NCBI GenBank assembly: GCA_028695415.1
Contig: JAQVIY010000005.1
Coordinates: 1-56,854 of the forward strand
Direction of reading: 5' to 3'
Length of the DNA stretch: 56,854 nucleotides
Source of the DNA: Minisyncoccota bacterium
GTDB lineage: Bacteria; Patescibacteriota; Minisyncoccia; Phycocordibacterales; Phycocordibacteraceae
Numbering within the stretch: the stretch's first letter is position 1; the number at the start of each line of letters is the position of its first letter. The position numbers and the translations under genes are program-made. The notes under the pieces were generated by a model that had not been told where the DNA came from, did no database searches, and saw only the letters and a list, made by a program, of their open reading frames with translations. Shown one piece after another: positions 1 through 56,854 of the stretch.

Positions 1-77
1 AGCGTATAGCGTAATAGGTCGTCTGAAATCTGCAGATACGGCCCGGTCGGAATATCTTTGTCGAGCATGCATTTCAT
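1..77 (-). CDS. Partial CDS, N-terminus only, unknown function
   Basis: A reading frame starts at ATG 77 on the minus strand and runs off the left edge after 25 codons without a stop (begins MKCMLDKDIPTGPY). A GATACT box at 84-89 lies 6 nt before the ATG, the same leaderless layout seen in front of many core genes here. It is divergent from the PAS gene. Too little protein is visible to name a family. An internal ATG at 68 is an alternative start. Confidence 0.5.
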   Translation of the reverse strand, partial: MKCMLDKDIPTGPYLQISDDLLRYT

Positions 78-128
78 TCTATCAGTATCTGCGCTCTTGC
101 AAGCGTTCAGAATTGTTATACTGGGACT

Positions 129-599
129 ATGGAAAATATAAACTTCAGAAAAGAGCAATTCGACCTCGCCGTTCTCGGCGGCACCGCGACATGGTGGCAG
201 ATGCATCTCCCATCGGGCGCTGTATCGTTCGGCGATGCAAAGGCGGCGATGCTCGGCTATCCAGAAGAAAAGTTCATGCGATATCAGGATTTCGTTGACC
301 TCGTACACCCCGACGACCGCGAGAAGACGATGCAAGCGATGCGCAACCACTTGGACGGAAAAGCGGAGCTCTACGAGACGACCTATCGGATACGGAATAA
401 AAACGGCGAATACATTTCTTTCTACGACTGCGGACAGATCACGAAGAAAGAAGGCGACGACATAACCGTGACCGGATTCGTACGGAAGATAGACGAGAGC
501 AGTGACACACTCGCCCAGATGAAGGAATTCAAAGAGATGATACTCGAGGGTAATCCCTCTATCGTTGAGCTCGTTTCTGAAATACAGCACGAAAGTTGA
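129..599 (+). CDS. Stand-alone PAS-domain protein
   Basis: This 156-residue protein is essentially one PAS fold of the PAS_3 type: WWQMHLPSG, then LGYPEEKF, then DLVHPDDREKTMQAM, then a Y-R-I-R-N-K-N-G-E-Y strand pair. It has no kinase, cyclase or DNA-binding output domain and no membrane segment, so it is probably a cytoplasmic sensor or adaptor. A response-regulator receiver follows 59 nt downstream, so the two may act together (inference). The start is supported by TATACT at 117-122, ending 6 nt before the ATG with no Shine-Dalgarno, which implies a leaderless message. Confidence 0.75.
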   Translation: MENINFRKEQFDLAVLGGTATWWQMHLPSGAVSFGDAKAAMLGYPEEKFMRYQDFVDLVHPDDREKTMQAMRNHLDGKAELYETTYRIRNKNGEYISFYDCGQITKKEGDDITVTGFVRKIDESSDTLAQMKEFKEMILEGNPSIVELVSEIQHES

Positions 600-658
600 C
601 GTCGGCGCATGGGTGATGTATATTATTGAACAGGCAACCCTACAAGGAGAGATAGGAA

Positions 659-1015
659 ATGCACATTTTATTTGCTGAGGATAATTCCTCGCTTCGGGAG
701 CTGCTTTCCGAAATGCTTGCAAAACGCGGCCATGTCGTGGAAACAGTGAAGGACGGTCATGAACTGATCGCACGGCTCGAACGCGATTTCGATTTTGACG
801 TGATCCTCACCGACCACAACATGCCTCACGTTACCGGCGTTGAAGCGCTTCGCCGCATCCGCAATGATGAACGGCTCAAACATCTGCCCGTCATTGTCGT
901 ATCCGCAAACGAAGTCAACAGCGACGTCGCGAGGCAGGCAGCGCGAGAAGGCGGCATGTTCGTCAAGAAATCTGAATTCAACGACCTGCTTGCAGCTCTC
1001 GGTAAGATCGCGTGA
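659..1015 (+). CDS. Single-domain response regulator (CheY-like receiver)
   Basis: This 118-residue protein is a bare receiver domain. The acidic pair is E7-D8 (LFAEDN), the phospho-acceptor is D52 (ILTDHNMP), the switch serine is in VIVVSANE, and the conserved lysine is in FVKKSEF near the C-terminus. There is no output domain, so it would act by protein contact or phosphorelay. A good Shine-Dalgarno (AAGGAGA, 644-650) sits 8 nt before the ATG and a TATATT box lies at 619-624, unlike the leaderless PAS gene just upstream. An intrinsic terminator follows. No histidine kinase is in the window. Confidence 0.88.
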   Translation: MHILFAEDNSSLRELLSEMLAKRGHVVETVKDGHELIARLERDFDFDVILTDHNMPHVTGVEALRRIRNDERLKHLPVIVVSANEVNSDVARQAAREGGMFVKKSEFNDLLAALGKIA

Positions 1016-1038
1016 AGAAAACGGTGTGAGAAAATGGA

Positions 1039-1070
1039 AAAGGCTCGGTCATAGTTGACCGGCCTTTTTT
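1039..1070. terminator. Bidirectional intrinsic terminator
   Basis: An interrupted stem AAAGGC/GCCTTT and CGGTCA/TGACCG with loop TAGT is followed by TTTTTT on the plus strand. It lies between the convergent response regulator and the small minus-strand gene at 1077-1244 and can serve both. Confidence 0.8.
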
Positions 1071-1076
1071 GTTGCC

Positions 1077-1244
1077 TTACAGCTCGAGATCGAGATGCTG
1101 CTGTGTGTCCGTAAAGAACCTTGCGGTATACAGACTTCCCTCTCCCGAGACATTACCGCCTACTTCGACGGGCTTCTCGAGACCTTGAGCGAGCCTATTG
1201 AAGTACTCGTCTCTTCTTAGGTTGAATTGCTCTTGATTTGCCAC
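1077..1244 (-). CDS. Small soluble protein of unknown function (55 aa)
   Basis: GTG at 1244 is preceded by a Shine-Dalgarno AGGAG with 5-nt spacing and opens a 55-residue frame ending TAA at 1077. The product starts MANQEQFNLRRDEY and ends QQHLDLEL. It is charged, without membrane segments, and I do not recognise it. It belongs to the Shine-Dalgarno-led, terminator-bounded class of small genes. A consensus-like promoter lies upstream (TTGCTA and TAATCT with 17-nt spacing) and a terminator-like hairpin lies between promoter and gene. Confidence 0.6.
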   Translation of the reverse strand: MANQEQFNLRRDEYFNRLAQGLEKPVEVGGNVSGEGSLYTARFFTDTQQHLDLEL

Positions 1245-1277
1245 GTTTTCTCCTAAAGAACTGTTTCGTTGAAGACA

Positions 1278-1314
1278 AAAGAAAAGGACGGCTCACGAGA
1301 GTCGCCCTTTCGTC
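1278..1314 (-). promoter_or_regulatory. Terminator-like hairpin in the leader of the 1077-1244 gene
   Basis: Read on the minus strand, the arms AAAGGGCGACTC and GAGCCGTCCTTT (one mismatch, tetraloop TCGT) are followed by TCTTTT. It lies after the promoter and before the Shine-Dalgarno, the position of a transcription attenuator. No leader peptide or alternative antiterminator pairing was identified. Confidence 0.4.
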
Positions 1315-1324
1315 TGTGAGAACC

Positions 1325-1353
1325 AGATTAGCACAGATGCTGAAAAATAGCAA
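1325..1353 (-). promoter_or_regulatory. Promoter of the 1077-1244 gene
   Basis: On the minus strand, TTGCTA (1353-1348) and TAATCT (1330-1325) are separated by exactly 17 nt, with TGC directly before the -10. Transcription from here gives an approximately 75-nt leader before the GTG start. Confidence 0.6.
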
Positions 1354-1475
1354 CAGTCTTCACACCTCATTCTCGCATCTCTGGACACCAATACTATTAT
1401 CCTGTGCAGATAACGCATAGCAACTGTGCTATTCGTTTTGTTTTTTAACCTATGGGCAGTGCTATGCTTTTAGTA

Positions 1476-2300
1476 ATGACCACCACCAACACGCTCGACA
1501 GGATATTCAACGGGTATTCGCTTCTCAGTATAAATATCGTCATTATCGTGCTCGCGCTCACTGTCGGGGGCGGATTGTACTTCTTTGAGACCGGGCTCAT
1601 ACACCTCATCGCGCTTCTCTTCATTGCCCTTGCTCTCTTGCGCATGTTCTACCATCACTACACGTACGACCCTATCTTGGAAAAGTTCGTGCACGCGAGC
1701 CTCTTCGCCCTGCTTGTCTTCGCGGGATCGCACGTCATCGAATACGTGAGTATGATGTTCCTCAACCGATACGTGGACGCCGTGTTCGAGAACGTGGCAA
1801 ATTTCTATCTCATCAGCACGTTTGCCATCATCGCAGGAGCTACTCATTTCTCGAGCATCAATCATAAAACGTATTCCTCATTTCTGAGAAAGTTCTCGTA
1901 TGCCGTCATCGTCGGCCTATTCCTCCTCGCGCTGTTTCTCCTTGCGAACGACCGTGCGATTCTTCTCGATACCGCAAGCGGTACGTCCTATGCGTACGCA
2001 GGTATGCTCGCTATCGCCGGAGCGCTCACCAGCATCGAGATACTGAGAATACGGCGTCTCACGCCTATCATGCACGGATTCACGACCTACCTTCTCGGAG
2101 CTCTCTTCACCATCCTCGTCGCCATCCTCCCAAACATATTCTATGAGGCCCTTGGAGACGCCGGCGTCCCAAGCTACGTCTCTATCTACGCGAGCCACTT
2201 CCTGTTCTATGCCGCACTCAGCCTCTTTTTCCTCGCCTTCAAGAAGATGGCTTACCTCGGCGGAGTGTACGAAGACTTGAAAGCGCTCGATGTGAACTAA
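1476..2300 (+). CDS. Polytopic membrane protein, about seven TM segments, unknown function
   Basis: The protein is almost wholly hydrophobic, with about seven predicted transmembrane helices (IVIIVLALTVGGGLYFF, LIALLFIALALLRMFY and further segments to the end) and no soluble domain. The topology resembles seven-TM sensor modules, but no kinase or catalytic motif is present. The frame is also open to an ATG at 1452. I prefer 1476 because TATGCT at 1463-1468 ends 7 nt before it. The cupredoxin gene starts 1 nt after the stop, so the two are co-transcribed, which suggests a membrane partner for a copper protein (inference). Confidence 0.6.
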   Translation: MTTTNTLDRIFNGYSLLSINIVIIVLALTVGGGLYFFETGLIHLIALLFIALALLRMFYHHYTYDPILEKFVHASLFALLVFAGSHVIEYVSMMFLNRYVDAVFENVANFYLISTFAIIAGATHFSSINHKTYSSFLRKFSYAVIVGLFLLALFLLANDRAILLDTASGTSYAYAGMLAIAGALTSIEILRIRRLTPIMHGFTTYLLGALFTILVAILPNIFYEALGDAGVPSYVSIYASHFLFYAALSLFFLAFKKMAYLGGVYEDLKALDVN

Positions 2301-2301
2301 T

Positions 2302-2739
2302 ATGGACTCTGCAGGGAATCCACGAGGATGGTTACCGCGATACAGTCTTGTCGCGGGAATTATCCTTCTCATACTGCTTGTGTCATACATCGTAGTGCCG
2401 AAGAAGGTCGCCGCACCCGGGGGAACATCTGCCCTCCCTGTCGCCGGTCAGGTCGTGACGTACACTGCCTCCGGCTTCTCACCGGACACGCTTACGATCA
2501 CCAAGGGTTCGGTCGTCACCTTCAAGAATGAGTCCGGTAACGACCTTCGTGTTGCTTCGAATCCTCACCCTATCCATGATACGTACCCGACCCGCGGCGG
2601 TTGCATCTCGAGCACCTTTGATTCCTGCGACACTATCGCCCCTGGAGCATCATGGTCATTTCAGTTCAACATCCTGGGCACGTGGGGATACCACAATCAC
2701 GTGAATCCTACCGACACCGGCGTCATAGTCGTCCAATAA
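2302..2739 (+). CDS. Membrane-anchored cupredoxin (type 1 copper protein)
   Basis: This 145-residue protein has one N-terminal transmembrane anchor (about residues 16-34) and a plastocyanin/azurin-like domain. The line FSPDTLTITKGSVVTFKNESG is typical of small blue copper proteins. The likely ligands are H in NPHPIHD, C in TFDSC, and H in WGYHNHVNP. It would sit outside the cytoplasmic membrane carrying copper or electrons. It is joined to the membrane protein upstream with a 1-nt gap, and a strong bidirectional terminator follows. Confidence 0.85.
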   Translation: MDSAGNPRGWLPRYSLVAGIILLILLVSYIVVPKKVAAPGGTSALPVAGQVVTYTASGFSPDTLTITKGSVVTFKNESGNDLRVASNPHPIHDTYPTRGGCISSTFDSCDTIAPGASWSFQFNILGTWGYHNHVNPTDTGVIVVQ

Positions 2740-2740
2740 A

Positions 2741-2772
2741 AAACAACCCCGCTCTGGCGGGGTTGTTTTTTA
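2741..2772. terminator. Bidirectional intrinsic terminator
   Basis: Stem AACAACCCCGC/GCGGGGTTGTT with loop TCTG, an A-run before it and a T-run after it. It separates the convergent cupredoxin gene and the 2783-3118 gene. Confidence 0.9.
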
Positions 2773-2782
2773 TTGGAGAAGA

Positions 2783-3118
2783 CTACTTCTTTACCGTGGT
2801 CTTCGTCGTAGTCGCCGGGACAGCAGAGGTCGTCCCGTAATAATACCGGGTACCCATCATACCGCTCGGCACGCCGTAGTACCCCTGACTGCGCTCGATA
2901 CCGTAGGAATTCATCATCCCGTACCCATAGTCGCCGCTCCAAAGAGCTGAGCGAATAGCGCTCTTCAGCTCGCCAAACTGAACGCCGCACCAGAATATGA
3001 AGAGTGCGACGAATATCTTAATAACGATGTGCATCCAGTGATGCTGTCTGCACATCCCATCCTGCATATGATGCCGGTCGCACATCATGCATTCGCCCTC
3101 CATGTCATTTTTAGCCAT
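2783..3118 (-). CDS. His/Met/Cys-rich single-pass membrane protein, possible metal binder
   Basis: The first 30 residues of this 111-residue protein are dense in metal ligands (ECMMCDRHHM, then CRQHHWMH). One transmembrane helix follows (IVIKIFVALFIFWCGVQFG), then a Gly/Tyr/Met-rich tail ending in a Thr/Lys stretch. It is unlike any family I can name. Its neighbour is a cupredoxin, so copper or another soft metal is a reasonable guess (inference). The start at 3118 is preceded by a TATAAT box whose predicted message begins several nt before the ATG. Confidence 0.6.
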   Translation of the reverse strand: MAKNDMEGECMMCDRHHMQDGMCRQHHWMHIVIKIFVALFIFWCGVQFGELKSAIRSALWSGDYGYGMMNSYGIERSQGYYGVPSGMMGTRYYYGTTSAVPATTTKTTVKK

Positions 3119-3164
3119 GTGTCTTGTTCATTAGATTATATGCAGGTAGTATACCGTACACTTC

Positions 3165-4031
3165 ATGCGTCACCATTCGTATTTACTGATAACTTTTCTC
3201 ATCGCTGCAATCGTCGGCGGCGTAGCGCTCCCTATCGATACTGCCGACGGGCTTACGGGCCCGGTAGAATTCGTGTCTGCCAATGATGAAACGCGCTACG
3301 CCGAAGCGCCTCCCGCTCCAGATCTGTCGGCACCCTCTGTCGCGTCTTCCGCGGCGAAGCTCAAACTCCCCATACTCGTATACCATATTGTCCGCCCGAG
3401 TTTCCCGAGCGACAGTCAAGCGGTAAAGAATATCGCGCAGACGCCGGAGGTATTCGATGCGCAGATGCAGTACCTCAGCGATGCCGGGTATCATGTCGTA
3501 TCCTTCGGCGATCTTGAGAACCACTACCGAAGCGAAGCTGCCCTGCCCGATAAGCCCATTATCATCTCGTTCGACGACGGATGGAGCAATCAGTTTCATT
3601 ACGCCTTCCCTCTCCTCAAAAAGCACCGCTACACTGCCGCCTTCTTCGTATTCACCAACCCCATCGGTTCCAATAAGAATTTCATCACGTGGGACGAGCT
3701 GCGCGAGATGCGGGACGCGGGCATGACTATCGGCAGCCATTCGCGTTCGCACCCCTACCTCACTACCCTCTCTGACCCGACGAAACTCTGGAATGAAATA
3801 GCCGGTTCGAAAGAACGGCTCGAGAAGGAGCTCGGGGTGCCCGTTACAGAATTCGCATACCCCTTCGGACAATACAACCCTTCTATCGTCGCGATGGTAG
3901 AAAAATCCGGCTACAAGTCCGCCCGCGGCGATCGGTATTATCGAGGCGAACAAACAGCGAGTCGTCTCTTTGACCTCGACGCCATGAACGCGCCGACAGA
4001 CCTGCCGGCCTTCAAGCAAAAGTTCCCCTAA
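3165..4031 (+). CDS. Exported polysaccharide deacetylase (NodB homology)
   Basis: After a signal peptide or anchor (YLLITFLIAAIVGGVAL) the 288-residue protein has a carbohydrate esterase family 4 fold: LPILVYHIV, the metal/catalytic motif IISFDDGWS, the H-S-x-x-H motif HSRSHPYL, and EFAYPFGQYN. CE4 enzymes remove N-acetyl groups from peptidoglycan or other surface glycans. The start lies 9 nt after TATACC (3150-3155). It converges on the PAP2 gene at 4035 with a 3-nt gap. Confidence 0.88.
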   Translation: MRHHSYLLITFLIAAIVGGVALPIDTADGLTGPVEFVSANDETRYAEAPPAPDLSAPSVASSAAKLKLPILVYHIVRPSFPSDSQAVKNIAQTPEVFDAQMQYLSDAGYHVVSFGDLENHYRSEAALPDKPIIISFDDGWSNQFHYAFPLLKKHRYTAAFFVFTNPIGSNKNFITWDELREMRDAGMTIGSHSRSHPYLTTLSDPTKLWNEIAGSKERLEKELGVPVTEFAYPFGQYNPSIVAMVEKSGYKSARGDRYYRGEQTASRLFDLDAMNAPTDLPAFKQKFP

Positions 4032-4034
4032 AGA

Positions 4035-4709
4035 CTAGTGCACAAGAGGTGCTGTCGCGACGAGATTATAATCGCGCGGGAAGAAGTAGCGGGCTATCTT
4101 GAAAATGCCATAGGTTATAAAAGGCGCGGCGAACACGTCTATCGAGTAGTGCACGTGCGCGAAGAGCACGGCTATCGCGAACATGAGCGATAGGAACAAG
4201 AAGACGAAGCGCGCGCGGCGCTGTTCCCAGAAAATGAACGCCATCAAAAGCGGAAGGCCGGTATGACCTGAGAAGAAGAGCCCTGTTTGGAAATTGAGAT
4301 ATGCGTAGATGCCGTCGAACACCCCATAGCCAGGGGCGATATGCTCCGGATAGATGCCCACGTGAGTGAGCGAGATGAAGAACGCGCGAATGATGATGAA
4401 AAGCGCGAGCGCTTTGAGCGTGAACGGGATATAGCGCGGCCGTTTGAGCACGAAAACGGTACCAAGAACGATCGCTAAGAGTGCGCATTCGATGATAATG
4501 AAACTCAAATCGACCGCCTGCAGATTATCAAGAACGAGATCCCCGACGTACCGTGAGGTCGGACGAGTCGAGTAGGTAAACGCGTAGACATTTGCGGCAT
4601 GCTCGGCCACATACGCGACACCCATAAACGCGAGCGCACCGAGGAGCGAATAGCGGTGCGTCGGCGAAAATAGGCTCTTATAGGAAAATGAGTCTCGCGA
4701 CTGTTGCAT
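4035..4709 (-). CDS. PAP2_C-type (sphingomyelin-synthase-like) membrane phosphatase/transferase
   Basis: This protein of about 224 residues has roughly six transmembrane segments and the paired motifs FFSGHTG and HVHYSIDVF, the H-x-G and H-Y-x-x-D pattern of the PAP2_C family. Those enzymes act on lipid phosphates or move phospho-head groups, and the substrate here cannot be told. The frame is open to ATG 4736, but TATACT (4723-4718) ends 8 nt before ATG 4709, so the shorter leaderless start is preferred. Confidence 0.7.
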   Translation of the reverse strand: MQQSRDSFSYKSLFSPTHRYSLLGALAFMGVAYVAEHAANVYAFTYSTRPTSRYVGDLVLDNLQAVDLSFIIIECALLAIVLGTVFVLKRPRYIPFTLKALALFIIIRAFFISLTHVGIYPEHIAPGYGVFDGIYAYLNFQTGLFFSGHTGLPLLMAFIFWEQRRARFVFLFLSLMFAIAVLFAHVHYSIDVFAAPFITYGIFKIARYFFPRDYNLVATAPLVH

Positions 4710-4833
4710 TTCTGTAAAGTATATGCTATATTTCATTCGTCAACCAGCGCTGGATCCAGAGAAGTGGGATCGAGCTTCTATCTTCGGCTACTGATTTGAT
4801 ACCTTAGTCACAAAATCTATCTAGTCTAGCAGC

Positions 4834-5043
4834 ATGCAAAACGGTACGGTAATCAAGAAGAACGAGAAGGGCTTCGGCTTCATAAAAGTCGACGGAGCAC
4901 CGGATGGTTCTAAGGACCTCTTCTTCCACGCCAACGAGCTCAGGAACACTTCGTTTGACGAGCTCCGCGAGGGAGACAAGGTGACTTTTGAGATCGGCGA
5001 TAGCCCGAAGGGCCAGAACGCTCTCAACGTCAGCAAGATCTAA
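4834..5043 (+). CDS. cspA: Cold-shock domain protein
   Basis: A 69-residue single cold-shock domain: [14 protein letters not shown] carries RNP-1 (KGFGFI), DLFFH matches RNP-2 (usually VFVH), and the end QNALNVSKI is typical. It binds single-stranded RNA and DNA as an RNA chaperone. Unlike E. coli cspA it shows no long leader: TAGTCT at 4822-4827 ends 6 nt before the ATG. A 19-bp terminator follows. Confidence 0.92.
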
Positions 5044-5049
5044 CCAATC

Positions 5050-5091
5050 AAGCAAAGAGAAACGCCCCGTGAGGGGCGTTTCTCTTTGCTT
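5050..5091. terminator. Bidirectional terminator, 19-bp perfect stem
   Basis: Arms at 5050-5068 and 5073-5091 are perfectly complementary (inner part GAAACGCCCC/GGGGCGTTTC, loop GTGA), followed by TATTTTTT. It serves cspA (+) and overlaps the stop of the convergent SET gene (-). Confidence 0.9.
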
Positions 5092-5491
5092 ATTTTTTGC
5101 ACTTCACACAGCGGCAGCCGTACGGTTTGATATGCTCATCGACATACTCTTCGCCATAGTCGTACGTAAATTCCTCCCCTTTTTTGATAGATTTGATGGC
5201 GTCAATGAATACGCGTCCGCGTTCTATCTCCGGCTCGCAATTGGGCTTACAGGAATGATTGATGTAGCGGGCGATATTCTCGCGCGTCGTGCCGTCGATC
5301 GTCTTACGACTGTTCACCTCAAAGAGGTACTTGCTTCTGCTCGTGTACTCCTCTTCCTTTGAGATGGTGCGACCAAAGTATTCGATGATACGCTCACCCT
5401 TCTTGAATGCGCGCGTCGCGAAGAGCCCGAGTCCGGCACTCGATCTCCCCACCCGAACACCGTCGGGGTATGTCTGTTTTTTTGTACTCAT
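5090..5491 (-). CDS. SET-domain lysine methyltransferase-like protein
   Basis: This 133-residue protein is a complete SET domain: GLGLFATRAFKKGERIIEY, the pseudoknot motif RYINHSCKPNC, EEFTYDYGEEY, and a C-terminal post-SET CRCVKCKK that would hold zinc. SET proteins transfer methyl groups from S-adenosylmethionine to protein lysines; ribosomal proteins are plausible bacterial substrates, but nothing here shows which. The start at 5491 follows AGGAACC and a TATACA box. The stop lies inside the shared terminator. Confidence 0.85.
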   Translation of the reverse strand: MSTKKQTYPDGVRVGRSSAGLGLFATRAFKKGERIIEYFGRTISKEEEYTSRSKYLFEVNSRKTIDGTTRENIARYINHSCKPNCEPEIERGRVFIDAIKSIKKGEEFTYDYGEEYVDEHIKPYGCRCVKCKK

Positions 5492-5507
5492 GGTTCCTGT
5501 ATGTATA

Positions 5508-6146
5508 TCACGCCTTCCGCCATTCAGTAAATAAACCTGCCTTGCGCTCCATCGAGTCGGCCGTACGCACATACCGCCAATTTCCTCTCGGTACGAGATT
5601 AGCATGCGGGAGCTCGCTCAAGACGTCGGCAACCTCCCAGAGATCTTTCTCGGCGGTAATCCACGCGGTACCGAAGCGGCGCATATCGAGCTGCCGACTG
5701 TAGCACTCAAGCGTCTTCTCGCCCGAAGGGAGGAACCATTCGTTGAAGTATGAGGCAGCGAGCTCGCGAAGCGAGCGGTAGATAGGGTCACGGAAGCGAA
5801 GCACCGCGTGGTTGGTCTTGCTCACCGCGCCCCACGCGCCACCGCGCCTATAGAGCGCAATCACATGATCAACATCACCCCGCCCCATGCGCGCCGAGAG
5901 ATTCATGATGAGCGGGCGCTCGCCTGTTATCCAGAGCGCGGTAGCGGCGAGCATCGCGCCCTCGATGCAGTGTGCCTTTCTCGCGGCAAGCACCGCGCGC
6001 GGTGAGCGGTGTGTGTCACCGCCCTCCTCAAAGTTCATCGGGAGCGCATCGAGGAAATCTTGTATCTTTACGGGCGTCGAGAGTTTCTGAAGCATCTGGT
6101 ACTCCCCTTTAGTTAGTCCGGACGCTGTGCGCGTAAGGCGATGCAT
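5508..6146 (-). CDS. Transglutaminase-like cysteine peptidase-fold protein
   Basis: This protein of about 212 residues has a Cys followed by a helix (ARKAHCIEGAMLAATAL) and a later DVDHVIALYRRGGAWGAVS, the Cys-His-Asp order of the transglutaminase-like fold. The expected catalytic residues are C in AHCIEG and H/D in DHVI. No signal peptide or membrane segment is seen. Substrate unknown. The start at 6146 is supported by TAGTAT (6158-6153) ending 6 nt upstream; a GTG at 6152 is in frame but would lie before the predicted +1. Confidence 0.6.
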   Translation of the reverse strand: MHRLTRTASGLTKGEYQMLQKLSTPVKIQDFLDALPMNFEEGGDTHRSPRAVLAARKAHCIEGAMLAATALWITGERPLIMNLSARMGRGDVDHVIALYRRGGAWGAVSKTNHAVLRFRDPIYRSLRELAASYFNEWFLPSGEKTLECYSRQLDMRRFGTAWITAEKDLWEVADVLSELPHANLVPRGNWRYVRTADSMERKAGLFTEWRKA

Positions 6147-6173
6147 GCGCACATACTACTCCATTGACGCGAA

Positions 6174-6737
6174 TTACTTGAGCGCAATACCCTTAGTCGG
6201 AGTGCCGACGATAGCAGCGAGTTCGGCTTGAGTCTTCGGGATGTGATTGCTGTCCACGTGTCCCACCACGCGCACGGTGACACCCTCACAGACGCCGAGC
6301 ACCTGGGCGGCATTCTTCATTCCCTTATCGGTGGTGGCATAGTTCGCTTCGTTATCGAGAAGGATGTCCACGCGCTTCGTAAAACGAGCGTTCATGGTGT
6401 CCTCGATGATGCGGTACCCGATACGATGAGCGACGCGACTGAAGCCGCAAGTATCATCCGACGAGACGGTAGAGTCGTCGAGTTCGATAATGGTACCGAA
6501 TGGCAATTCGTTTGCGAGATCCTGCGAGCGAGCGGCGATAATCTCTGGATTCGAGTATGCGCCGGAGGCGGTCTCGAACGGATTTCCGTCGGTCTGTTCT
6601 GGCACGGCGTTATACGCCGTAAGGGCTACGGTATAGCTCGGCTGCGAAAGCGCCTCTGGCGCCTGTGCGTGAGCCGGTAATGCCATAGCTCCGCCGGAAA
6701 AAAGCAAAAACCCCATCAGGGCTCCTAATATAGTCAT
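6174..6737 (-). CDS. Exported 3D-domain (RlpA-like beta-barrel) cell-wall protein
   Basis: A signal peptide (MTILGALMGFLLFSGGAMALPAHA, cleavage near residue 24) precedes a 160-residue domain. Its end, with TKRVDILLDNEA and a spaced V-R-V-V, resembles the 3D (Asp-Asp-Asp) double-psi barrel of bacterial wall-active proteins. The single Cys pair (DDTCGF, GVCEGV) could form a disulfide outside the cell. A consensus promoter with a palindrome over its -35 lies upstream. Confidence 0.65.
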   Translation of the reverse strand: MTILGALMGFLLFSGGAMALPAHAQAPEALSQPSYTVALTAYNAVPEQTDGNPFETASGAYSNPEIIAARSQDLANELPFGTIIELDDSTVSSDDTCGFSRVAHRIGYRIIEDTMNARFTKRVDILLDNEANYATTDKGMKNAAQVLGVCEGVTVRVVGHVDSNHIPKTQAELAAIVGTPTKGIALK

Positions 6738-6781
6738 TGGTTTTAGTTACCGAAATAGCCAATAGCCACCTCGTTATTTCT

Positions 6782-6812
6782 AGGATAGCATATTGACAAT
6801 ATCCTGTCAATA
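6782..6812 (-). promoter_or_regulatory. Consensus promoter with palindromic operator, for the 3D-domain gene
   Basis: On the minus strand, TTGACA (6810-6805) and TATCCT (6787-6782) are 17 nt apart. The -35 lies in an inverted repeat, TATTGACA/TGTCAATA (6791-6798 and 6805-6812), with 6 nt between the arms, a good size for a dimeric repressor site. It gives a leader of about 38 nt and overlaps the stop of the PAP2 gene. Confidence 0.65.
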
Positions 6813-7349
6813 GGTTCTGAAGAGGTTGTTTTTGACCTTCTGGGCTAGAAAAACGATGCCGTATGCCGTGCCGATACCGATGATCGCTCCGCCGATAATA
6901 TCGGAGGGATAATGCACGCCCGCTATCACGCGGCTGACGGTTATCACTATAGTTGCAATAAAGAAGCCAGTCCCCCACTTCTTGTCGTAGAGATAGAGGA
7001 CGGTCGAAAGCGCGAAGAAGAACGCCGCGTGCCCTGAGGGGAACGACCACGCACTGTCGGTGAGGAGATAGTGCACGTCGGGAAGTGTTGCAAAGGGTCG
7101 CGGACGATGAGAGAACGCGCGAATAAGCTCGGTAATACCGAAGCGGGCGATGACGCTCGCCGTGCCAGCCACGATAAGCGGCATCCACTTCTCTCGTTTC
7201 GAATAGCGAGAGAGAAAAACAAGCGCGAGGAGAGCGATGACGACGAGATACGCGAGATAGGTAGCGCAAAATACAATAACGCTGTCGAGGAACGGCGACT
7301 TCCCTGCGAAGCTATTCAAGAGATAGAAAAGCTGCGTATCAAACGTCAT
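6807..7349 (-). CDS. PAP2-family undecaprenyl-diphosphatase-like membrane enzyme
   Basis: This 180-residue polytopic protein carries all three acid-phosphatase motifs: the K-x6-R-P variant ending HRPRPFA, PSGHAAF, and SRVIAGVHYPSD. BcrC-type enzymes dephosphorylate undecaprenyl diphosphate at the outer face of the membrane to recycle the glycan carrier. The start at 7349 is preceded by TATAAT ending 9 nt upstream. It is divergent from the P-type ATPase and shares a 30-nt promoter region with it. Confidence 0.8.
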   Translation of the reverse strand: MTFDTQLFYLLNSFAGKSPFLDSVIVFCATYLAYLVVIALLALVFLSRYSKREKWMPLIVAGTASVIARFGITELIRAFSHRPRPFATLPDVHYLLTDSAWSFPSGHAAFFFALSTVLYLYDKKWGTGFFIATIVITVSRVIAGVHYPSDIIGGAIIGIGTAYGIVFLAQKVKNNLFRTY

Positions 7350-7380
7350 GTGCCGCGTATTATATACTATATGCACTCCC

Positions 7381-9099
7381 ATGTCTGACCTCTATCTCGC
7401 CGCAACGGTCATAGGCATCGTCTATGTGTGCGTCGTTGCCTATCGCGAATTCAAGAACGGCACAGCCTCCATCGACTTTATCGCGTTCCTCGCGCTCGCG
7501 CTTTCGCTCACTACCGGTGAGTATCTCGCCGGCACGGTTATCGCCTTCATGTATATCGGCGGTGAAGCGCTCGAAGCGTATGCCGGCCGGCGGGCTCAAG
7601 CATCGCTTGCAGCGCTTCTTGAGCGCATCCCGAAAAACGCACTCGTGAAGGGCGAAGGTGGCGCGACACGCGAGGTCCCGCTCACCGAGGTGAGAGCCGG
7701 CACGATTATCATCGTGCGCGGCGGCGAGCTCGTGCCGCTCGACGGCCTCCTCTTCTCACCTCGAGCTGTCTTGAACCTCGCCAATCTCACTGGCGAGCCG
7801 CTGCCGGAGACTGTCTCACAGGGAGCGGTCGTGAAGAGCGGAAGCGTGAACGCAGGTGAGGCGTTCGAGCTCGAGGTCGTGGGCACTCTCGCGACCTCCA
7901 CCTATGCAAAAATAGTTGACCTTGTGCGCGACGCTCAAAAACATCAAGCGCCCTTCGTACGCCTCACGACCGCCGCGAACCTGCCCTTCACCATCCTGAC
8001 GCTCGTCATCTCGGGCGGCGCTTACCTCCTTACGGGCGATCTCGCGCGCGTGCTCGCCGTGCTGGTCATCGCGACCCCCTGCCCGCTCATCATCGCGGCA
8101 CCGGTCGCCTTTATCGGCGGACTCTCGCGAGCTGCGGGCAAGAACATCATCGTAAAGACGCCTGCTACGCTCGAATCCCTCTCGAGCATCACGACCATCT
8201 TTTTCGATAAGACCGGAACACTGACGCTCGGTACGCCGCAACTCACCAGTATCGTGCTCAAGGCGGCGTATATGACCGAAACCGAAGCGCTTTCGCTCGC
8301 CGCCGCGCTCGAGTTCCATTCTATCCATCCGCTCGCGCGCACAATCGTCGCGACGGCAAAAGAGCGCGGTTTGAACCCGGCGCCCGCGAAGCAAGCACAC
8401 GAAACGCTCGGCACCGGCGTGAGCGGTACGGTTGACGGCCGATATCTCACGCTCGAACAGGCGCCGGAAGGCGATCATAAAGAAGGGGGCATCTCGCTCC
8501 TCCTTACCGCCGACGGCAATCCGCTCGCCATCTTCCACTTCAGCGACGTACTCAAAGATAATGCGAAGAAATTCCTGACCGCTCTTACGCGCGAAGGCTA
8601 CAAAGTCGCGATACTGACCGGTGATCGTAAAGACCATGCCGAGGCGATATTCGCGGGACTACCGCTCAATGTCTGCGCTGATTGCACGCCCGAAGAGAAA
8701 TACCGCCTTGTTGATGAATCGAAAAAGCGCGGGGAGAAGGTTGCGATGGTTGGTGACGGATTGAACGATGCCCCCGCGCTCGCGAAGGCGCATGTCGGTA
8801 TCGTGTTCTCGGGCACCGAGAACAGTGCCTCCATCGAGGCGGCGCACGTCGCCATCCTTGGGCATGATGTTCTGCTTATCGGTGAGCTTTTCGCTCTCTC
8901 GAAGCGTTCGATGCACATCGCACGACAGAGCGTTTACACCGGCATCGGCCTCTCGACCGTTGGTATGCTCGCCGCCGCGCTCGGATACATCGTGCCGGTC
9001 GAAGGCGCTATTATTCAAGAAGCTATCGATGTCACCGTCATACTGAACGCTCTTCGCGCCGCCTTCGCGCCGCGCACGCAAATCCCCACTTCGAAATAA
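7381..9099 (+). CDS. P1B-type heavy-metal-transporting ATPase
   Basis: This 572-residue P-type ATPase has the phosphorylation motif DKTGTLT (Asp near residue 276), the TGEPLP actuator loop, an HP motif in FHSIHPLA and MVGDGLNDAPALA. The metal motif in the membrane reads TPCPL instead of the common CPC. There is no N-terminal HMA or His-rich domain, so the protein is shorter than CopA or ZntA and the cargo metal is uncertain. TATACT at 7363-7368 lies 12 nt before ATG 7381; an upstream in-frame ATG at 7348 would precede that promoter. Confidence 0.88.
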   Translation: MSDLYLAATVIGIVYVCVVAYREFKNGTASIDFIAFLALALSLTTGEYLAGTVIAFMYIGGEALEAYAGRRAQASLAALLERIPKNALVKGEGGATREVPLTEVRAGTIIIVRGGELVPLDGLLFSPRAVLNLANLTGEPLPETVSQGAVVKSGSVNAGEAFELEVVGTLATSTYAKIVDLVRDAQKHQAPFVRLTTAANLPFTILTLVISGGAYLLTGDLARVLAVLVIATPCPLIIAAPVAFIGGLSRAAGKNIIVKTPATLESLSSITTIFFDKTGTLTLGTPQLTSIVLKAAYMTETEALSLAAALEFHSIHPLARTIVATAKERGLNPAPAKQAHETLGTGVSGTVDGRYLTLEQAPEGDHKEGGISLLLTADGNPLAIFHFSDVLKDNAKKFLTALTREGYKVAILTGDRKDHAEAIFAGLPLNVCADCTPEEKYRLVDESKKRGEKVAMVGDGLNDAPALAKAHVGIVFSGTENSASIEAAHVAILGHDVLLIGELFALSKRSMHIARQSVYTGIGLSTVGMLAAALGYIVPVEGAIIQEAIDVTVILNALRAAFAPRTQIPTSK

Positions 9100-9154
9100 T
9101 CGCGCACTACAACGCGCCGACGAATGGTATTGTGAAGAAGTACCTTATTTTTAT

Positions 9155-10309
9155 ATGAGTTTTTCTTTTTTCGTGAATATCGTCGCGTTGCTCTTTTCTT
9201 TCTTCGTCGCCGGAGCTCTTCTTGGCGCGTTCTTTTCTCAATCGATTCGCGAACAATTAGCGAGAGCACTCCATCTCGAGCGGCTCCTGCTCGATAAATC
9301 AGAGCACAATCCCATACTGCGCCCCGGAAATCACCCGTGGACCGCTGAAGCGGTGTTGAATCCGGCGGCGACGATACTTAGCGGACGCACGCACCTTGTG
9401 TACCGCGCGATAGGTATGGACGGCGTCTCGCGTCTCGGCTACGCCTCGAGTCCCGATGGCATTACGTTCAATGAACGGCTCCCTTACCCGATCTATGTCG
9501 CCGACTCGTCGAGCTCGCTCCCGAAGAATCTTCGCCGGTATTCTCCGATGATGTACCCCTCGGGCGGGAGCTGGGGCGGCTGTGAGGATCCGCGCATGGT
9601 GGTTATTGAAGGGCGCGTATACGTTACCTTCAACATGTTCCAGAACTGGATGCTTCGCGTCGGCGTCATCTCGATGAGCGTCGACGACTTCCTCGCCAAG
9701 CGCTTTTATAAGTGGGAGAAGCCAATCGTGCTCTCGCACGGCACGCGCGACAAGAATTGGGTGCTCTTCCCCGAGAAGATTGGCGGGCGATTCGCCATAC
9801 TTCACAGCATAATCGGCGAGGATGACTACCATGTACGCGTCGAATATGCCGACTCTCTAGAAGAGGTCGCCGAACGCGACTTCAAGAGCCCCGACCCGCA
9901 GAAAGTACCCGACAAACGCATCGCGTGGCATGTGCATACGCGAAGTGCCGGCCCGCCGCCTATCAAGACCGAGAAGGGTTGGCTGGTTTTCTATCACGCG
10001 AATGACGCGGCAGAGGGTCATCGCTATAAGCTCGGTGCGATGCTCCTCGACATCACCGACCCGACCAAGGTGCTCTACCGCGCCGTGACTCCCGTCCTCG
10101 TTCCTGACGAGCACTACGAGAACGACGGCAAGCCCGGCATCGTGTACGCCGGCGGTGCCGTCGTACAGAACGGCAACCTGTATGTGTATTACGGCGGTGC
10201 CGACAAGGTCGTCTGTGTTGCGACGACGCCGCTCACCTCATTCCTCGACGAGCTTGTGCGCGGCAAAGAACCGGAGCTCGTCGAAGTAGATTTCGCGCAA
10301 GAATCCTGA
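9155..10309 (+). CDS. GH130-family beta-mannoside phosphorylase-like protein with N-terminal anchor
   Basis: An N-terminal transmembrane segment (FFVNIVALLFSFFVAGALLG) is followed by one five-bladed GH130-like propeller: NPILRPGNHPWTAEAVLNPAA, YRAIGMDG, CEDPRMV, and the W-H-x-H-T-R and PPIKTEKGWLVFYHA stretches. GH130 enzymes phosphorolyse beta-mannosides to mannose-1-phosphate. The paralogue starts 1 nt after the stop, and a phosphomannomutase-like gene follows it, which supports that chemistry. The anchor suggests membrane attachment; its side is not known. Confidence 0.8.
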   Translation: MSFSFFVNIVALLFSFFVAGALLGAFFSQSIREQLARALHLERLLLDKSEHNPILRPGNHPWTAEAVLNPAATILSGRTHLVYRAIGMDGVSRLGYASSPDGITFNERLPYPIYVADSSSSLPKNLRRYSPMMYPSGGSWGGCEDPRMVVIEGRVYVTFNMFQNWMLRVGVISMSVDDFLAKRFYKWEKPIVLSHGTRDKNWVLFPEKIGGRFAILHSIIGEDDYHVRVEYADSLEEVAERDFKSPDPQKVPDKRIAWHVHTRSAGPPPIKTEKGWLVFYHANDAAEGHRYKLGAMLLDITDPTKVLYRAVTPVLVPDEHYENDGKPGIVYAGGAVVQNGNLYVYYGGADKVVCVATTPLTSFLDELVRGKEPELVEVDFAQES

Positions 10310-10310
10310 T

Positions 10311-12209
10311 ATGTTTGTCATCCGCCGAGAACCTGATAACCCGATACTCTCGCCTCGTCGCGAGTACCCCTGGGAGGCGCTCGCCACGTACAACCCTTCG
10401 GTTATTCGCGAAGAGAATGGGTGGCGCATGTATTACCGCGCACTCGCGAATCCTGCCGCGCTCGTTTCACCCTTCGCCGGACAGTCTTCTATCGGCGAAG
10501 CGTTCTCTGAAGACGGCGTGCATTTCCACTCACGCAAGCAAATCATCATTCCCGAAGAAGAGTGGGAGCAGTTCGGTTGCGAAGACCCGCGCGCAACCGT
10601 CTTCGAAGGCGCGACCTATCTCTCGTACACCGCGCTCGGCGGGTTCCCCTTCTCGAAAGACAACATAAAGGTCGCCATCGCAGTCGCGCGCGGTACCGAC
10701 GGCTTCACCGAACGTCACCTCGTCACCCCGTTCAACGCAAAAGCGTTTGCACTCTTCCCCGAACGCGTGAACGGCAAGGTCGCCGCCCTCCTCTCGGTAC
10801 ATACCGATGAACCGCCAGCCGAGATATGCCTCGCACTCGCCGATCGCGTTGAGGACTTCTGGTCGCCAGAGTACTGGCAGAGTTGGTATGCCGATTGGCA
10901 ATCGCATCGGCTCCCCTTCCGCCGTAATAATAATGACCACGTCGAGGTCGGCAGTCCGCCCATCCGCACCAAACACGGCTGGCTTATGTTTTATTCGTAT
11001 ATTGAGAATTATTTCAGCGGTGAACGTGTCTTTTCGATTGAAGCGGCGCTTCTCGACCTCGAGGACCCGTCGAAAATAATAAACCGCACCGAATCCATCC
11101 TCGTGCCTGAGGAATTTTATGAGCAATATGGCCTGGTACCCGACATCGTTTTCCCGACAAGCGCGACTCTCGGAAATAACGGGGAACTCGATATCTGGTA
11201 CGGTGCTGCTGACACCATCTGCGCGAAAGCATCAGTAAAGCTCCACGACCTGATACGCGCTCTCGACCCCGAGCGTCCAGCGCGCACCTTCACCCGCGCC
11301 AAAGAGAACCCTATCCTCACCGCTCGAAGCGCAGGCTTCGAGAACCGCGCGGTCTTCAATACCGCCTCTATCGAACTCAACGGCTCGATATATCTCCTCT
11401 ATCGCGCAATGAACGAGCTCAACACTTCGAGCATCGGGCTCGCCATATCTAAGGACGGCACCACGATTGACGAGCGGCTTTCTGAGCCGATCTACGTCCC
11501 GCGCGCCGAGTTCGAAATGAAACTCGGAAAATCTGACGGCAACTCCGGCTGTGAAGATCCGCGCATTGTGCGCATTGGCGATAGGCTCTTTATGACCTAT
11601 ACCGCCTACGACGGCGTCCATTCGCCTGCTGGCGCGGTGACGTCTATCAGCGTCGACGACTTCCTCGCACGGCGTTTTGACCAATGGAACACGCCGTTCG
11701 TTCTCACCCCCCCTAATGTCGACGACAAGGATCTGGTTCTCCTGCCGCAAAAAATGGGAGAAAATTATCTCCTCTACCATCGCATCAATAACCGTATCTG
11801 CGCCGACCTTCTGCCCGACCTCTTCTCGGGCAAGCGCGTGAGCCGCTGTATCGAGATTATGGCCCCCAGGCTCGGCATGTGGGACGGAGCAAAGGTCGGG
11901 AGCGCGGCGCCTCCTATCAAGGTTGGGGCTAATTGGCTCATGATCTATCACGGCGTCTCGCGCCACGCGACCTATCGTCTCGGCGCCGCGCTCCTCGACG
12001 CCTCGGGCACCTCGCTCCTTGCGCGCACCGCCGACCCCATCTTCGAGCCAATCGAACCCTATGAACGAGAAGGCGCTATCCAAAATGTTGTCTTCTCCTG
12101 CGGCGCGGTTGTCCGCGGCGATACGCTCTATCTCTATTACGGCGGTGCCGATACGATCATCGGCGTCGCAACCGCATCGCTCGCACACATTCTTGATGCA
12201 CTATCGTGA
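10311..12209 (+). CDS. Tandem double GH130 protein
   Basis: This 632-residue protein has two GH130-like propellers. The first (about 1-320) has NPILSPRREYPWEALATYNPS, FGCEDPRAT and SPPIRTKHGWLMFYSY. The second (about 325-632) has NPILTARSAGFENRAVFNTAS, GCEDPRIV and APPIKVGANWLMIYHG. The repeat implies an internal duplication. There is no membrane segment, unlike the upstream paralogue. It overlaps the next gene by 1 nt (TGATG), so the three genes form an operon. Whether both copies are catalytic is not shown. Confidence 0.82.
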   Translation: MFVIRREPDNPILSPRREYPWEALATYNPSVIREENGWRMYYRALANPAALVSPFAGQSSIGEAFSEDGVHFHSRKQIIIPEEEWEQFGCEDPRATVFEGATYLSYTALGGFPFSKDNIKVAIAVARGTDGFTERHLVTPFNAKAFALFPERVNGKVAALLSVHTDEPPAEICLALADRVEDFWSPEYWQSWYADWQSHRLPFRRNNNDHVEVGSPPIRTKHGWLMFYSYIENYFSGERVFSIEAALLDLEDPSKIINRTESILVPEEFYEQYGLVPDIVFPTSATLGNNGELDIWYGAADTICAKASVKLHDLIRALDPERPARTFTRAKENPILTARSAGFENRAVFNTASIELNGSIYLLYRAMNELNTSSIGLAISKDGTTIDERLSEPIYVPRAEFEMKLGKSDGNSGCEDPRIVRIGDRLFMTYTAYDGVHSPAGAVTSISVDDFLARRFDQWNTPFVLTPPNVDDKDLVLLPQKMGENYLLYHRINNRICADLLPDLFSGKRVSRCIEIMAPRLGMWDGAKVGSAAPPIKVGANWLMIYHGVSRHATYRLGAALLDASGTSLLARTADPIFEPIEPYEREGAIQNVVFSCGAVVRGDTLYLYYGGADTIIGVATASLAHILDALS

Positions 12210-12955
12210 TGAACAAACTCATTATTTTTGACCTCGACGGTACGCTCACCGAGAGCAAGCAGCCGCTTACGGCGACGATGGCGCTCCTCCTCTCGCAGCT
12301 TCTCTCGAAAACGCCCGTCGCTATCATATCCGGCGGTGCATTCTCTCAGTTTCTGAAACAGGTAATCGCGCTGCTCCCGGTAAGCGCGAACCTTGCCAAT
12401 CTTTATATTCTCCCCACATCGGGCGCGGCGCTCTATGAATATCGCAACGACGGTTGGGAAAAGATTTACGAGGAACGCCTTTCAGAAAAAGATAAAGACA
12501 CCATTGAGACGGCGATGCTCGAAGCAGCGAAAGAAACCGGCACTATCAACTGGAGCGACCAATCATGGGGCGAGCGTATCGAATATCGCGGCGGACAGGT
12601 GACGATGTCGGCGCTCGGCCAGCAGGCGCCCATTGTGCTCAAGAAGGCGTGGGATCCCAACCATGCGAAGCGGCACAAGCTCCAGGAGGCACTCGCGACG
12701 CGTCTCTCCGGTTTCTCGGTCGGCATTGGCGGCGCAACGTCTATCGATGTATCAAAGCGCGGCGTCGACAAGGCATACGGGCTCCGCAAACTCTGTGAAA
12801 GGCTTGGGCTCAAAGAATCAGACGCGCTCTACGTAGGCGACGAACTTGAAAAAGGCGGCAATGACGAAGCGGTATACAAAACAGAAGCCCACACCAAAGC
12901 GGTCAAAGACCCGCTTGAGACCGAACGATATATCAAATCTCTTCTCAACGCATAA
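12209..12955 (+). CDS. HAD-superfamily phosphomannomutase-like protein (eukaryotic PMM type)
   Basis: A 248-residue HAD protein: FDLDGTLTES at the N-terminus, the cap region with IEYRGGQVTMSALGQQA, then GGATSIDVSKRGVDKAYGL and YVGDE. The IDVSKRGVDK segment matches the signature of PMM/sucrose-phosphate-phosphatase type HAD-IIB enzymes. It would interconvert mannose-1-phosphate and mannose-6-phosphate, the logical next step after GH130 phosphorolysis. The ATG at 12209 overlaps the preceding stop. It ends 11 nt inside the convergent helicase gene. Confidence 0.75.
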   Translation: MNKLIIFDLDGTLTESKQPLTATMALLLSQLLSKTPVAIISGGAFSQFLKQVIALLPVSANLANLYILPTSGAALYEYRNDGWEKIYEERLSEKDKDTIETAMLEAAKETGTINWSDQSWGERIEYRGGQVTMSALGQQAPIVLKKAWDPNHAKRHKLQEALATRLSGFSVGIGGATSIDVSKRGVDKAYGLRKLCERLGLKESDALYVGDELEKGGNDEAVYKTEAHTKAVKDPLETERYIKSLLNA

Positions 12956-14630
12956 GCCGCACCAAACGAATAGTCTCGAACGAGTAGCGGCCGCCGAGCG
13001 CATGAAAGACAGGCGAAAGCTTATCCCCGGCGGTACCAGCGAGCGCTTCATGAATTTCGAGAGCAGCGTCGAGCGGCACGAGGTGCGCAAAATCACCGCG
13101 AGTGAGCTTCCCTGCCTCGGCAAGCTCTTCCAGGTGATGCACGATGGTTGAAGCGACGAGCCCGCGCGCCTTCGCCGCATCTTTCAGGCTCTTCGTGTCG
13201 CGTACCGTTTGGAGCGTCTCTGCCAATCTCCCCGGCAATGCTCCTGCTCCTTTTGCATTTTTCTTGCCGTTTGCTATCCGCTCCTTGCCCAGCGCAGCGT
13301 CGGTCATCCATGCGCCACCCATCGCTTTGACGAATTGCTTTTGCATCTCCACCTTCTCTTTCTCGGACATCGAGACAAACGCCTCACGCGCCGCTTCTGA
13401 GGCCGCGCGGAAGTCCCGATCTTTTTCCAAAATCTCCGGATGCACTTCAAGCGCACGCTCGTTGAGCCCGGTGAGATACACGCCGGAGAGTCTCCGTACG
13501 CGTGAGAGCGCGACGTACCCCTGTCCGTATTCAAATGCCTTCGATAAATCCATGACGGCCGCATCCATGCTCATTCCTTGGCTCTTGTGCACCGTCATCG
13601 CGTAGGCGAGCCGGAGCGGTATCTGGCTGACGCTCGCCTTCACCTTGCCCTGATCTTCGAGCTGCCACTCCATCGGCTCGGTCGTGATTCGCAAACCGTC
13701 TGCGGTCTTCACTATCGGCATATCGTCAGCACCCCACCCGACCACGTGCCCGAGCGTGCCGTTGACGAACCGCCCCTGCGGGGAGTTCTTGGTGAACATC
13801 ACCGTCGCACCCTCCTTGAGCTCCAGTGTCTCGGGCGAGAGGCACCCGCGCTTCAACCCCTCGACGAGCATATCCTTGCCCTTTGATTTCATCGTGAACT
13901 TCTTCGCCTTGCCCGCGAGCTTCGCAAGCTCGCTCGCGTTGATACGATCCACGTCGGCGTTATGCGAGAAGAGTTTCGGCACCTCGCTTTCGCCCGGCAT
14001 CTCCGACGACTCTACTCGCCTCCTCATGAGGTGTTCATAGTGCAGTTCCTCAACTTCGCCCCTCCGTATCGCCGAAAGCACGCCGAGGAACTCGCTGTCG
14101 TCCTGTCGGTATTGCTCGGTCAGGTAGCAAGTGATGAGGTTCAAATCGCGCCAAACGGGTGACGTGTAGGCGAAGCCGACGTCTCGGCTTCTTGAGACGG
14201 GCGGCAGCTGGAAGAAGTCCCCGACGAGTATCACCGTGAGCCCGCCGAAGGGCGAGTCCACGCGACGCACCTCGCGACACACCGCGTCAGCACTCTCGAA
14301 GGTCGCCGCCGAGAGCATCGAAATCTCTTCAATGATGAGCACCTTCGCTTTCGCGATACGCTTCGCGACATGCTCTTTAGTCGCGATGCGATCCACGTCG
14401 GCCTTCGAGAGCGATTCGGCTATGCCGATACCGCTCCAGGAGTGGAGCGTCATGCCCGCAACATGCGTTGCGGCAATACCGGTCGCGGCGGTAATTGAGG
14501 GCTCGATGCCCGAAGCGCGCAGCCAACTGATGAACTCGTTTATGGTGTGTGTCTTCCCGCTTCCGGGCTCGCCGGTAAGGTAGACGTTCGCACCGGTCTT
14601 GAGTATCGTGAGCGCTTCAGCCTGAGTCAT
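12945..14630 (-). CDS. Pif1-like superfamily 1 DNA helicase with C-terminal HTH
   Basis: A 561-residue helicase: Walker A GEPGSGKTHTI, ATGIAATHVAGMTLHSW, Walker B LIIEEISML, GDFFQLPPV, EQYRQDD, and MTVHKSQGMSMDAAVMDLS, which is the Pif1/RecD motif set. The last 100 residues (KSLKDAAKARGLVASTI...) look like the helix-turn-helix tail found on some RecQ and Pif1 proteins. Likely role: 5'-3' unwinding in repair or replication. TACAGT ends 6 nt before the ATG at 14630, so it can be transcribed apart from the ABC genes 17 nt upstream. Confidence 0.88.
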   Translation of the reverse strand: MTQAEALTILKTGANVYLTGEPGSGKTHTINEFISWLRASGIEPSITAATGIAATHVAGMTLHSWSGIGIAESLSKADVDRIATKEHVAKRIAKAKVLIIEEISMLSAATFESADAVCREVRRVDSPFGGLTVILVGDFFQLPPVSRSRDVGFAYTSPVWRDLNLITCYLTEQYRQDDSEFLGVLSAIRRGEVEELHYEHLMRRRVESSEMPGESEVPKLFSHNADVDRINASELAKLAGKAKKFTMKSKGKDMLVEGLKRGCLSPETLELKEGATVMFTKNSPQGRFVNGTLGHVVGWGADDMPIVKTADGLRITTEPMEWQLEDQGKVKASVSQIPLRLAYAMTVHKSQGMSMDAAVMDLSKAFEYGQGYVALSRVRRLSGVYLTGLNERALEVHPEILEKDRDFRAASEAAREAFVSMSEKEKVEMQKQFVKAMGGAWMTDAALGKERIANGKKNAKGAGALPGRLAETLQTVRDTKSLKDAAKARGLVASTIVHHLEELAEAGKLTRGDFAHLVPLDAALEIHEALAGTAGDKLSPVFHALGGRYSFETIRLVRLMR

Positions 14631-14647
14631 TCAGACACTGTACCAGA

Positions 14648-15853
14648 CTATTCGTAGCGGAGCGCTTCGGCGGGCTCAAGCCGAGCCGCAGCACGCGCGG
14701 GCAAGACGCCCGAGACGACGCCGGTGATGAAAGTAATAACCATGATAACGAACAGTTCGAAATAATCGATAGTTGCGAAGCTGAAGAGCCCCGGCGCGCC
14801 CTGACTCGCGGCAGCGAGCCCTATAAGGTAGCTCATCGCGAGCCCGAGGACGACGCCGAAGAATCCTCCCACGAACCCGATGATGCCCGACTCGATAAGA
14901 AAGAGCGACATGATAGCGTCGCGCGATGCGCCGACCGCCTTCATGATGCCAATTTGCTTGGTGCGCTCCAAGACCGAGGTGTACATCGTGTTCATAATGC
15001 CGACCGCGCCGACAAGAAGCGACACGAGCGCAATGATGACGAGCGCGAGCTCAACCGCCCCGACGATAGTACCCACGATAGCCGTCGTCCGTGCAGGCGT
15101 CAGTATCGTAAATTCATTGACCTCTTTCTGTTTCTGTAATTGGAACTGCACCTGACGGGCGACAAGGTCGATGTTCTCACCCGGTCGTATCTTCACGAGT
15201 GCGGTCATCGCGCCCGGTTTCGTCCCCGAGATAAGGTGATAGAGATTCCACGACATATAGAAGGAGCTGTCGTCGGTTTGCTCGCCCATCTTCTCGAATA
15301 TGCCGACGACGCGCAGACGTTTCGATTGCACGATTATTTCGTCACCGACGCGCACCTTGGTTTTGAACAAGTCGTTGGCAGCGAGATACCCGAGCATCAC
15401 TTCGTTGCCATTTTCATCGGTCGCCCACGAGCCGTCAGACATCTTCACCCCGCGAGACGCTTCAAAGACGGGGCGCATTCGATCGAGACGCGAGGAATGC
15501 ACGAACGCTGCCTTCTTTTCGCCTTCGAACTCGGCATTGAGCGTTCCGCCGTCTATCGGCATCGCGAACTGTACGCTCGGCAATTTCTCCAAATCCACAA
15601 TGTCCGAGTAGGCGAATTTCTCTCCGCCGACCATGCCGATCACGATATTCGTGTCCTTCCCGGGGAGAATGATGAGCAAATCGCTCCCAAACATCTGCAG
15701 TTGCTGATTGATGATGTTCCGGAGCCCGCCGGAGAGGGAGAGAATGATGACCACGAGCATAATGCCGATGATGATGCCGATGACCGTGAGCCAGCTGCGC
15801 ATCGGCCGGTAGCGTATCCCTTTGAACGTCAGTGTGAGGAATTCTTTGAACAT
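14648..15853 (-). CDS. MacB/FtsX-type ABC transporter permease
   Basis: This 401-residue protein has one N-terminal transmembrane helix (WLTVIGIIIGIMLVVIILS), a large extracytoplasmic MacB_PCD domain, then three C-terminal helices ending in LPARAAARLEPAEALRYE, the hallmark of FtsX/MacB permeases. The start (MFKEFLTLTFKGIRYRPMRS) is 1 nt after the ATPase stop. With the ATPase and membrane-fusion protein it forms a MacAB-like exporter; no outer-membrane channel gene is present, as expected for a cell without a classical outer membrane. Confidence 0.88.
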   Translation of the reverse strand: MFKEFLTLTFKGIRYRPMRSWLTVIGIIIGIMLVVIILSLSGGLRNIINQQLQMFGSDLLIILPGKDTNIVIGMVGGEKFAYSDIVDLEKLPSVQFAMPIDGGTLNAEFEGEKKAAFVHSSRLDRMRPVFEASRGVKMSDGSWATDENGNEVMLGYLAANDLFKTKVRVGDEIIVQSKRLRVVGIFEKMGEQTDDSSFYMSWNLYHLISGTKPGAMTALVKIRPGENIDLVARQVQFQLQKQKEVNEFTILTPARTTAIVGTIVGAVELALVIIALVSLLVGAVGIMNTMYTSVLERTKQIGIMKAVGASRDAIMSLFLIESGIIGFVGGFFGVVLGLAMSYLIGLAAASQGAPGLFSFATIDYFELFVIMVITFITGVVSGVLPARAAARLEPAEALRYE

Positions 15854-15854
15854 A

Positions 15855-16724
15855 TTATTCGGTATAGGTTTTCGTATGGTACAGGTGGCCCGGAATCGTC
15901 TTCCCGTCTTTGATCGTGATGACTTGGTCGGCACGCTTCGCGATGTCGGCGTCGTGCGTCACGATGATAAGCGTCTTCTTCTCTTTCTTGTTGAGCGCGA
16001 TGAGCATATCGAGTATCTTCTCGCCCGTGACCGAATCGAGATTGCCGGTCGGTTCGTCGCCGATAATGATTTCAGGATCGTTCGCGAGCGCGCGAAGCAG
16101 CGCGACGCGCTGCTGCTCGCCGCCCGAAAGCTCGGCGGGACGATGTTCCCCGCGATTGGCGAGCCCGATGTCGCTGAAGCGCTTCTCGAGATCAGCGCGA
16201 CGCAACCCGTCTCCCTTCTCTGAAAAGATGAGCGGAAGTACGACATTGTCGTACGCGGTGAGCCACGGGATGAGATTGTATTGTTGAAACACGAATCCGA
16301 ATTTCGAAGAACGAAGGACCGTGCGGTCGTCATCGGTCGTTTTGGATATATTTTTCTCGCCGAGATAGAGGCCGCCGCGAGTCGGGCGGTCGAGCATGCC
16401 TATCATATTGAGGAGCGTGCTCTTACCCGAGCCGGAAGCGCCGATGATGACGGCGAAGTCGCCGTCCCAAATATGGATATTGACGGCGCGAAGCACCTGC
16501 GTTTCAACCGAACCATCGTGGAATACCTTCCACAGGTCGTGCAGGTGTATAAGCGGGTCGCCTTTGAATTTCTCGGGATTGCTTTTGAAGCGCTTCGCAC
16601 ACGGCTCGCTGCAGAAATAAAACGTGTCGCCTTGAATCTTGACGGTGAGATACTCCTCAAGATCAGAGAGATCCATTCCGCACACGGGGTCGCGGCGTTC
16701 TTGCTCTTCTTTCTTCATAGGCAT
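15855..16724 (-). CDS. ABC transporter ATPase (LolD/MacB type) with N-terminal YHS domain
   Basis: Residues about 10-50 are a YHS metal-binding domain (RDPVCGMDL, then TFYFCSEPCAKRFKSNPEKF). The rest is a LolD/MacB ATPase: Walker A GASGSGKST, LSGGEQQRVALLRAL signature, Walker B IIIGDEPTGNLDS, and the H-loop VTHD. YHS domains usually sit on copper or zinc ATPases and hydroxylases; on a MacB-type ATPase the domain suggests metal-responsive export (inference). ATG 16724 overlaps the stop of the adaptor gene; GTG 16727 is an alternative. Confidence 0.88.
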   Translation of the reverse strand: MPMKKEEQERRDPVCGMDLSDLEEYLTVKIQGDTFYFCSEPCAKRFKSNPEKFKGDPLIHLHDLWKVFHDGSVETQVLRAVNIHIWDGDFAVIIGASGSGKSTLLNMIGMLDRPTRGGLYLGEKNISKTTDDDRTVLRSSKFGFVFQQYNLIPWLTAYDNVVLPLIFSEKGDGLRRADLEKRFSDIGLANRGEHRPAELSGGEQQRVALLRALANDPEIIIGDEPTGNLDSVTGEKILDMLIALNKKEKKTLIIVTHDADIAKRADQVITIKDGKTIPGHLYHTKTYTE

Positions 16725-18295
16725 CACTGCGCCGACACCACGACGGTCTGCGCCTCGGTCACTCCGCTCACTATCTCGATAAAATTGCCGTCGGTAACAC
16801 CCGTCTCGACAGGAGTCTTCTGGAACGATGCTTCCGAGACCGCCTTCGTAAGGCCCGGGAGGAGCGCCTTTACGTACTTACCGGTGTCATCGGTATAGAC
16901 AGCGAGCTCCGGCACACGGAGGATGCCCGTCTTTTTGTCGGAGAGGATGGTCGCATCGGCGCTCATACCGGGACGCACGAAAGCTCCCTCTGCATCGAAG
17001 ATGATATTCACGCGATAATACTTATCTTCGGTCTTGATAATCGCCTGCGCATCAATCGAAGCGACCGTGCCGGTAAACTCCTGCTTGGGGAAAGCATCGA
17101 GCGCGATACGCACCGTACCGCCTTCGGCTACCTTCGCGATATCGAGTTCAGACACATCGGCTTGTATCTTGTATCCGCTCGTCTCCATCGAGATGGCCGA
17201 CGTGCCGGGACGGAATATCTCACCGACCTCGTTGTGCACCTTAGAAACTCTCCCTGCCGAAGGCGCGTAAAGCGTTGAACGGCTGATATTCTCGCGCACC
17301 GCGTCGAGCTGCCCCTGTGCCTCCTCGATGCGTGCCTGCGCTATCTGTATATCCTCACTGCGCGCAGGCGCCTTCGCAAGCTCGAGTTCCTGTTGCGTGA
17401 GCGCAACGTCTGATTCGGCGAGCTTGAACTTCTCTTTCGCCGCAGCAAGGTTGGTTATCGCGGTGTTCACCTCGGCGCGCGCCGTCGAGACATCGGTCTT
17501 GTACGCATCGATAACGGTCTGCGACAGCGTTCCCGACGGCGAGAGGTTCGCAACCGGCGGAGACAAGAGGTTCAAGAAATCGGAGATGAGCGCGGTATTG
17601 CTCTCTGCCGTCGCGATAAATGTCGAAGGGTCACTCGCGACCGTGAGATTTGCAAGCGATGCATTCCACACTGTGAGCATCGTCTCGATAGCGGCACGAC
17701 GCAGGTTGAGGTCGTTCGTCAGAACATTATCAGCATAGATGGAGAGCTTCGGGTCGGTACTGCGCGGATTATCGAAGAGATCGTCCGTCTTAGCGCGTAT
17801 CGCATCATCGCTTTTAGTGTACGCGTCTCTCACGGCGTCGCCGAGACTTGCCTGCGCCTCGACCTCTGCGGCCCCTGCGGTCGCGAGCTTCGACTCAGAG
17901 ACGCGTATGTCCTGCGCAGTCGCGCCGGCAAGAAGTTTCGCGAGGTCGGCCTTACGCTGCGTCACTACGGCGGCGAGCTGGCTCGCCTGTATCGCGAGAT
18001 CCGTGGTCGCCAGCGACATGAGGCGCTGGCCAGCGACGACCGTCGCACCGTCTTTTGCGTATACCGCTTCAACCGTCCCCGCGAACGGGAATTCGAGCTC
18101 AAATTCTTTCTGTGCGACTACTTCGCTCCTGACCTTTATCGCCTCCTGGATGTCGCCCCGATCGACGCTGAAATAGAGAAACGGTTCCGGTGCGGTCTTT
18201 AGGTATCGCTCATATATGAAAAGCGAGGTTATAGCGACGCCCGCCACAACGACCGCAACGACGTAATACGATATTTTTATTTTTCGCATTTGCAT
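16724..18295 (-). CDS. HlyD/MacA-like membrane-fusion (periplasmic adaptor) protein
   Basis: A 523-residue protein with an N-terminal anchor (YYVVAVVVAGVAITSLFIY), a split biotinyl-lipoyl domain (FPFAGTVEAVYAKDGATVVAG and APSAGRVSKVHNEVGEIFRPG), a very long central coiled coil rich in Ala/Glu/Lys, and a C-terminal beta-barrel. It would couple the inner-membrane ABC exporter to the outside. TACAAT (18311-18306) ends 10 nt before ATG 18295; the ATG at 18307 falls inside that -10 box, so it is rejected. First gene of a three-gene operon. Confidence 0.87.
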   Translation of the reverse strand: MQMRKIKISYYVVAVVVAGVAITSLFIYERYLKTAPEPFLYFSVDRGDIQEAIKVRSEVVAQKEFELEFPFAGTVEAVYAKDGATVVAGQRLMSLATTDLAIQASQLAAVVTQRKADLAKLLAGATAQDIRVSESKLATAGAAEVEAQASLGDAVRDAYTKSDDAIRAKTDDLFDNPRSTDPKLSIYADNVLTNDLNLRRAAIETMLTVWNASLANLTVASDPSTFIATAESNTALISDFLNLLSPPVANLSPSGTLSQTVIDAYKTDVSTARAEVNTAITNLAAAKEKFKLAESDVALTQQELELAKAPARSEDIQIAQARIEEAQGQLDAVRENISRSTLYAPSAGRVSKVHNEVGEIFRPGTSAISMETSGYKIQADVSELDIAKVAEGGTVRIALDAFPKQEFTGTVASIDAQAIIKTEDKYYRVNIIFDAEGAFVRPGMSADATILSDKKTGILRVPELAVYTDDTGKYVKALLPGLTKAVSEASFQKTPVETGVTDGNFIEIVSGVTEAQTVVVSAQ

Positions 18296-18395
18296 ATCTC
18301 TATACATTGTACCGCCATTCCTGATGTTGTTCCTAATAAAAACAGGAACCGGGGGATAGTATCAAACCGCGCTTATGTTTGCCCTTGGCAAGGAT

Positions 18396-19130
18396 TTACG
18401 ACCGCCACGCTACGATTGCAGCAAGGCAAGCGATGATGGTGACTATACCGATAAGGAGCATACAGGAAACACGCATCCGCCACGATGCAGATCGCGACTC
18501 TCTGTTGAAGCAATATCCTGTTTCGATTAAGAACGCGCCAGTCTGCCACACAGCATAGACACTGCTAGCGATGGCGGTGAATAGAAGCCAGGAGAACAAG
18601 TTAAGATCGGTCGAGAGCGGCACGAGGATATTCGCTGCAAGGAGAAGCATCGAAGCGAATCCAATCGTACCTGCGATAAGCGCTGACCACGATTGCAGAT
18701 GGACGCGATAATCGCTCTCTCCTCCCTGATATCGCCTTGCGAGGAGGAGTCGCGGGATAAGGATGAGAAGACTGATGAGAGTGATCGCTTCTGCAGCAGT
18801 GCGCGCGGCGTCGTCGCGCGTAAACGAGATAAGAGTGGGGTCGACCACTCGTGTAGTCCAGATAAAGAAAACTGCGAGCGGCAGCGCCCACAAGGCAAAC
18901 TTGAGCCATGCCTTGAATATAGCTCGCGGAATAAATATGAGAACAGTGGCGATCGGTAAGAAATACAGGGCGAAGAAATAGAGTGGATAAGTAACATCTG
19001 GAATCATTTGATCTACAACGGTCCGATAGCAGAAATTGCCAGTTCCTGCGCACCACTGACTCAAATACCCAAAACCGATGATCAGTAGAGCACTTATTGC
19101 CGGAACTGCTTGTGTGATTTTCGTTTTCAT
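18396..19130 (-). CDS. Polytopic membrane protein, unknown function
   Basis: This 244-residue protein has about six or seven transmembrane helices, with a Cys-rich loop (WCAGTGNFCYRTVV) after the first. No catalytic motif was recognised. Its ATG overlaps the stop of the lipase-like gene (ATGA), so it is translationally coupled to it and may help export, anchor or protect against that enzyme (inference). Confidence 0.55.
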   Translation of the reverse strand: MKTKITQAVPAISALLIIGFGYLSQWCAGTGNFCYRTVVDQMIPDVTYPLYFFALYFLPIATVLIFIPRAIFKAWLKFALWALPLAVFFIWTTRVVDPTLISFTRDDAARTAAEAITLISLLILIPRLLLARRYQGGESDYRVHLQSWSALIAGTIGFASMLLLAANILVPLSTDLNLFSWLLFTAIASSVYAVWQTGAFLIETGYCFNRESRSASWRMRVSCMLLIGIVTIIACLAAIVAWRS

Positions 19131-22100
19131 TTTTTGAAAAATATCCTCTGCACTCCTATGAGGAAGATACTACCCAGTATAAACTGCCACACGAGCATAT
19201 TTGAAGGCGCCTGTTGAGAAGCGTCGAACACCGAGGCGGTCTGGAGCGTATTCGACTCCGCCTCTCTTGAGAGCGAGAGCGGCCCCGCCTCTTGTAATCT
19301 CGCGCTGCGCCCATCTGCCTCTCTACTCTCCTCTTCCTGCTCCCCTATCTGAATAACATCTGTCGGGGCACCCATCTCCTCTTGAGCCGTGAATGTCGTC
19401 GTCGACGCGTCTACCTCTATACTTGTGGCTGCTGACTCTATAAAAGACTGTGTCGGAGAAGCAGCGAGAACCGTGCTACTCGTCGCGGCGAGACTCTCTT
19501 CTCCTGACGCGGCCGCGATGACGACCGGGGCTGGGCGCCAATGACCTCGGCGATCCGGCTCATAACTTACGACTTCTCCCGCCTTGGGCGTGATGGTATA
19601 TATCGTGCTGCCATCGCCATTTTCATCGACCGAGAGCGCTGAAGCAGTAGCTGCGCCATCGGCGATAGTAAGGCTCGCGAGCGTACTCGGCGTGACCGGC
19701 ACATCCGCGATGGTGCTCGTGTTCGTGACGACACCACCTACACTCTCCTCGATGTCGAGCGAGAAGGTGCCGCTCGCCTGCCCTCGCATCGAGAGCTCGT
19801 AGGTGCCACCCTGCGGCACGCTCACATACTTCACCTCGCCGAACTCGCCATAGGTCGAGCCAGGGATGTCTTCAGTAACCGAATCATCCGGCGAAAGACC
19901 GGTGACGTTCCCAAGGGAGTCGGTGAGCTCGAGCGTGAGTGGCGAGTGAAGGTAGAAGGTGAGCTTCTTATCCGCCGTATTTGTTGCAGGCTCAGCAGTC
20001 AGGATATACGCTGGCGGAGTGCTCGTGCTGTTTCTGATACTGTTCTGTATGAACTCTTCGAGCTGAGGAATCTCAAATAAGTCTTTGTGATTACGTTTTA
20101 TTTTCGTAGCCTTGTAATATTCACTTATATCTAGCCAGTATCTTTTCACATTGTCAGTGCTCGTACTCATAAGGAGCGCACTCGGGACAGGAACTGTGCC
20201 ATCGCCGTCTTCGATAAAGATCGGTCGATATTTCTGTTTCGCTCCGAAGAACGACCCCTGCGAATAGAAATCTATGCCCGCGAGCGTGTCGACGCCCCAG
20301 CCCGCGATCTGGTCAATCTCGATACCTTGTGGCGGCGTCCACGGGTCGAGTTCGCTGTGGATGCGGTTCGCATACTCGATGAGCGCGCTATTGCCTATCG
20401 TAAGCGCGCTCAGGTCGCTCGGGTTTGGAGTGGTACGGTCGCCAGCGGTCGCCAAAATGAAGTCATCGAGCACGGTGCGATTTGCGATGAGTGAACCGTA
20501 CGCCGAGGCTGCGGGCGCATATGCCTCGCCTTTGAGTGAGACGACCGGGTGTTCCGTGTCGCCTGCAGTATCTTCAAGATAATTCTCCGACGGGAGCAGG
20601 TGATATGCCATGGGCGAGTTCCCCGCGAGCGCTCGAGCTGCCGCGTTTGAAACAATCGTAATCGCATTCTTTATCGCAGATAGGTCCAGAAAGATACCCG
20701 CGTCATACCCGATGAGCATCGAAGCGAGAGCTGCCGGTGCACCGCTCTGCGGCACACCCACCATGATCACTTTGTCCACGAGCGACTTGGTGGTTTCATT
20801 TCCAAGCTTGTTGAGGAGCGCCTTCGCGACGAGACCGCCGTTGCTGTGCGCGACAATGCTCACCTTTCCCGTCTTCGAGCTTGCCGCGAGCGAGCGCAGC
20901 GTCTGCTCGATGTAGGGCGTGCTCGTTGCCTCTTCATAAAATATCTTCCCGTCACGCTCCGCGCCGTTATTCAAAAGAGCGTCCAGTGAAAGCCGCCAGT
21001 CATAGGCAACTGACTTCCAATCCTGTATGGTGCTATCGGCCTTGAGCGCGCCCATCTCGTCAATAAATGTTTGATAAAGAGCGCTCCCTCCCACGACATC
21101 AATGATGTCGCCTGGCTTGGTGTAGATGTCGCTACAAACGCTCGTACCCGAAGCAGTGAGTGCGAGTCTCCCCACCTTCGTATCCCCCACGCCGCGCAGG
21201 ATTCCTATCGGTCCGTCATACGGCTCCCACAACGTCTCTTCAGCAGCTTGCCCGCACCCTGTCCCTTCATAGAGCCGGCTTCCTTCGATGCCGGGCAAGA
21301 ACAGGACGTTTGAAACGCAATTATCGGCAGCGATACAGGGATCGGGTGGTGGTGTGTGCGGAATCGCGACAGAAAGACTCGTGGTATTTGCATTTCCTGC
21401 CTCATCATAAAAGTGAAGAGTGAGTTTGAACTGGGAAGAGGTCGGTAGAGGGTTTGCTGGGGCGTCCAGCAATGTAACTGCATAATTACTGAATGAACCG
21501 TCTGTCGATGTCGCTATAGAAGCGGCAAATGCCGATTTTATAGTGTAATCGATACCACCGCTTCCACCCCATACCGGGTTACCGTTCGCATCCCACAGGG
21601 TCTCCCTCATTTCCGAGAACGAGAGGCGACTTCCAGTACCATCACCTATTCCTGACAAATACATCGTGTCTCCCGCACGAGGAGGCACGGCGGAGAACGT
21701 AATGTTCGAGAGCGAAACCGTAGGGATCGTATTGTCTACAATTACCGATATGGTTGTTGTTGCGAAATTGCCTTGAGAATCTGTGACCGAGATAGGAATT
21801 TCCTTTATGCCATCAGGTATTGCCGGGAGTATCAAATCATAAAATCTATAGTAATAAACGCTTGGTGAATATACAGAGCCGACTCTTGCATAATAAGGAC
21901 CTTGAGCGACCGAAGTACTCGTAGCAGAAAAACCGAGCTGAGAAAGATCGGCGGTAACCGTCGCCTGATTGCTACGATCCGCATATACCCATATGAAAAA
22001 CGAGTCCCCCGTCTTGAGAGCGGTATGTGACGGGCCAGAACGAGGTAATGGGTATTGCAGCGCGGTTTCGATTGCGATTTTATCCGCCGAAGCAACAAAG

Positions 22101-22147
22101 GGAACGAAAAACAAAAAGAGTAATAAAACAAGCGTGCCAAGACGCAT
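19127..22147 (-). CDS. Large exported lipase/acyltransferase-like alpha/beta hydrolase
   Basis: A 1006-residue protein with signal peptide (LGTLVLLLFLFFVPFVASA), Ig-like N-terminal region (about 25-270), an LCAT/PGAP1-like hydrolase core with oxyanion motif LFLPGIEGSRLY and nucleophile motif IVAHSNGG, and a later DGDGTVP that may hold the acid residue. A Ser/Thr/Glu-rich stalk follows, then a C-terminal membrane segment (VWQFILGSIFLIGVQRIFF). It is probably displayed on the cell surface to act on lipids or esters of a neighbour or host (inference). TAGAAT ends 9 nt before the ATG. Confidence 0.72.
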   Translation of the reverse strand: MRLGTLVLLLFLFFVPFVASADKIAIETALQYPLPRSGPSHTALKTGDSFFIWVYADRSNQATVTADLSQLGFSATSTSVAQGPYYARVGSVYSPSVYYYRFYDLILPAIPDGIKEIPISVTDSQGNFATTTISVIVDNTIPTVSLSNITFSAVPPRAGDTMYLSGIGDGTGSRLSFSEMRETLWDANGNPVWGGSGGIDYTIKSAFAASIATSTDGSFSNYAVTLLDAPANPLPTSSQFKLTLHFYDEAGNANTTSLSVAIPHTPPPDPCIAADNCVSNVLFLPGIEGSRLYEGTGCGQAAEETLWEPYDGPIGILRGVGDTKVGRLALTASGTSVCSDIYTKPGDIIDVVGGSALYQTFIDEMGALKADSTIQDWKSVAYDWRLSLDALLNNGAERDGKIFYEEATSTPYIEQTLRSLAASSKTGKVSIVAHSNGGLVAKALLNKLGNETTKSLVDKVIMVGVPQSGAPAALASMLIGYDAGIFLDLSAIKNAITIVSNAAARALAGNSPMAYHLLPSENYLEDTAGDTEHPVVSLKGEAYAPAASAYGSLIANRTVLDDFILATAGDRTTPNPSDLSALTIGNSALIEYANRIHSELDPWTPPQGIEIDQIAGWGVDTLAGIDFYSQGSFFGAKQKYRPIFIEDGDGTVPVPSALLMSTSTDNVKRYWLDISEYYKATKIKRNHKDLFEIPQLEEFIQNSIRNSTSTPPAYILTAEPATNTADKKLTFYLHSPLTLELTDSLGNVTGLSPDDSVTEDIPGSTYGEFGEVKYVSVPQGGTYELSMRGQASGTFSLDIEESVGGVVTNTSTIADVPVTPSTLASLTIADGAATASALSVDENGDGSTIYTITPKAGEVVSYEPDRRGHWRPAPVVIAAASGEESLAATSSTVLAASPTQSFIESAATSIEVDASTTTFTAQEEMGAPTDVIQIGEQEEESREADGRSARLQEAGPLSLSREAESNTLQTASVFDASQQAPSNMLVWQFILGSIFLIGVQRIFFKK

Positions 22148-22197
22148 AATGTTTCAATTCTAACACCAACGAGATCAATAGGACGTATACTATGCAC

Positions 22198-23886
22198 ATG
22201 ACTACTGCTCTATTGAAAGATGCGCTTGCGCGCTCGATGAAAGGCGAAATAAGCGATGATGCGGAAACGCTCGAGAAAGCAAGCCGCGATACTTCTCTTT
22301 TTAGGCGGATGCCCGAGCTGGTGGTGTACCCGAAAGACGCGGATGATGTGTCAGAGATTGTTCGCGTCGTCGGCACGGCGCGAGCGCAGGGTGCGGAAGT
22401 CTCGCTCGCGGCGCGCGCGGCGGGCACCGATATGTCGGGCGGCCCGCTTACGACGAGTGTCGTTGTCTCGTTCATCAAACATATGAACCATGTTCTCGGG
22501 GTCTCCAACGGGGGAGTTGAACTCCCCCGTGAGATGGAAGGATATGCGGAGACGGAACCGGGGGTGTTATATAGGGATTTTGAAAAAGCGACGCTTGAAA
22601 AGAATCTTATCCTCCCCTCCTACCCCGCGAGCCGCGAGATAGCCGCCATGGGCGGCATCATCGCGAATAATGCCGGCGGCGAGCGTACTCTCAAATACGG
22701 CAAAACGGAGAACTATGTTGAAGAGCTTGATGTCGTGCTCTCTGACGGCTCGCAAGCAACATTCAAGTCGCTCACGCCCGAAGAGGTTGCCGACAAGAAG
22801 AAACTGCAGACACTCGAAGGTTCTATTTATCGCGAGATGGACGAACTTCTCACCACACATGCCGCGCTTATCGAAACACACCGGCCGAAAGTATCGAAAA
22901 ATTCCGCCGGGTATGCACTCTGGAGCGTTCGCGACGAACGTACCGGCGCGACAAATCTCGCGAAGCTTGTCTGCGGGTCGCAGGGCACGCTCGCGCTCTG
23001 GACGCGTGCGAAGCTCGGGCTGGTACAGCCGAAGGAGCACCGTGCGATGCTTGTCGTGTTCCTGCACGACGTCTCGATACTCCCCGAGGTGGTGAAACGC
23101 GTCCTGCCACAACAGCCTGAATCGTTTGAAAGCTATGACGATCACACCTTCATACTCGCGGTGAAGCTTATCCCTGAGTTGCTTTCGCAGATGGGATTCT
23201 TGAAGGCCACGCGACTCGGCATCGATTTCATACCCGAGGCGGCACTCGTTGCGACCGGCGGGGTGCCGAAGCTCCTTCTTATGGCAGAGTTCGCCGAAGA
23301 CACGCTCGAAGAAGCTGATACGAAAGCACGTGCGGCAGAGGCCGCGCTTGCTGACTTACATCTGCAAACAAAGATAGAGAAGAACGAGAAAGAATCAGAA
23401 AAATATTGGATAGTCCGGCGCGAGAGCTTCAACTTGTTGCGTAAGAATGTGCACGGGCTCTCGACCGCACCGTTCATAGACGACTTCGTCGTACCGCCTG
23501 AAAGCTATGCCGAATTCCTGCCGAAATTGAACGCTCTCCTTGAAGAGCACAAATCTCACTTCATCTACACGGTCGCGGGTCACGTCGGTAACGGCAACTT
23601 CCACATTATTCCGCTCATGGACCTCACGAAGCCGGAAAATCGCCAAGTGATACTCGATCTCGCGCCGAGGGTCTACGAGCTCGTCATCGCCGTCGGCGGC
23701 ACGACAACCGGCGAACACAACGACGGCATCATTCGTACGCCGTATCTCCCGATGCTCTTCGGCGCTGACATGGTCGCTCTCTTCGAAAGGACAAAAAAGA
23801 TTTTCGACCCGCTCAGCATCTTCAACCCCGGCAAGAAAGTCGGCGGTACCTTCGCTGACATCTCGCGCGACATTATCGAGATGTAG
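22198..23886 (+). CDS. FAD-linked oxidoreductase (D-lactate/glycolate dehydrogenase-like)
   Basis: A 562-residue protein with a PCMH-type FAD domain (ELVVYPKDADDVSEIV, RAAGTDMSGG, PGVLYRDFEKAT, GGIIANNAGGERTLKYG) and a FAD-oxidase C-terminal domain (FIYTVAGHVGNGNFH, GGTTTGEHNDG, IFDPLSIFNPGKK). These enzymes oxidise 2-hydroxy acids; no Fe-S subunit is present. TATACT at 22186-22191 directly abuts ATG 22192 and ends 6 nt before ATG 22198, so 22198 is chosen. Residues about 101-115 are an in-frame palindrome (22508-22530) that looks inserted. Confidence 0.85.
   Translation: MTTALLKDALARSMKGEISDDAETLEKASRDTSLFRRMPELVVYPKDADDVSEIVRVVGTARAQGAEVSLAARAAGTDMSGGPLTTSVVVSFIKHMNHVLGVSNGGVELPREMEGYAETEPGVLYRDFEKATLEKNLILPSYPASREIAAMGGIIANNAGGERTLKYGKTENYVEELDVVLSDGSQATFKSLTPEEVADKKKLQTLEGSIYREMDELLTTHAALIETHRPKVSKNSAGYALWSVRDERTGATNLAKLVCGSQGTLALWTRAKLGLVQPKEHRAMLVVFLHDVSILPEVVKRVLPQQPESFESYDDHTFILAVKLIPELLSQMGFLKATRLGIDFIPEAALVATGGVPKLLLMAEFAEDTLEEADTKARAAEAALADLHLQTKIEKNEKESEKYWIVRRESFNLLRKNVHGLSTAPFIDDFVVPPESYAEFLPKLNALLEEHKSHFIYTVAGHVGNGNFHIIPLMDLTKPENRQVILDLAPRVYELVIAVGGTTTGEHNDGIIRTPYLPMLFGADMVALFERTKKIFDPLSIFNPGKKVGGTFADISRDIIEM
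22508..22530. repeat. In-frame palindrome inside the FAD oxidase
   Basis: Perfect 11-bp arms ACGGGGGAGTT/AACTCCCCCGT around one G, with TCTC/GAGA continuing after a 2-nt bulge. It encodes NGGVELPRE, in a loop not conserved in the family. Confidence 0.6.
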
Positions 23887-23933
23887 GGAAGCTCATATTT
23901 CTAGCATATACAACTTTGGTATATACTAGGGGT

Positions 23934-24026
23934 ATGAAGCGCGCATTTGCGGTCACTATCGTCGTCCTCCTCGCCCTTGGCATGATTGCGACACTGTTTT
24001 TTCCGCTCCTCGCACAGGGATTCTAG
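23934..24026 (+). CDS. 30-residue single-pass membrane peptide
   Basis: A short frame beginning MKRAFAVTIVVLLALG and ending LLAQGF* is hydrophobic except for its first three residues. It has its own TATACT box (23922-23927) ending 6 nt before the ATG, the same arrangement as the core genes, which argues that it is real. It could be a small membrane protein or a leader peptide for the RRM gene 135 nt downstream. No family is recognised. Confidence 0.5.
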   Translation: MKRAFAVTIVVLLALGMIATLFFPLLAQGF

Positions 24027-24161
24027 GTTGTCCACACCTGCCTTGCCCTTTTCCGGCATTTCTGGCATACTATTTTTACTCGCAGAGTATTCGAGCTTCG
24101 CTCCGCTCCAAAAGACGGTACGTGTTCAGCTTCGGCGAGATTTAACCGGTTAGATCTACAC

Positions 24162-24524
24162 ATGGATTCACAGCAATCAGTTCAGGGGAACAAGCTCTAC
24201 GTAGGCGGTATCCCCTATCGCTCGACAGAAGACGATCTCAAGAAGGCCTTTAGCGAGGCAGGTAATGTCGCTTCTGCCAGCATTATCAGCGACCGCATGA
24301 CGGGCCGCTCGCGCGGTTTCGGCTTCGTGGAGATGGCGTCTGAGGCGGAAGCCCAGGCGGCTATCGATCGCTGGGATGGTAAGGAGTTCGACGGGCGCAC
24401 GCTCTCGGTCTCCTTTGCTCGTCCGCAGGGTGATCGCCCTCCGCGCCGCGAAGGCGGTTTCGGCGGCGGTGACCGAGGCGGTTTCGGCGGTGGCCAAGGT
24501 GGCTATGGCCGCGGCGGCTACTAG
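24162..24524 (+). CDS. RNA-recognition-motif protein with Gly-rich tail; 3' end recoded by an insertion
   Basis: A 120-residue protein: one RRM (RNP-2 KLYVGGIP, RNP-1 RSRGFGFVEM) and an Arg/Gly-rich tail ending YGRGGY. Proteins of this kind are cold-induced RNA chaperones in several bacteria. The last codons are repeated 102 nt downstream at 24606-24626 with synonymous differences and another stop, in the same frame, and the gene's terminator lies only after that second copy. No Shine-Dalgarno is evident. A TTAGAT box ends 6 nt before the ATG, and an alternative CATACT promoter lies near 24068. Confidence 0.88.
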   Translation: MDSQQSVQGNKLYVGGIPYRSTEDDLKKAFSEAGNVASASIISDRMTGRSRGFGFVEMASEAEAQAAIDRWDGKEFDGRTLSVSFARPQGDRPPRREGGFGGGDRGGFGGGQGGYGRGGY

Positions 24525-24626
24525 CAAGCGAGTGAGACAAAAAGAAGGTTGTTTCAACTTTCTTTTTGCGAACGAGCGAAGCTAGAAAGCTTTGTCTTCA
24601 AAGCTTACGGTCGCGGCGGATACTAA
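24504..24626 (+). mobile_element. Candidate 3'-end-replacing insertion, RRM gene (102-nt period)
   Basis: The proximal copy 24504-24524 and distal copy 24606-24626 both encode YGRGGY plus stop, with three of six codons changed synonymously (TAT/TAC, GGC/GGT, GGC/GGA) and TAG/TAA. Between them lie two hairpins: AAAGAAGGTTG with CAACTTTCTTT, and AAGCTTTG with CAAAGCTT. The 34-codon interval is in frame, so readthrough of TAG would also produce a protein ending YGRGGY. The repeat is short and low-complexity, the weakest of the four cases taken alone. Confidence 0.5.
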
Positions 24627-24643
24627 TCCCCCTTCCTCGCAGA

Positions 24644-24678
24644 AAACGAAAAATCCCCTCAACGGGGATTTTTCGTTT
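24644..24678. terminator. Intrinsic terminator of the RRM gene
   Basis: A 15-bp stem (inner part AAAAATCCCC/GGGGATTTTT) with T-rich right arm. It directly follows the distal, presumed ancestral, end of the RRM gene. Confidence 0.85.
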
Positions 24679-24689
24679 ATGTAAACAAA

Positions 24690-24717
24690 TACTGCGTGTG
24701 CTATCACACACGCAGTA
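24690..24717 (-). terminator. Terminator of the 24739-25438 gene
   Basis: Arms TACTGCGTGTG and CACACGCAGTA (11 bp, 6-nt loop), followed on the minus strand by TTTGTTTAC. Confidence 0.7.
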
Positions 24718-24738
24718 CCGCACAACACATACGCTGAA

Positions 24739-25438
24739 TTATGCTCTCACATACAAGAAGGCTTGATGCGGATGGAACAATTCTTTGATCGACTTCTCAC
24801 ACCAGGAGAAAACCTCGGCGCCTCGATCGTACTGGATTCCTTTCACACAGGGCAAGCCGTTGATTATAAAGACAGAACCTGGGAAATATACTTCGCGTAG
24901 CCATCCGAATTGTTTAAATAACCACATCAAGACTCGCAAGTTGTCTTTCCAGAACAGGACGTGGGCTATGTGTGCATCGAGCGGTATCATGCCGGGCCAG
25001 TTGGCGGGATCAAGACGCGCGAGACCGGTCGACGACCTGTCGTGACCCGTCTGCATCCACACACGTTTGAAATCAATCCGCTCGAGCTCCAACGATTCTT
25101 GATTCTCGGCAGGCTCCCCTTCGAGTCCCGTTCCGGCAAACGAACCTCGCCAGATACGCAGGTCAAACTCGTGATGCAACTCCTGCCGATCCAGAAACAA
25201 GAGCGTCTCGCTCGGCATAGTACAGGCGTGTCCATTGAGGAGCATCCGGATCGCTTCGGCCAGCGCCAATTCGAGCCGTTCAGGATCGCTCGTGAACTTC
25301 AAGACTCGTTTCGGATCCTGATCGTTTCCCCGTAGATGCCTCGTGAGTGCCTGCGGAATCGACCTCAAGATTCGACTCGTTAGTTCACCTAATTGTTGAA
25401 TTTTCCACTGGTAGGCTATTCCATGATTCTTCAACATG
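24739..25438 (-). CDS. Unknown soluble protein (Shine-Dalgarno class)
   Basis: A 232-residue protein beginning MLKNHGIAYQWKIQQLGE and ending HPHQAFLYVRA. It is Trp- and His-rich with no membrane segment and no motif I recognise. The frame is open upstream, but ATG 25438 has AAAGGA 7 nt before it and is taken as the start. It is bounded by its own terminator and its codon use is less GC-biased than that of its neighbours, as in the other small Shine-Dalgarno-led genes here. Its start region overlaps any long version of the PrmC frame on the other strand. Confidence 0.6.
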
Positions 25439-25530
25439 GCTTTTCCTTTCGTGTGTTGAAGGACTCCGACGGCTGTCGGTCTATCCGCAATCACCTTGCG
25501 CTCGTTTCAGATTCCTGTCAATCTCTCCTG

Positions 25531-26310
25531 ATGGACGAAACTCCGGAGGCATACCGATACGGCTGGCAGCCGTTCTTCGGCTTGCATATCCATTTGGACA
25601 GCAAACCGCTCATCCCCCGCCCCGAGACCGAGTGGTGGGCTGAACAATTGTTCATCGAGCTCGAAGGGCATGTGGGTATGGCGGCGTCCGCAGCGCCGAG
25701 TCGACAGGTTTCCGAGACGAGAGTCTCACAGCGCGACGGCGCGAGAGGAGGCGATTTTTCAGCAGAAAAATACGCCGCTCTCGTCGAGGGAACTGTCGAT
25801 TCGGCGCGATACACGTTTCTCGATCTATGCGCAGGGTCGGGAGCTATCGGCTGCGCCGCGCTCAAGGCACTTCCACATGCAGAAGTATACTTCGGCGAGA
25901 TTGACCCGGCGCACGAAGCGACAATTTTGAAAAACATCCGCGAGAATAACCTGGACGCTTCAAGAGCGCACGTCTCTATCGGCGACCTCTTCGAGCCATT
26001 TGCCGACATATCGTTCGATGTCATCGCTATAAACCCGCCCTACATTCCCGCCGACCGAGCACTCGATAGAAGCGTCGCTGACTACGAGCCGGCGCTCGCC
26101 TTGCGCTCTGGCGCAGATGGCCTTGACCTCATTCGCCGTATCGCGCTCGAGCTCCCGAAGCACCTCGCGCCGAGCGGTATAGCATGGATAGAAGTTGACA
26201 GCCCCTCTGCCGAGGCGGCTCGAGCGCTCTTTGCTACTCAAGGACTCAAAGCTGAGATACGCACTGATCAATACGACAGACCCCGCGTTATCGTTGTATC
26301 ATTCCCCTAA
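25531..26310 (+). CDS. prmC: PrmC/HemK-like release-factor glutamine methyltransferase
   Basis: The conserved lead-in PLIPRPETEWW is followed by the SAM site FLDLCAGSGAIGCAAL and the catalytic NPPY (AINPPYIPA), with the C-terminal fold ending YDRPRVIVVSF. PrmC methylates the GGQ glutamine of peptide release factors. Between EWW and the SAM motif there is an extra segment of about 45 residues (25670-25800) with local inverted repeats that looks inserted. The N-terminal helical domain is short or missing; the frame is open to 25393, but that overlaps the divergent gene. Confidence 0.75.
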   Translation: MDETPEAYRYGWQPFFGLHIHLDSKPLIPRPETEWWAEQLFIELEGHVGMAASAAPSRQVSETRVSQRDGARGGDFSAEKYAALVEGTVDSARYTFLDLCAGSGAIGCAALKALPHAEVYFGEIDPAHEATILKNIRENNLDASRAHVSIGDLFEPFADISFDVIAINPPYIPADRALDRSVADYEPALALRSGADGLDLIRRIALELPKHLAPSGIAWIEVDSPSAEAARALFATQGLKAEIRTDQYDRPRVIVVSFP

Positions 26311-26594
26311 TGCCCGACACACCGCTCCAACCCTTTGCGCCGCCTGCCGGCCTCTCTTCGCTCCTGCCAAACGAACTCAATCTCTCGGCTGGTATAGCGA
26401 TAGAGTGGGTGCTCTATGCCGTATTCGCCTTCTGGGCTCTTTATACGCTCGTCGCCGTCTATCACTGGCTCAAGTACTCCCACGCGTCATGGGTCGCCTT
26501 TCCCGCCATAGCCGCACATCTTTTCATTTCAATTGCACTGATGTCGTACACACTCTCCGGTTCAGCGTACTTCCTTACCCCTTACTTGCCCTAA
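26310..26594 (+). CDS. Small membrane protein, unknown function
   Basis: A 94-residue protein with about two hydrophobic helices (WVLYAVFAFWALYTLVAVYHWL and the segment after HASW). Its ATG overlaps the prmC stop (TAATG) and the next gene starts 3 nt after its own stop, so it lies within an operon with prmC and the PH-domain protein. No family recognised. Confidence 0.6.
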   Translation: MPDTPLQPFAPPAGLSSLLPNELNLSAGIAIEWVLYAVFAFWALYTLVAVYHWLKYSHASWVAFPAIAAHLFISIALMSYTLSGSAYFLTPYLP

Positions 26595-26597
26595 CGT

Positions 26598-27134
26598 ATG
26601 CGAGAATTCGAACTTGAGCCGGGCGAACATGTCGTGCTAGAAGCGCGAAAGCATTGGATTCTTTTCCTCGGCGAACTCTTGCCGTATGCCATTCTCATAC
26701 TTCTCCCTTTCGCGCTTCCGAAACTGCTTGCCGTTACGCCTCAAACAGCTCCGTATGCATCCTTTCTCGACTACCACTCCGTGCTCGGGCGCGCGGGGCT
26801 CGGCGTCTGGATCCTCGTCTGGTGGACGAGCGCATGGGGAGCCTTTACCCGCTATTTCCTCAATGTGTGGGTGCTCACCAATCTGCGCATCGTTGATATC
26901 AAGCAACGCCGCTACTTCTCCCGCGAGGTCTCAAGCCTCTTCCTCACTCGCGTACAGGATGTAACGACCGAGGTAACCGGCATCGTGCCGTCGCTTCTCG
27001 GTCTCGGAGACATCAAGGTTCAGACTGCGGCCGAAGATGTTGAGTTCGTTATGAAAGGCATCCCGCGCCCCGAACAGATGCGCGATATCATCCTGCGCTA
27101 TGTCTCTACAAAACCTGTAAATACCGGCGTCTGA
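26598..27134 (+). CDS. Membrane protein with bacterial PH domain (YdbS/YdbT-like)
   Basis: This 178-residue protein has an N-terminal LEPGEHVVLEARKHW lead, two transmembrane helices, then a bacterial PH-like domain with VLTNLRIVDIKQ and FFSREVSSLFLTRVQDVTTE, the standard bPH2 signature. Function of these proteins is not well defined. The ATG follows the upstream stop by 3 nt. Confidence 0.78.
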   Translation: MREFELEPGEHVVLEARKHWILFLGELLPYAILILLPFALPKLLAVTPQTAPYASFLDYHSVLGRAGLGVWILVWWTSAWGAFTRYFLNVWVLTNLRIVDIKQRRYFSREVSSLFLTRVQDVTTEVTGIVPSLLGLGDIKVQTAAEDVEFVMKGIPRPEQMRDIILRYVSTKPVNTGV

Positions 27135-27147
27135 TATACTGGGCGGT

Positions 27148-28416
27148 ATGTCCGAACCGATTTCCACCGAACCCTACAAGGGCGTCCGTGACTTCTACCC
27201 CGCTGATTGGGAACAGATGCAATCAATGTTTGCGCGAATGCGCGCGACGCTCGCGCTCTGGGGCTACGAAGAGTACAACGCCTCTCCGCTCGAACGCGCC
27301 GAGCTCTATGAAGCGAAGACCTCCGAAGAGATCGTCAATGAACAGACCTACACTTTTATCGACCGCGGCGATAGGCGCGTGACGCTCCGTCCCGAGATGA
27401 CGCCGACCTTGGCGCGCATGGTCGCGAACAAGCGTCGCGAACTCGCGCTGCCTCTGCGCTGGTTCTCTATCCCAAATGTCTTTCGCTACGAACGGCCGCA
27501 GAAAGGGCGTCTGCGCGAGCACTACCAGCTCAATGTCGACCTCGTCGGCGCAAGCGGAATAGAAGCGGACATCGAGATACTTTCGCTCGCCTCTGAACTC
27601 CTGAGGTCTTTGGGCGCTACGGAAAGCGATTTCATCATTCGCGTCAACTCACGAGCGCTCCTCACGAATGCTTGTGAAGCGGCGGGGCTCAATGCGGACG
27701 CGACCCGTGCATACCTCCGACTCCTGGATAAGAAAGCAAAGATGACTCCCGAGGCGTTCGCCGCCGCGCAGGCGGCTATCACCCCGAACGACCCGCTCTC
27801 GTTCCTCTCGGGTGCCGGCAGCTCGCCCGAGATCGCGAGCGAGAAGAGCGCACTCGCGAACACCGTTGAAGCACTCAAACTGCGCGGCATCGGGAATGCA
27901 GTACTTGATCCGACCCTCATCCGCGGATTTGATTACTACACCGGCATCGTGTTCGAGATATTCGATACCAATCCCGCGAACCCCCGCTCGCTCTTCGGCG
28001 GCGGCCGCTTCGACAAGCTTGTTGCACTCTTCGGCGCTGACCCCGTTCCTGCTATCGGCTTCGGTATGGGAGACGTCACGCTCGCTGACTTTCTTGAAAC
28101 GCACAAGCTTGTCCCCAGCGGCGGCGAACGCAAGCCGCAGCTCTACCTCGGCACTCCTTCTCCAAGCAACATCCCCGCAGCTCAAGCGTTCGCGAGCGAA
28201 CTCCGCCGACAGGGCGGACGCGTGTTCGTCAATCTCTCTGACCGCGCACTCGGCGACCAGGTAAAAGACGCAGTGAAGCGCGGCATCCCGCTCTTCGTCG
28301 CGTATGGCGCCGACGAGATCGCGAACAATACGGTTCGGATGAAAATCCTCGCGACCGGCGAGGAAACGGCGCTTGCGGTGACCGAATTACCGGCGCGTCT
28401 GCGCGCCGGTAGCTGA
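27148..28416 (+). CDS. hisS: Histidyl-tRNA synthetase
   Basis: A 422-residue class II synthetase: motif 1 region KGVRDFYP, motif 2 FSIPNVFRYERPQKGRLREHYQ, histidine motif GFDYYTGIVFE, motif 3 GGGRFDKLV. It charges tRNA-His. The C-terminal anticodon-binding domain is present. TATACT (27135-27140) ends 7 nt before the ATG, giving a leaderless message. The last codons form a 10-bp hairpin (28388-28411) that spans the PARLRAG end; no T-run follows it. Confidence 0.95.
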   Translation: MSEPISTEPYKGVRDFYPADWEQMQSMFARMRATLALWGYEEYNASPLERAELYEAKTSEEIVNEQTYTFIDRGDRRVTLRPEMTPTLARMVANKRRELALPLRWFSIPNVFRYERPQKGRLREHYQLNVDLVGASGIEADIEILSLASELLRSLGATESDFIIRVNSRALLTNACEAAGLNADATRAYLRLLDKKAKMTPEAFAAAQAAITPNDPLSFLSGAGSSPEIASEKSALANTVEALKLRGIGNAVLDPTLIRGFDYYTGIVFEIFDTNPANPRSLFGGGRFDKLVALFGADPVPAIGFGMGDVTLADFLETHKLVPSGGERKPQLYLGTPSPSNIPAAQAFASELRRQGGRVFVNLSDRALGDQVKDAVKRGIPLFVAYGADEIANNTVRMKILATGEETALAVTELPARLRAGS

Positions 28417-28445
28417 TTCCGGTATGCCCAGTAGGACTACATGGC

Positions 28446-28556
28446 ATGCGGTATGATTACGTTTGTGAATATTTCGAGACAATCGCGGGCACGTTCCTCG
28501 GACACACGGGGCGATGCTATGTTGTCCTAACCGGGTATGCGCGTTATCACCTTTGA
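28446..28556 (+). CDS. Upstream ORF overlapping the exonuclease start (36 aa, ends in a VVLTGYA motif)
   Basis: A frame beginning MRYDYVCEYF and ending CYVVLTGYARYHL* overlaps the following exonuclease gene by 20 nt. A second small frame before rnc (51962-52024) ends CLVVLTGYA* and overlaps rnc in the same way. The shared DNA is TTGTCCT[A/C]ACCGGGTATG, ending in the start codon of the nuclease. It may be a coupling or leader peptide, or the conservation may be at the nucleotide level only. Confidence 0.4.
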   Translation: MRYDYVCEYFETIAGTFLGHTGRCYVVLTGYARYHL

Positions 28557-29118
28557 TATCGAATCGATTTCCGACTCGTTCGTACGCGGCCATATCGATG
28601 TGAATGATCAGGAACTCACCGTCGTCGCTATTCACGACTCCGAGACCGGCGAATATTCGCATTATTTCAAAGAAGACTTGCCGAAACTCTGGCCGCTCCT
28701 TGAGCGAGCCGACCAGCTCGTCGGTTTCAATTCCGACACGTTCGATATTCCTCTCCTCAATCGCTATTATCCGGGCGACCTTTCACACATCCGTTCGCTT
28801 GACCTCCTCTCCGAGGTACACAAAGTACTCGGTCGGCGCATCAGGCTCCAGTCGCTCGCTGAGGCGACGCTCGGCAGAGGCAAGTCGGGAGATGGGGCGA
28901 AGGCTGGCGAATGGTGGAAGGAGGGACGGAAGGAGGAGGTGGCGAAGTACTGTGTCGAGGACGTACGTCTCACGCGCGAACTCTACGATTACGCGCTCAA
29001 GAACGGAAAGTTGAAATATAAGGACCTGCGCGAGAAGCGCGATATCAAACTCGACACTGCTCTCTGGGAACAGGCAGCTGCCACCCTACCCTCTCTTACG
29101 CACGCGCTCCAGATTTGA
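28537..29118 (+). CDS. DEDD-type 3'-5' exonuclease (RNase H fold)
   Basis: A 193-residue protein with exonuclease motif I ITFDIESI, motif II VGFNSDTFDIPLL and motif III YCVEDVRLTRELYDY, matching DEDDy exonucleases of the YprB-like group. No other domain. It should trim DNA or RNA 3' ends with two metal ions. No Shine-Dalgarno is seen; its ATG lies within the upstream ORF, so translation may be coupled. Confidence 0.8.
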   Translation: MRVITFDIESISDSFVRGHIDVNDQELTVVAIHDSETGEYSHYFKEDLPKLWPLLERADQLVGFNSDTFDIPLLNRYYPGDLSHIRSLDLLSEVHKVLGRRIRLQSLAEATLGRGKSGDGAKAGEWWKEGRKEEVAKYCVEDVRLTRELYDYALKNGKLKYKDLREKRDIKLDTALWEQAAATLPSLTHALQI

Positions 29119-29239
29119 TAAATCTCCCATTCGAGACAGCACCGAAACAAGATCGTAATACGGCGCGGCAATAATCGCCTTATAGCACGCGGGAGCATAC
29201 CCCCTGTGCGCATTCATTTTTAGTGATACCCTGTACGAT

Positions 29240-29902
29240 ATGAAATCTCCCTATACCATACCGTTCGCCATTATCGCCGGAGGCATCATCGTTGCTGGCG
29301 CCGTGTATGTCTCGATGCCGAAAATCGCAACAGGCGGTAACCCGGCGCTCGTGCGTCCTGTTGATTCGACCGACCATATCCTCGGCAACCCCACTGCCAA
29401 GGTCACCATCATCGAGTACGCTGATTTCGACTGCGACTATTGCAAGGGTTTCAATGAGACGCTTCATCAGATAGTCGCAAACGAGGGAGTGGCAGGACAG
29501 GTCGCATGGATCTATCGCGAATTCCCTCTCGTTGAGATTCATCAGAATGCGCTCGCTCATGCGCGTGCTGCCGAATGCGTCGCTCAAGTCGCAGGCAATG
29601 ATATGTTCTGGAAGTTCGAGACTGCCCTTTTCAATGCTCAGCCTGTTGAACCCGCAAATTATGGGGTGCTCGCGAAGAGCATCGGCGTCTCGGGCGACGC
29701 CTTCGCTTCCTGCTATGCGGGTGCCGCAACCTCCGGCATCAACGAGCGCATCGTGAAAGATCGTCAGAATGCGCTTGATATGGGCGCGCAAGGCACGCCG
29801 TATTCAGTTATCCTCGTCGCCGGAAAATCACCGATCGTTATGGCAGGCGGTTACTCCTACGACGCAGTGAAGCAGCTCGTGGACGGTATGCTCGACAAGT
29901 AG
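29240..29902 (+). CDS. DsbA/DSBA-like thioredoxin-fold oxidoreductase, membrane-anchored
   Basis: A 220-residue protein with an N-terminal anchor (IPFAIIAGGIIVAGAVYV) and a thioredoxin-fold domain with C65-D-Y-C68 (YADFDCDYCKGF) and the cis-Pro loop GTPYSV. Proteins of this type make or shuffle disulfides in exported proteins; cognate partners such as VKOR are not in the window. A further Cys pair (AAECVA, ASCYAG) is typical of the family in these bacteria. The start follows GATACC by 9 nt. Confidence 0.88.
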   Translation: MKSPYTIPFAIIAGGIIVAGAVYVSMPKIATGGNPALVRPVDSTDHILGNPTAKVTIIEYADFDCDYCKGFNETLHQIVANEGVAGQVAWIYREFPLVEIHQNALAHARAAECVAQVAGNDMFWKFETALFNAQPVEPANYGVLAKSIGVSGDAFASCYAGAATSGINERIVKDRQNALDMGAQGTPYSVILVAGKSPIVMAGGYSYDAVKQLVDGMLDK

Positions 29903-29928
29903 TCCGAGAGCATACCGTTTCTCGGACT
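29901..29928. terminator. Hairpin between convergent dsbA-like and nuclease genes
   Basis: Arms AGTCCGAGA and TCTCGGACT, 9 bp, no T-run. It sits between two convergent stops and could act as a weak terminator or 3' stabiliser. Confidence 0.45.
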
Positions 29929-29930
29929 GC

Positions 29931-30863
29931 CTATTCATCCAAGAGCTCGAGCCGATATATATCGAACGAGTTATCGCCTTCGAACATATCGGACGGGTTC
30001 GGAAGGTACGCGCGACGGCGCGTAATCTCTTCTGTCGCATCGGTAATGAGCCGATGGAAAACCGCGAAATCCTCCCGATGTTTTTTGAAATCTATCGCGT
30101 ATCGCCGCAGTTGTGCGCTCCCGTCTGCGTTCTTGGTTTTCTTGCACTCATACACGATGAACTGCCGCACCGGCTTCCCGAATAATGCTCTGACGGTGTA
30201 ATAATTGAAAATAGCCTGAATGATAAAGAGCGGCTTTACCGCGCCAGCCTTGCTAAATGACGCGACGAATTTGTGATCCACGATATCAACGGCTCCCTTT
30301 TCGATGCGCGACTCCACAACGAGATCTGAAACCGCCTTGATCGGGAGCGGAAGCCCCTCTACCTCGACGACGCCTTTCACTTCGACGCCCAGGACCTTAT
30401 GTCGGGGCGCTCGTGCGAGGTAAAAGCCGATTGCTTGCAGGTATTCGCGCTCCATAGCTGCGCGTTTCTCTTTCTGCGCGCGCCGTGACTTCATCTTCCC
30501 GAAATCGATCTCGAAATCCGCTATCGCACGCAGGTAATTGAGTCCCATCTGCACGGCAATATCTTTGGGTGCACCACTATAAGCCTTTCTTGCAGGCTTT
30601 CCGCCAGCGTTCGCTCGGTCAGACGAATGTTGAGCACTCGCCTGACCCTCGCTCATTTGGCGGTAGAAATGCTCGAGAGCAAAGTGCCCCGCGCTTCCGA
30701 CCACCGAGGCGGGCGTACGCGGCGTGTCATAAATCTCTTCAACATACCGCTTGTACCACGCAAGCGGGTTCCGCAAGAACGCCATGAGCGAGGAATGGCT
30801 CCAGTGCTTAATCGGCAATGTTGTCTTTCTTTTGCTTTTCTTCTTGTTGAGTCCTTTCCGCAT
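29931..30863 (-). CDS. PD-(D/E)XK nuclease (RecB/Cas4-like fold)
   Basis: A 310-residue protein with a Lys/Arg-rich N-terminus, HWSHSSLMAFLRNPLAWYKRYVE (the typical QxxxY-like lead), SAGHFALEHFY, the active-site region with VDIVDHKFVASF (D and xK) and FIVYECKKT. This is the PDDEXK_1 architecture seen in RecB-like and Cas4-like nucleases. Residues about 71-95 are an in-frame hairpin-rich insertion (30601-30663). TATACT (30875-30870) ends 6 nt before the ATG. Confidence 0.75.
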   Translation of the reverse strand: MRKGLNKKKSKRKTTLPIKHWSHSSLMAFLRNPLAWYKRYVEEIYDTPRTPASVVGSAGHFALEHFYRQMSEGQASAQHSSDRANAGGKPARKAYSGAPKDIAVQMGLNYLRAIADFEIDFGKMKSRRAQKEKRAAMEREYLQAIGFYLARAPRHKVLGVEVKGVVEVEGLPLPIKAVSDLVVESRIEKGAVDIVDHKFVASFSKAGAVKPLFIIQAIFNYYTVRALFGKPVRQFIVYECKKTKNADGSAQLRRYAIDFKKHREDFAVFHRLITDATEEITRRRAYLPNPSDMFEGDNSFDIYRLELLDE

Positions 30864-30901
30864 TATCTAAGTATATCTAATTTACAACTATCCAAGACTC
30901 C

Positions 30902-30913
30902 GTCCTATAGGAC
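30902..30913. promoter_or_regulatory. 12-nt perfect palindrome upstream of the nuclease gene
   Basis: GTCCTATAGGAC lies about 27 nt upstream of the nuclease -10 box, between it and the Cas2-like gene. The size and place fit an operator; no regulator has been shown. Confidence 0.35.
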
Positions 30914-30927
30914 AATCTTTTGGATAC

Positions 30928-31512
30928 CTATTCCTGCGGAAGTCCGAAATGTTCGCGTAAATGCTTATCGCGTTCGATCTGCTCGACAATCATATAAAGA
31001 GCATCCGCGCCGATATGAAATTCGGTCTTTGCGAGAGCCATAAGGTCTTCGCAATCATAGGGGTATACCCACACACTATCCTGCAACCGTACGAATCCGC
31101 ATTCCTGCATGAACGTGCGTAGCCGAACTCTGGATTTCTTCCGACGTTCAGGGATATCAAAGATAACCACGCGCCACCGCCTATCCCAACGCTTTTTCTT
31201 CATCGCTCCAAGCCGCGCTCGTTCCAAAGAGAGCGCTCGTTTCCCCTCTTCCGTAAGTCGTGCGAATTTCAATCCCTTTTCTTCAACAAACACAATGAAC
31301 CCTTTTGCTGCGAGTTTCGACAATGCAGATTTATATTGATAATTGAACCGAGCGCCTTTCTTGTAGCCTGGGAAATACTTCAGAAGCTGTGCGGCATTCG
31401 GAGCCGCTGCGCCAATGACCAACACAACTCCGACGGCAACTGCTCCTATAAGCGCGAACTGAAACGCTCCCACACGCCGCCTACGCTTTGATTCTTTTTC
31501 CATCACCCCCAT
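30928..31512 (-). CDS. Membrane-anchored wHTH protein with C-terminal Cas2-like domain (PaaX/Cas2 type)
   Basis: A 194-residue protein: basic N-terminus, one transmembrane segment (FALIGAVAVGVVLVIGAAA), a winged-helix region (YKSALSKLAAKGFIVFVEE... FARLTEEGKRAL), and a ferredoxin-fold C-terminus (RWRVVIFDIPERRKKSRVRLR... FVRLQDSVWVYPYD) that matches Cas2 and the PaaX C-terminal domain. The Cas2 catalytic Asp position is occupied (FDIP). There is no cas1, other cas gene or CRISPR array in the window, so a toxin-like or regulatory role is likelier than spacer capture. ATG 31512 is assumed; 31503 is also possible. Confidence 0.7.
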   Translation of the reverse strand: MGVMEKESKRRRRVGAFQFALIGAVAVGVVLVIGAAAPNAAQLLKYFPGYKKGARFNYQYKSALSKLAAKGFIVFVEEKGLKFARLTEEGKRALSLERARLGAMKKKRWDRRWRVVIFDIPERRKKSRVRLRTFMQECGFVRLQDSVWVYPYDCEDLMALAKTEFHIGADALYMIVEQIERDKHLREHFGLPQE

Positions 31513-31532
31513 CCATCAACCTTACCATCCAT

Positions 31533-31574
31533 ACTATCCACACTATTGAGCGGTCGCTCAATAGTGTGGATAGT
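31533..31574. repeat. 42-nt palindrome, 20-bp perfect arms
   Basis: Arms at 31533-31552 (ACTATCCACACTATTGAGCG) and 31555-31574 are perfect reverse complements with GT between them. It lies between the divergent Cas2-like gene (-) and the 31636 gene (+). Lacking a T-run and lying between divergent starts, it is not a normal terminator; an operator or cruciform is more likely. Confidence 0.85.
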
Positions 31575-31635
31575 TTGAAAGATACGAGAAATGGTATATA
31601 TTGCCCATCAGATTGCAATTTCCGGGAGAAATTCT

Positions 31636-31899
31636 ATGAAAAAGATCTTTTGTTTCGTATGCGACGAGAGCATCTTCCAATCGATGGGAGTCGCTTTCAT
31701 TCTCGTAATACTCGTCGCCGACACCGTCCTCATGTCGTTCCTGTCCCTCGCCGCCGAGGAACGCTACGATGAATACTACATCCAATTCGCCTCTCCGCTT
31801 TTTGGATTCTTCTCGGCGGTTCTCGCAATCGTGGCCGCAAGTATCGTTGGTGTCGGACGATCGCTCACCGTTCTGTACGAACGCACACGAGACAAGTGA
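31636..31899 (+). CDS. Small membrane protein (87 aa), Shine-Dalgarno class
   Basis: Starts MKKIFCFVCDESIFQS, with two transmembrane helices (GVAFILVILVADTVLMSFLSLA and the one after DEYYIQFASP). GGGAGA lies 6 nt before ATG 31636 and a TATATT box is at about 31595-31600, so the upstream in-frame ATG at 31591 is rejected. Its own terminator follows. No family recognised. Confidence 0.62.
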   Translation: MKKIFCFVCDESIFQSMGVAFILVILVADTVLMSFLSLAAEERYDEYYIQFASPLFGFFSAVLAIVAASIVGVGRSLTVLYERTRDK

Positions 31900-31937
31900 T
31901 GCCGAAAAGAGAGTATGAATGAACTCGATATACATCA

Positions 31938-31966
31938 AAGAACCGCATTGTGCGGTTCTTTTTAAT
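31938..31966. terminator. Bidirectional intrinsic terminator
   Basis: AAAGAACCGCA/TGCGGTTCTTT with 3-nt loop and TTTTTAATT on the plus strand. It ends the 31636 gene (+) and directly follows the distal, presumed ancestral, stop of rpoD (-). Confidence 0.88.
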
Positions 31967-31968
31967 TC

Positions 31969-32150
31969 CTAATACGACTTCAGGTGGCGGGCTTTATTGT
32001 GGGCGACTTTGTTTTCTTATGGGCGAAGCGAATTGGCGACCAGAATTTCATGAGCGAAGCGAATAGAAATTCGGAAGTACTCCTGTGGTGAAAACAAGAA
32101 GTCCTGATAAGGCCAGTCTAATAACTCTTGAGATGTCTGGCCTTATCATG
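31969..32150 (-). mobile_element. Candidate 3'-end-replacing insertion, rpoD (149-nt period)
   Basis: The proximal rpoD end (stop at 32120-32118) encodes [10 protein letters not shown]; a second copy ending at 31971-31969 encodes [10 protein letters not shown]. Of ten codons, only GCC, AAG and TAT are identical, and AGA, CAT and AGT are replaced by CGC, CAC and TCG. The proximal codons take part in a 12-bp inverted repeat (32105-32116 with 32137-32148). The insert has nested arms TTGTTTTC/GAAAACAA and GAATTTC/GAAATTC and two GCGAAGCGAAT motifs. No ORF of note. Confidence 0.75.
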
Positions 32151-33395
32151 GGTGCGGATTTTCTCGAGCGCTTTCGCCTCGATCTGGCGGATGCGCTCGC
32201 GGGTAACGCCGAACTCGCGCCCCACTTCTTCAAGCGTGTGATAGATGCCGTCCATAAGACCATGACGCATCTCGAGTATCTTGCGTTCCTTCGGTGAAAG
32301 GTCGGAGAGGATCGCCTTTACCTGTTCCGAAAGGATGCGTTCTGATGATTCTTGCACCGGCGATGGGATCTTATCATCGGGAATGAAGTCGCCGAGTGTC
32401 GAACGCTCATCATCGTCTGAACCAACCGGGTTCTCGAGCGAGAGCGTGTCCTGATTTATTTTTTCGATCTGATAGATCTTGTCCGGCTCGACACCCATCT
32501 CGACGGCTATCTCCTCAGGCTGCGGATCGCGACCAAGCGCCTGGGCGAGGCGGCGCGAGACTTGCTTGTACTTCGCAATAGTCTCAACCATATGGACCGG
32601 AATGCGGATGGTGCGGGATTGATCAGCGAGTGCGCGAGTAATCGCCTGGCGTATCCACCAGGTCGCGTACGTGGAGAACTTATAGCCCTTCTTCCAGTCG
32701 AACTTGTCGACGGCTCGAAAGAGACCGAGATTCCCTTCCTGAATAAGATCGAGAAGAGTGAGATCAGGCGAGCGTCCGACATATTTCTTCGCGATAGAGA
32801 CGACGAGACGGAGGTTCGAGCGAGCGAGGATATTGCGCGCCTCGGCATCACCCTTCTCAATGCGCTTTGCGAGCTCGCGTTCTTCAGCGGCGGTCAGAAG
32901 CGGGTACTGCCCTATCTCGCGCAGGTATATTTGAATAGAATCATAGCTCGTCGAGTGACGATCTTTGATATTGCGCGTCGCGAGATACTCGTCGGCGGCA
33001 TCTTCGAGCATGCCGCCTTCAAGCACATCGACACCCGCGACCGCGAAACGCTCGTAGAGCGATTCGAGGAAGCTGACATCCTCCTCAACATGCGGGAAAG
33101 ATTTCAAGATTTCACTATAGGTAACATACCCGCGTTCCTTGCCCTTCTCAATAAGCGCTTCTGCCGACATCGCCTTCGCGGAAAGCGCCTTCGCCTTCGC
33201 GCCCTTCGCTACTGCGCGGACGGCCTGTTTGTGAGAGAGCTTCTTTCCCTTCTTCACGGGTTCCTTCCCTTTCTTCATCGGCTTCTTTACGACTTTCTTT
33301 TTAGGAGCTGGGCGCTTTTTGGGTGCAGCCTTGCGCACCGGCTTCTTTGCCGGCTTCTTCGCAACCTTCTTCTTTTTTGTAGCGGGTTTCTTCAT
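32118..33395 (-). CDS. rpoD: Primary RNA polymerase sigma factor (sigma-70/RpoD)
   Basis: A 425-residue sigma-70: a Lys/Ala/Pro-rich N-terminal extension (about 1-65), region 1.2-2 ([20 protein letters not shown], the [12 protein letters not shown] and [11 protein letters not shown] core and [19 protein letters not shown]), region 3 and region 4 ([25 protein letters not shown]). It directs core polymerase to -35/-10 promoters, which agrees with the -10 boxes in the window. TATACT lies 13 nt before ATG 33395. The last ten codons are the recoded copy described for the insertion at 31969-32150. Confidence 0.95.
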
Positions 33396-33441
33396 GCGAA
33401 AAGGTAAAAGTATAAAAGAGATGCATCGCCCGCTCCCTGGT

Positions 33442-35127
33442 TTATCGAGCAAGGCTCGCGAGACGCGCAGACAGTTTCGCACACGTCGCTTGCGCACTTG
33501 CAACCGAGACTGCGTTTCCTGCAGCCTCTGCTCTTCGTAAGTCTTGTACTGCTTCCTGGTACGCCTCGCGGATAACCGCTTCTTCAAAGGCGTTCAGAAG
33601 CTCATCTGCCGCATCTTCCCTGGGCTCTTCGCCGAATGTCTGTTCAGTCCTGAACAGAACCGGCTCTTTGAGCGTGTCGGTAAGGGGCGGCTCGGCTTCA
33701 GTAATTCGAGCATACTCTAATTTGACACGACTGGCAAGTGGTGTTTCCGGATATGCGTGTATAACCGCGAGGAGCTGTTCTTCACGCATTTTGCGCGCTG
33801 TTTTCTTCACTGCCGAGAGAGTTGCCGATGCCTCCGCGGTAACCGCGATTCCCTGCTGTTTCGGCAAACGAGAAAGCGCCTCGCGAACCGCTTCAGGAGA
33901 GAGTCCGAGTGTGCGCGCAGCAGATTGCATGAAATGTTCGCGCTCCATCGGGCTCGATATCGCCGCGATAAGCGGCAAGACGATGTTCTCTGCCAAGCGA
34001 AGAAGGCGATGCGGATCGCGCTCAGAGTCAGAGAGCTCTGCGAGAAAGAATTCAACGATCGGCTTCGCCGCAACAATACGCGCACTAAACTCCTTCGAAT
34101 CCTCACTGATGAGATCTGCCGGATCCTTACCTGACGGCAGCCGTGCCGCCTTCACTCTAAGGCCGTGTCGAAGGGCGAGCTCTGCCGAACGTGCCGTCGC
34201 CTTGAAGCCTGCCGGATCGGCATCAAGGACGAGCATCAGGTTCTCGCTGTAGCGTTTCAGAAGCGCGATATGTCGTTCGGTAAGCGCGGTACCCGAGAGT
34301 GCGATGGTATTTCTAAATCCTGCTTGATGCGCATGCAAGAGATCCATCTGTCCTTCAACCAGCATCGCGAATCCCCGCGTACGAATAGCGTCTTTTGCGG
34401 CGTCCATACCGAAAAGAATGTCCGACTTGTGATAGAGGTCAGTCTCGGGCGAATTCAGATATTTCGCCATATCGTCATCAGCAAGCGCTCTGCCGGTAAA
34501 GGCGACAACGCGACCGGCAACATCGCGTATCGGGAACACGAGACGATTGCGAAACCGATCGTAATACGTACCGCGCTTGCCGTCTGCTTCTTTTATGAGC
34601 CCCGCCGCGAGCAACTCTTCGACGGTGAAGCCTTCAGCGGTAAGCGCCTCAAGGAGCGCGCGCCACTCATCGGGCGCGTGCCCGAGCCGCCAGTTGTGGA
34701 TAGTTTCGTCAACGAGCTTTCGTTTTTTCGCATACGCTTCGGCGGGGCTGCTCGAGAGCCGCTTCGCATACCATTCGCTCGCGCGATTCATTACTTCCCG
34801 AAGACGGTCAGTACGCGAGCTTCGCTCGCGCGAATTTGCATCGTACTCGATGACTACTCCGGCTTTCTCCGCGAGGAGTTTGAGCGCGCCCTTGAAATCA
34901 ACGCCTTCGATCTTCTCGATGAACGAGAATCCGTCGCCTCCCTCCCCGCAGCCGAAGCAATGCCACGTGCCGCGCTCAAGGCTCACATGGAAACTGCCGG
35001 TCTTCTCTTTATGAAAGGGGCACAGGCCGACAAGCGACCTGCCGGCGCGATGCAGCTTCACATACGGACTCACGATGTCCTGTATCGAGAGCCGCTCTTT
35101 GATTTCTGCCACCGTGTCCTTCGCCAT
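33442..35127 (-). CDS. dnaG: DNA primase
   Basis: A 561-residue primase: zinc ribbon [14 protein letters not shown]...[17 protein letters not shown]-polymerase core, Toprim with [14 protein letters not shown] and [10 protein letters not shown], and a C-terminal helicase-binding region. It makes RNA primers at the fork. TAGAAT (35140-35135) ends 7 nt before the ATG, so it has its own leaderless promoter just after the rpoBC terminator. A 17-nt palindrome (34814-34830) is read in frame as part of SRERSSR near residue 103. Confidence 0.95.
34814..34830. repeat. In-frame palindrome inside dnaG
   Basis: CGCGAGC/GCTCGCG around TTC, containing the GAGCGAAGC motif also seen in the insertions at rpoD and the RRM gene. 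Confidence 0.5.
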
Positions 35128-35158
35128 TCCACTGATTCTACCTCTTTAGCGAGGTAAG

Positions 35159-35183
35159 CAAAAACCGCCCTCACGGGCGGTTG
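35159..35183 (-). terminator. Terminator of the rpoB-rpoC operon
   Basis: CCGCCC/GGGCGG with a tetraloop, followed on the minus strand by TTTTTGC. Confidence 0.85.
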
Positions 35184-35213
35184 TTGTTTTGTGTCAAACA
35201 CCGATCTTTCTTG

Positions 35214-38939
<3,726 letters not shown>

Positions 38940-38963
38940 AGAGAGTTTCAAAGATTAATAAAG

Positions 38964-41900
38964 CTATGCTTCCGGCTCAGGCGGGAGGTTGAGCGGATCA
39001 ACATCGAGCGCGAGACCGCGGATCTGATTGGTAAGGACAGCGAAGGACGCCGGTGTGCCGGTATGGCTTATCGGCTCGTCCTTTACGATTGCATCGAAGG
39101 CTGCCGAGCGGCCCTGAATGTCATCTGACTTGATGGTGAGCATTTCTCGAAGCGTGTAGGCCGCGCCGTAGCCGAGAAGCGCCCACACTTCCATTTCGCC
39201 GAAACGCTGGCCGCCATTCTGTGCCTTACCGCCCAAAGGCTGTTGGGTGATGAGCGAGTACGGACCGATGGAGCGCATGTGGATCTTGTCTTCCACCATG
39301 TGATGCAGCTTCAGGACATACATGTACCCGACCGCGATAGTCTGAGCGAATGCTTCGCCTGAACGTCCGTCAAAGAGCTTCATCTTGCCGGAACGATCGA
39401 AACCGGCCTTTTCGAGCTCGTCGCGAATTTCTTCCGGCGTTGCACCGGCAAAGGGCGGTACGACTGCCTGGTAGCCGAGCGTGTTTGCCGCAAGACCGAG
39501 GTGCATCTCAAGAATCTGTCCGAGATTCATACGGCTTGGGACGCCAAGCGGCGTGAGGATGATATCTACCGGATTGCCGTCCTTGTCGTACGGCATATCT
39601 TCGACCGGGAGTACGCGAGAGATAACGCCCTTGTTGCCGTGACGACCGGCGAGCTTGTCGCCCACCGAGACGTTTCGTACCTGCGCAACGGTCACGACAA
39701 TCTTCTTGATGATGCCCGTCTCGAGCTGATCACCCTTCTCGCGAGAGAAGACGCGCACGCCGATGACGCGACCCTGCTTCCCGCCCTCCATACGAAGGCT
39801 CGTATCCTTCACATCCTTTGCTTTGTCGCCGAAGATAGAGCGAAGAAGACGCTCTTCCGGCGTGAGCTGCGTCTCGCCCTTCGGGGTTACCTTTCCGACG
39901 AGGATGTCGCCCGGACGCACTTCCGCGCCGATACGAATGACACCCTCTTCATCGAGATTCTTGAGACGAAGTTCGCCGACATTCGGAATGTCGTGGGTCG
40001 TCGTTTCGGGACCGAGCTTGGTGTCGCGTACCACGCAATCAAAGTCCTCGATATGCACCGTCGTAAACTTCGCTTCTTCAACGAGACGTTCGCTGATGAT
40101 GATGGCGTCTTCGTAATTGGCGCCGTTCCAGCTCATGAACGCGACACGTACGTTCTGACCGAGTGCGAGCTGACCCTTATCGGTCGACGAGTTATCCGCG
40201 AGAACATCACCCTTCTTGACGTGGTCGCCGAGGCGCACCGATGGGCGCTGCATGAATGCCGAGTTCTGATTGGTCTGGGTAAGTCCTTGGAGGTGATATT
40301 CCTTTTTCTTCCCCTCCTTGTTCTCAACGACGATCTTGCGCGCATCGAGGTGGGTCACCTCGCCGGCTTCGGTCGCGAGAACGAGACGGCCGGTCGAGCG
40401 GGCTGCGGGCGCCTCAATACCGGTTGCGACAAGCGGTGCCTCGGGGATAAGAACGGGCGTCGCCTGCTTCTGCATGTTTGAACCCATCAAGGAACGGTTC
40501 GCGTCGTCGTGGTCAACGAACGGGATCATACAGGTCGCCACCGAGAACATCTGGTAGGTCGAGGCGTCCATAAGCGTAATCATGTCGCGCTGGACGAGTA
40601 TCGGATCGCCTTTGTGGCGAGCCTCGACGGTATCGGGCACGATACGACCAGCATCGTCGAGCTTGGTTGCGCCGTGCGCGATGTACTCGAGTTCTTCGTC
40701 AAGCGCATTCAAGTACACAATCTCGTCAGTCACCTTCCCTTTCGATACCTTCACATACGGGGTTTCGATAACGCCGAAGTCGTTGGTGCGGGCGTGGGTC
40801 GCCATGTGGAGAATGAGACCAATGTTCTGACCTTCAGGCGTGTGGATGGGGCAAAGTCGGCCGTAGTGGCTCGGGTGCACGTCGCGCACTTCAAAGCCCG
40901 CGCGCTCGCGCGTGAGGCCGCCGGGGCCGAGCGCCGAGAAGGTGCGCATGTTCTCAAGCTCCGCGAGAATGTTCTGCTGATCCATAAACTGCGAGAGCTG
41001 GTTCGCGGTGAAGAACTCGTGCACGGACGCGTGGAACGGGCGTGGATTCACGAGCGCCATCGGGAGCGTAGTCTCGCTCTCGATGGTCGACATGCGATCC
41101 TGAATATTACGCTTCATACGGCTCATACCGACGCGCATACGCGCCTGGAGAAGCTCGCCGACGAAACGTACGCGGCGGAAACCGAGGTGGTCGATATCGT
41201 CAGGACGTGCGGAGGGGTCGGCGTTGAGCTTGGTTATCTCTGAAATGAGGCGAACGAAGTCAGCGAGCGCGAGTGTGCGCTTCTCCAAAGCTTTCTCGGT
41301 AGTCGGGAGGCCGAAGCGAGCGTTCAAGCGATGACGGCCGACGCGACCGATATCATAGCGCTCGACTGAGAAGAGCGACTGCACGAAGTTCTTCGCGTTC
41401 TCAGGAGTCGCGAGATCTCCGTCGCGCATGCGGCGATGTATCTCGATGTATGCCTCTTCGATTGATTTCGCTTCATCGTGCTCAAGAGTCGCCTTGATAG
41501 CCGCGAGTGCAAGCGGATCGTTCGTGAAATGCTTGATTACGGCCTCGCCCAACCCTCCGCCAAAGACGGTGAGAAGCTGGGTGATGGGGAACTTGCGCTT
41601 CCGATCTATCTTTACGAATATCGCGCCGTCCGCCTCCGAATCAATCTCAATCCACACGCCGCGGAGCGGAATAATCTTTGCGCCGAAGTACTGCTTACCG
41701 CGCAGAAGCTCGGATACGAAGAACGCTCCGAATGAGCGGGCCAGCTGGGGAACGATAGCGCGCTCAACGCCGGAGACAATAAACGAGCCGTGCGGCGTCA
41801 TAATCGGCATATCGGTCAAAAATATCTCCTGCTTCTTCTCAGAGCCGAAGGTTTTATTGATGAGCTTCACCGTCACTTTCACCGGAGCCTCATACGTGCG

Positions 41901-42140
41901 CGCATTCTCGCGCGCAAACGCTTCGTCGTACTTCGGTTCGCCTATTTCAAAATCTTCAAACTCGAGCTCGAACTTCTTGCCCGAGTAGTCGGTTATCGGA
42001 GAAAACTCCTTGAAGAGGTCTTTGAGACCGTCTTTCAAGAGCCAGTCGAACGAGCTGCGCTGATGGCCAACAAGATCAGGGAACGGGACTGAAGGGGCTC
42101 GGTACGCACCGAAGGTCTTCTGAACGAGGTTTTTGAGCAT
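38964..42140 (-). CDS. rpoB: RNA polymerase beta subunit
   Basis: 1058 residues: SFDWLLKDGLKDLFKEFSPI at the start, the rifampicin-region segment FFTANQLSQFMDQQNILAELENMRTFSALGPGGLTRERAGFEVRDVHPSHYGRLCPIHTPEGQNIGLI, KLAGRHGNKGVISRVLPVEDMPY, and the end of the core with GGKAQNGGQRFGEMEVWALLGYGA. The start MLKNLVQKTFGAYRAP at 42140 is chosen from family length. Transcribed before rpoC. Confidence 0.97.
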   Translation of the reverse strand: MLKNLVQKTFGAYRAPSVPFPDLVGHQRSSFDWLLKDGLKDLFKEFSPITDYSGKKFELEFEDFEIGEPKYDEAFARENARTYEAPVKVTVKLINKTFGSEKKQEIFLTDMPIMTPHGSFIVSGVERAIVPQLARSFGAFFVSELLRGKQYFGAKIIPLRGVWIEIDSEADGAIFVKIDRKRKFPITQLLTVFGGGLGEAVIKHFTNDPLALAAIKATLEHDEAKSIEEAYIEIHRRMRDGDLATPENAKNFVQSLFSVERYDIGRVGRHRLNARFGLPTTEKALEKRTLALADFVRLISEITKLNADPSARPDDIDHLGFRRVRFVGELLQARMRVGMSRMKRNIQDRMSTIESETTLPMALVNPRPFHASVHEFFTANQLSQFMDQQNILAELENMRTFSALGPGGLTRERAGFEVRDVHPSHYGRLCPIHTPEGQNIGLILHMATHARTNDFGVIETPYVKVSKGKVTDEIVYLNALDEELEYIAHGATKLDDAGRIVPDTVEARHKGDPILVQRDMITLMDASTYQMFSVATCMIPFVDHDDANRSLMGSNMQKQATPVLIPEAPLVATGIEAPAARSTGRLVLATEAGEVTHLDARKIVVENKEGKKKEYHLQGLTQTNQNSAFMQRPSVRLGDHVKKGDVLADNSSTDKGQLALGQNVRVAFMSWNGANYEDAIIISERLVEEAKFTTVHIEDFDCVVRDTKLGPETTTHDIPNVGELRLKNLDEEGVIRIGAEVRPGDILVGKVTPKGETQLTPEERLLRSIFGDKAKDVKDTSLRMEGGKQGRVIGVRVFSREKGDQLETGIIKKIVVTVAQVRNVSVGDKLAGRHGNKGVISRVLPVEDMPYDKDGNPVDIILTPLGVPSRMNLGQILEMHLGLAANTLGYQAVVPPFAGATPEEIRDELEKAGFDRSGKMKLFDGRSGEAFAQTIAVGYMYVLKLHHMVEDKIHMRSIGPYSLITQQPLGGKAQNGGQRFGEMEVWALLGYGAAYTLREMLTIKSDDIQGRSAAFDAIVKDEPISHTGTPASFAVLTNQIRGLALDVDPLNLPPEPEA

Positions 42141-42453
42141 GTCGTGAGTGGCTGAATCTTTTAATGTCACACAAATATACAAATGCGAACGCACGGAAAT
42201 AAATCCGCCTGCGCTATTGCGTTTCTTTCTTCTCCCGTATAAGCTCCCCGCCCCGTTAGAAATCTGATTTCTAACGGGGCCCGCCCTCCGCTACTCAGTC
42301 GTATCTATGCTCGTATAGTATCAGCCGGCAGTATTTCACGCAACCCAGCCGCATATGGGGATATCCGGACCTTTGACTTTCCTCGATTACATGGTAATGT
42401 GTGCGCATGCGGAATGTCCGCACCCTTGATCTTTGATCTGAAAGGAGACTCTT
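42141..42453. promoter_or_regulatory. Intergenic region before rpoB: leader and 31-nt palindrome
   Basis: On the minus strand this is the rpoBC leader, with TATATT near 42175 and AT-rich sequence up to the ATG. A near-perfect palindrome at 42250-42280 has 15-bp arms (GCCCCGTTAGAAATC and its complement) around one base and no T-run. On the plus strand it holds the promoter side of the 42454 gene, a small hairpin TGCGGA/TCCGCA (42408-42422) and its Shine-Dalgarno. No further gene was found. Confidence 0.5.
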
Positions 42454-43002
42454 GTGCCAAATGACCACCAAGTAGTATCGGATGCCTCGGAGACATCCCC
42501 TACAATGATTATGTACCCTCCTGACCGCATCATCGCACTCGCTCATCGATTCCCCGAAAATATCGTTCTTAATATCCGCCCGGCTCATTGGCCGGACAAT
42601 ATGAAAAGGGAATACTCAGCCGATGGCCCGTGGCAAGCCAGAACGCGGCAGAACAAAACGCGCCTGATGTACCCGCCGTTCTCACGTTTCCTTCTCAAGG
42701 GGAATCTTGCGAGAAACCAGGTTCTGATGAGCTATCAGGATCCTGAAGGCGGGATCTTCACCACCTCATGCGTCGTCCAAGAGGTGATCTGGGAGGGTAC
42801 CGGGGCGAATTTCGCTGAGACAGAGCGCGGCGGTCTGGCACACGTGAGACCCACTTCAAGTCCGAACATCTGTGGGAACTTCATCCTCGCGATAAGCAAG
42901 GTGCCGTCCGGCTCGATCGGTAACCCCATCGACCTGTGTGATCCGGAGGGCGTTTATTTCGAGCGGTTGTTCGAAAGCCAGATCCGTTCTTCTTGGCGTT
43001 AG
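42454..43002 (+). CDS. Unknown soluble protein (182 aa), Shine-Dalgarno class
   Basis: GTG 42454 is preceded by AAAGGAGA with 5-nt spacing; the ATG at 42461 is in a frame that stops at once. The product is soluble, with RIIALAHRFPENIVLNIRP and LMSYQDPEGGIFTTSCVVQE as distinctive stretches, and I do not recognise it. It converges on the 43145-43342 gene, each with its own terminator, the same layout as the gene pair in the rnr insertion. Confidence 0.6.
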   Translation: MPNDHQVVSDASETSPTMIMYPPDRIIALAHRFPENIVLNIRPAHWPDNMKREYSADGPWQARTRQNKTRLMYPPFSRFLLKGNLARNQVLMSYQDPEGGIFTTSCVVQEVIWEGTGANFAETERGGLAHVRPTSSPNICGNFILAISKVPSGSIGNPIDLCDPEGVYFERLFESQIRSSWR

Positions 43003-43021
43003 CCGTTGCATTATTTCAATC

Positions 43022-43053
43022 AAGCCCTGTCCTTGCGACAGGGCTTTCATTTT
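43022..43053 (+). terminator. Terminator of the 42454 gene
   Basis: AGCCCTGTC/GACAGGGCT with 5-nt loop, then TTCATTTT. Confidence 0.85.
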
Positions 43054-43103
43054 CCTCCTCATTTCCCCTTTGCTCTTGTTCTGTTGTGGGAGACAAAACG
43101 AAA

Positions 43104-43131
43104 CCGCCCCGATGTTCTGGGGCGGTACTGG
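43104..43131 (-). terminator. Terminator of the 43145-43342 gene
   Basis: CCGCCCC/GGGGCGG, followed on the minus strand by TTTCGTTTTG. Confidence 0.82.
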
Positions 43132-43144
43132 CCAAGCAATCTTG

Positions 43145-43342
43145 CTAGAGCATCTCGTATTCGATGCCTTGGCCGTATATTTCGACCGCATCCATCTCCA
43201 TTTCCCGGCCGTCCTTGTTGATGAACGTGAAGTGGCCGCCGCTCACCGAATTATCGGTCTCTACATCGAGCTCGCTGCCGATGTTGTAGATCTGTTGAAT
43301 TTCGGGAGGGATTTTGAGCAATCGCATATTCGGACATACCAT
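43145..43342 (-). CDS. Small unknown protein (65 aa), Shine-Dalgarno class
   Basis: ATG 43342 is preceded by AGGAGAG. The product (starts MVCPNMRLLKIPPEIQQ, ends YGQGIEYEML) is acidic and beta-rich by appearance, without membrane segments or a motif I know. It lies downstream of trmD in the same direction but has its own ribosome site and terminator. Confidence 0.55.
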   Translation of the reverse strand: MVCPNMRLLKIPPEIQQIYNIGSELDVETDNSVSGGHFTFINKDGREMEMDAVEIYGQGIEYEML

Positions 43343-43419
43343 GACTTCTCTCCTGTCTGATGTTTGATTCCCATGGATGGCCCCGATACTGGCGACCTAG
43401 CTTGAGTCCGATTGCTATA

Positions 43420-44115
43420 CTACTTACTTTTGCGCCACTTGTCAATCTTCGCGTGGTGGCCGGTCTGGAGGACTTTGGGCACCTTATATTTTTTATCCTT
43501 ATACAAAATAGTTTCGGGGCGGGTGTAGACGGCGCTTGAGGCAATACGGCGCTCTTCTACCGACGCATCTTTACCGAGCACGCCGGGCAGGCGGCGCGTG
43601 ACCGCGTCTACGATAGCAAGCGCCGGCACTTCCCCGCCGGTGTAGACTGCCTCACCTACTGCATACTCCTTCACCGACGCGAGCGTCTTCAGCATCTTCT
43701 TCGCCCGTTCGTCGATACCCTCGTAGCGGCCGCACACGAGCACGACATCGGTATATTTCGCGAGCTTGTCGGCCTCTTTGTTCGTAAACTGCTTCCCGCT
43801 CGGACTAAACCACACGACGGCAACCTTATTTCTACGACCGTGTGAATTAAGGTTTTTCGATTTCGCAGATGACTTGGAGACTCGTCCTTTAAGCGCTTTT
43901 TCGACGGCTCGGACGACCGGAAGCGCCGTCATCACCATCCCTGGCCCGCCGCCATAAGGGCGCTCGTCTACCTTGCCCCACTTGTTGAGGGCGTAATCGC
44001 GCGGGGTCTGATACGTTACGGAAATCTTCTTCTCTTTGCGCGCACGCCCGATAATAGACGCACTCAAGTATGCGTCGCATGCTTCGGGGAAAAGGGTGAT
44101 GAGATGAAATTTCAT
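43420..44115 (-). CDS. trmD: tRNA (guanine-N1)-methyltransferase
   Basis: 231 residues beginning MKFHLITLFPEACDAY, with WGKVDERPYGGGPGMVM, the SPOUT knot with VVLVCGRYEGIDERAKKM and YAVGEAVYTGGEVPALAIVDAVTRRLPGVLG. It methylates G37 of tRNAs. There is a basic insert (KGRVSKSSAKSKNLNSHGRR) before the knot. ATG 44115 lies 11 nt after a 146-nt structured element. The rpsP-KH-trmD order is the usual ribosomal/tRNA operon. Confidence 0.94.
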   Translation of the reverse strand: MKFHLITLFPEACDAYLSASIIGRARKEKKISVTYQTPRDYALNKWGKVDERPYGGGPGMVMTALPVVRAVEKALKGRVSKSSAKSKNLNSHGRRNKVAVVWFSPSGKQFTNKEADKLAKYTDVVLVCGRYEGIDERAKKMLKTLASVKEYAVGEAVYTGGEVPALAIVDAVTRRLPGVLGKDASVEERRIASSAVYTRPETILYKDKKYKVPKVLQTGHHAKIDKWRKSK

Positions 44116-44126
44116 AGAGAGAGCGA

Positions 44127-44272
44127 GGCGTATGGAAATTTTGAGACTCTCGGAGCCGGAGCAGCATGGTAATTGCAGCGCCGTAGGGCAGCCGCGCTGC
44201 AATTTGCGACGGCGAGAGTGAGCGCGTTTTGTCGCTGGACAAAACGACGCGTGCTCAAAATTTCCATACGCC
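44127..44272 (-). ncRNA. Candidate structured element: three-way junction before trmD
   Basis: Outer stem of 19 perfect base pairs (44127-44145, GGCGTATGGAAATTTTGAG, with 44254-44272) closes a junction. One branch is a hairpin of 11 bp with one bulged base (44223-44233 with 44238-44249, loop GCTG). The other has ACTCTCG/CGAGAGT (44146-44152 with 44213-44219) plus CCG/CGG, then an 11-bp AATTGCAGCGC stem (44171-44181 with 44194-44204). The element fills the space between the KH gene and trmD. It could be a leader regulator, processed RNA or small mobile element. Confidence 0.7.
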
Positions 44273-44278
44273 GAACGA

Positions 44279-44578
44279 TTACAATTCCTCGACTACCTGA
44301 TCGACTGTCTTCATCTCGGGAGAACGAGTGCCGCCGACCGGTTCATTGATCTTCAGGTTCACACGCGCGTTCCCTTTCATACCGGCAACGCGTAGGAGGA
44401 TGCGGAGCGCCTCGGCGGTCTTCCCGCTCTTGCCGATAATCTTGCCCATATCGTCGGGGTGAGTAGTGAGGGTCAGAAGGACGCCCATCTGATCAATAGT
44501 GCGCGTCGTCTCGACCGCCTCGGGGTGGTCGACGATGGCCTTCACGGTGTATTCGAGAAGCGCTTGGTCAGGTTCCAT
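44279..44578 (-). CDS. KH-domain RNA-binding protein (KhpA/YlqC-like)
   Basis: A 99-residue protein with a single KH fold of the type found between rpsP and trmD: LLEYTVKAIVDHPEAVETTRT, then the GxxG loop GKIIGKSGKTAEALRILLR. KhpA binds small RNAs and mRNAs in other bacteria. The C-terminal part adds about 25 residues. The start is ATG 44578; a TATTTG box ends 6 nt before it. Confidence 0.9.
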   Translation of the reverse strand: MEPDQALLEYTVKAIVDHPEAVETTRTIDQMGVLLTLTTHPDDMGKIIGKSGKTAEALRILLRVAGMKGNARVNLKINEPVGGTRSPEMKTVDQVVEEL

Positions 44579-44631
44579 AGTGGTCAAATAGGGATATGTA
44601 GAAATGGTAGCACCGCCGGAGGCGGTGTGCG

Positions 44632-45150
44632 TTAGGCTGCGGGGGTTTCCTCTGAGCCGACGCTTTCGGTCGGCTCCCCGACTTCTTGCGTCGGGGCCGG
44701 CAATGCCTCTGCAGCGACTTCCGCTTCGGTCGGGACTTCTTCGACCATCGGCGTTGCTTCTGCTGCTTCTTCTCCGACGCTTTCGGCCGGAGCCCCGACT
44801 TCTTGCGTCGGGGCCGCTTTTGCTGCTGCAACTGCAGCCTCGGCAGCGGCCTTTTCTGCTGCCAGTGCCGCTTCGCTCTTCTGCGGAGACTTCCGTGGGA
44901 GAACATTTACCTTCTTTCCTTCGATAACGCCCTTGGCGACGAGGAGGTTGTGGATGGAGTCGGTCGGCTGCGCCCCTTTGGCAATCCAACCCTTCGTGTT
45001 CTCTTCGTTCAGCGTAAGCGCCTTGCTCTTCGGGTTGTAGGTACCGAGGAGCTCGACGATATTACCCGCCTTCGCGGCGCGTTCCTTCTCGAGGACGACA
45101 ATACGAAATGCCGGATCATTGGTCCGGCCGATACGCTGAAAACGAATCAT
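44632..45150 (-). CDS. rpsP: 30S ribosomal protein S16 with long repeat-derived tail
   Basis: Residues 1-80 are S16 (MIRFQRIGRTNDPAFRIVVLEKERA, LLGTYNPKSK, WIAKGAQPTDSIHNLLVAKGVI). The remaining 90 residues are an Ala/Glu/Val-rich tail containing APTQEVGAPAESVG and a second APTQEVGEPTESVG. In DNA the two are near-identical 48-nt units each made of two hairpins. ATG 45150 is chosen because CATACC ends 7 nt before it; ATG 45156 is in frame. Divergent from rnr. Confidence 0.93.
   Translation of the reverse strand: MIRFQRIGRTNDPAFRIVVLEKERAAKAGNIVELLGTYNPKSKALTLNEENTKGWIAKGAQPTDSIHNLLVAKGVIEGKKVNVLPRKSPQKSEAALAAEKAAAEAAVAAAKAAPTQEVGAPAESVGEEAAEATPMVEEVPTEAEVAAEALPAPTQEVGEPTESVGSEETPAA
44655..44820. 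repeat. Two copies of a double-hairpin unit in the rpsP tail
   Basis: Units near 44655-44700 and 44772-44818 each contain CCGACGCTTTCGG and CCCCGACTTCTTGCGTCGGGG-like hairpins with few differences. They are read in frame as APTQEVG and ESVG. Confidence 0.65.
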
Positions 45151-45225
45151 CAACATAGGTATGCGAAGACTACCAGAGAAGCTGCAAAATCGCAAATAGC
45201 CCCGATTCTGTTAGAATGGATGGAA

Positions 45226-47187
45226 ATGTCAGCTGACCAGGTCTACGAGGGCCCGATAACGATGACCCGCAAGGGTTTCGGCTTTTTCTCTGTCGGCGAA
45301 GATTCAGAGGACCTGATAATCCCGAAAGAATGGACGAACCGCGCGCTTTCGGGCGACCTCGTAAAAGTCGTCTCCGCGGGGATGTATAGCGACCCGATGG
45401 GCAGAATGCCCCCGCGTGCCGCAGGCAAGGTGACCGAAATAGTCTCACGCGCCCGCGAAACGTTCGTTGGTACGCTCGTCGAAGAAGAAGGGCTCACGTT
45501 CCTCAAGCCGGACTATAAGAAGATGTATGTGCCGCTCGTCATTCTCGATCGTGGTGACGCAACCATCGGCGACAAGGTGCTTGTGCGACTTACAAGCTGG
45601 GACGCGGACAAAGCATATCCTCTCGGTACGATTGAGGAAATCATCGGCAAGGCCGGTCTTCACGATGTCGAGATGCGTGCGCTCGCGCTCGGACAGGGAT
45701 TTTCACCCGCCTTCCCTCCCGGCGTTACCGCCGAAGCGAAACAACTCGAGACCGAAGGTCGAAAGATCCTGGAAAAAGAAGTCGCCGCGCGCATCGCACG
45801 CAATCCGCGCGCCGATTTTAGAATGGTCAGCACCTGCACTATCGACCCCGTTGATGCAAAAGATTTCGACGATGCCCTATCAGTACAGAAACTCCCCGAT
45901 GGGAATATAGAAGTCGGCGTCCATATCGCTGACGTATCTTTCTTCGTGAAGCCCGGCACCGAACTCGACAAGGAGGCGATTACCCGCGCGACGTCGGTCT
46001 ATCTGGTCGATCGCACCATACCAATGCTCCCCCATATTCTCTCGACCGATCTTTGCTCGCTCAATCCAAACGAAGACCGTCTTGCTGTCTCAGCTGTCTT
46101 CACGCTCGATGCGGACGCGAACATTGTGGACGAATGGTTCGGCGAGACCGTCATTCATTCTGCAAAACGCTTCACCTACGAGAACGCTCAAGAAGTGCTC
46201 GATACCGGCGCGGGCACGATGCATACCGAACTTTCTACCCTTCTCGCACTCTCAAAGAAGATTCGCGCGAAGCGCGCGGCGAAGGGTGCTATCGAATTTG
46301 ATACGGCAGAAGTAAAAGTGGAGCTTGATGAGACAGGTAAGCCGATTGCAATACGCCTCAAGGAGCGCAAAGCGACCAATCTCCTTATCGAGGACTTCAT
46401 GTTGCTCGCGAACGAAGCGGTCGCGAAGCATCTTTCAAAGCTCACTGCGGACAAAGGCAAGCACTTCGCATCACTCTACCGCGTGCACGACGAGCCGGAC
46501 ACCGACCGCATTGAGAACCTTGCAAACCTGCTCCGCGTCATGGGCTACCACCTCGAGACCTCGGGTGCCGGCAAAGTGACCGGTGCCGAATTGAACCGGC
46601 TTCTCGAGGCGGTAAAGGGCAAGCCGGAAGAATACCTCGTAAAGACCGCAGCACTTCGCTCCATGAGCAAAGCCATCTACACCACGAAGAACATCGGTCA
46701 CTTCGGTCTCGCGTTCGAGTTCTACACGCACTTCACCTCCCCTATCCGCCGTTATCCCGACCTCGTCATCCACCGGCTCGTAAAGGCGCATGCCGGCGGC
46801 GATCCCATCACCGCCGAGGAAATGCAGGCGTTCGACAAGCTTGCTATTCACGCCTCTGAGCGCGAAGTCGCGGCCGCTGATGCCGAACGTGATTCGATCA
46901 AGATGAAGCAGGTCGAATTCCTCTCTGAAAAAGTCGGTGAGGAATTCGATGCGGTCATCTCCGGCGTCTCCGAGCGCGGACTCTATGTTGAGGAGCAGAC
47001 GACCCATGCCGACGGCATGATACGCATCACCGACGTCGGTGATGATTATTTCGAATACGACGAGAAGCACTACAGCCTCATCGGCAAGCGTACAAAAAAG
47101 ACTTTCCGTCTCGGTGATCCGATTAAGGTGAAATTAACGGCAACGAGAATAGCCGAAAAAGAGCTGGACTTCGTTCCCGTGCCATAA
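45226..47187 (+). CDS. rnr: RNase R family exoribonuclease; 3' end recoded by an insertion
   Basis: 653 residues: N-terminal cold-shock/OB domain (VYEGPITMTRKGFGFFSVG), RNB catalytic domain with DPVDAKDFDDALSVQ and LVDRTIPMLPHILSTDLCSLNP, YTHFTSPIRRYPDLVIHR, and a C-terminal S1 domain. It degrades structured RNA 3'-5'. TAGAAT (45212-45217) ends 8 nt before ATG 45226. The final codons are a recoded copy of a segment found again 1357 nt downstream; the switch in codon use (TTA, AGA, ATA) begins at about 47125. Confidence 0.94.
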   Translation: MSADQVYEGPITMTRKGFGFFSVGEDSEDLIIPKEWTNRALSGDLVKVVSAGMYSDPMGRMPPRAAGKVTEIVSRARETFVGTLVEEEGLTFLKPDYKKMYVPLVILDRGDATIGDKVLVRLTSWDADKAYPLGTIEEIIGKAGLHDVEMRALALGQGFSPAFPPGVTAEAKQLETEGRKILEKEVAARIARNPRADFRMVSTCTIDPVDAKDFDDALSVQKLPDGNIEVGVHIADVSFFVKPGTELDKEAITRATSVYLVDRTIPMLPHILSTDLCSLNPNEDRLAVSAVFTLDADANIVDEWFGETVIHSAKRFTYENAQEVLDTGAGTMHTELSTLLALSKKIRAKRAAKGAIEFDTAEVKVELDETGKPIAIRLKERKATNLLIEDFMLLANEAVAKHLSKLTADKGKHFASLYRVHDEPDTDRIENLANLLRVMGYHLETSGAGKVTGAELNRLLEAVKGKPEEYLVKTAALRSMSKAIYTTKNIGHFGLAFEFYTHFTSPIRRYPDLVIHRLVKAHAGGDPITAEEMQAFDKLAIHASEREVAAADAERDSIKMKQVEFLSEKVGEEFDAVISGVSERGLYVEEQTTHADGMIRITDVGDDYFEYDEKHYSLIGKRTKKTFRLGDPIKVKLTATRIAEKELDFVPVP

Positions 47188-47263
47188 TCAACCCCTCGCC
47201 CAAAGGGGCAGCTTGGTGTATACCAGGAACAGGTTGTTCCCATCAACGAAACGGAGGGTTACT

Positions 47264-47659
47264 GTGGACACGACAAACGACGTAACGGAAGCACCCGCGG
47301 CCGAATTCCGACTGAGCGATCTCATCATCACCGCCTTGGCTGGGTTCGCTATCGGCCTCATTATCGCCAAACTGAACGGGTTCAGTATGCACCTCGCCGC
47401 GGCAGCCGGCATAGCATATGGTGTCATCGGATATGCCTGGGCATTCTTTGTCCTGGGGTACTTAGACCGTCTTGAATATGAGGAGCCCGACAGCATCACC
47501 AACCTGTGCTTCCAGAATGGACACCTGGGTCTGCTCGGGCTCACCCTATCGCTCGCTAGCGTCCCGGCGACCATTATCATGTCTTTGGTTGCCCCCGTGG
47601 CCGTAGCGATGATGAGCCTGTTCCAAATCATAACCATCCGTCGTCCTCGTCTCGGATAA
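47264..47659 (+). CDS. Cargo membrane protein of the rnr insertion
   Basis: GTG 47264, preceded by GGAGGG with 5-nt spacing, opens a 131-residue frame. A polar N-terminus (DTTNDVTEAPAAEFR) is followed by about four helices (LIITALAGFAIGLIIAKL, AAAAGIAYGVIGYAWAFFVL, two more at the end). No family recognised. The longer frame to 47213 has no ribosome site. Promoter-like TATACC lies near 47219. A terminator follows. Confidence 0.62.
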   Translation: MDTTNDVTEAPAAEFRLSDLIITALAGFAIGLIIAKLNGFSMHLAAAAGIAYGVIGYAWAFFVLGYLDRLEYEEPDSITNLCFQNGHLGLLGLTLSLASVPATIIMSLVAPVAVAMMSLFQIITIRRPRLG

Positions 47660-47688
47660 CAGGACGACGGAGCTATTCAAATCCGGTG

Positions 47689-47716
47689 AGGCGCAGCACC
47701 TGCTGCGCCTTTTTGT
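47689..47716 (+). terminator. Terminator of the 47264 gene
   Basis: AGGCGCAGCA/TGCTGCGCCT with 2-nt loop, then TTTTTG. Confidence 0.88.
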
Positions 47717-47746
47717 TATCCATGAACATACCCCACGTCCTATGAA

Positions 47747-47777
47747 AAGAAAACGCCTCTCGCAAGAGAGGCGTTGA
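47747..47777 (-). terminator. Terminator of the 47796-48350 gene
   Basis: AACGCCTCTC/GAGAGGCGTT, followed on the minus strand by TTCTTTTC. Confidence 0.85.
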
Positions 47778-47795
47778 GCAATACTGACACCGTCA

Positions 47796-48350
47796 TCAGG
47801 CGAGCCTTTGCATGGGTTCCGGATCGAGGTCGATCATATTTGGCGGATATATAAAGCAGCCGAGAACATACTGCGCCCCCAGACTGAATCCGACCGAAAG
47901 AGCGAGTGCTACGATGGCGAAGGTCATGTCTGCGTCATGCCACCCGGCGAACGCAAACGCGCCAAAGAACACCGCACCGACACCGACCAGGGCAACCTCG
48001 CGGAGCGCATCACGCCGGGCGAATTCGTTCGAAGCCGCTGCGATGTCGAGCATGAATCGCTCCCTTTTGTGGTGCGTGTCAAACTCCTTCACGATTTCGG
48101 TAAGACAGAAGAACTCCATCGCGCGAAGACAACCCACCACAAGGAGACTGATGCAGACACACCAGAACGAGGCGACGTCCCGCCCATATACCGGAGCGCC
48201 TGTGATGAACATGGCCGCGCTCAAGATCGTCGCTGCCGATGCGAGCACAAGCGCCGCCGCGACACTGAACTTCGAATACGGAAGGCGATACACCAACATC
48301 TGCGCCTTACCGAGCAACCAATAATCGATACGCCCAAACTCGAAGAACAT
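47796..48350 (-). CDS. Cargo membrane protein of the rnr insertion
   Basis: A 184-residue protein with four or five helices (AAALVLASAATILSAAMFITG, FWCVCISLLVVGCLRAMEFF, LVGVGAVFFGAFAFAG, FAIVALALSVGFSLGAQYVLG) and a cytoplasmic KEFDTHHKRERFMLDIAA loop. ATG 48350 lies 7 nt after GGAGG; a TTG at 48356 is in frame. No family recognised. It is convergent with the other cargo gene. Confidence 0.62.
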   Translation of the reverse strand: MFFEFGRIDYWLLGKAQMLVYRLPYSKFSVAAALVLASAATILSAAMFITGAPVYGRDVASFWCVCISLLVVGCLRAMEFFCLTEIVKEFDTHHKRERFMLDIAAASNEFARRDALREVALVGVGAVFFGAFAFAGWHDADMTFAIVALALSVGFSLGAQYVLGCFIYPPNMIDLDPEPMQRLA

Positions 48351-48544
48351 GGCCAACCCTCCCTGAAAAAGAACGAGAACGACTTCTAGAAGAAAAACAC
48401 ACTAAAACTAGGAACACAAGCTCCCCCAGGACGTCTGAGATGCTGTGATTCCTCACGTTCCATATGTTCAACCCCTAGTGTTGCCCATTATCGGCCGCCG
48501 CCCGCATCGCAGAAAAAGAATTGGATTTCGTACCGGTCGTATAA

Positions 48545-48566
48545 AACGAAACCGCCTCCACGGTTT
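48545..48566 (-). terminator. Terminator of the 48599-48880 gene
   Basis: ACGAAACCG/CGGTTTCGT with 6-nt loop, followed on the minus strand by TTTAT; the T-run overlaps the distal rnr stop. Confidence 0.75.
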
Positions 48567-48598
48567 CGTGAAGGCGATTGTTGAGATCGAAAGAACCC

Positions 48599-48880
48599 TT
48601 ATTGCGTGATTACAACGCCAAGTTCGCCGGGTGTCCGGCCAGTCAATTCGACGAACGTGCGCTGCAACGCTGCTGTTGGCAACCGGCTGAACGGGATGCG
48701 CTTTTCGCAGAACCAAATCGAGCAGACGAACACCTTGATCTGACCGGCCTTACCATCGGACCGTTTTGGGTTCCCATTCGGGAACTCGCAGAAACGATAT
48801 TCATCGGACCCGTGCACCCCCCTGGCAACCAGTATGCCGCCATCGGGACGTGCCGTATCTGCTGACGATGTTGTATCCAC
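48599..48880 (-). CDS. Small unknown protein (93 aa), Shine-Dalgarno class
   Basis: GTG 48880 follows GAGGAG by about 9 nt and begins VDTTSSADTARPDGG. The product contains KVFVCSIWFCEKRIPF and ends ELTGRTPGELGVVITQ, without membrane segments. An alternative start upstream (48916, TTG) is less likely. It sits between the two presumed ancestral ends of rnr and smc. Function unknown. Confidence 0.5.
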   Translation of the reverse strand: MDTTSSADTARPDGGILVARGVHGSDEYRFCEFPNGNPKRSDGKAGQIKVFVCSIWFCEKRIPFSRLPTAALQRTFVELTGRTPGELGVVITQ

Positions 48881-48964
48881 TTTTTTCAACTCCTCATAAA
48901 CTGCTCCCCGCGCCAATCGCAGGAAGTATTTCCTATCTAACCACAGAAAATATTCCTCGCAACA

Positions 48965-49082
48965 CTATTTCGCCACCGCGACCGCTTCGTCGAATTTGAC
49001 CCCAGTACCACAAACTCACTTCGTTCGTTTGGCTACGGGACAGGCCTCACTTTGCAACGCTAACTGCGTCTTCAAATTTCAC
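48965..49082 (-). mobile_element. Candidate 3'-end-replacing insertion, smc (82-nt period)
   Basis: The smc gene ends VKFEDAVSVAK (49082-49047); a second copy, VKFDEAVAVAK plus TAG, lies at 49000-48965. Eight of 11 residues are identical and the other three are conservative (E/D, D/E, S/A), yet only one codon (AAA) is unchanged. The distal copy uses GTC, TTC and GCG like the gene body; the proximal one uses GTT, TTT and GCA. The 46 nt between form an imperfect hairpin around CCAAAC/GTTTG with GAACGAAGTGA in the loop. No ORF. Confidence 0.75.
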
Positions 49083-51254
49083 AGATAACAACTTACTAAC
49101 TCCGTCGCCGCCCATCGTGACACCGTAAAGGACGCCCGCGCGAGTCATCGTCTCGCGGTTATGCGTGATAACGATAAGCTGAGAATGCTTCGCGAGGTTC
49201 TCTATCATATCGCCATAGCGGCGGCTGTTTGCCTCGTCAAGTGCGGCGTCGGTCTCATCGAGTATCAAAAATGGCGGCGGATTCACCTGGCTCATCGCAA
49301 AAATGAGCGCGATCGAGGTGAGCGCGCGCTCGCCGCCGGAAAGCTGCATCAGCGAGCGCACTTTCTTCCGAGGAAGATTTACTGCTATTTCAATTCCTGG
49401 CCTCTCCTTCTCTCGTGGCAAATCTTCCGAGTCCTCCGTAGCTTCAGCGAAGGAGGATTCTTCATCTTCCGGCTCTTCAAGCGCGAGGCGCGCCGAGCCG
49501 CCGCCGAACATAAGTGCGAAATATTCGCTAAATGACGCATTCACCTTTGCGAGCCCGTCAGAGAAATGTTTTTGTAATTCTGTATCCAAATCATCAATGA
49601 GCGCTTTGAGTCCCGACGCCGACTTCGCGAGATCGTCGAGCTCGCGTGCGAGGAATGTCTCGCGCTCCGAGACTTCTTTATGCTCCTGTCGTATCTCTTC
49701 GCCCGTACCGCCCGCCTCTTCGAGGCGAATCTTGGTGCGCTCCAGAGCGCGCTTGCGGTCCTCCTGCACCGTGCGCTCTTCTGCCGGCATCTGCGAAAGC
49801 GGTTCATACGAGACAGACGCCGAACCGCCGAGCGCGAGCGCCTCTGCTTTCTCGCGCTCGAGCGATTCAGAAAGGAGGGTGAGCTCGTATTCGCGCGCCT
49901 CAGTGCGCGCGACTTCGCCCTCTTCGTGCGCCTTTGATTGCGCAAGGTCGAGGATGCGCCGGCGCAATTCTCTGCCCGTCTCGTCATGCGCGGTGAGCGC
50001 TTCGCGGCCGCGCGCGAGTGCGGACTTGGCGTGCTCAAGCTCTTCTGAAAGTTTCGCATCCTTCGCGAGAAGCTCAGTGCGTTCGTTCTCGAGCCCATAC
50101 GCGGTGCGCTCTTCGTCGGCGAGAAGATCATCCGTCGGGCCGGTAAAGCGGCTCACGAACGCCTTGACCGCGTTCCGTATCGCCGCGAGCGCGGCGAGCA
50201 TCGTATCAGAGGTCGTGGCGCTCTCCGCCTGTTTCGCAACCTCTGCGGCGAGCGCGGCGAGCTCCTCGCGCGGTACCTTGGCATACGGCTCGCGCGCCGC
50301 GCGCAGAGAGCGCTCTTTCGCTGCGGTAAGAGCGCCTTCAACGCGCCCGAGCTTACGTGCGAGCTCGCCACGATCATTGCTTATGCGCTCGACATCCTGC
50401 TCCGCCTTACGAACTGACGCGAGACGCTTCACGCCCTCTTCGTCCCTGGTCGTGCGTTCCTCGATATCGGCGAGCTCAGAACCCGCGACGACGAGCCGCT
50501 CCTTCGCTCCGCGCTTTTCTTCGATAACCTTCTTTTTTTCTTCCGCGAGATACGCATCTTCAATAGCAAAGTAGGTCTGCGCAAGATTCACGAGCTCGGT
50601 GCGCAAGCTGTCGGCGCGCTCGAGCTTCTTGACCTGACTCTCAAGAAAGCGCAGGTGCGGCGCGAGCTCGCGCCGGAGTGAGTTGACCTGCGCGATATTC
50701 TCCTCGGTCTTTTCGAGCTTCTTTGATGCTTCCTGTTTCTTGAACTCATACACCTTGAGCCCGAGTGCGTCTTCGAGCATTGAACGGCGCTCGCGATTAC
50801 TCGCGAGCAGTATCCTGTCCGCTTCGCCCTGAGAAATGATATGGTGTCCCGTCTCGCCGATATTCGCGCCCGCTAAGAGCTCCTCGATATCGCGGAGCCG
50901 CACGCGCGAACCGTTGATTGAGTATTCGCTCGTCCCGTCGCGAAAGGCGACGCGCTCGATAACAACTTCGTCGAAATCTATCTTGAACTGCCGGCGGGAA
51001 TTGTCGAAGGTGATGGCGACCGAGGCACGATTCACACGCGGGACCGTGTGCGACCCTCCCCAGATAAGGTCTTCAGCACGCTTGCCGCGCATGCTCTTCA
51101 TCGACTGCTCGCCGAGCGCGAAGCGGAATGCTTCGGCTACGTTTGATTTCCCCGAGCCGTTCGGCCCGACGATTGCGGTCGTCGCATTCGAAAAGTCCAA
51201 GATTGTCTTCTTGGCGAACGATTTGAACCCGACTATTTCAAGCCGCTTGAGCAT
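49047..51254 (-). CDS. smc: Short SMC/RecN-like ATPase (chromosome segregation protein)
   Basis: 735 residues. N-terminal Walker A GPNGSGKSNVAEAFRFALGEQ, C-terminal signature LSGGERALTSIALIFAMSQ and Walker B PFLILDETDAALDEANS, two coiled-coil arms between. It is about 450 residues shorter than usual SMC and I see no Gly-rich hinge. An in-frame palindrome of 26 nt (49432-49457) encodes part of SSFAEATEDS just before the C-terminal head. TACAAT ends 9 nt before the ATG. The 3' end is the recoded copy of the insertion at 48965-49082. Confidence 0.9.
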   Translation of the reverse strand: MLKRLEIVGFKSFAKKTILDFSNATTAIVGPNGSGKSNVAEAFRFALGEQSMKSMRGKRAEDLIWGGSHTVPRVNRASVAITFDNSRRQFKIDFDEVVIERVAFRDGTSEYSINGSRVRLRDIEELLAGANIGETGHHIISQGEADRILLASNRERRSMLEDALGLKVYEFKKQEASKKLEKTEENIAQVNSLRRELAPHLRFLESQVKKLERADSLRTELVNLAQTYFAIEDAYLAEEKKKVIEEKRGAKERLVVAGSELADIEERTTRDEEGVKRLASVRKAEQDVERISNDRGELARKLGRVEGALTAAKERSLRAAREPYAKVPREELAALAAEVAKQAESATTSDTMLAALAAIRNAVKAFVSRFTGPTDDLLADEERTAYGLENERTELLAKDAKLSEELEHAKSALARGREALTAHDETGRELRRRILDLAQSKAHEEGEVARTEAREYELTLLSESLEREKAEALALGGSASVSYEPLSQMPAEERTVQEDRKRALERTKIRLEEAGGTGEEIRQEHKEVSERETFLARELDDLAKSASGLKALIDDLDTELQKHFSDGLAKVNASFSEYFALMFGGGSARLALEEPEDEESSFAEATEDSEDLPREKERPGIEIAVNLPRKKVRSLMQLSGGERALTSIALIFAMSQVNPPPFLILDETDAALDEANSRRYGDMIENLAKHSQLIVITHNRETMTRAGVLYGVTMGGDGVSKLLSVKFEDAVSVAK
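49432..49457. repeat. In-frame palindrome inside smc
   Basis: TCCTCC and GGAGGA arms around a GTAGCTTCAGCGAA centre, encoding part of SSFAEATEDS. It looks like a small repeat inserted without breaking the frame. Confidence 0.5.
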
Positions 51255-51279
51255 TGTTCTTTTATTGTATCAAATGAAA

Positions 51280-51969
51280 TCACCAGCCCATCTTGTCGAG
51301 TGCGTTTTGCGCGGCAGCTTGTTCTGCTTCTTGCTTGCTCTGCCCTTCTCCGCGGGCGATTTCATCGCGGCCGATGAACACACCCACGGTAAAGCGTTTA
51401 TCATGGTCGGGACCTACTTCTGACAGCGTCTCATACGCAGGTGTCATGCCCCGCTTCTCCTGCGCGACTTCTTGGAAACGGCTCTTCGCGTCCTGATAGC
51501 TCTTCTTCGCTATCACCTCATCAATCTTCTGATACAGATGCTTCGCGATAAACGCTTCGGCGGCCGTATAACCCGCGTCGAGATATATCGCGCCGATAAT
51601 CGCCTCGAAGGCATCGGCGAGTATCACCTCTCGTGCGCGCCCGGTATCCTTCGACTCGCCTTTCGAGAGCAACAAAAAATCATTCACTCCGAGCATCTGC
51701 GAGCTCTCCGCGAGCGAGACGGTGTTGACGAGCGCGGCGCGGTACGCAGTGAGCTCGCCCTCGGTCTTCGCGGGGAACTTCCTGAAGAGAAAATCGGTTA
51801 CCGCGAGTTCAAGCACGGCGTCGCCGAGAAACTCGAGCCGCTCGTTGTGTGCGCCTGCGTACTCGCGATGCTCATTCAAATACGAGCGGTGCGTCAAGGC
51901 CTCGATAAGGAGGTCGAGATTGTTGAACGAAAGGCCGAGATGTTTTTCGAGATTAGAGAAATCAGGCAT
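51280..51969 (-). CDS. rnc: Ribonuclease III
   Basis: 229 residues beginning MPDFSNLEKHLG. The catalytic signature is ERLEFLGDAVLELAV, with ILADAFEAIIGAIYLDAGY, then a C-terminal dsRNA-binding domain (FQEVAQEKRGMTPAYETLSE...KQEAEQAAAQNALDKMG). It cleaves double-stranded RNA. The ATG at 51969 is overlapped by a small upstream ORF that has its own TATAAT box. An in-frame ATG at 51987 is possible. Confidence 0.95.
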   Translation of the reverse strand: MPDFSNLEKHLGLSFNNLDLLIEALTHRSYLNEHREYAGAHNERLEFLGDAVLELAVTDFLFRKFPAKTEGELTAYRAALVNTVSLAESSQMLGVNDFLLLSKGESKDTGRAREVILADAFEAIIGAIYLDAGYTAAEAFIAKHLYQKIDEVIAKKSYQDAKSRFQEVAQEKRGMTPAYETLSEVGPDHDKRFTVGVFIGRDEIARGEGQSKQEAEQAAAQNALDKMGW

Positions 51970-52024
51970 ACCCGGTGAGGACAACAAGGCATTGCTCCTC
52001 GTGTCTGGCGTATTTACATTTCAT
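51962..52024 (-). CDS. Upstream ORF overlapping rnc start (20 aa, ends VVLTGYA)
   Basis: ATG 52024 lies 6 nt after TATAAT (52036-52031), giving a leaderless small ORF that ends 8 nt inside rnc with CLVVLTGYA*. Compare the frame before the exonuclease at 28446. The DNA before the rnc start (51968-51992) is also repeated in inverse orientation at 52079-52104. Confidence 0.45.
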   Translation of the reverse strand: MKCKYARHEEQCLVVLTGYA

Positions 52025-52098
52025 AATGCAATTATATCTTTTTGTACAAAAAATACATCTCTTCGGTCGGAGCAATGGCACGATGCCTTGTTGTCCTA
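51978..52098. repeat. Inverted repeat around the nusB-rnc junction
   Basis: A 15-nt perfect arm, AGGACAACAAGGCAT, occurs at 51978-51992 (plus strand) and in the opposite orientation at 52083-52097, with TGCTCC/GGAGCA close by on the inner side. The loop holds the TATAAT promoter of the rnc leader. The right arm overlaps the nusB stop. Confidence 0.6.
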
Positions 52099-53025
52099 CC
52101 GGGCATGGGTGCTCGAGTTGTCGAGGAGCTTTTGGACAGCCGCCGTGACGATGGGGAGCATATCATCATAAAAATTGAGGTCAAGAATGTCCTGCAGGCG
52201 GAACCATTTCGCGTCGTCGAGTCCGCCCTTTCCTTGTTGGAGGACGAGCGGCTCGAATTCTGCGCGCGCGAGGAAATAGGTTACATGTTTGCGATACTTC
52301 CCACGCTCAGGGTGCGATGCGACGTACTCGTTCTCACCGATCTTCTCCTCGATAACGATATCAATGCCCATCTCTTCGTGTATCTCCCGCACCGTACCCT
52401 CCTCGTCGGTCTCGTGTTCTATCGCCGGATTATCGCCGATCTTGCCCTTAGAAAGAGTCCAGTGGCCGAACACATCGTGCACCAGTGCGAGGTATATCTG
52501 TCCTTCATGTTTGCTGTATACCACTGCGCCCCCGAGCTTCTGGAGCGGCATATCTTCGTATCGCACTTTGCCATTCTTCCTGTTTCCTTGTTCATCCTTG
52601 CCCGGCTCGCCGAGCTCTTTGTACACCGCGCCAAGGACGCCGTTTACGAACCGGCCGCTTGAGTCGCCGCCGAACGTCTTGGCAAGTTCTATCGCCTCGT
52701 TGATAGCGACCTTCGCCGGCACCTGCGAACGGTCGGCAAAAAGGAGCTCGTAGAGACCGAGGCGCAGGATATTGCGATCGATGGGCGCGATGCGCTCAAG
52801 CGGCCATTCGGGTGCGGCCTTCTCGATTACGAGGTCTATGTCCTCCTTCTTGGCGAGCACGCCCTTGAGCAAGCCGTCCATAAACGGAGAGTCGACATCA
52901 TCACCGCCGAATTCGGTGATATTGCGCGCGAGTATCGCATTCGCTTCCGTATCGGGCGCATGCGTAGTGTCCCACTCAAAGAGAGTCTGGAGAACAACTG
53001 AGCGGGCGAGGTGTCGATTAGCCAT
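52096..53025 (-). CDS. nusB: NusB-Nudix fusion protein
   Basis: 309 residues. About 1-130 are NusB (NRHLARSVVLQTLFEWD, ERIAPIDRNILRLGLYELLF, VAINEAIELAKTFGGDSSGRFVNGVLGAV). After a charged linker, 155-309 are a Nudix hydrolase with REIHEEMGI (the REUXEEXGU half of the box) and an expanded loop before the first Glu. NusB works in rRNA antitermination; Nudix enzymes cleave nucleoside diphosphate derivatives. TATACT (53049-53044) lies 18 nt before ATG 53025. One continuous frame, no sign of frameshift. Confidence 0.87.
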   Translation of the reverse strand: MANRHLARSVVLQTLFEWDTTHAPDTEANAILARNITEFGGDDVDSPFMDGLLKGVLAKKEDIDLVIEKAAPEWPLERIAPIDRNILRLGLYELLFADRSQVPAKVAINEAIELAKTFGGDSSGRFVNGVLGAVYKELGEPGKDEQGNRKNGKVRYEDMPLQKLGGAVVYSKHEGQIYLALVHDVFGHWTLSKGKIGDNPAIEHETDEEGTVREIHEEMGIDIVIEEKIGENEYVASHPERGKYRKHVTYFLARAEFEPLVLQQGKGGLDDAKWFRLQDILDLNFYDDMLPIVTAAVQKLLDNSSTHAR

Positions 53026-53058
53026 ACAAAGATCTTGTGCGCGTAGTATAGCAAACAA

Positions 53059-53082
53059 AACGGCCGCGCAAGCGCGGCCGTT
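53059..53082 (-). terminator. Terminator of rpmF
   Basis: AACGGCCGCGC/GCGCGGCCGTT, 11 bp, then TTGTTTGC on the minus strand; it lies directly before the nusB promoter. Confidence 0.88.
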
Positions 53083-53101
53083 CTTCTTCTGTTGAAAAAT
53101 A

Positions 53102-53485
53102 CTATCCTGCTTGTCCGCCCATGCCGCTGCGAGCCTTCGGGCGACCGCCTGTCTTCGCCTCTACGCGCGCGGCGCGCTTCACCTTGCCGATGATACCCTT
53201 CGCAGCACCCGCTTCTGCATTTACATGCTCCTCGTGCGCGTGTTCGTGAGCCGCCTTCGCGACCGGCTCGGTATCGGGACCCTTGAGCTTCTTCTCGCCA
53301 CGTACCGCTTTCACCTTCGGAGTGAAGATCTGCTTGCCGCGATACATACCCGTCGCCTCGTCGAGGCGGTGCGGGAGGCGGAGGTTACCCGTCTCCTTAT
53401 CCTTGACGACGTTGACCGCCTCAAGCGCATGATGCGACCGGCGATTGCCGGTATGACCCTTGGTGTGGCGCATTCGAATTGACAT
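53102..53485 (-). CDS. rpmF: 50S ribosomal protein L32 with long C-terminal extension
   Basis: Residues 1-60 match the divergent L32 of these bacteria: MSIRMRHTKGHTGNRRSHHALEA, then HRLDEATGMYRGKQIF. The usual L32 is about 60 residues; here a 67-residue tail follows, His/Glu/Ala-rich (KAAHEHAHEEHVNAEAG) and then basic. Shine-Dalgarno is weak (AAGG). Confidence 0.85.
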   Translation of the reverse strand: MSIRMRHTKGHTGNRRSHHALEAVNVVKDKETGNLRLPHRLDEATGMYRGKQIFTPKVKAVRGEKKLKGPDTEPVAKAAHEHAHEEHVNAEAGAAKGIIGKVKRAARVEAKTGGRPKARSGMGGQAG

Positions 53486-53518
53486 GAGGATTACCTTATC
53501 ACGAGGCGTATAAAAAAT

Positions 53519-53556
53519 CAAAAGCGCCGCCCCCTCCTTTGCAGGGCAGCGCTTGT
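53519..53556 (-). terminator. Terminator of the 53588-53845 gene
   Basis: AAGCGC-x-GCCC paired with GGGC-x-GCGCTT, then TTGATTTTTT on the minus strand. Confidence 0.75.
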
Positions 53557-53587
53557 CTGGTATACGAGGTTTTTTCTTTTTCTTGGT

Positions 53588-53845
53588 TTATCCGAAGTGA
53601 GTCTTCGGACATCCCGACGCGTCATCGCCGGTCAGAAACTTCTTGCAGAAACCGCATTCGAGCATGTTGGAGCTCGGATCCGGCCCGTTGTATCGAATAG
53701 ACCGCGCGGCCTCACATGGTATTCCGCCTTCCTGAACGCAGCCGGGAAATCCGGCAGTTTCCAAACTCGCAGCAGTGACCGGCACAGAACTCTTGACGGT
53801 CGCCTTTGCAAGACCCGGGACCTTCATAACGACTTGACACCCCAT
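53588..53845 (-). CDS. Small Cys-rich unknown protein (85 aa), Shine-Dalgarno class
   Basis: ATG 53845 is preceded by AGGAGG with 6-nt spacing, and by TATAAT near 53907 just inside the end of the rnhB region. Six Cys residues (MGCQ, PGCVQ, IPCEA, CGFCKKF, GCPKTHFG) suggest zinc binding or disulfides. The 70-nt leader contains an 8-bp hairpin (TTGTGTCT/AGACACAA). Function unknown. Confidence 0.58.
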   Translation of the reverse strand: MGCQVVMKVPGLAKATVKSSVPVTAASLETAGFPGCVQEGGIPCEAARSIRYNGPDPSSNMLECGFCKKFLTGDDASGCPKTHFG

Positions 53846-53915
53846 AATCATCCTCCTGAAAGAACATTTTTGTGTCTCTTGCCGAAATAGCTAGACACAA
53901 GCGAACATTATACCC

Positions 53916-54509
53916 CTATTTCTCCTTATCCGCAAGGTGTATAAAAGAGCGCCGATGGATAGCCGAGAGGCCGTGCTCGAGAAGCATCTCGTAGTGCATC
54001 TTGGTGCCGTATCCCTTGTGAATCTCGAAGCCGTACTGCGGATGTTCTTTGGCGAGCGCGCACATCAGACGATCGCGCTCCACCTTCGCTGCGATAGACG
54101 CGAGCGAAATGAGCGGAACGAGTTCGTCACCGCGTATAATCGTCTCTTGCGCATATTCCGGCGGCGCCCGAAGCGCGCCGTCGAGCTGTAGGCGCACGAG
54201 TGCGGCATCGGGCGCGAGGGCATTCACGCCGCGCGACACGGCCCGCCGTACTGCAGTCGCGATGCCTTCCCTATCGATAACTTCGGCGCTTTCAAATTCG
54301 ACCGTAAAACGCACGTCACCCGTCACGACGCGCGCGGCGAGCATCTCATACAGCACTTCGCGCTTCTTCTCTGAAAGCTTCTTGGAATCTCGTACGCCGG
54401 GGAATTCTCTCTCCACGGAGAACCCCTCTGGGACCGCGACGACCCCTACCGAAACCGGCCCCGCCAAGGGGCCGCGCCCCGCCTCGTCAACCCCAAGAAT
54501 GAATCTCAT
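53916..54509 (-). CDS. rnhB: Ribonuclease HII
   Basis: 197 residues: signature GVDEAGRGPLAGPVSVG, RDSKKLSEKKREVLYEML, and LISLASIAAKVERDRLM with the C-terminal HKGYGTKMHYEMLLEHGLSAIHRRSFI. It removes ribonucleotides from DNA. TATACT (54522-54517) ends 7 nt before ATG 54509 and shares a palindromic box with dnaE; the longer frame to 54554 would run past that promoter. Confidence 0.95.
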   Translation of the reverse strand: MRFILGVDEAGRGPLAGPVSVGVVAVPEGFSVEREFPGVRDSKKLSEKKREVLYEMLAARVVTGDVRFTVEFESAEVIDREGIATAVRRAVSRGVNALAPDAALVRLQLDGALRAPPEYAQETIIRGDELVPLISLASIAAKVERDRLMCALAKEHPQYGFEIHKGYGTKMHYEMLLEHGLSAIHRRSFIHLADKEK

Positions 54510-54516
54510 TAGAATG

Positions 54517-54526
54517 AGTATATACT
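54517..54526. promoter_or_regulatory. Palindromic -10 box shared by rnhB and dnaE
   Basis: AGTATATACT reads as TATACT on both strands. The rnhB and dnaE start codons each lie 7 nt from the end of their own copy, so both messages would be leaderless and the two promoters overlap. Confidence 0.7.
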
Positions 54527-54533
54527 GGAGCGC

Positions 54534-56854
54534 ATGGCGGGCCGCTTTATCCACTTACATACTCATTCGCACTACAGCTTCCTCCAGGCATTGCCGAAGA
54601 TTGATGAGCTCGTGGAAAAGGCAAAGAAGGAAGGGATGGACGCAATCGCACTCACCGATGCCGGCAATATGCACGGCGCTATTGAATTCTATAAGGCGGC
54701 CACGAAAGCGGGTGTGAAGCCGATACTCGGCGTTGATGCGTATCTCGCCCCGCGTTCGCGCTTTGAGAAAGATCCGGTACTCGACATAAAGCGCTCGCGC
54801 ATCGTGCTCCTCGCCGAAAATACTGAAGGATATAAGAATCTTCTCGCGCTCGTGACGAAATCGTGGACCGAAGGATTCTTCGAGCGGCCGCGGATGGATA
54901 AAGAACTTTTGCGCGAGCACCGCGGCGGCCTTATCGCGCTCCTCCCCTCCTTCGCCGGCGATGTCGCGCAATGCCTCCGTGCGGATGATGCGGACGGAGC
55001 CGCCGCGGTGCTCGCAGAATTCAAGACCATCTTCGGTAAAGAAAACGTGTTTCTTGAAATCACCCACCACCCGAAAGTCGCCGGGCACGAAACACTTATG
55101 CAGAAGATTATTGTGCTCGCGCACGAAACCGATACCCCGCTCGTCGCCCAGAACGACGTCTATTACCTCGAGCCCGATGACCGCGGAGCGACCGAGATAA
55201 TGCGCCGTATCCAGCAGGGCGGTCACGGGCGAAACGAAGACGAGGACTTCTCATTCATGAGCGAAAAAGCGGCGGAGAAACTATTCAAAGATACGCCAGA
55301 GGCTCTCGATAATTGCCGCATCATCGCGGATCGCTGTTCCATTTCTATCCAGCTCGACCAATGGGTCTTCCCAGCGGTGCCGCTATCGCCCGGATTTGCT
55401 TCGCACGATGAAGAACTGCGTGCAAAGGCGTATGCAGGTATCGCCGCGCGGAACCTTGAGAAGACTCAGGAAGTCGTTGACCGTATCGAGTACGAGCTCA
55501 AAGTCATCATTGATAAAGGTTTTGCAGTGTACTTCCTCATGGTCGCTGACCTGCTCGCCTTCGCCAAGAGCGCCGGTATCGTAACCACGACCCGCGGCTC
55601 GGCGGCCGGTTCATTTGTCGCGTATTTGACCGGCATCACGAACGTCAATCCGTTGTATTACAAACTCCCCTTCGAACGCTTTTTGAATCCCGAACGACCG
55701 AAGGCACCGGATATCGACATGGATATGGCCGACAACCGCCGCGACGATATGATTGCGTATGCGAAACGCAAGTACGGCGACGACCACGTCGCCCAGGTCG
55801 GCACCTTCGGCACCATGATGGCACGCGCCGCGGTGCGCGACGTCTCGCGCGCGCTCGGCCACTCCTACACGACCGGCGATCGTATCGCGAAGCTCATCCC
55901 AATGGGCTCGCAAGGATTCCCGATGACGATTGATAAGGCGCTTGAGCTCGAACCGGACCTGAAGACGCTGTATGACGAGGACGACGACGCAAAAGAGATT
56001 ATTGACCTCGCGAAGCGCATCGAGGGGTGCGTACGGCACGTCGGCGTGCACGCCGCCGGCGTCGTCGTTTCCCCGACACCGCTCATCGAATGGGTGCCGG
56101 TACAGCCCGACCCGAAAGGCACCGGCAAGATGATTACGCAGTACGACATGTACTCCGTAACCGACGACGGCGGAGTCGGTCTCCTGAAGTTCGACTTCCT
56201 CGGCATCAAGAACCTCGCCATCCTTGCGAACGTCGTCGAGCTTGTGCGCGAGACGCGCGGCATTGAAATAGACATCGAGAATGTGCCCATTGATGACACA
56301 CCAACGTATGAGATGCTCGCGCGAGGCGAGACCGAGGGCGTCTTCCAGCTGAACGGCTCCGGTATGACCCGCTGGCTGAAGGAGCTGAAACCCTCGACTA
56401 TTCACGACATCAACGCAATGGTGGCGCTCTATCGCCCAGGCCCGATGGAAACGATTCCGAGCTACATTGAGCGCAAACATAATCCGAAGCTCATCCACTA
56501 CCTCGATCCGCGCATGCAGGAGTATCTCGATTTCTCGTACGGCATTCTCGTGTACCAAGATGACGTGCTCCTCACCGCTATCAAACTCGCGGGGTACTCA
56601 TGGCTTGAGGCCGACAAACTACGCAAGGCGATGGGCAAGAAAATCCCGGCGGTCATGCAGGCAGAAAAGGAGAAACTGCTCAAAGGATTTATGGAATACG
56701 GCAAGCTCTCTAAACAGCTGTCGGAGAAATTATGGGAACTCATCGAACCATTCGCCGCATACGGCTTCAATAAGGCGCACGCCGCAAGCTACGGCAAAGT
56801 CGCGTACCAGACCGCGTATATGAAAGCGAATTATCCGGTCGAATACCTCACCGC
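54534..56854 (+). CDS. dnaE: DNA polymerase III alpha subunit, partial (right edge)
   Basis: The frame is open to the window end (773 codons). The PHP domain begins FIHLHTHSHYSFLQALPKIDEL, the catalytic palm has PDIDMDMADNRRDDM, and HVGVHAAGVVVSPTPL, LLKFDFLGIKNL and ALYRPGPMETIPSYIERKH are typical of DnaE. It is the replicative polymerase. TATACT (54521-54526) ends 7 nt before the ATG. Confidence 0.95.
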   Translation, partial: MAGRFIHLHTHSHYSFLQALPKIDELVEKAKKEGMDAIALTDAGNMHGAIEFYKAATKAGVKPILGVDAYLAPRSRFEKDPVLDIKRSRIVLLAENTEGYKNLLALVTKSWTEGFFERPRMDKELLREHRGGLIALLPSFAGDVAQCLRADDADGAAAVLAEFKTIFGKENVFLEITHHPKVAGHETLMQKIIVLAHETDTPLVAQNDVYYLEPDDRGATEIMRRIQQGGHGRNEDEDFSFMSEKAAEKLFKDTPEALDNCRIIADRCSISIQLDQWVFPAVPLSPGFASHDEELRAKAYAGIAARNLEKTQEVVDRIEYELKVIIDKGFAVYFLMVADLLAFAKSAGIVTTTRGSAAGSFVAYLTGITNVNPLYYKLPFERFLNPERPKAPDIDMDMADNRRDDMIAYAKRKYGDDHVAQVGTFGTMMARAAVRDVSRALGHSYTTGDRIAKLIPMGSQGFPMTIDKALELEPDLKTLYDEDDDAKEIIDLAKRIEGCVRHVGVHAAGVVVSPTPLIEWVPVQPDPKGTGKMITQYDMYSVTDDGGVGLLKFDFLGIKNLAILANVVELVRETRGIEIDIENVPIDDTPTYEMLARGETEGVFQLNGSGMTRWLKELKPSTIHDINAMVALYRPGPMETIPSYIERKHNPKLIHYLDPRMQEYLDFSYGILVYQDDVLLTAIKLAGYSWLEADKLRKAMGKKIPAVMQAEKEKLLKGFMEYGKLSKQLSEKLWELIEPFAAYGFNKAHAASYGKVAYQTAYMKANYPVEYLT

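Follow-up and report, generated by a model that had tools for sequence, protein, structure and literature searches.

A dispersed family of small palindromic elements, apparently mobile, between and within genes of Patescibacteria

What is the intricately folded 146-nt segment that fills the gap between a KH-domain gene and trmD in a Minisyncoccota bacterium? The window, i.e., the whole 56,854-nt stretch that was analysed, had received an initial annotation from sequence, which described the segment as a three-way junction lying 11 nt before trmD, paired beyond chance and unlike any known riboswitch or leader. Three readings were offered: control of trmD translation, an RNase III processing site (with rnc encoded nearby), or a mobile hairpin element. 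The structural description was correct in its coordinates, length, 19-bp closing stem, 11-bp arm and one-bulge hairpin, as were the location between the two genes and the proximity of rnc (Table 1). The + strand is the one on which folding appears to have been selected, and the − strand is codirectional with the KH-trmD operon. In branch 1, the 11-bp apical stem pairs 44171-44181 with 44194-44204. The minimum free energy of 44127-44272 was −84.3 kcal/mol on + and −78.6 kcal/mol on −, corresponding to z scores of −8.8 and −9.5, and either value was reached by 0 of 200 dinucleotide shuffles. A comparison with Rfam 15 gave no match at the gathering score and nothing relevant at E ≤ 1, and no sign of a terminator with a U-tract was detected there. 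Elsewhere in the window, long perfect simple hairpins of 15 to 21 bp occur at 2732-2777, 5050-5091, 24644-24678 and 42250-42280, of which the second has a run of T behind it and is terminator-like. Another long palindrome, with 15-bp perfect arms 90 nt apart inside a longer imperfect stem, lies at the nusB/rnc boundary (51978-52097).

Table 1. Features of the element, its neighbours and the second copy in the window
Feature	Position	Strand	Details
Whole element	44127..44272	+	146 nt; match of covariance model R2 at 44136-44263 on −, 140.4 bits
Closing stem, 5' arm	44127..44145	+	19/19 complementary; outer part locus-specific, inner ATTTTGAG common to copies
Closing stem, 3' arm	44254..44272	+	Pairs with 44127-44145, perfect 19 bp
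Branch 1, long imperfect hairpin	44146..44219	+	Conserved CTCTCGGAG and GCATGGT bulge motifs; 11-bp apical stem; from predicted structure and conservation
Branch 2 hairpin	44222..44250	+	9 bp, one bulged base, 3 bp; loop CGCTGG conserved on +
trmD, downstream gene	43420..44115	−	PF01746; start 44115, element 11 nt upstream
KH-domain protein (KhpA-like), upstream gene	44279..44578	−	PF13083; stop codon 6 nt before element
rnc	51283-51987		PF14622
Second copy, short form, in frame within prmC	25693..25807	+	Arms GCGCCGAGTCGACAG / CTGTCGATTCGGCGC; R2 match at 25712-25789 on −, E 1.8e-7; fold; insert relative to orthologues
prmC, release-factor glutamine methyltransferase-like, host of second copy	25393..26310	+	Best NCBIfam match TIGR03534, E 1e-44, below its curated cut-off (152.9 vs 199.1 bits); PDB hemK matches

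The initial annotation had recommended a covariance-model search for further copies and a look for compensatory changes, and both were found. By BLAST, 38 of 93 congeners matched the element region, in either orientation and at numerous loci, the weakest of them through short matches to flanking coding sequence only. Covariance model R1, built from 43 copies (alignment A2), detected between 1 and 10 copies in each of 30 genomes among the 92 congeners. One of these is another full-length copy in the genome of the window (G000:C14:19965-20091), and across the order the model found relatives in 20 of 165 genera. The broader model R2, used for a phylum-wide genome sample, identified relatives in 28 of 380 genomes, representing 26 of 313 sampled genera, G407 and G732 having 9 copies each. 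An exact core pattern, which would miss diverged forms, was present on 26 contigs among 84,980 species genomes, whose titles name, for example, Parcubacteria, Kaiserbacteria, Nomurabacteria, Paceibacterota or bacterial MAGs. The same pattern had no occurrence in IMG/VR, a distant blastn search of phage and plasmid records gave no match, and no description of the family was found in the open-access literature. Altogether, the element, about 80 to 160 bp in size, belongs to a dispersed and previously uncatalogued family of small palindromic elements, apparently mobile, in the tiny genomes of Patescibacteria.

Gain and loss were evident at two orthologous sites. In most congeners, no more than a short spacer separates the lepA stop from an apparent promoter box, TATACT, of the gene downstream. 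The site is filled by a 159-bp element in G052, by a different subtype at the same place in G048 and G082, by an apparent half remnant in G070, and by a simple hairpin in G024 and G010. At KH|trmD, among the 30 best trmD loci, the gap is absent in about a third, a full-length element is found in G000 and G068, another in G076 and shortened ones in G054 and G037, while the remaining loci include different palindromes in the gap. The presence or absence of the element at both sites, with other subtypes at the same spots, indicates by sequence comparison recurrent insertion, i.e., gain and loss at micro-sites; a transposition event itself was not observed. Together with the scattered copies, this pattern supports the suggestion of a mobile hairpin element. 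Short CGYTC-like repeats flank several copies, none of them consistent, and the ancestral lepA spacer comprises only a few nucleotides. At several loci a copy is present even in distant relatives; some copies must therefore be old and may have been retained for a function, which counts against the mobile reading.

Three further observations concern these sites and genomes. At the lepA site, in L254, L257, L260 and others, TATACT stands only a few nucleotides before the ATG and directly after the previous stop, as in apparent leaderless promoters. A 3.1-kb stretch of G052 and G048 (L009/L008) is 98.7% identical, against an identity of only about 90% between the two genomes at lepA, which reflects either recent transfer or assembly cross-contamination. 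In the KH|trmD gap, L073, L091, L094 and L095 carry a second palindrome family with the core GCGTTWCGC...GCACTAAGCG and locus-specific arms, and further palindrome types are present in L074/L082 and L089/L094.

It had also been anticipated that copies scattered without relation to genes would denote a mobile repeat rather than a regulator. The copies are indeed scattered, but they are not unrelated to genes: of 94, 55 lie behind a gene in the sense orientation and 11 in the antisense one, and 44 of the 55 sense-placed copies begin 4 to 15 nt past the stop codon. In 55 of the 66 classified copies, the + type strand runs against the sense of the upstream gene. In the phylum-level set, the sense-to-antisense ratio was 15:10, which does not clearly repeat the 55:11 bias. 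Many of the upstream genes, assigned by eye, are core-like by sequence (rpoD, dnaB, gyrB, recA, ftsZ, rpoC, lepA, clpB, rpsA, and others). This placement bias may reflect tolerated insertion spots in compact genomes.

The same placement would fit a cis-acting RNA structure of the sense transcript, located just past stop codons and serving to stabilise the 3' end, to terminate transcription or to mark an RNase III processing site, a role of the kind suggested for REP sequences. The core character of most upstream genes, the apical loops, which on the sense strand are often C(UNCG)G, and the presence of rnc are all in line with such a role, and REPs that lie no more than 15 nt from an ORF have been tied to translational control (PMC12306157). 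However, the wobble pairs point the other way. Counted over the arms of an initial 89 copies, the sense strand had 20 G.T against 61 A.C pairs (P = 6e-6), and counting by independent locus groups gave 7 against 32, with 1 against 7 in antisense-placed copies. The result was replicated in 45 further copies across the phylum (13 against 46; P = 2e-5). By the combined count of 33 against 107, wobble pairs are kept about 3:1 on the strand that runs against the sense of the upstream gene (P = 3e-10); these P values assume independent pairs and are weakened by shared ancestry, an effect lessened by the grouped test. An A.C pair on either strand reads as G.T on its complement, so it is the + type strand that keeps the tolerable mismatch, and the sense strand shows the opposite of the trace expected from RNA selection. 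Strand-asymmetric mutation bias could imitate part of this asymmetry, and four-fold sites display a mild skew of C over G. Because the wobbles are kept on the strand opposite to gene sense, an element of the sense mRNA is not the simplest reading, and folding of one DNA strand is favoured. Moreover, a terminator lacks its U-tract at this locus, the same gene ends are without the element in most congeners, and copies inside prmC have the other orientation. An RNase III site is not needed for explaining the distribution of copies, and overall we regard a function in the sense transcript as unlikely.

The second copy in the window is an in-frame insert of prmC (Table 1). Among 30 genomes with good prmC matches, G000 included, the linker from PETEWWxEQLL to LDLCA measures 3 to 21 nt in 8 and 42 to 222 nt in 22, with all inserts in frame. 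Eight inserts matched the covariance model at E < 1e-4, and in 8 of 8 the + type strand is coding. Other inserts belong to a second palindrome family with the peptide ..VVRLGxAARSATEN... The prmC linker is thus an insertion hotspot in the genus, used by several palindrome families.

The core of the element is constrained by its fold. On the sense strand (window −), the consensus reads arm-GAGYACGCGTC-hairpin (loop CCWGCG)-CGCGCTCACTCTCG-branch-CTCCGAGAGYCTC-arm. Two-sided changes were seen in 29 of 39 pairs, and the covariation score was 0.485, compared to 0.144 after shuffling and ≤0.112 for slid partners. At one junction position, G.A and A.G are swapped on the + type strand (33 and 22 copies). 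Cores that are 92 to 94% identical, with 25-bp arms that can be aligned, occur at non-orthologous loci in genomes whose lepA identity is only about 72 to 77%. The outer arms (10 to 31 bp), on the other hand, vary in sequence among loci and retain self-complementarity, for example, over 29/29 positions in L201, 27/27 in L200 and 26/26 in L240. Because L009, L034 and L035, which lie at unrelated loci and have cores 88 to 94% identical, possess alignable 25-bp arms, the outer arms would seem to be part of the mobile unit and to drift freely while staying complementary. A copying of the arms from the target at each insertion is not supported by these alignable arms and is countered as well by the orthologous copies following rpoD (L012, L014, L036 and L056), whose arms have drifted with compensation. 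A nearest-neighbour test of cores by locus or genome was uninformative because the inner stems are drifting too. Separately, three copies in G686 (L209, L248 and L249) have nearly identical arms, unlike the usual locus-specific ones.

The size, palindromy, multiple copies and presence/absence pattern would also suit a MITE, a non-autonomous transposon mobilised by an ordinary DDE transposase that binds its terminal inverted repeats, and bacterial MITEs such as Correia, ERIC and RUP are likewise small, structured, non-autonomous and multicopy. Those families have fixed terminal repeats, often with TA at the ends (PMC2229807, Table 1 therein), whereas here the termini are variable and the constant part is the internal core. 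With outer arms unrelated between most loci and no consistent target-site duplication seen, a conventional MITE is improbable.

A mobilising enzyme was sought among known types. No Y1 (RAYT) transposase was found in G000, G076 (10 copies), G075, G034 or G061. No dedicated tyrosine recombinase or integron integrase tracks the copies; carriers and noncarriers mostly have one Xer-like protein, and G543, with 5 copies, has no Xer-type tyrosine recombinase. Reverse transcriptases did not co-occur with copies either. All three enzyme types were rejected as mobilisers for want of co-occurrence, and passive spread through DNA uptake is possible. Integron attC sites follow a folded-strand logic, are located behind stop codons and have sequence-variable stems with unpaired bases, and the present elements resemble them in each respect, including selection on the strand opposite to gene sense; they differ in having neither cassettes nor a dedicated integrase, their hosts being core genes, and in that the conserved part is the tip of the fold, not its base. 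REP/BIME sequences with RAYTs are also palindromic, extragenic, scattered and close behind stop codons. REPs measure 20 to 40 bp, mostly with a GTAG or CGTC tag (PMC3733652); the Patescibacteria element is an 80- to 160-nt three-way junction, not a tagged hairpin of that size. Thus, a recombination site of the attC or REP/RAYT kind with a known enzyme type is highly improbable, and equally so is a trmD-specific leader or regulator, which has the position 11 nt before trmD in its favour and is refuted as a general explanation by copies that follow unrelated genes and by the many congeners without a KH-trmD gap. The proposed control of trmD translation falls with it, and the link of the element to trmD is incidental.

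We therefore favour, with a probability of roughly 0.7, the reading that 44127-44272 is a copy of a small non-autonomous mobile palindromic element, in which the three-way core is conserved, one strand folds and an enzyme acting in trans moves it. The + type strand would fold most likely as single-stranded DNA exposed in replication, repair or DNA uptake, and the trans-supplied enzyme would recognise the folded core. The element would thereby be moved into tolerated positions, chiefly behind stop codons and in protein linkers such as that of PrmC. Its copy in the KH-trmD operon would be a passenger, and whatever influence it had on the expression of trmD or the stability of the mRNA would be secondary. 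More tentatively, there may exist a phylum-wide mobile class acting as a folded single DNA strand, with an enzyme-recognised core and arms of any self-complementary sequence, by which gene ends and PrmC linkers are repeatedly rewritten.

Among known systems, Rickettsia palindromic elements (RPE) are the closest analogue, and the Patescibacteria family may be called RPE-like by description, not by sequence homology. RPEs are long stem-loop palindromes of about 100 to 150 bp, with several families per lineage; besides the intergenic copies there are others that lie in frame within conserved protein-coding genes and give rise to a recurring peptide (Ogata et al. 2000, reviewed in PMC2229807 and PMC10969869). 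The element described here is likewise palindromic, multicopy and of about this length, lies both between genes and in frame within conserved protein genes, and shares the plurality of families per lineage and the reduced genomes of host-dependent bacteria. It differs in its phylum, its covariation-supported three-way-junction core, its unfixed arms, the strand-specific conservation of wobbles, the many copies 4 to 15 nt past stops and the prmC hotspot.

Mobile elements of this small, palindromic kind that insert into protein genes had been known as a speciality of Rickettsia and Wolbachia. A structurally constrained, unrelated-looking family across Patescibacteria, with hotspots and a clear strand preference, suggests that such elements recur in streamlined, host-dependent bacteria. 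The conserved core, the pairs of empty and filled sites, and the prmC hotspot provide a handle for finding the enzyme that moves them. Furthermore, unexplained intergenic structures or protein inserts in Patescibacteria should be checked for such elements before a riboswitch or a new domain is called.
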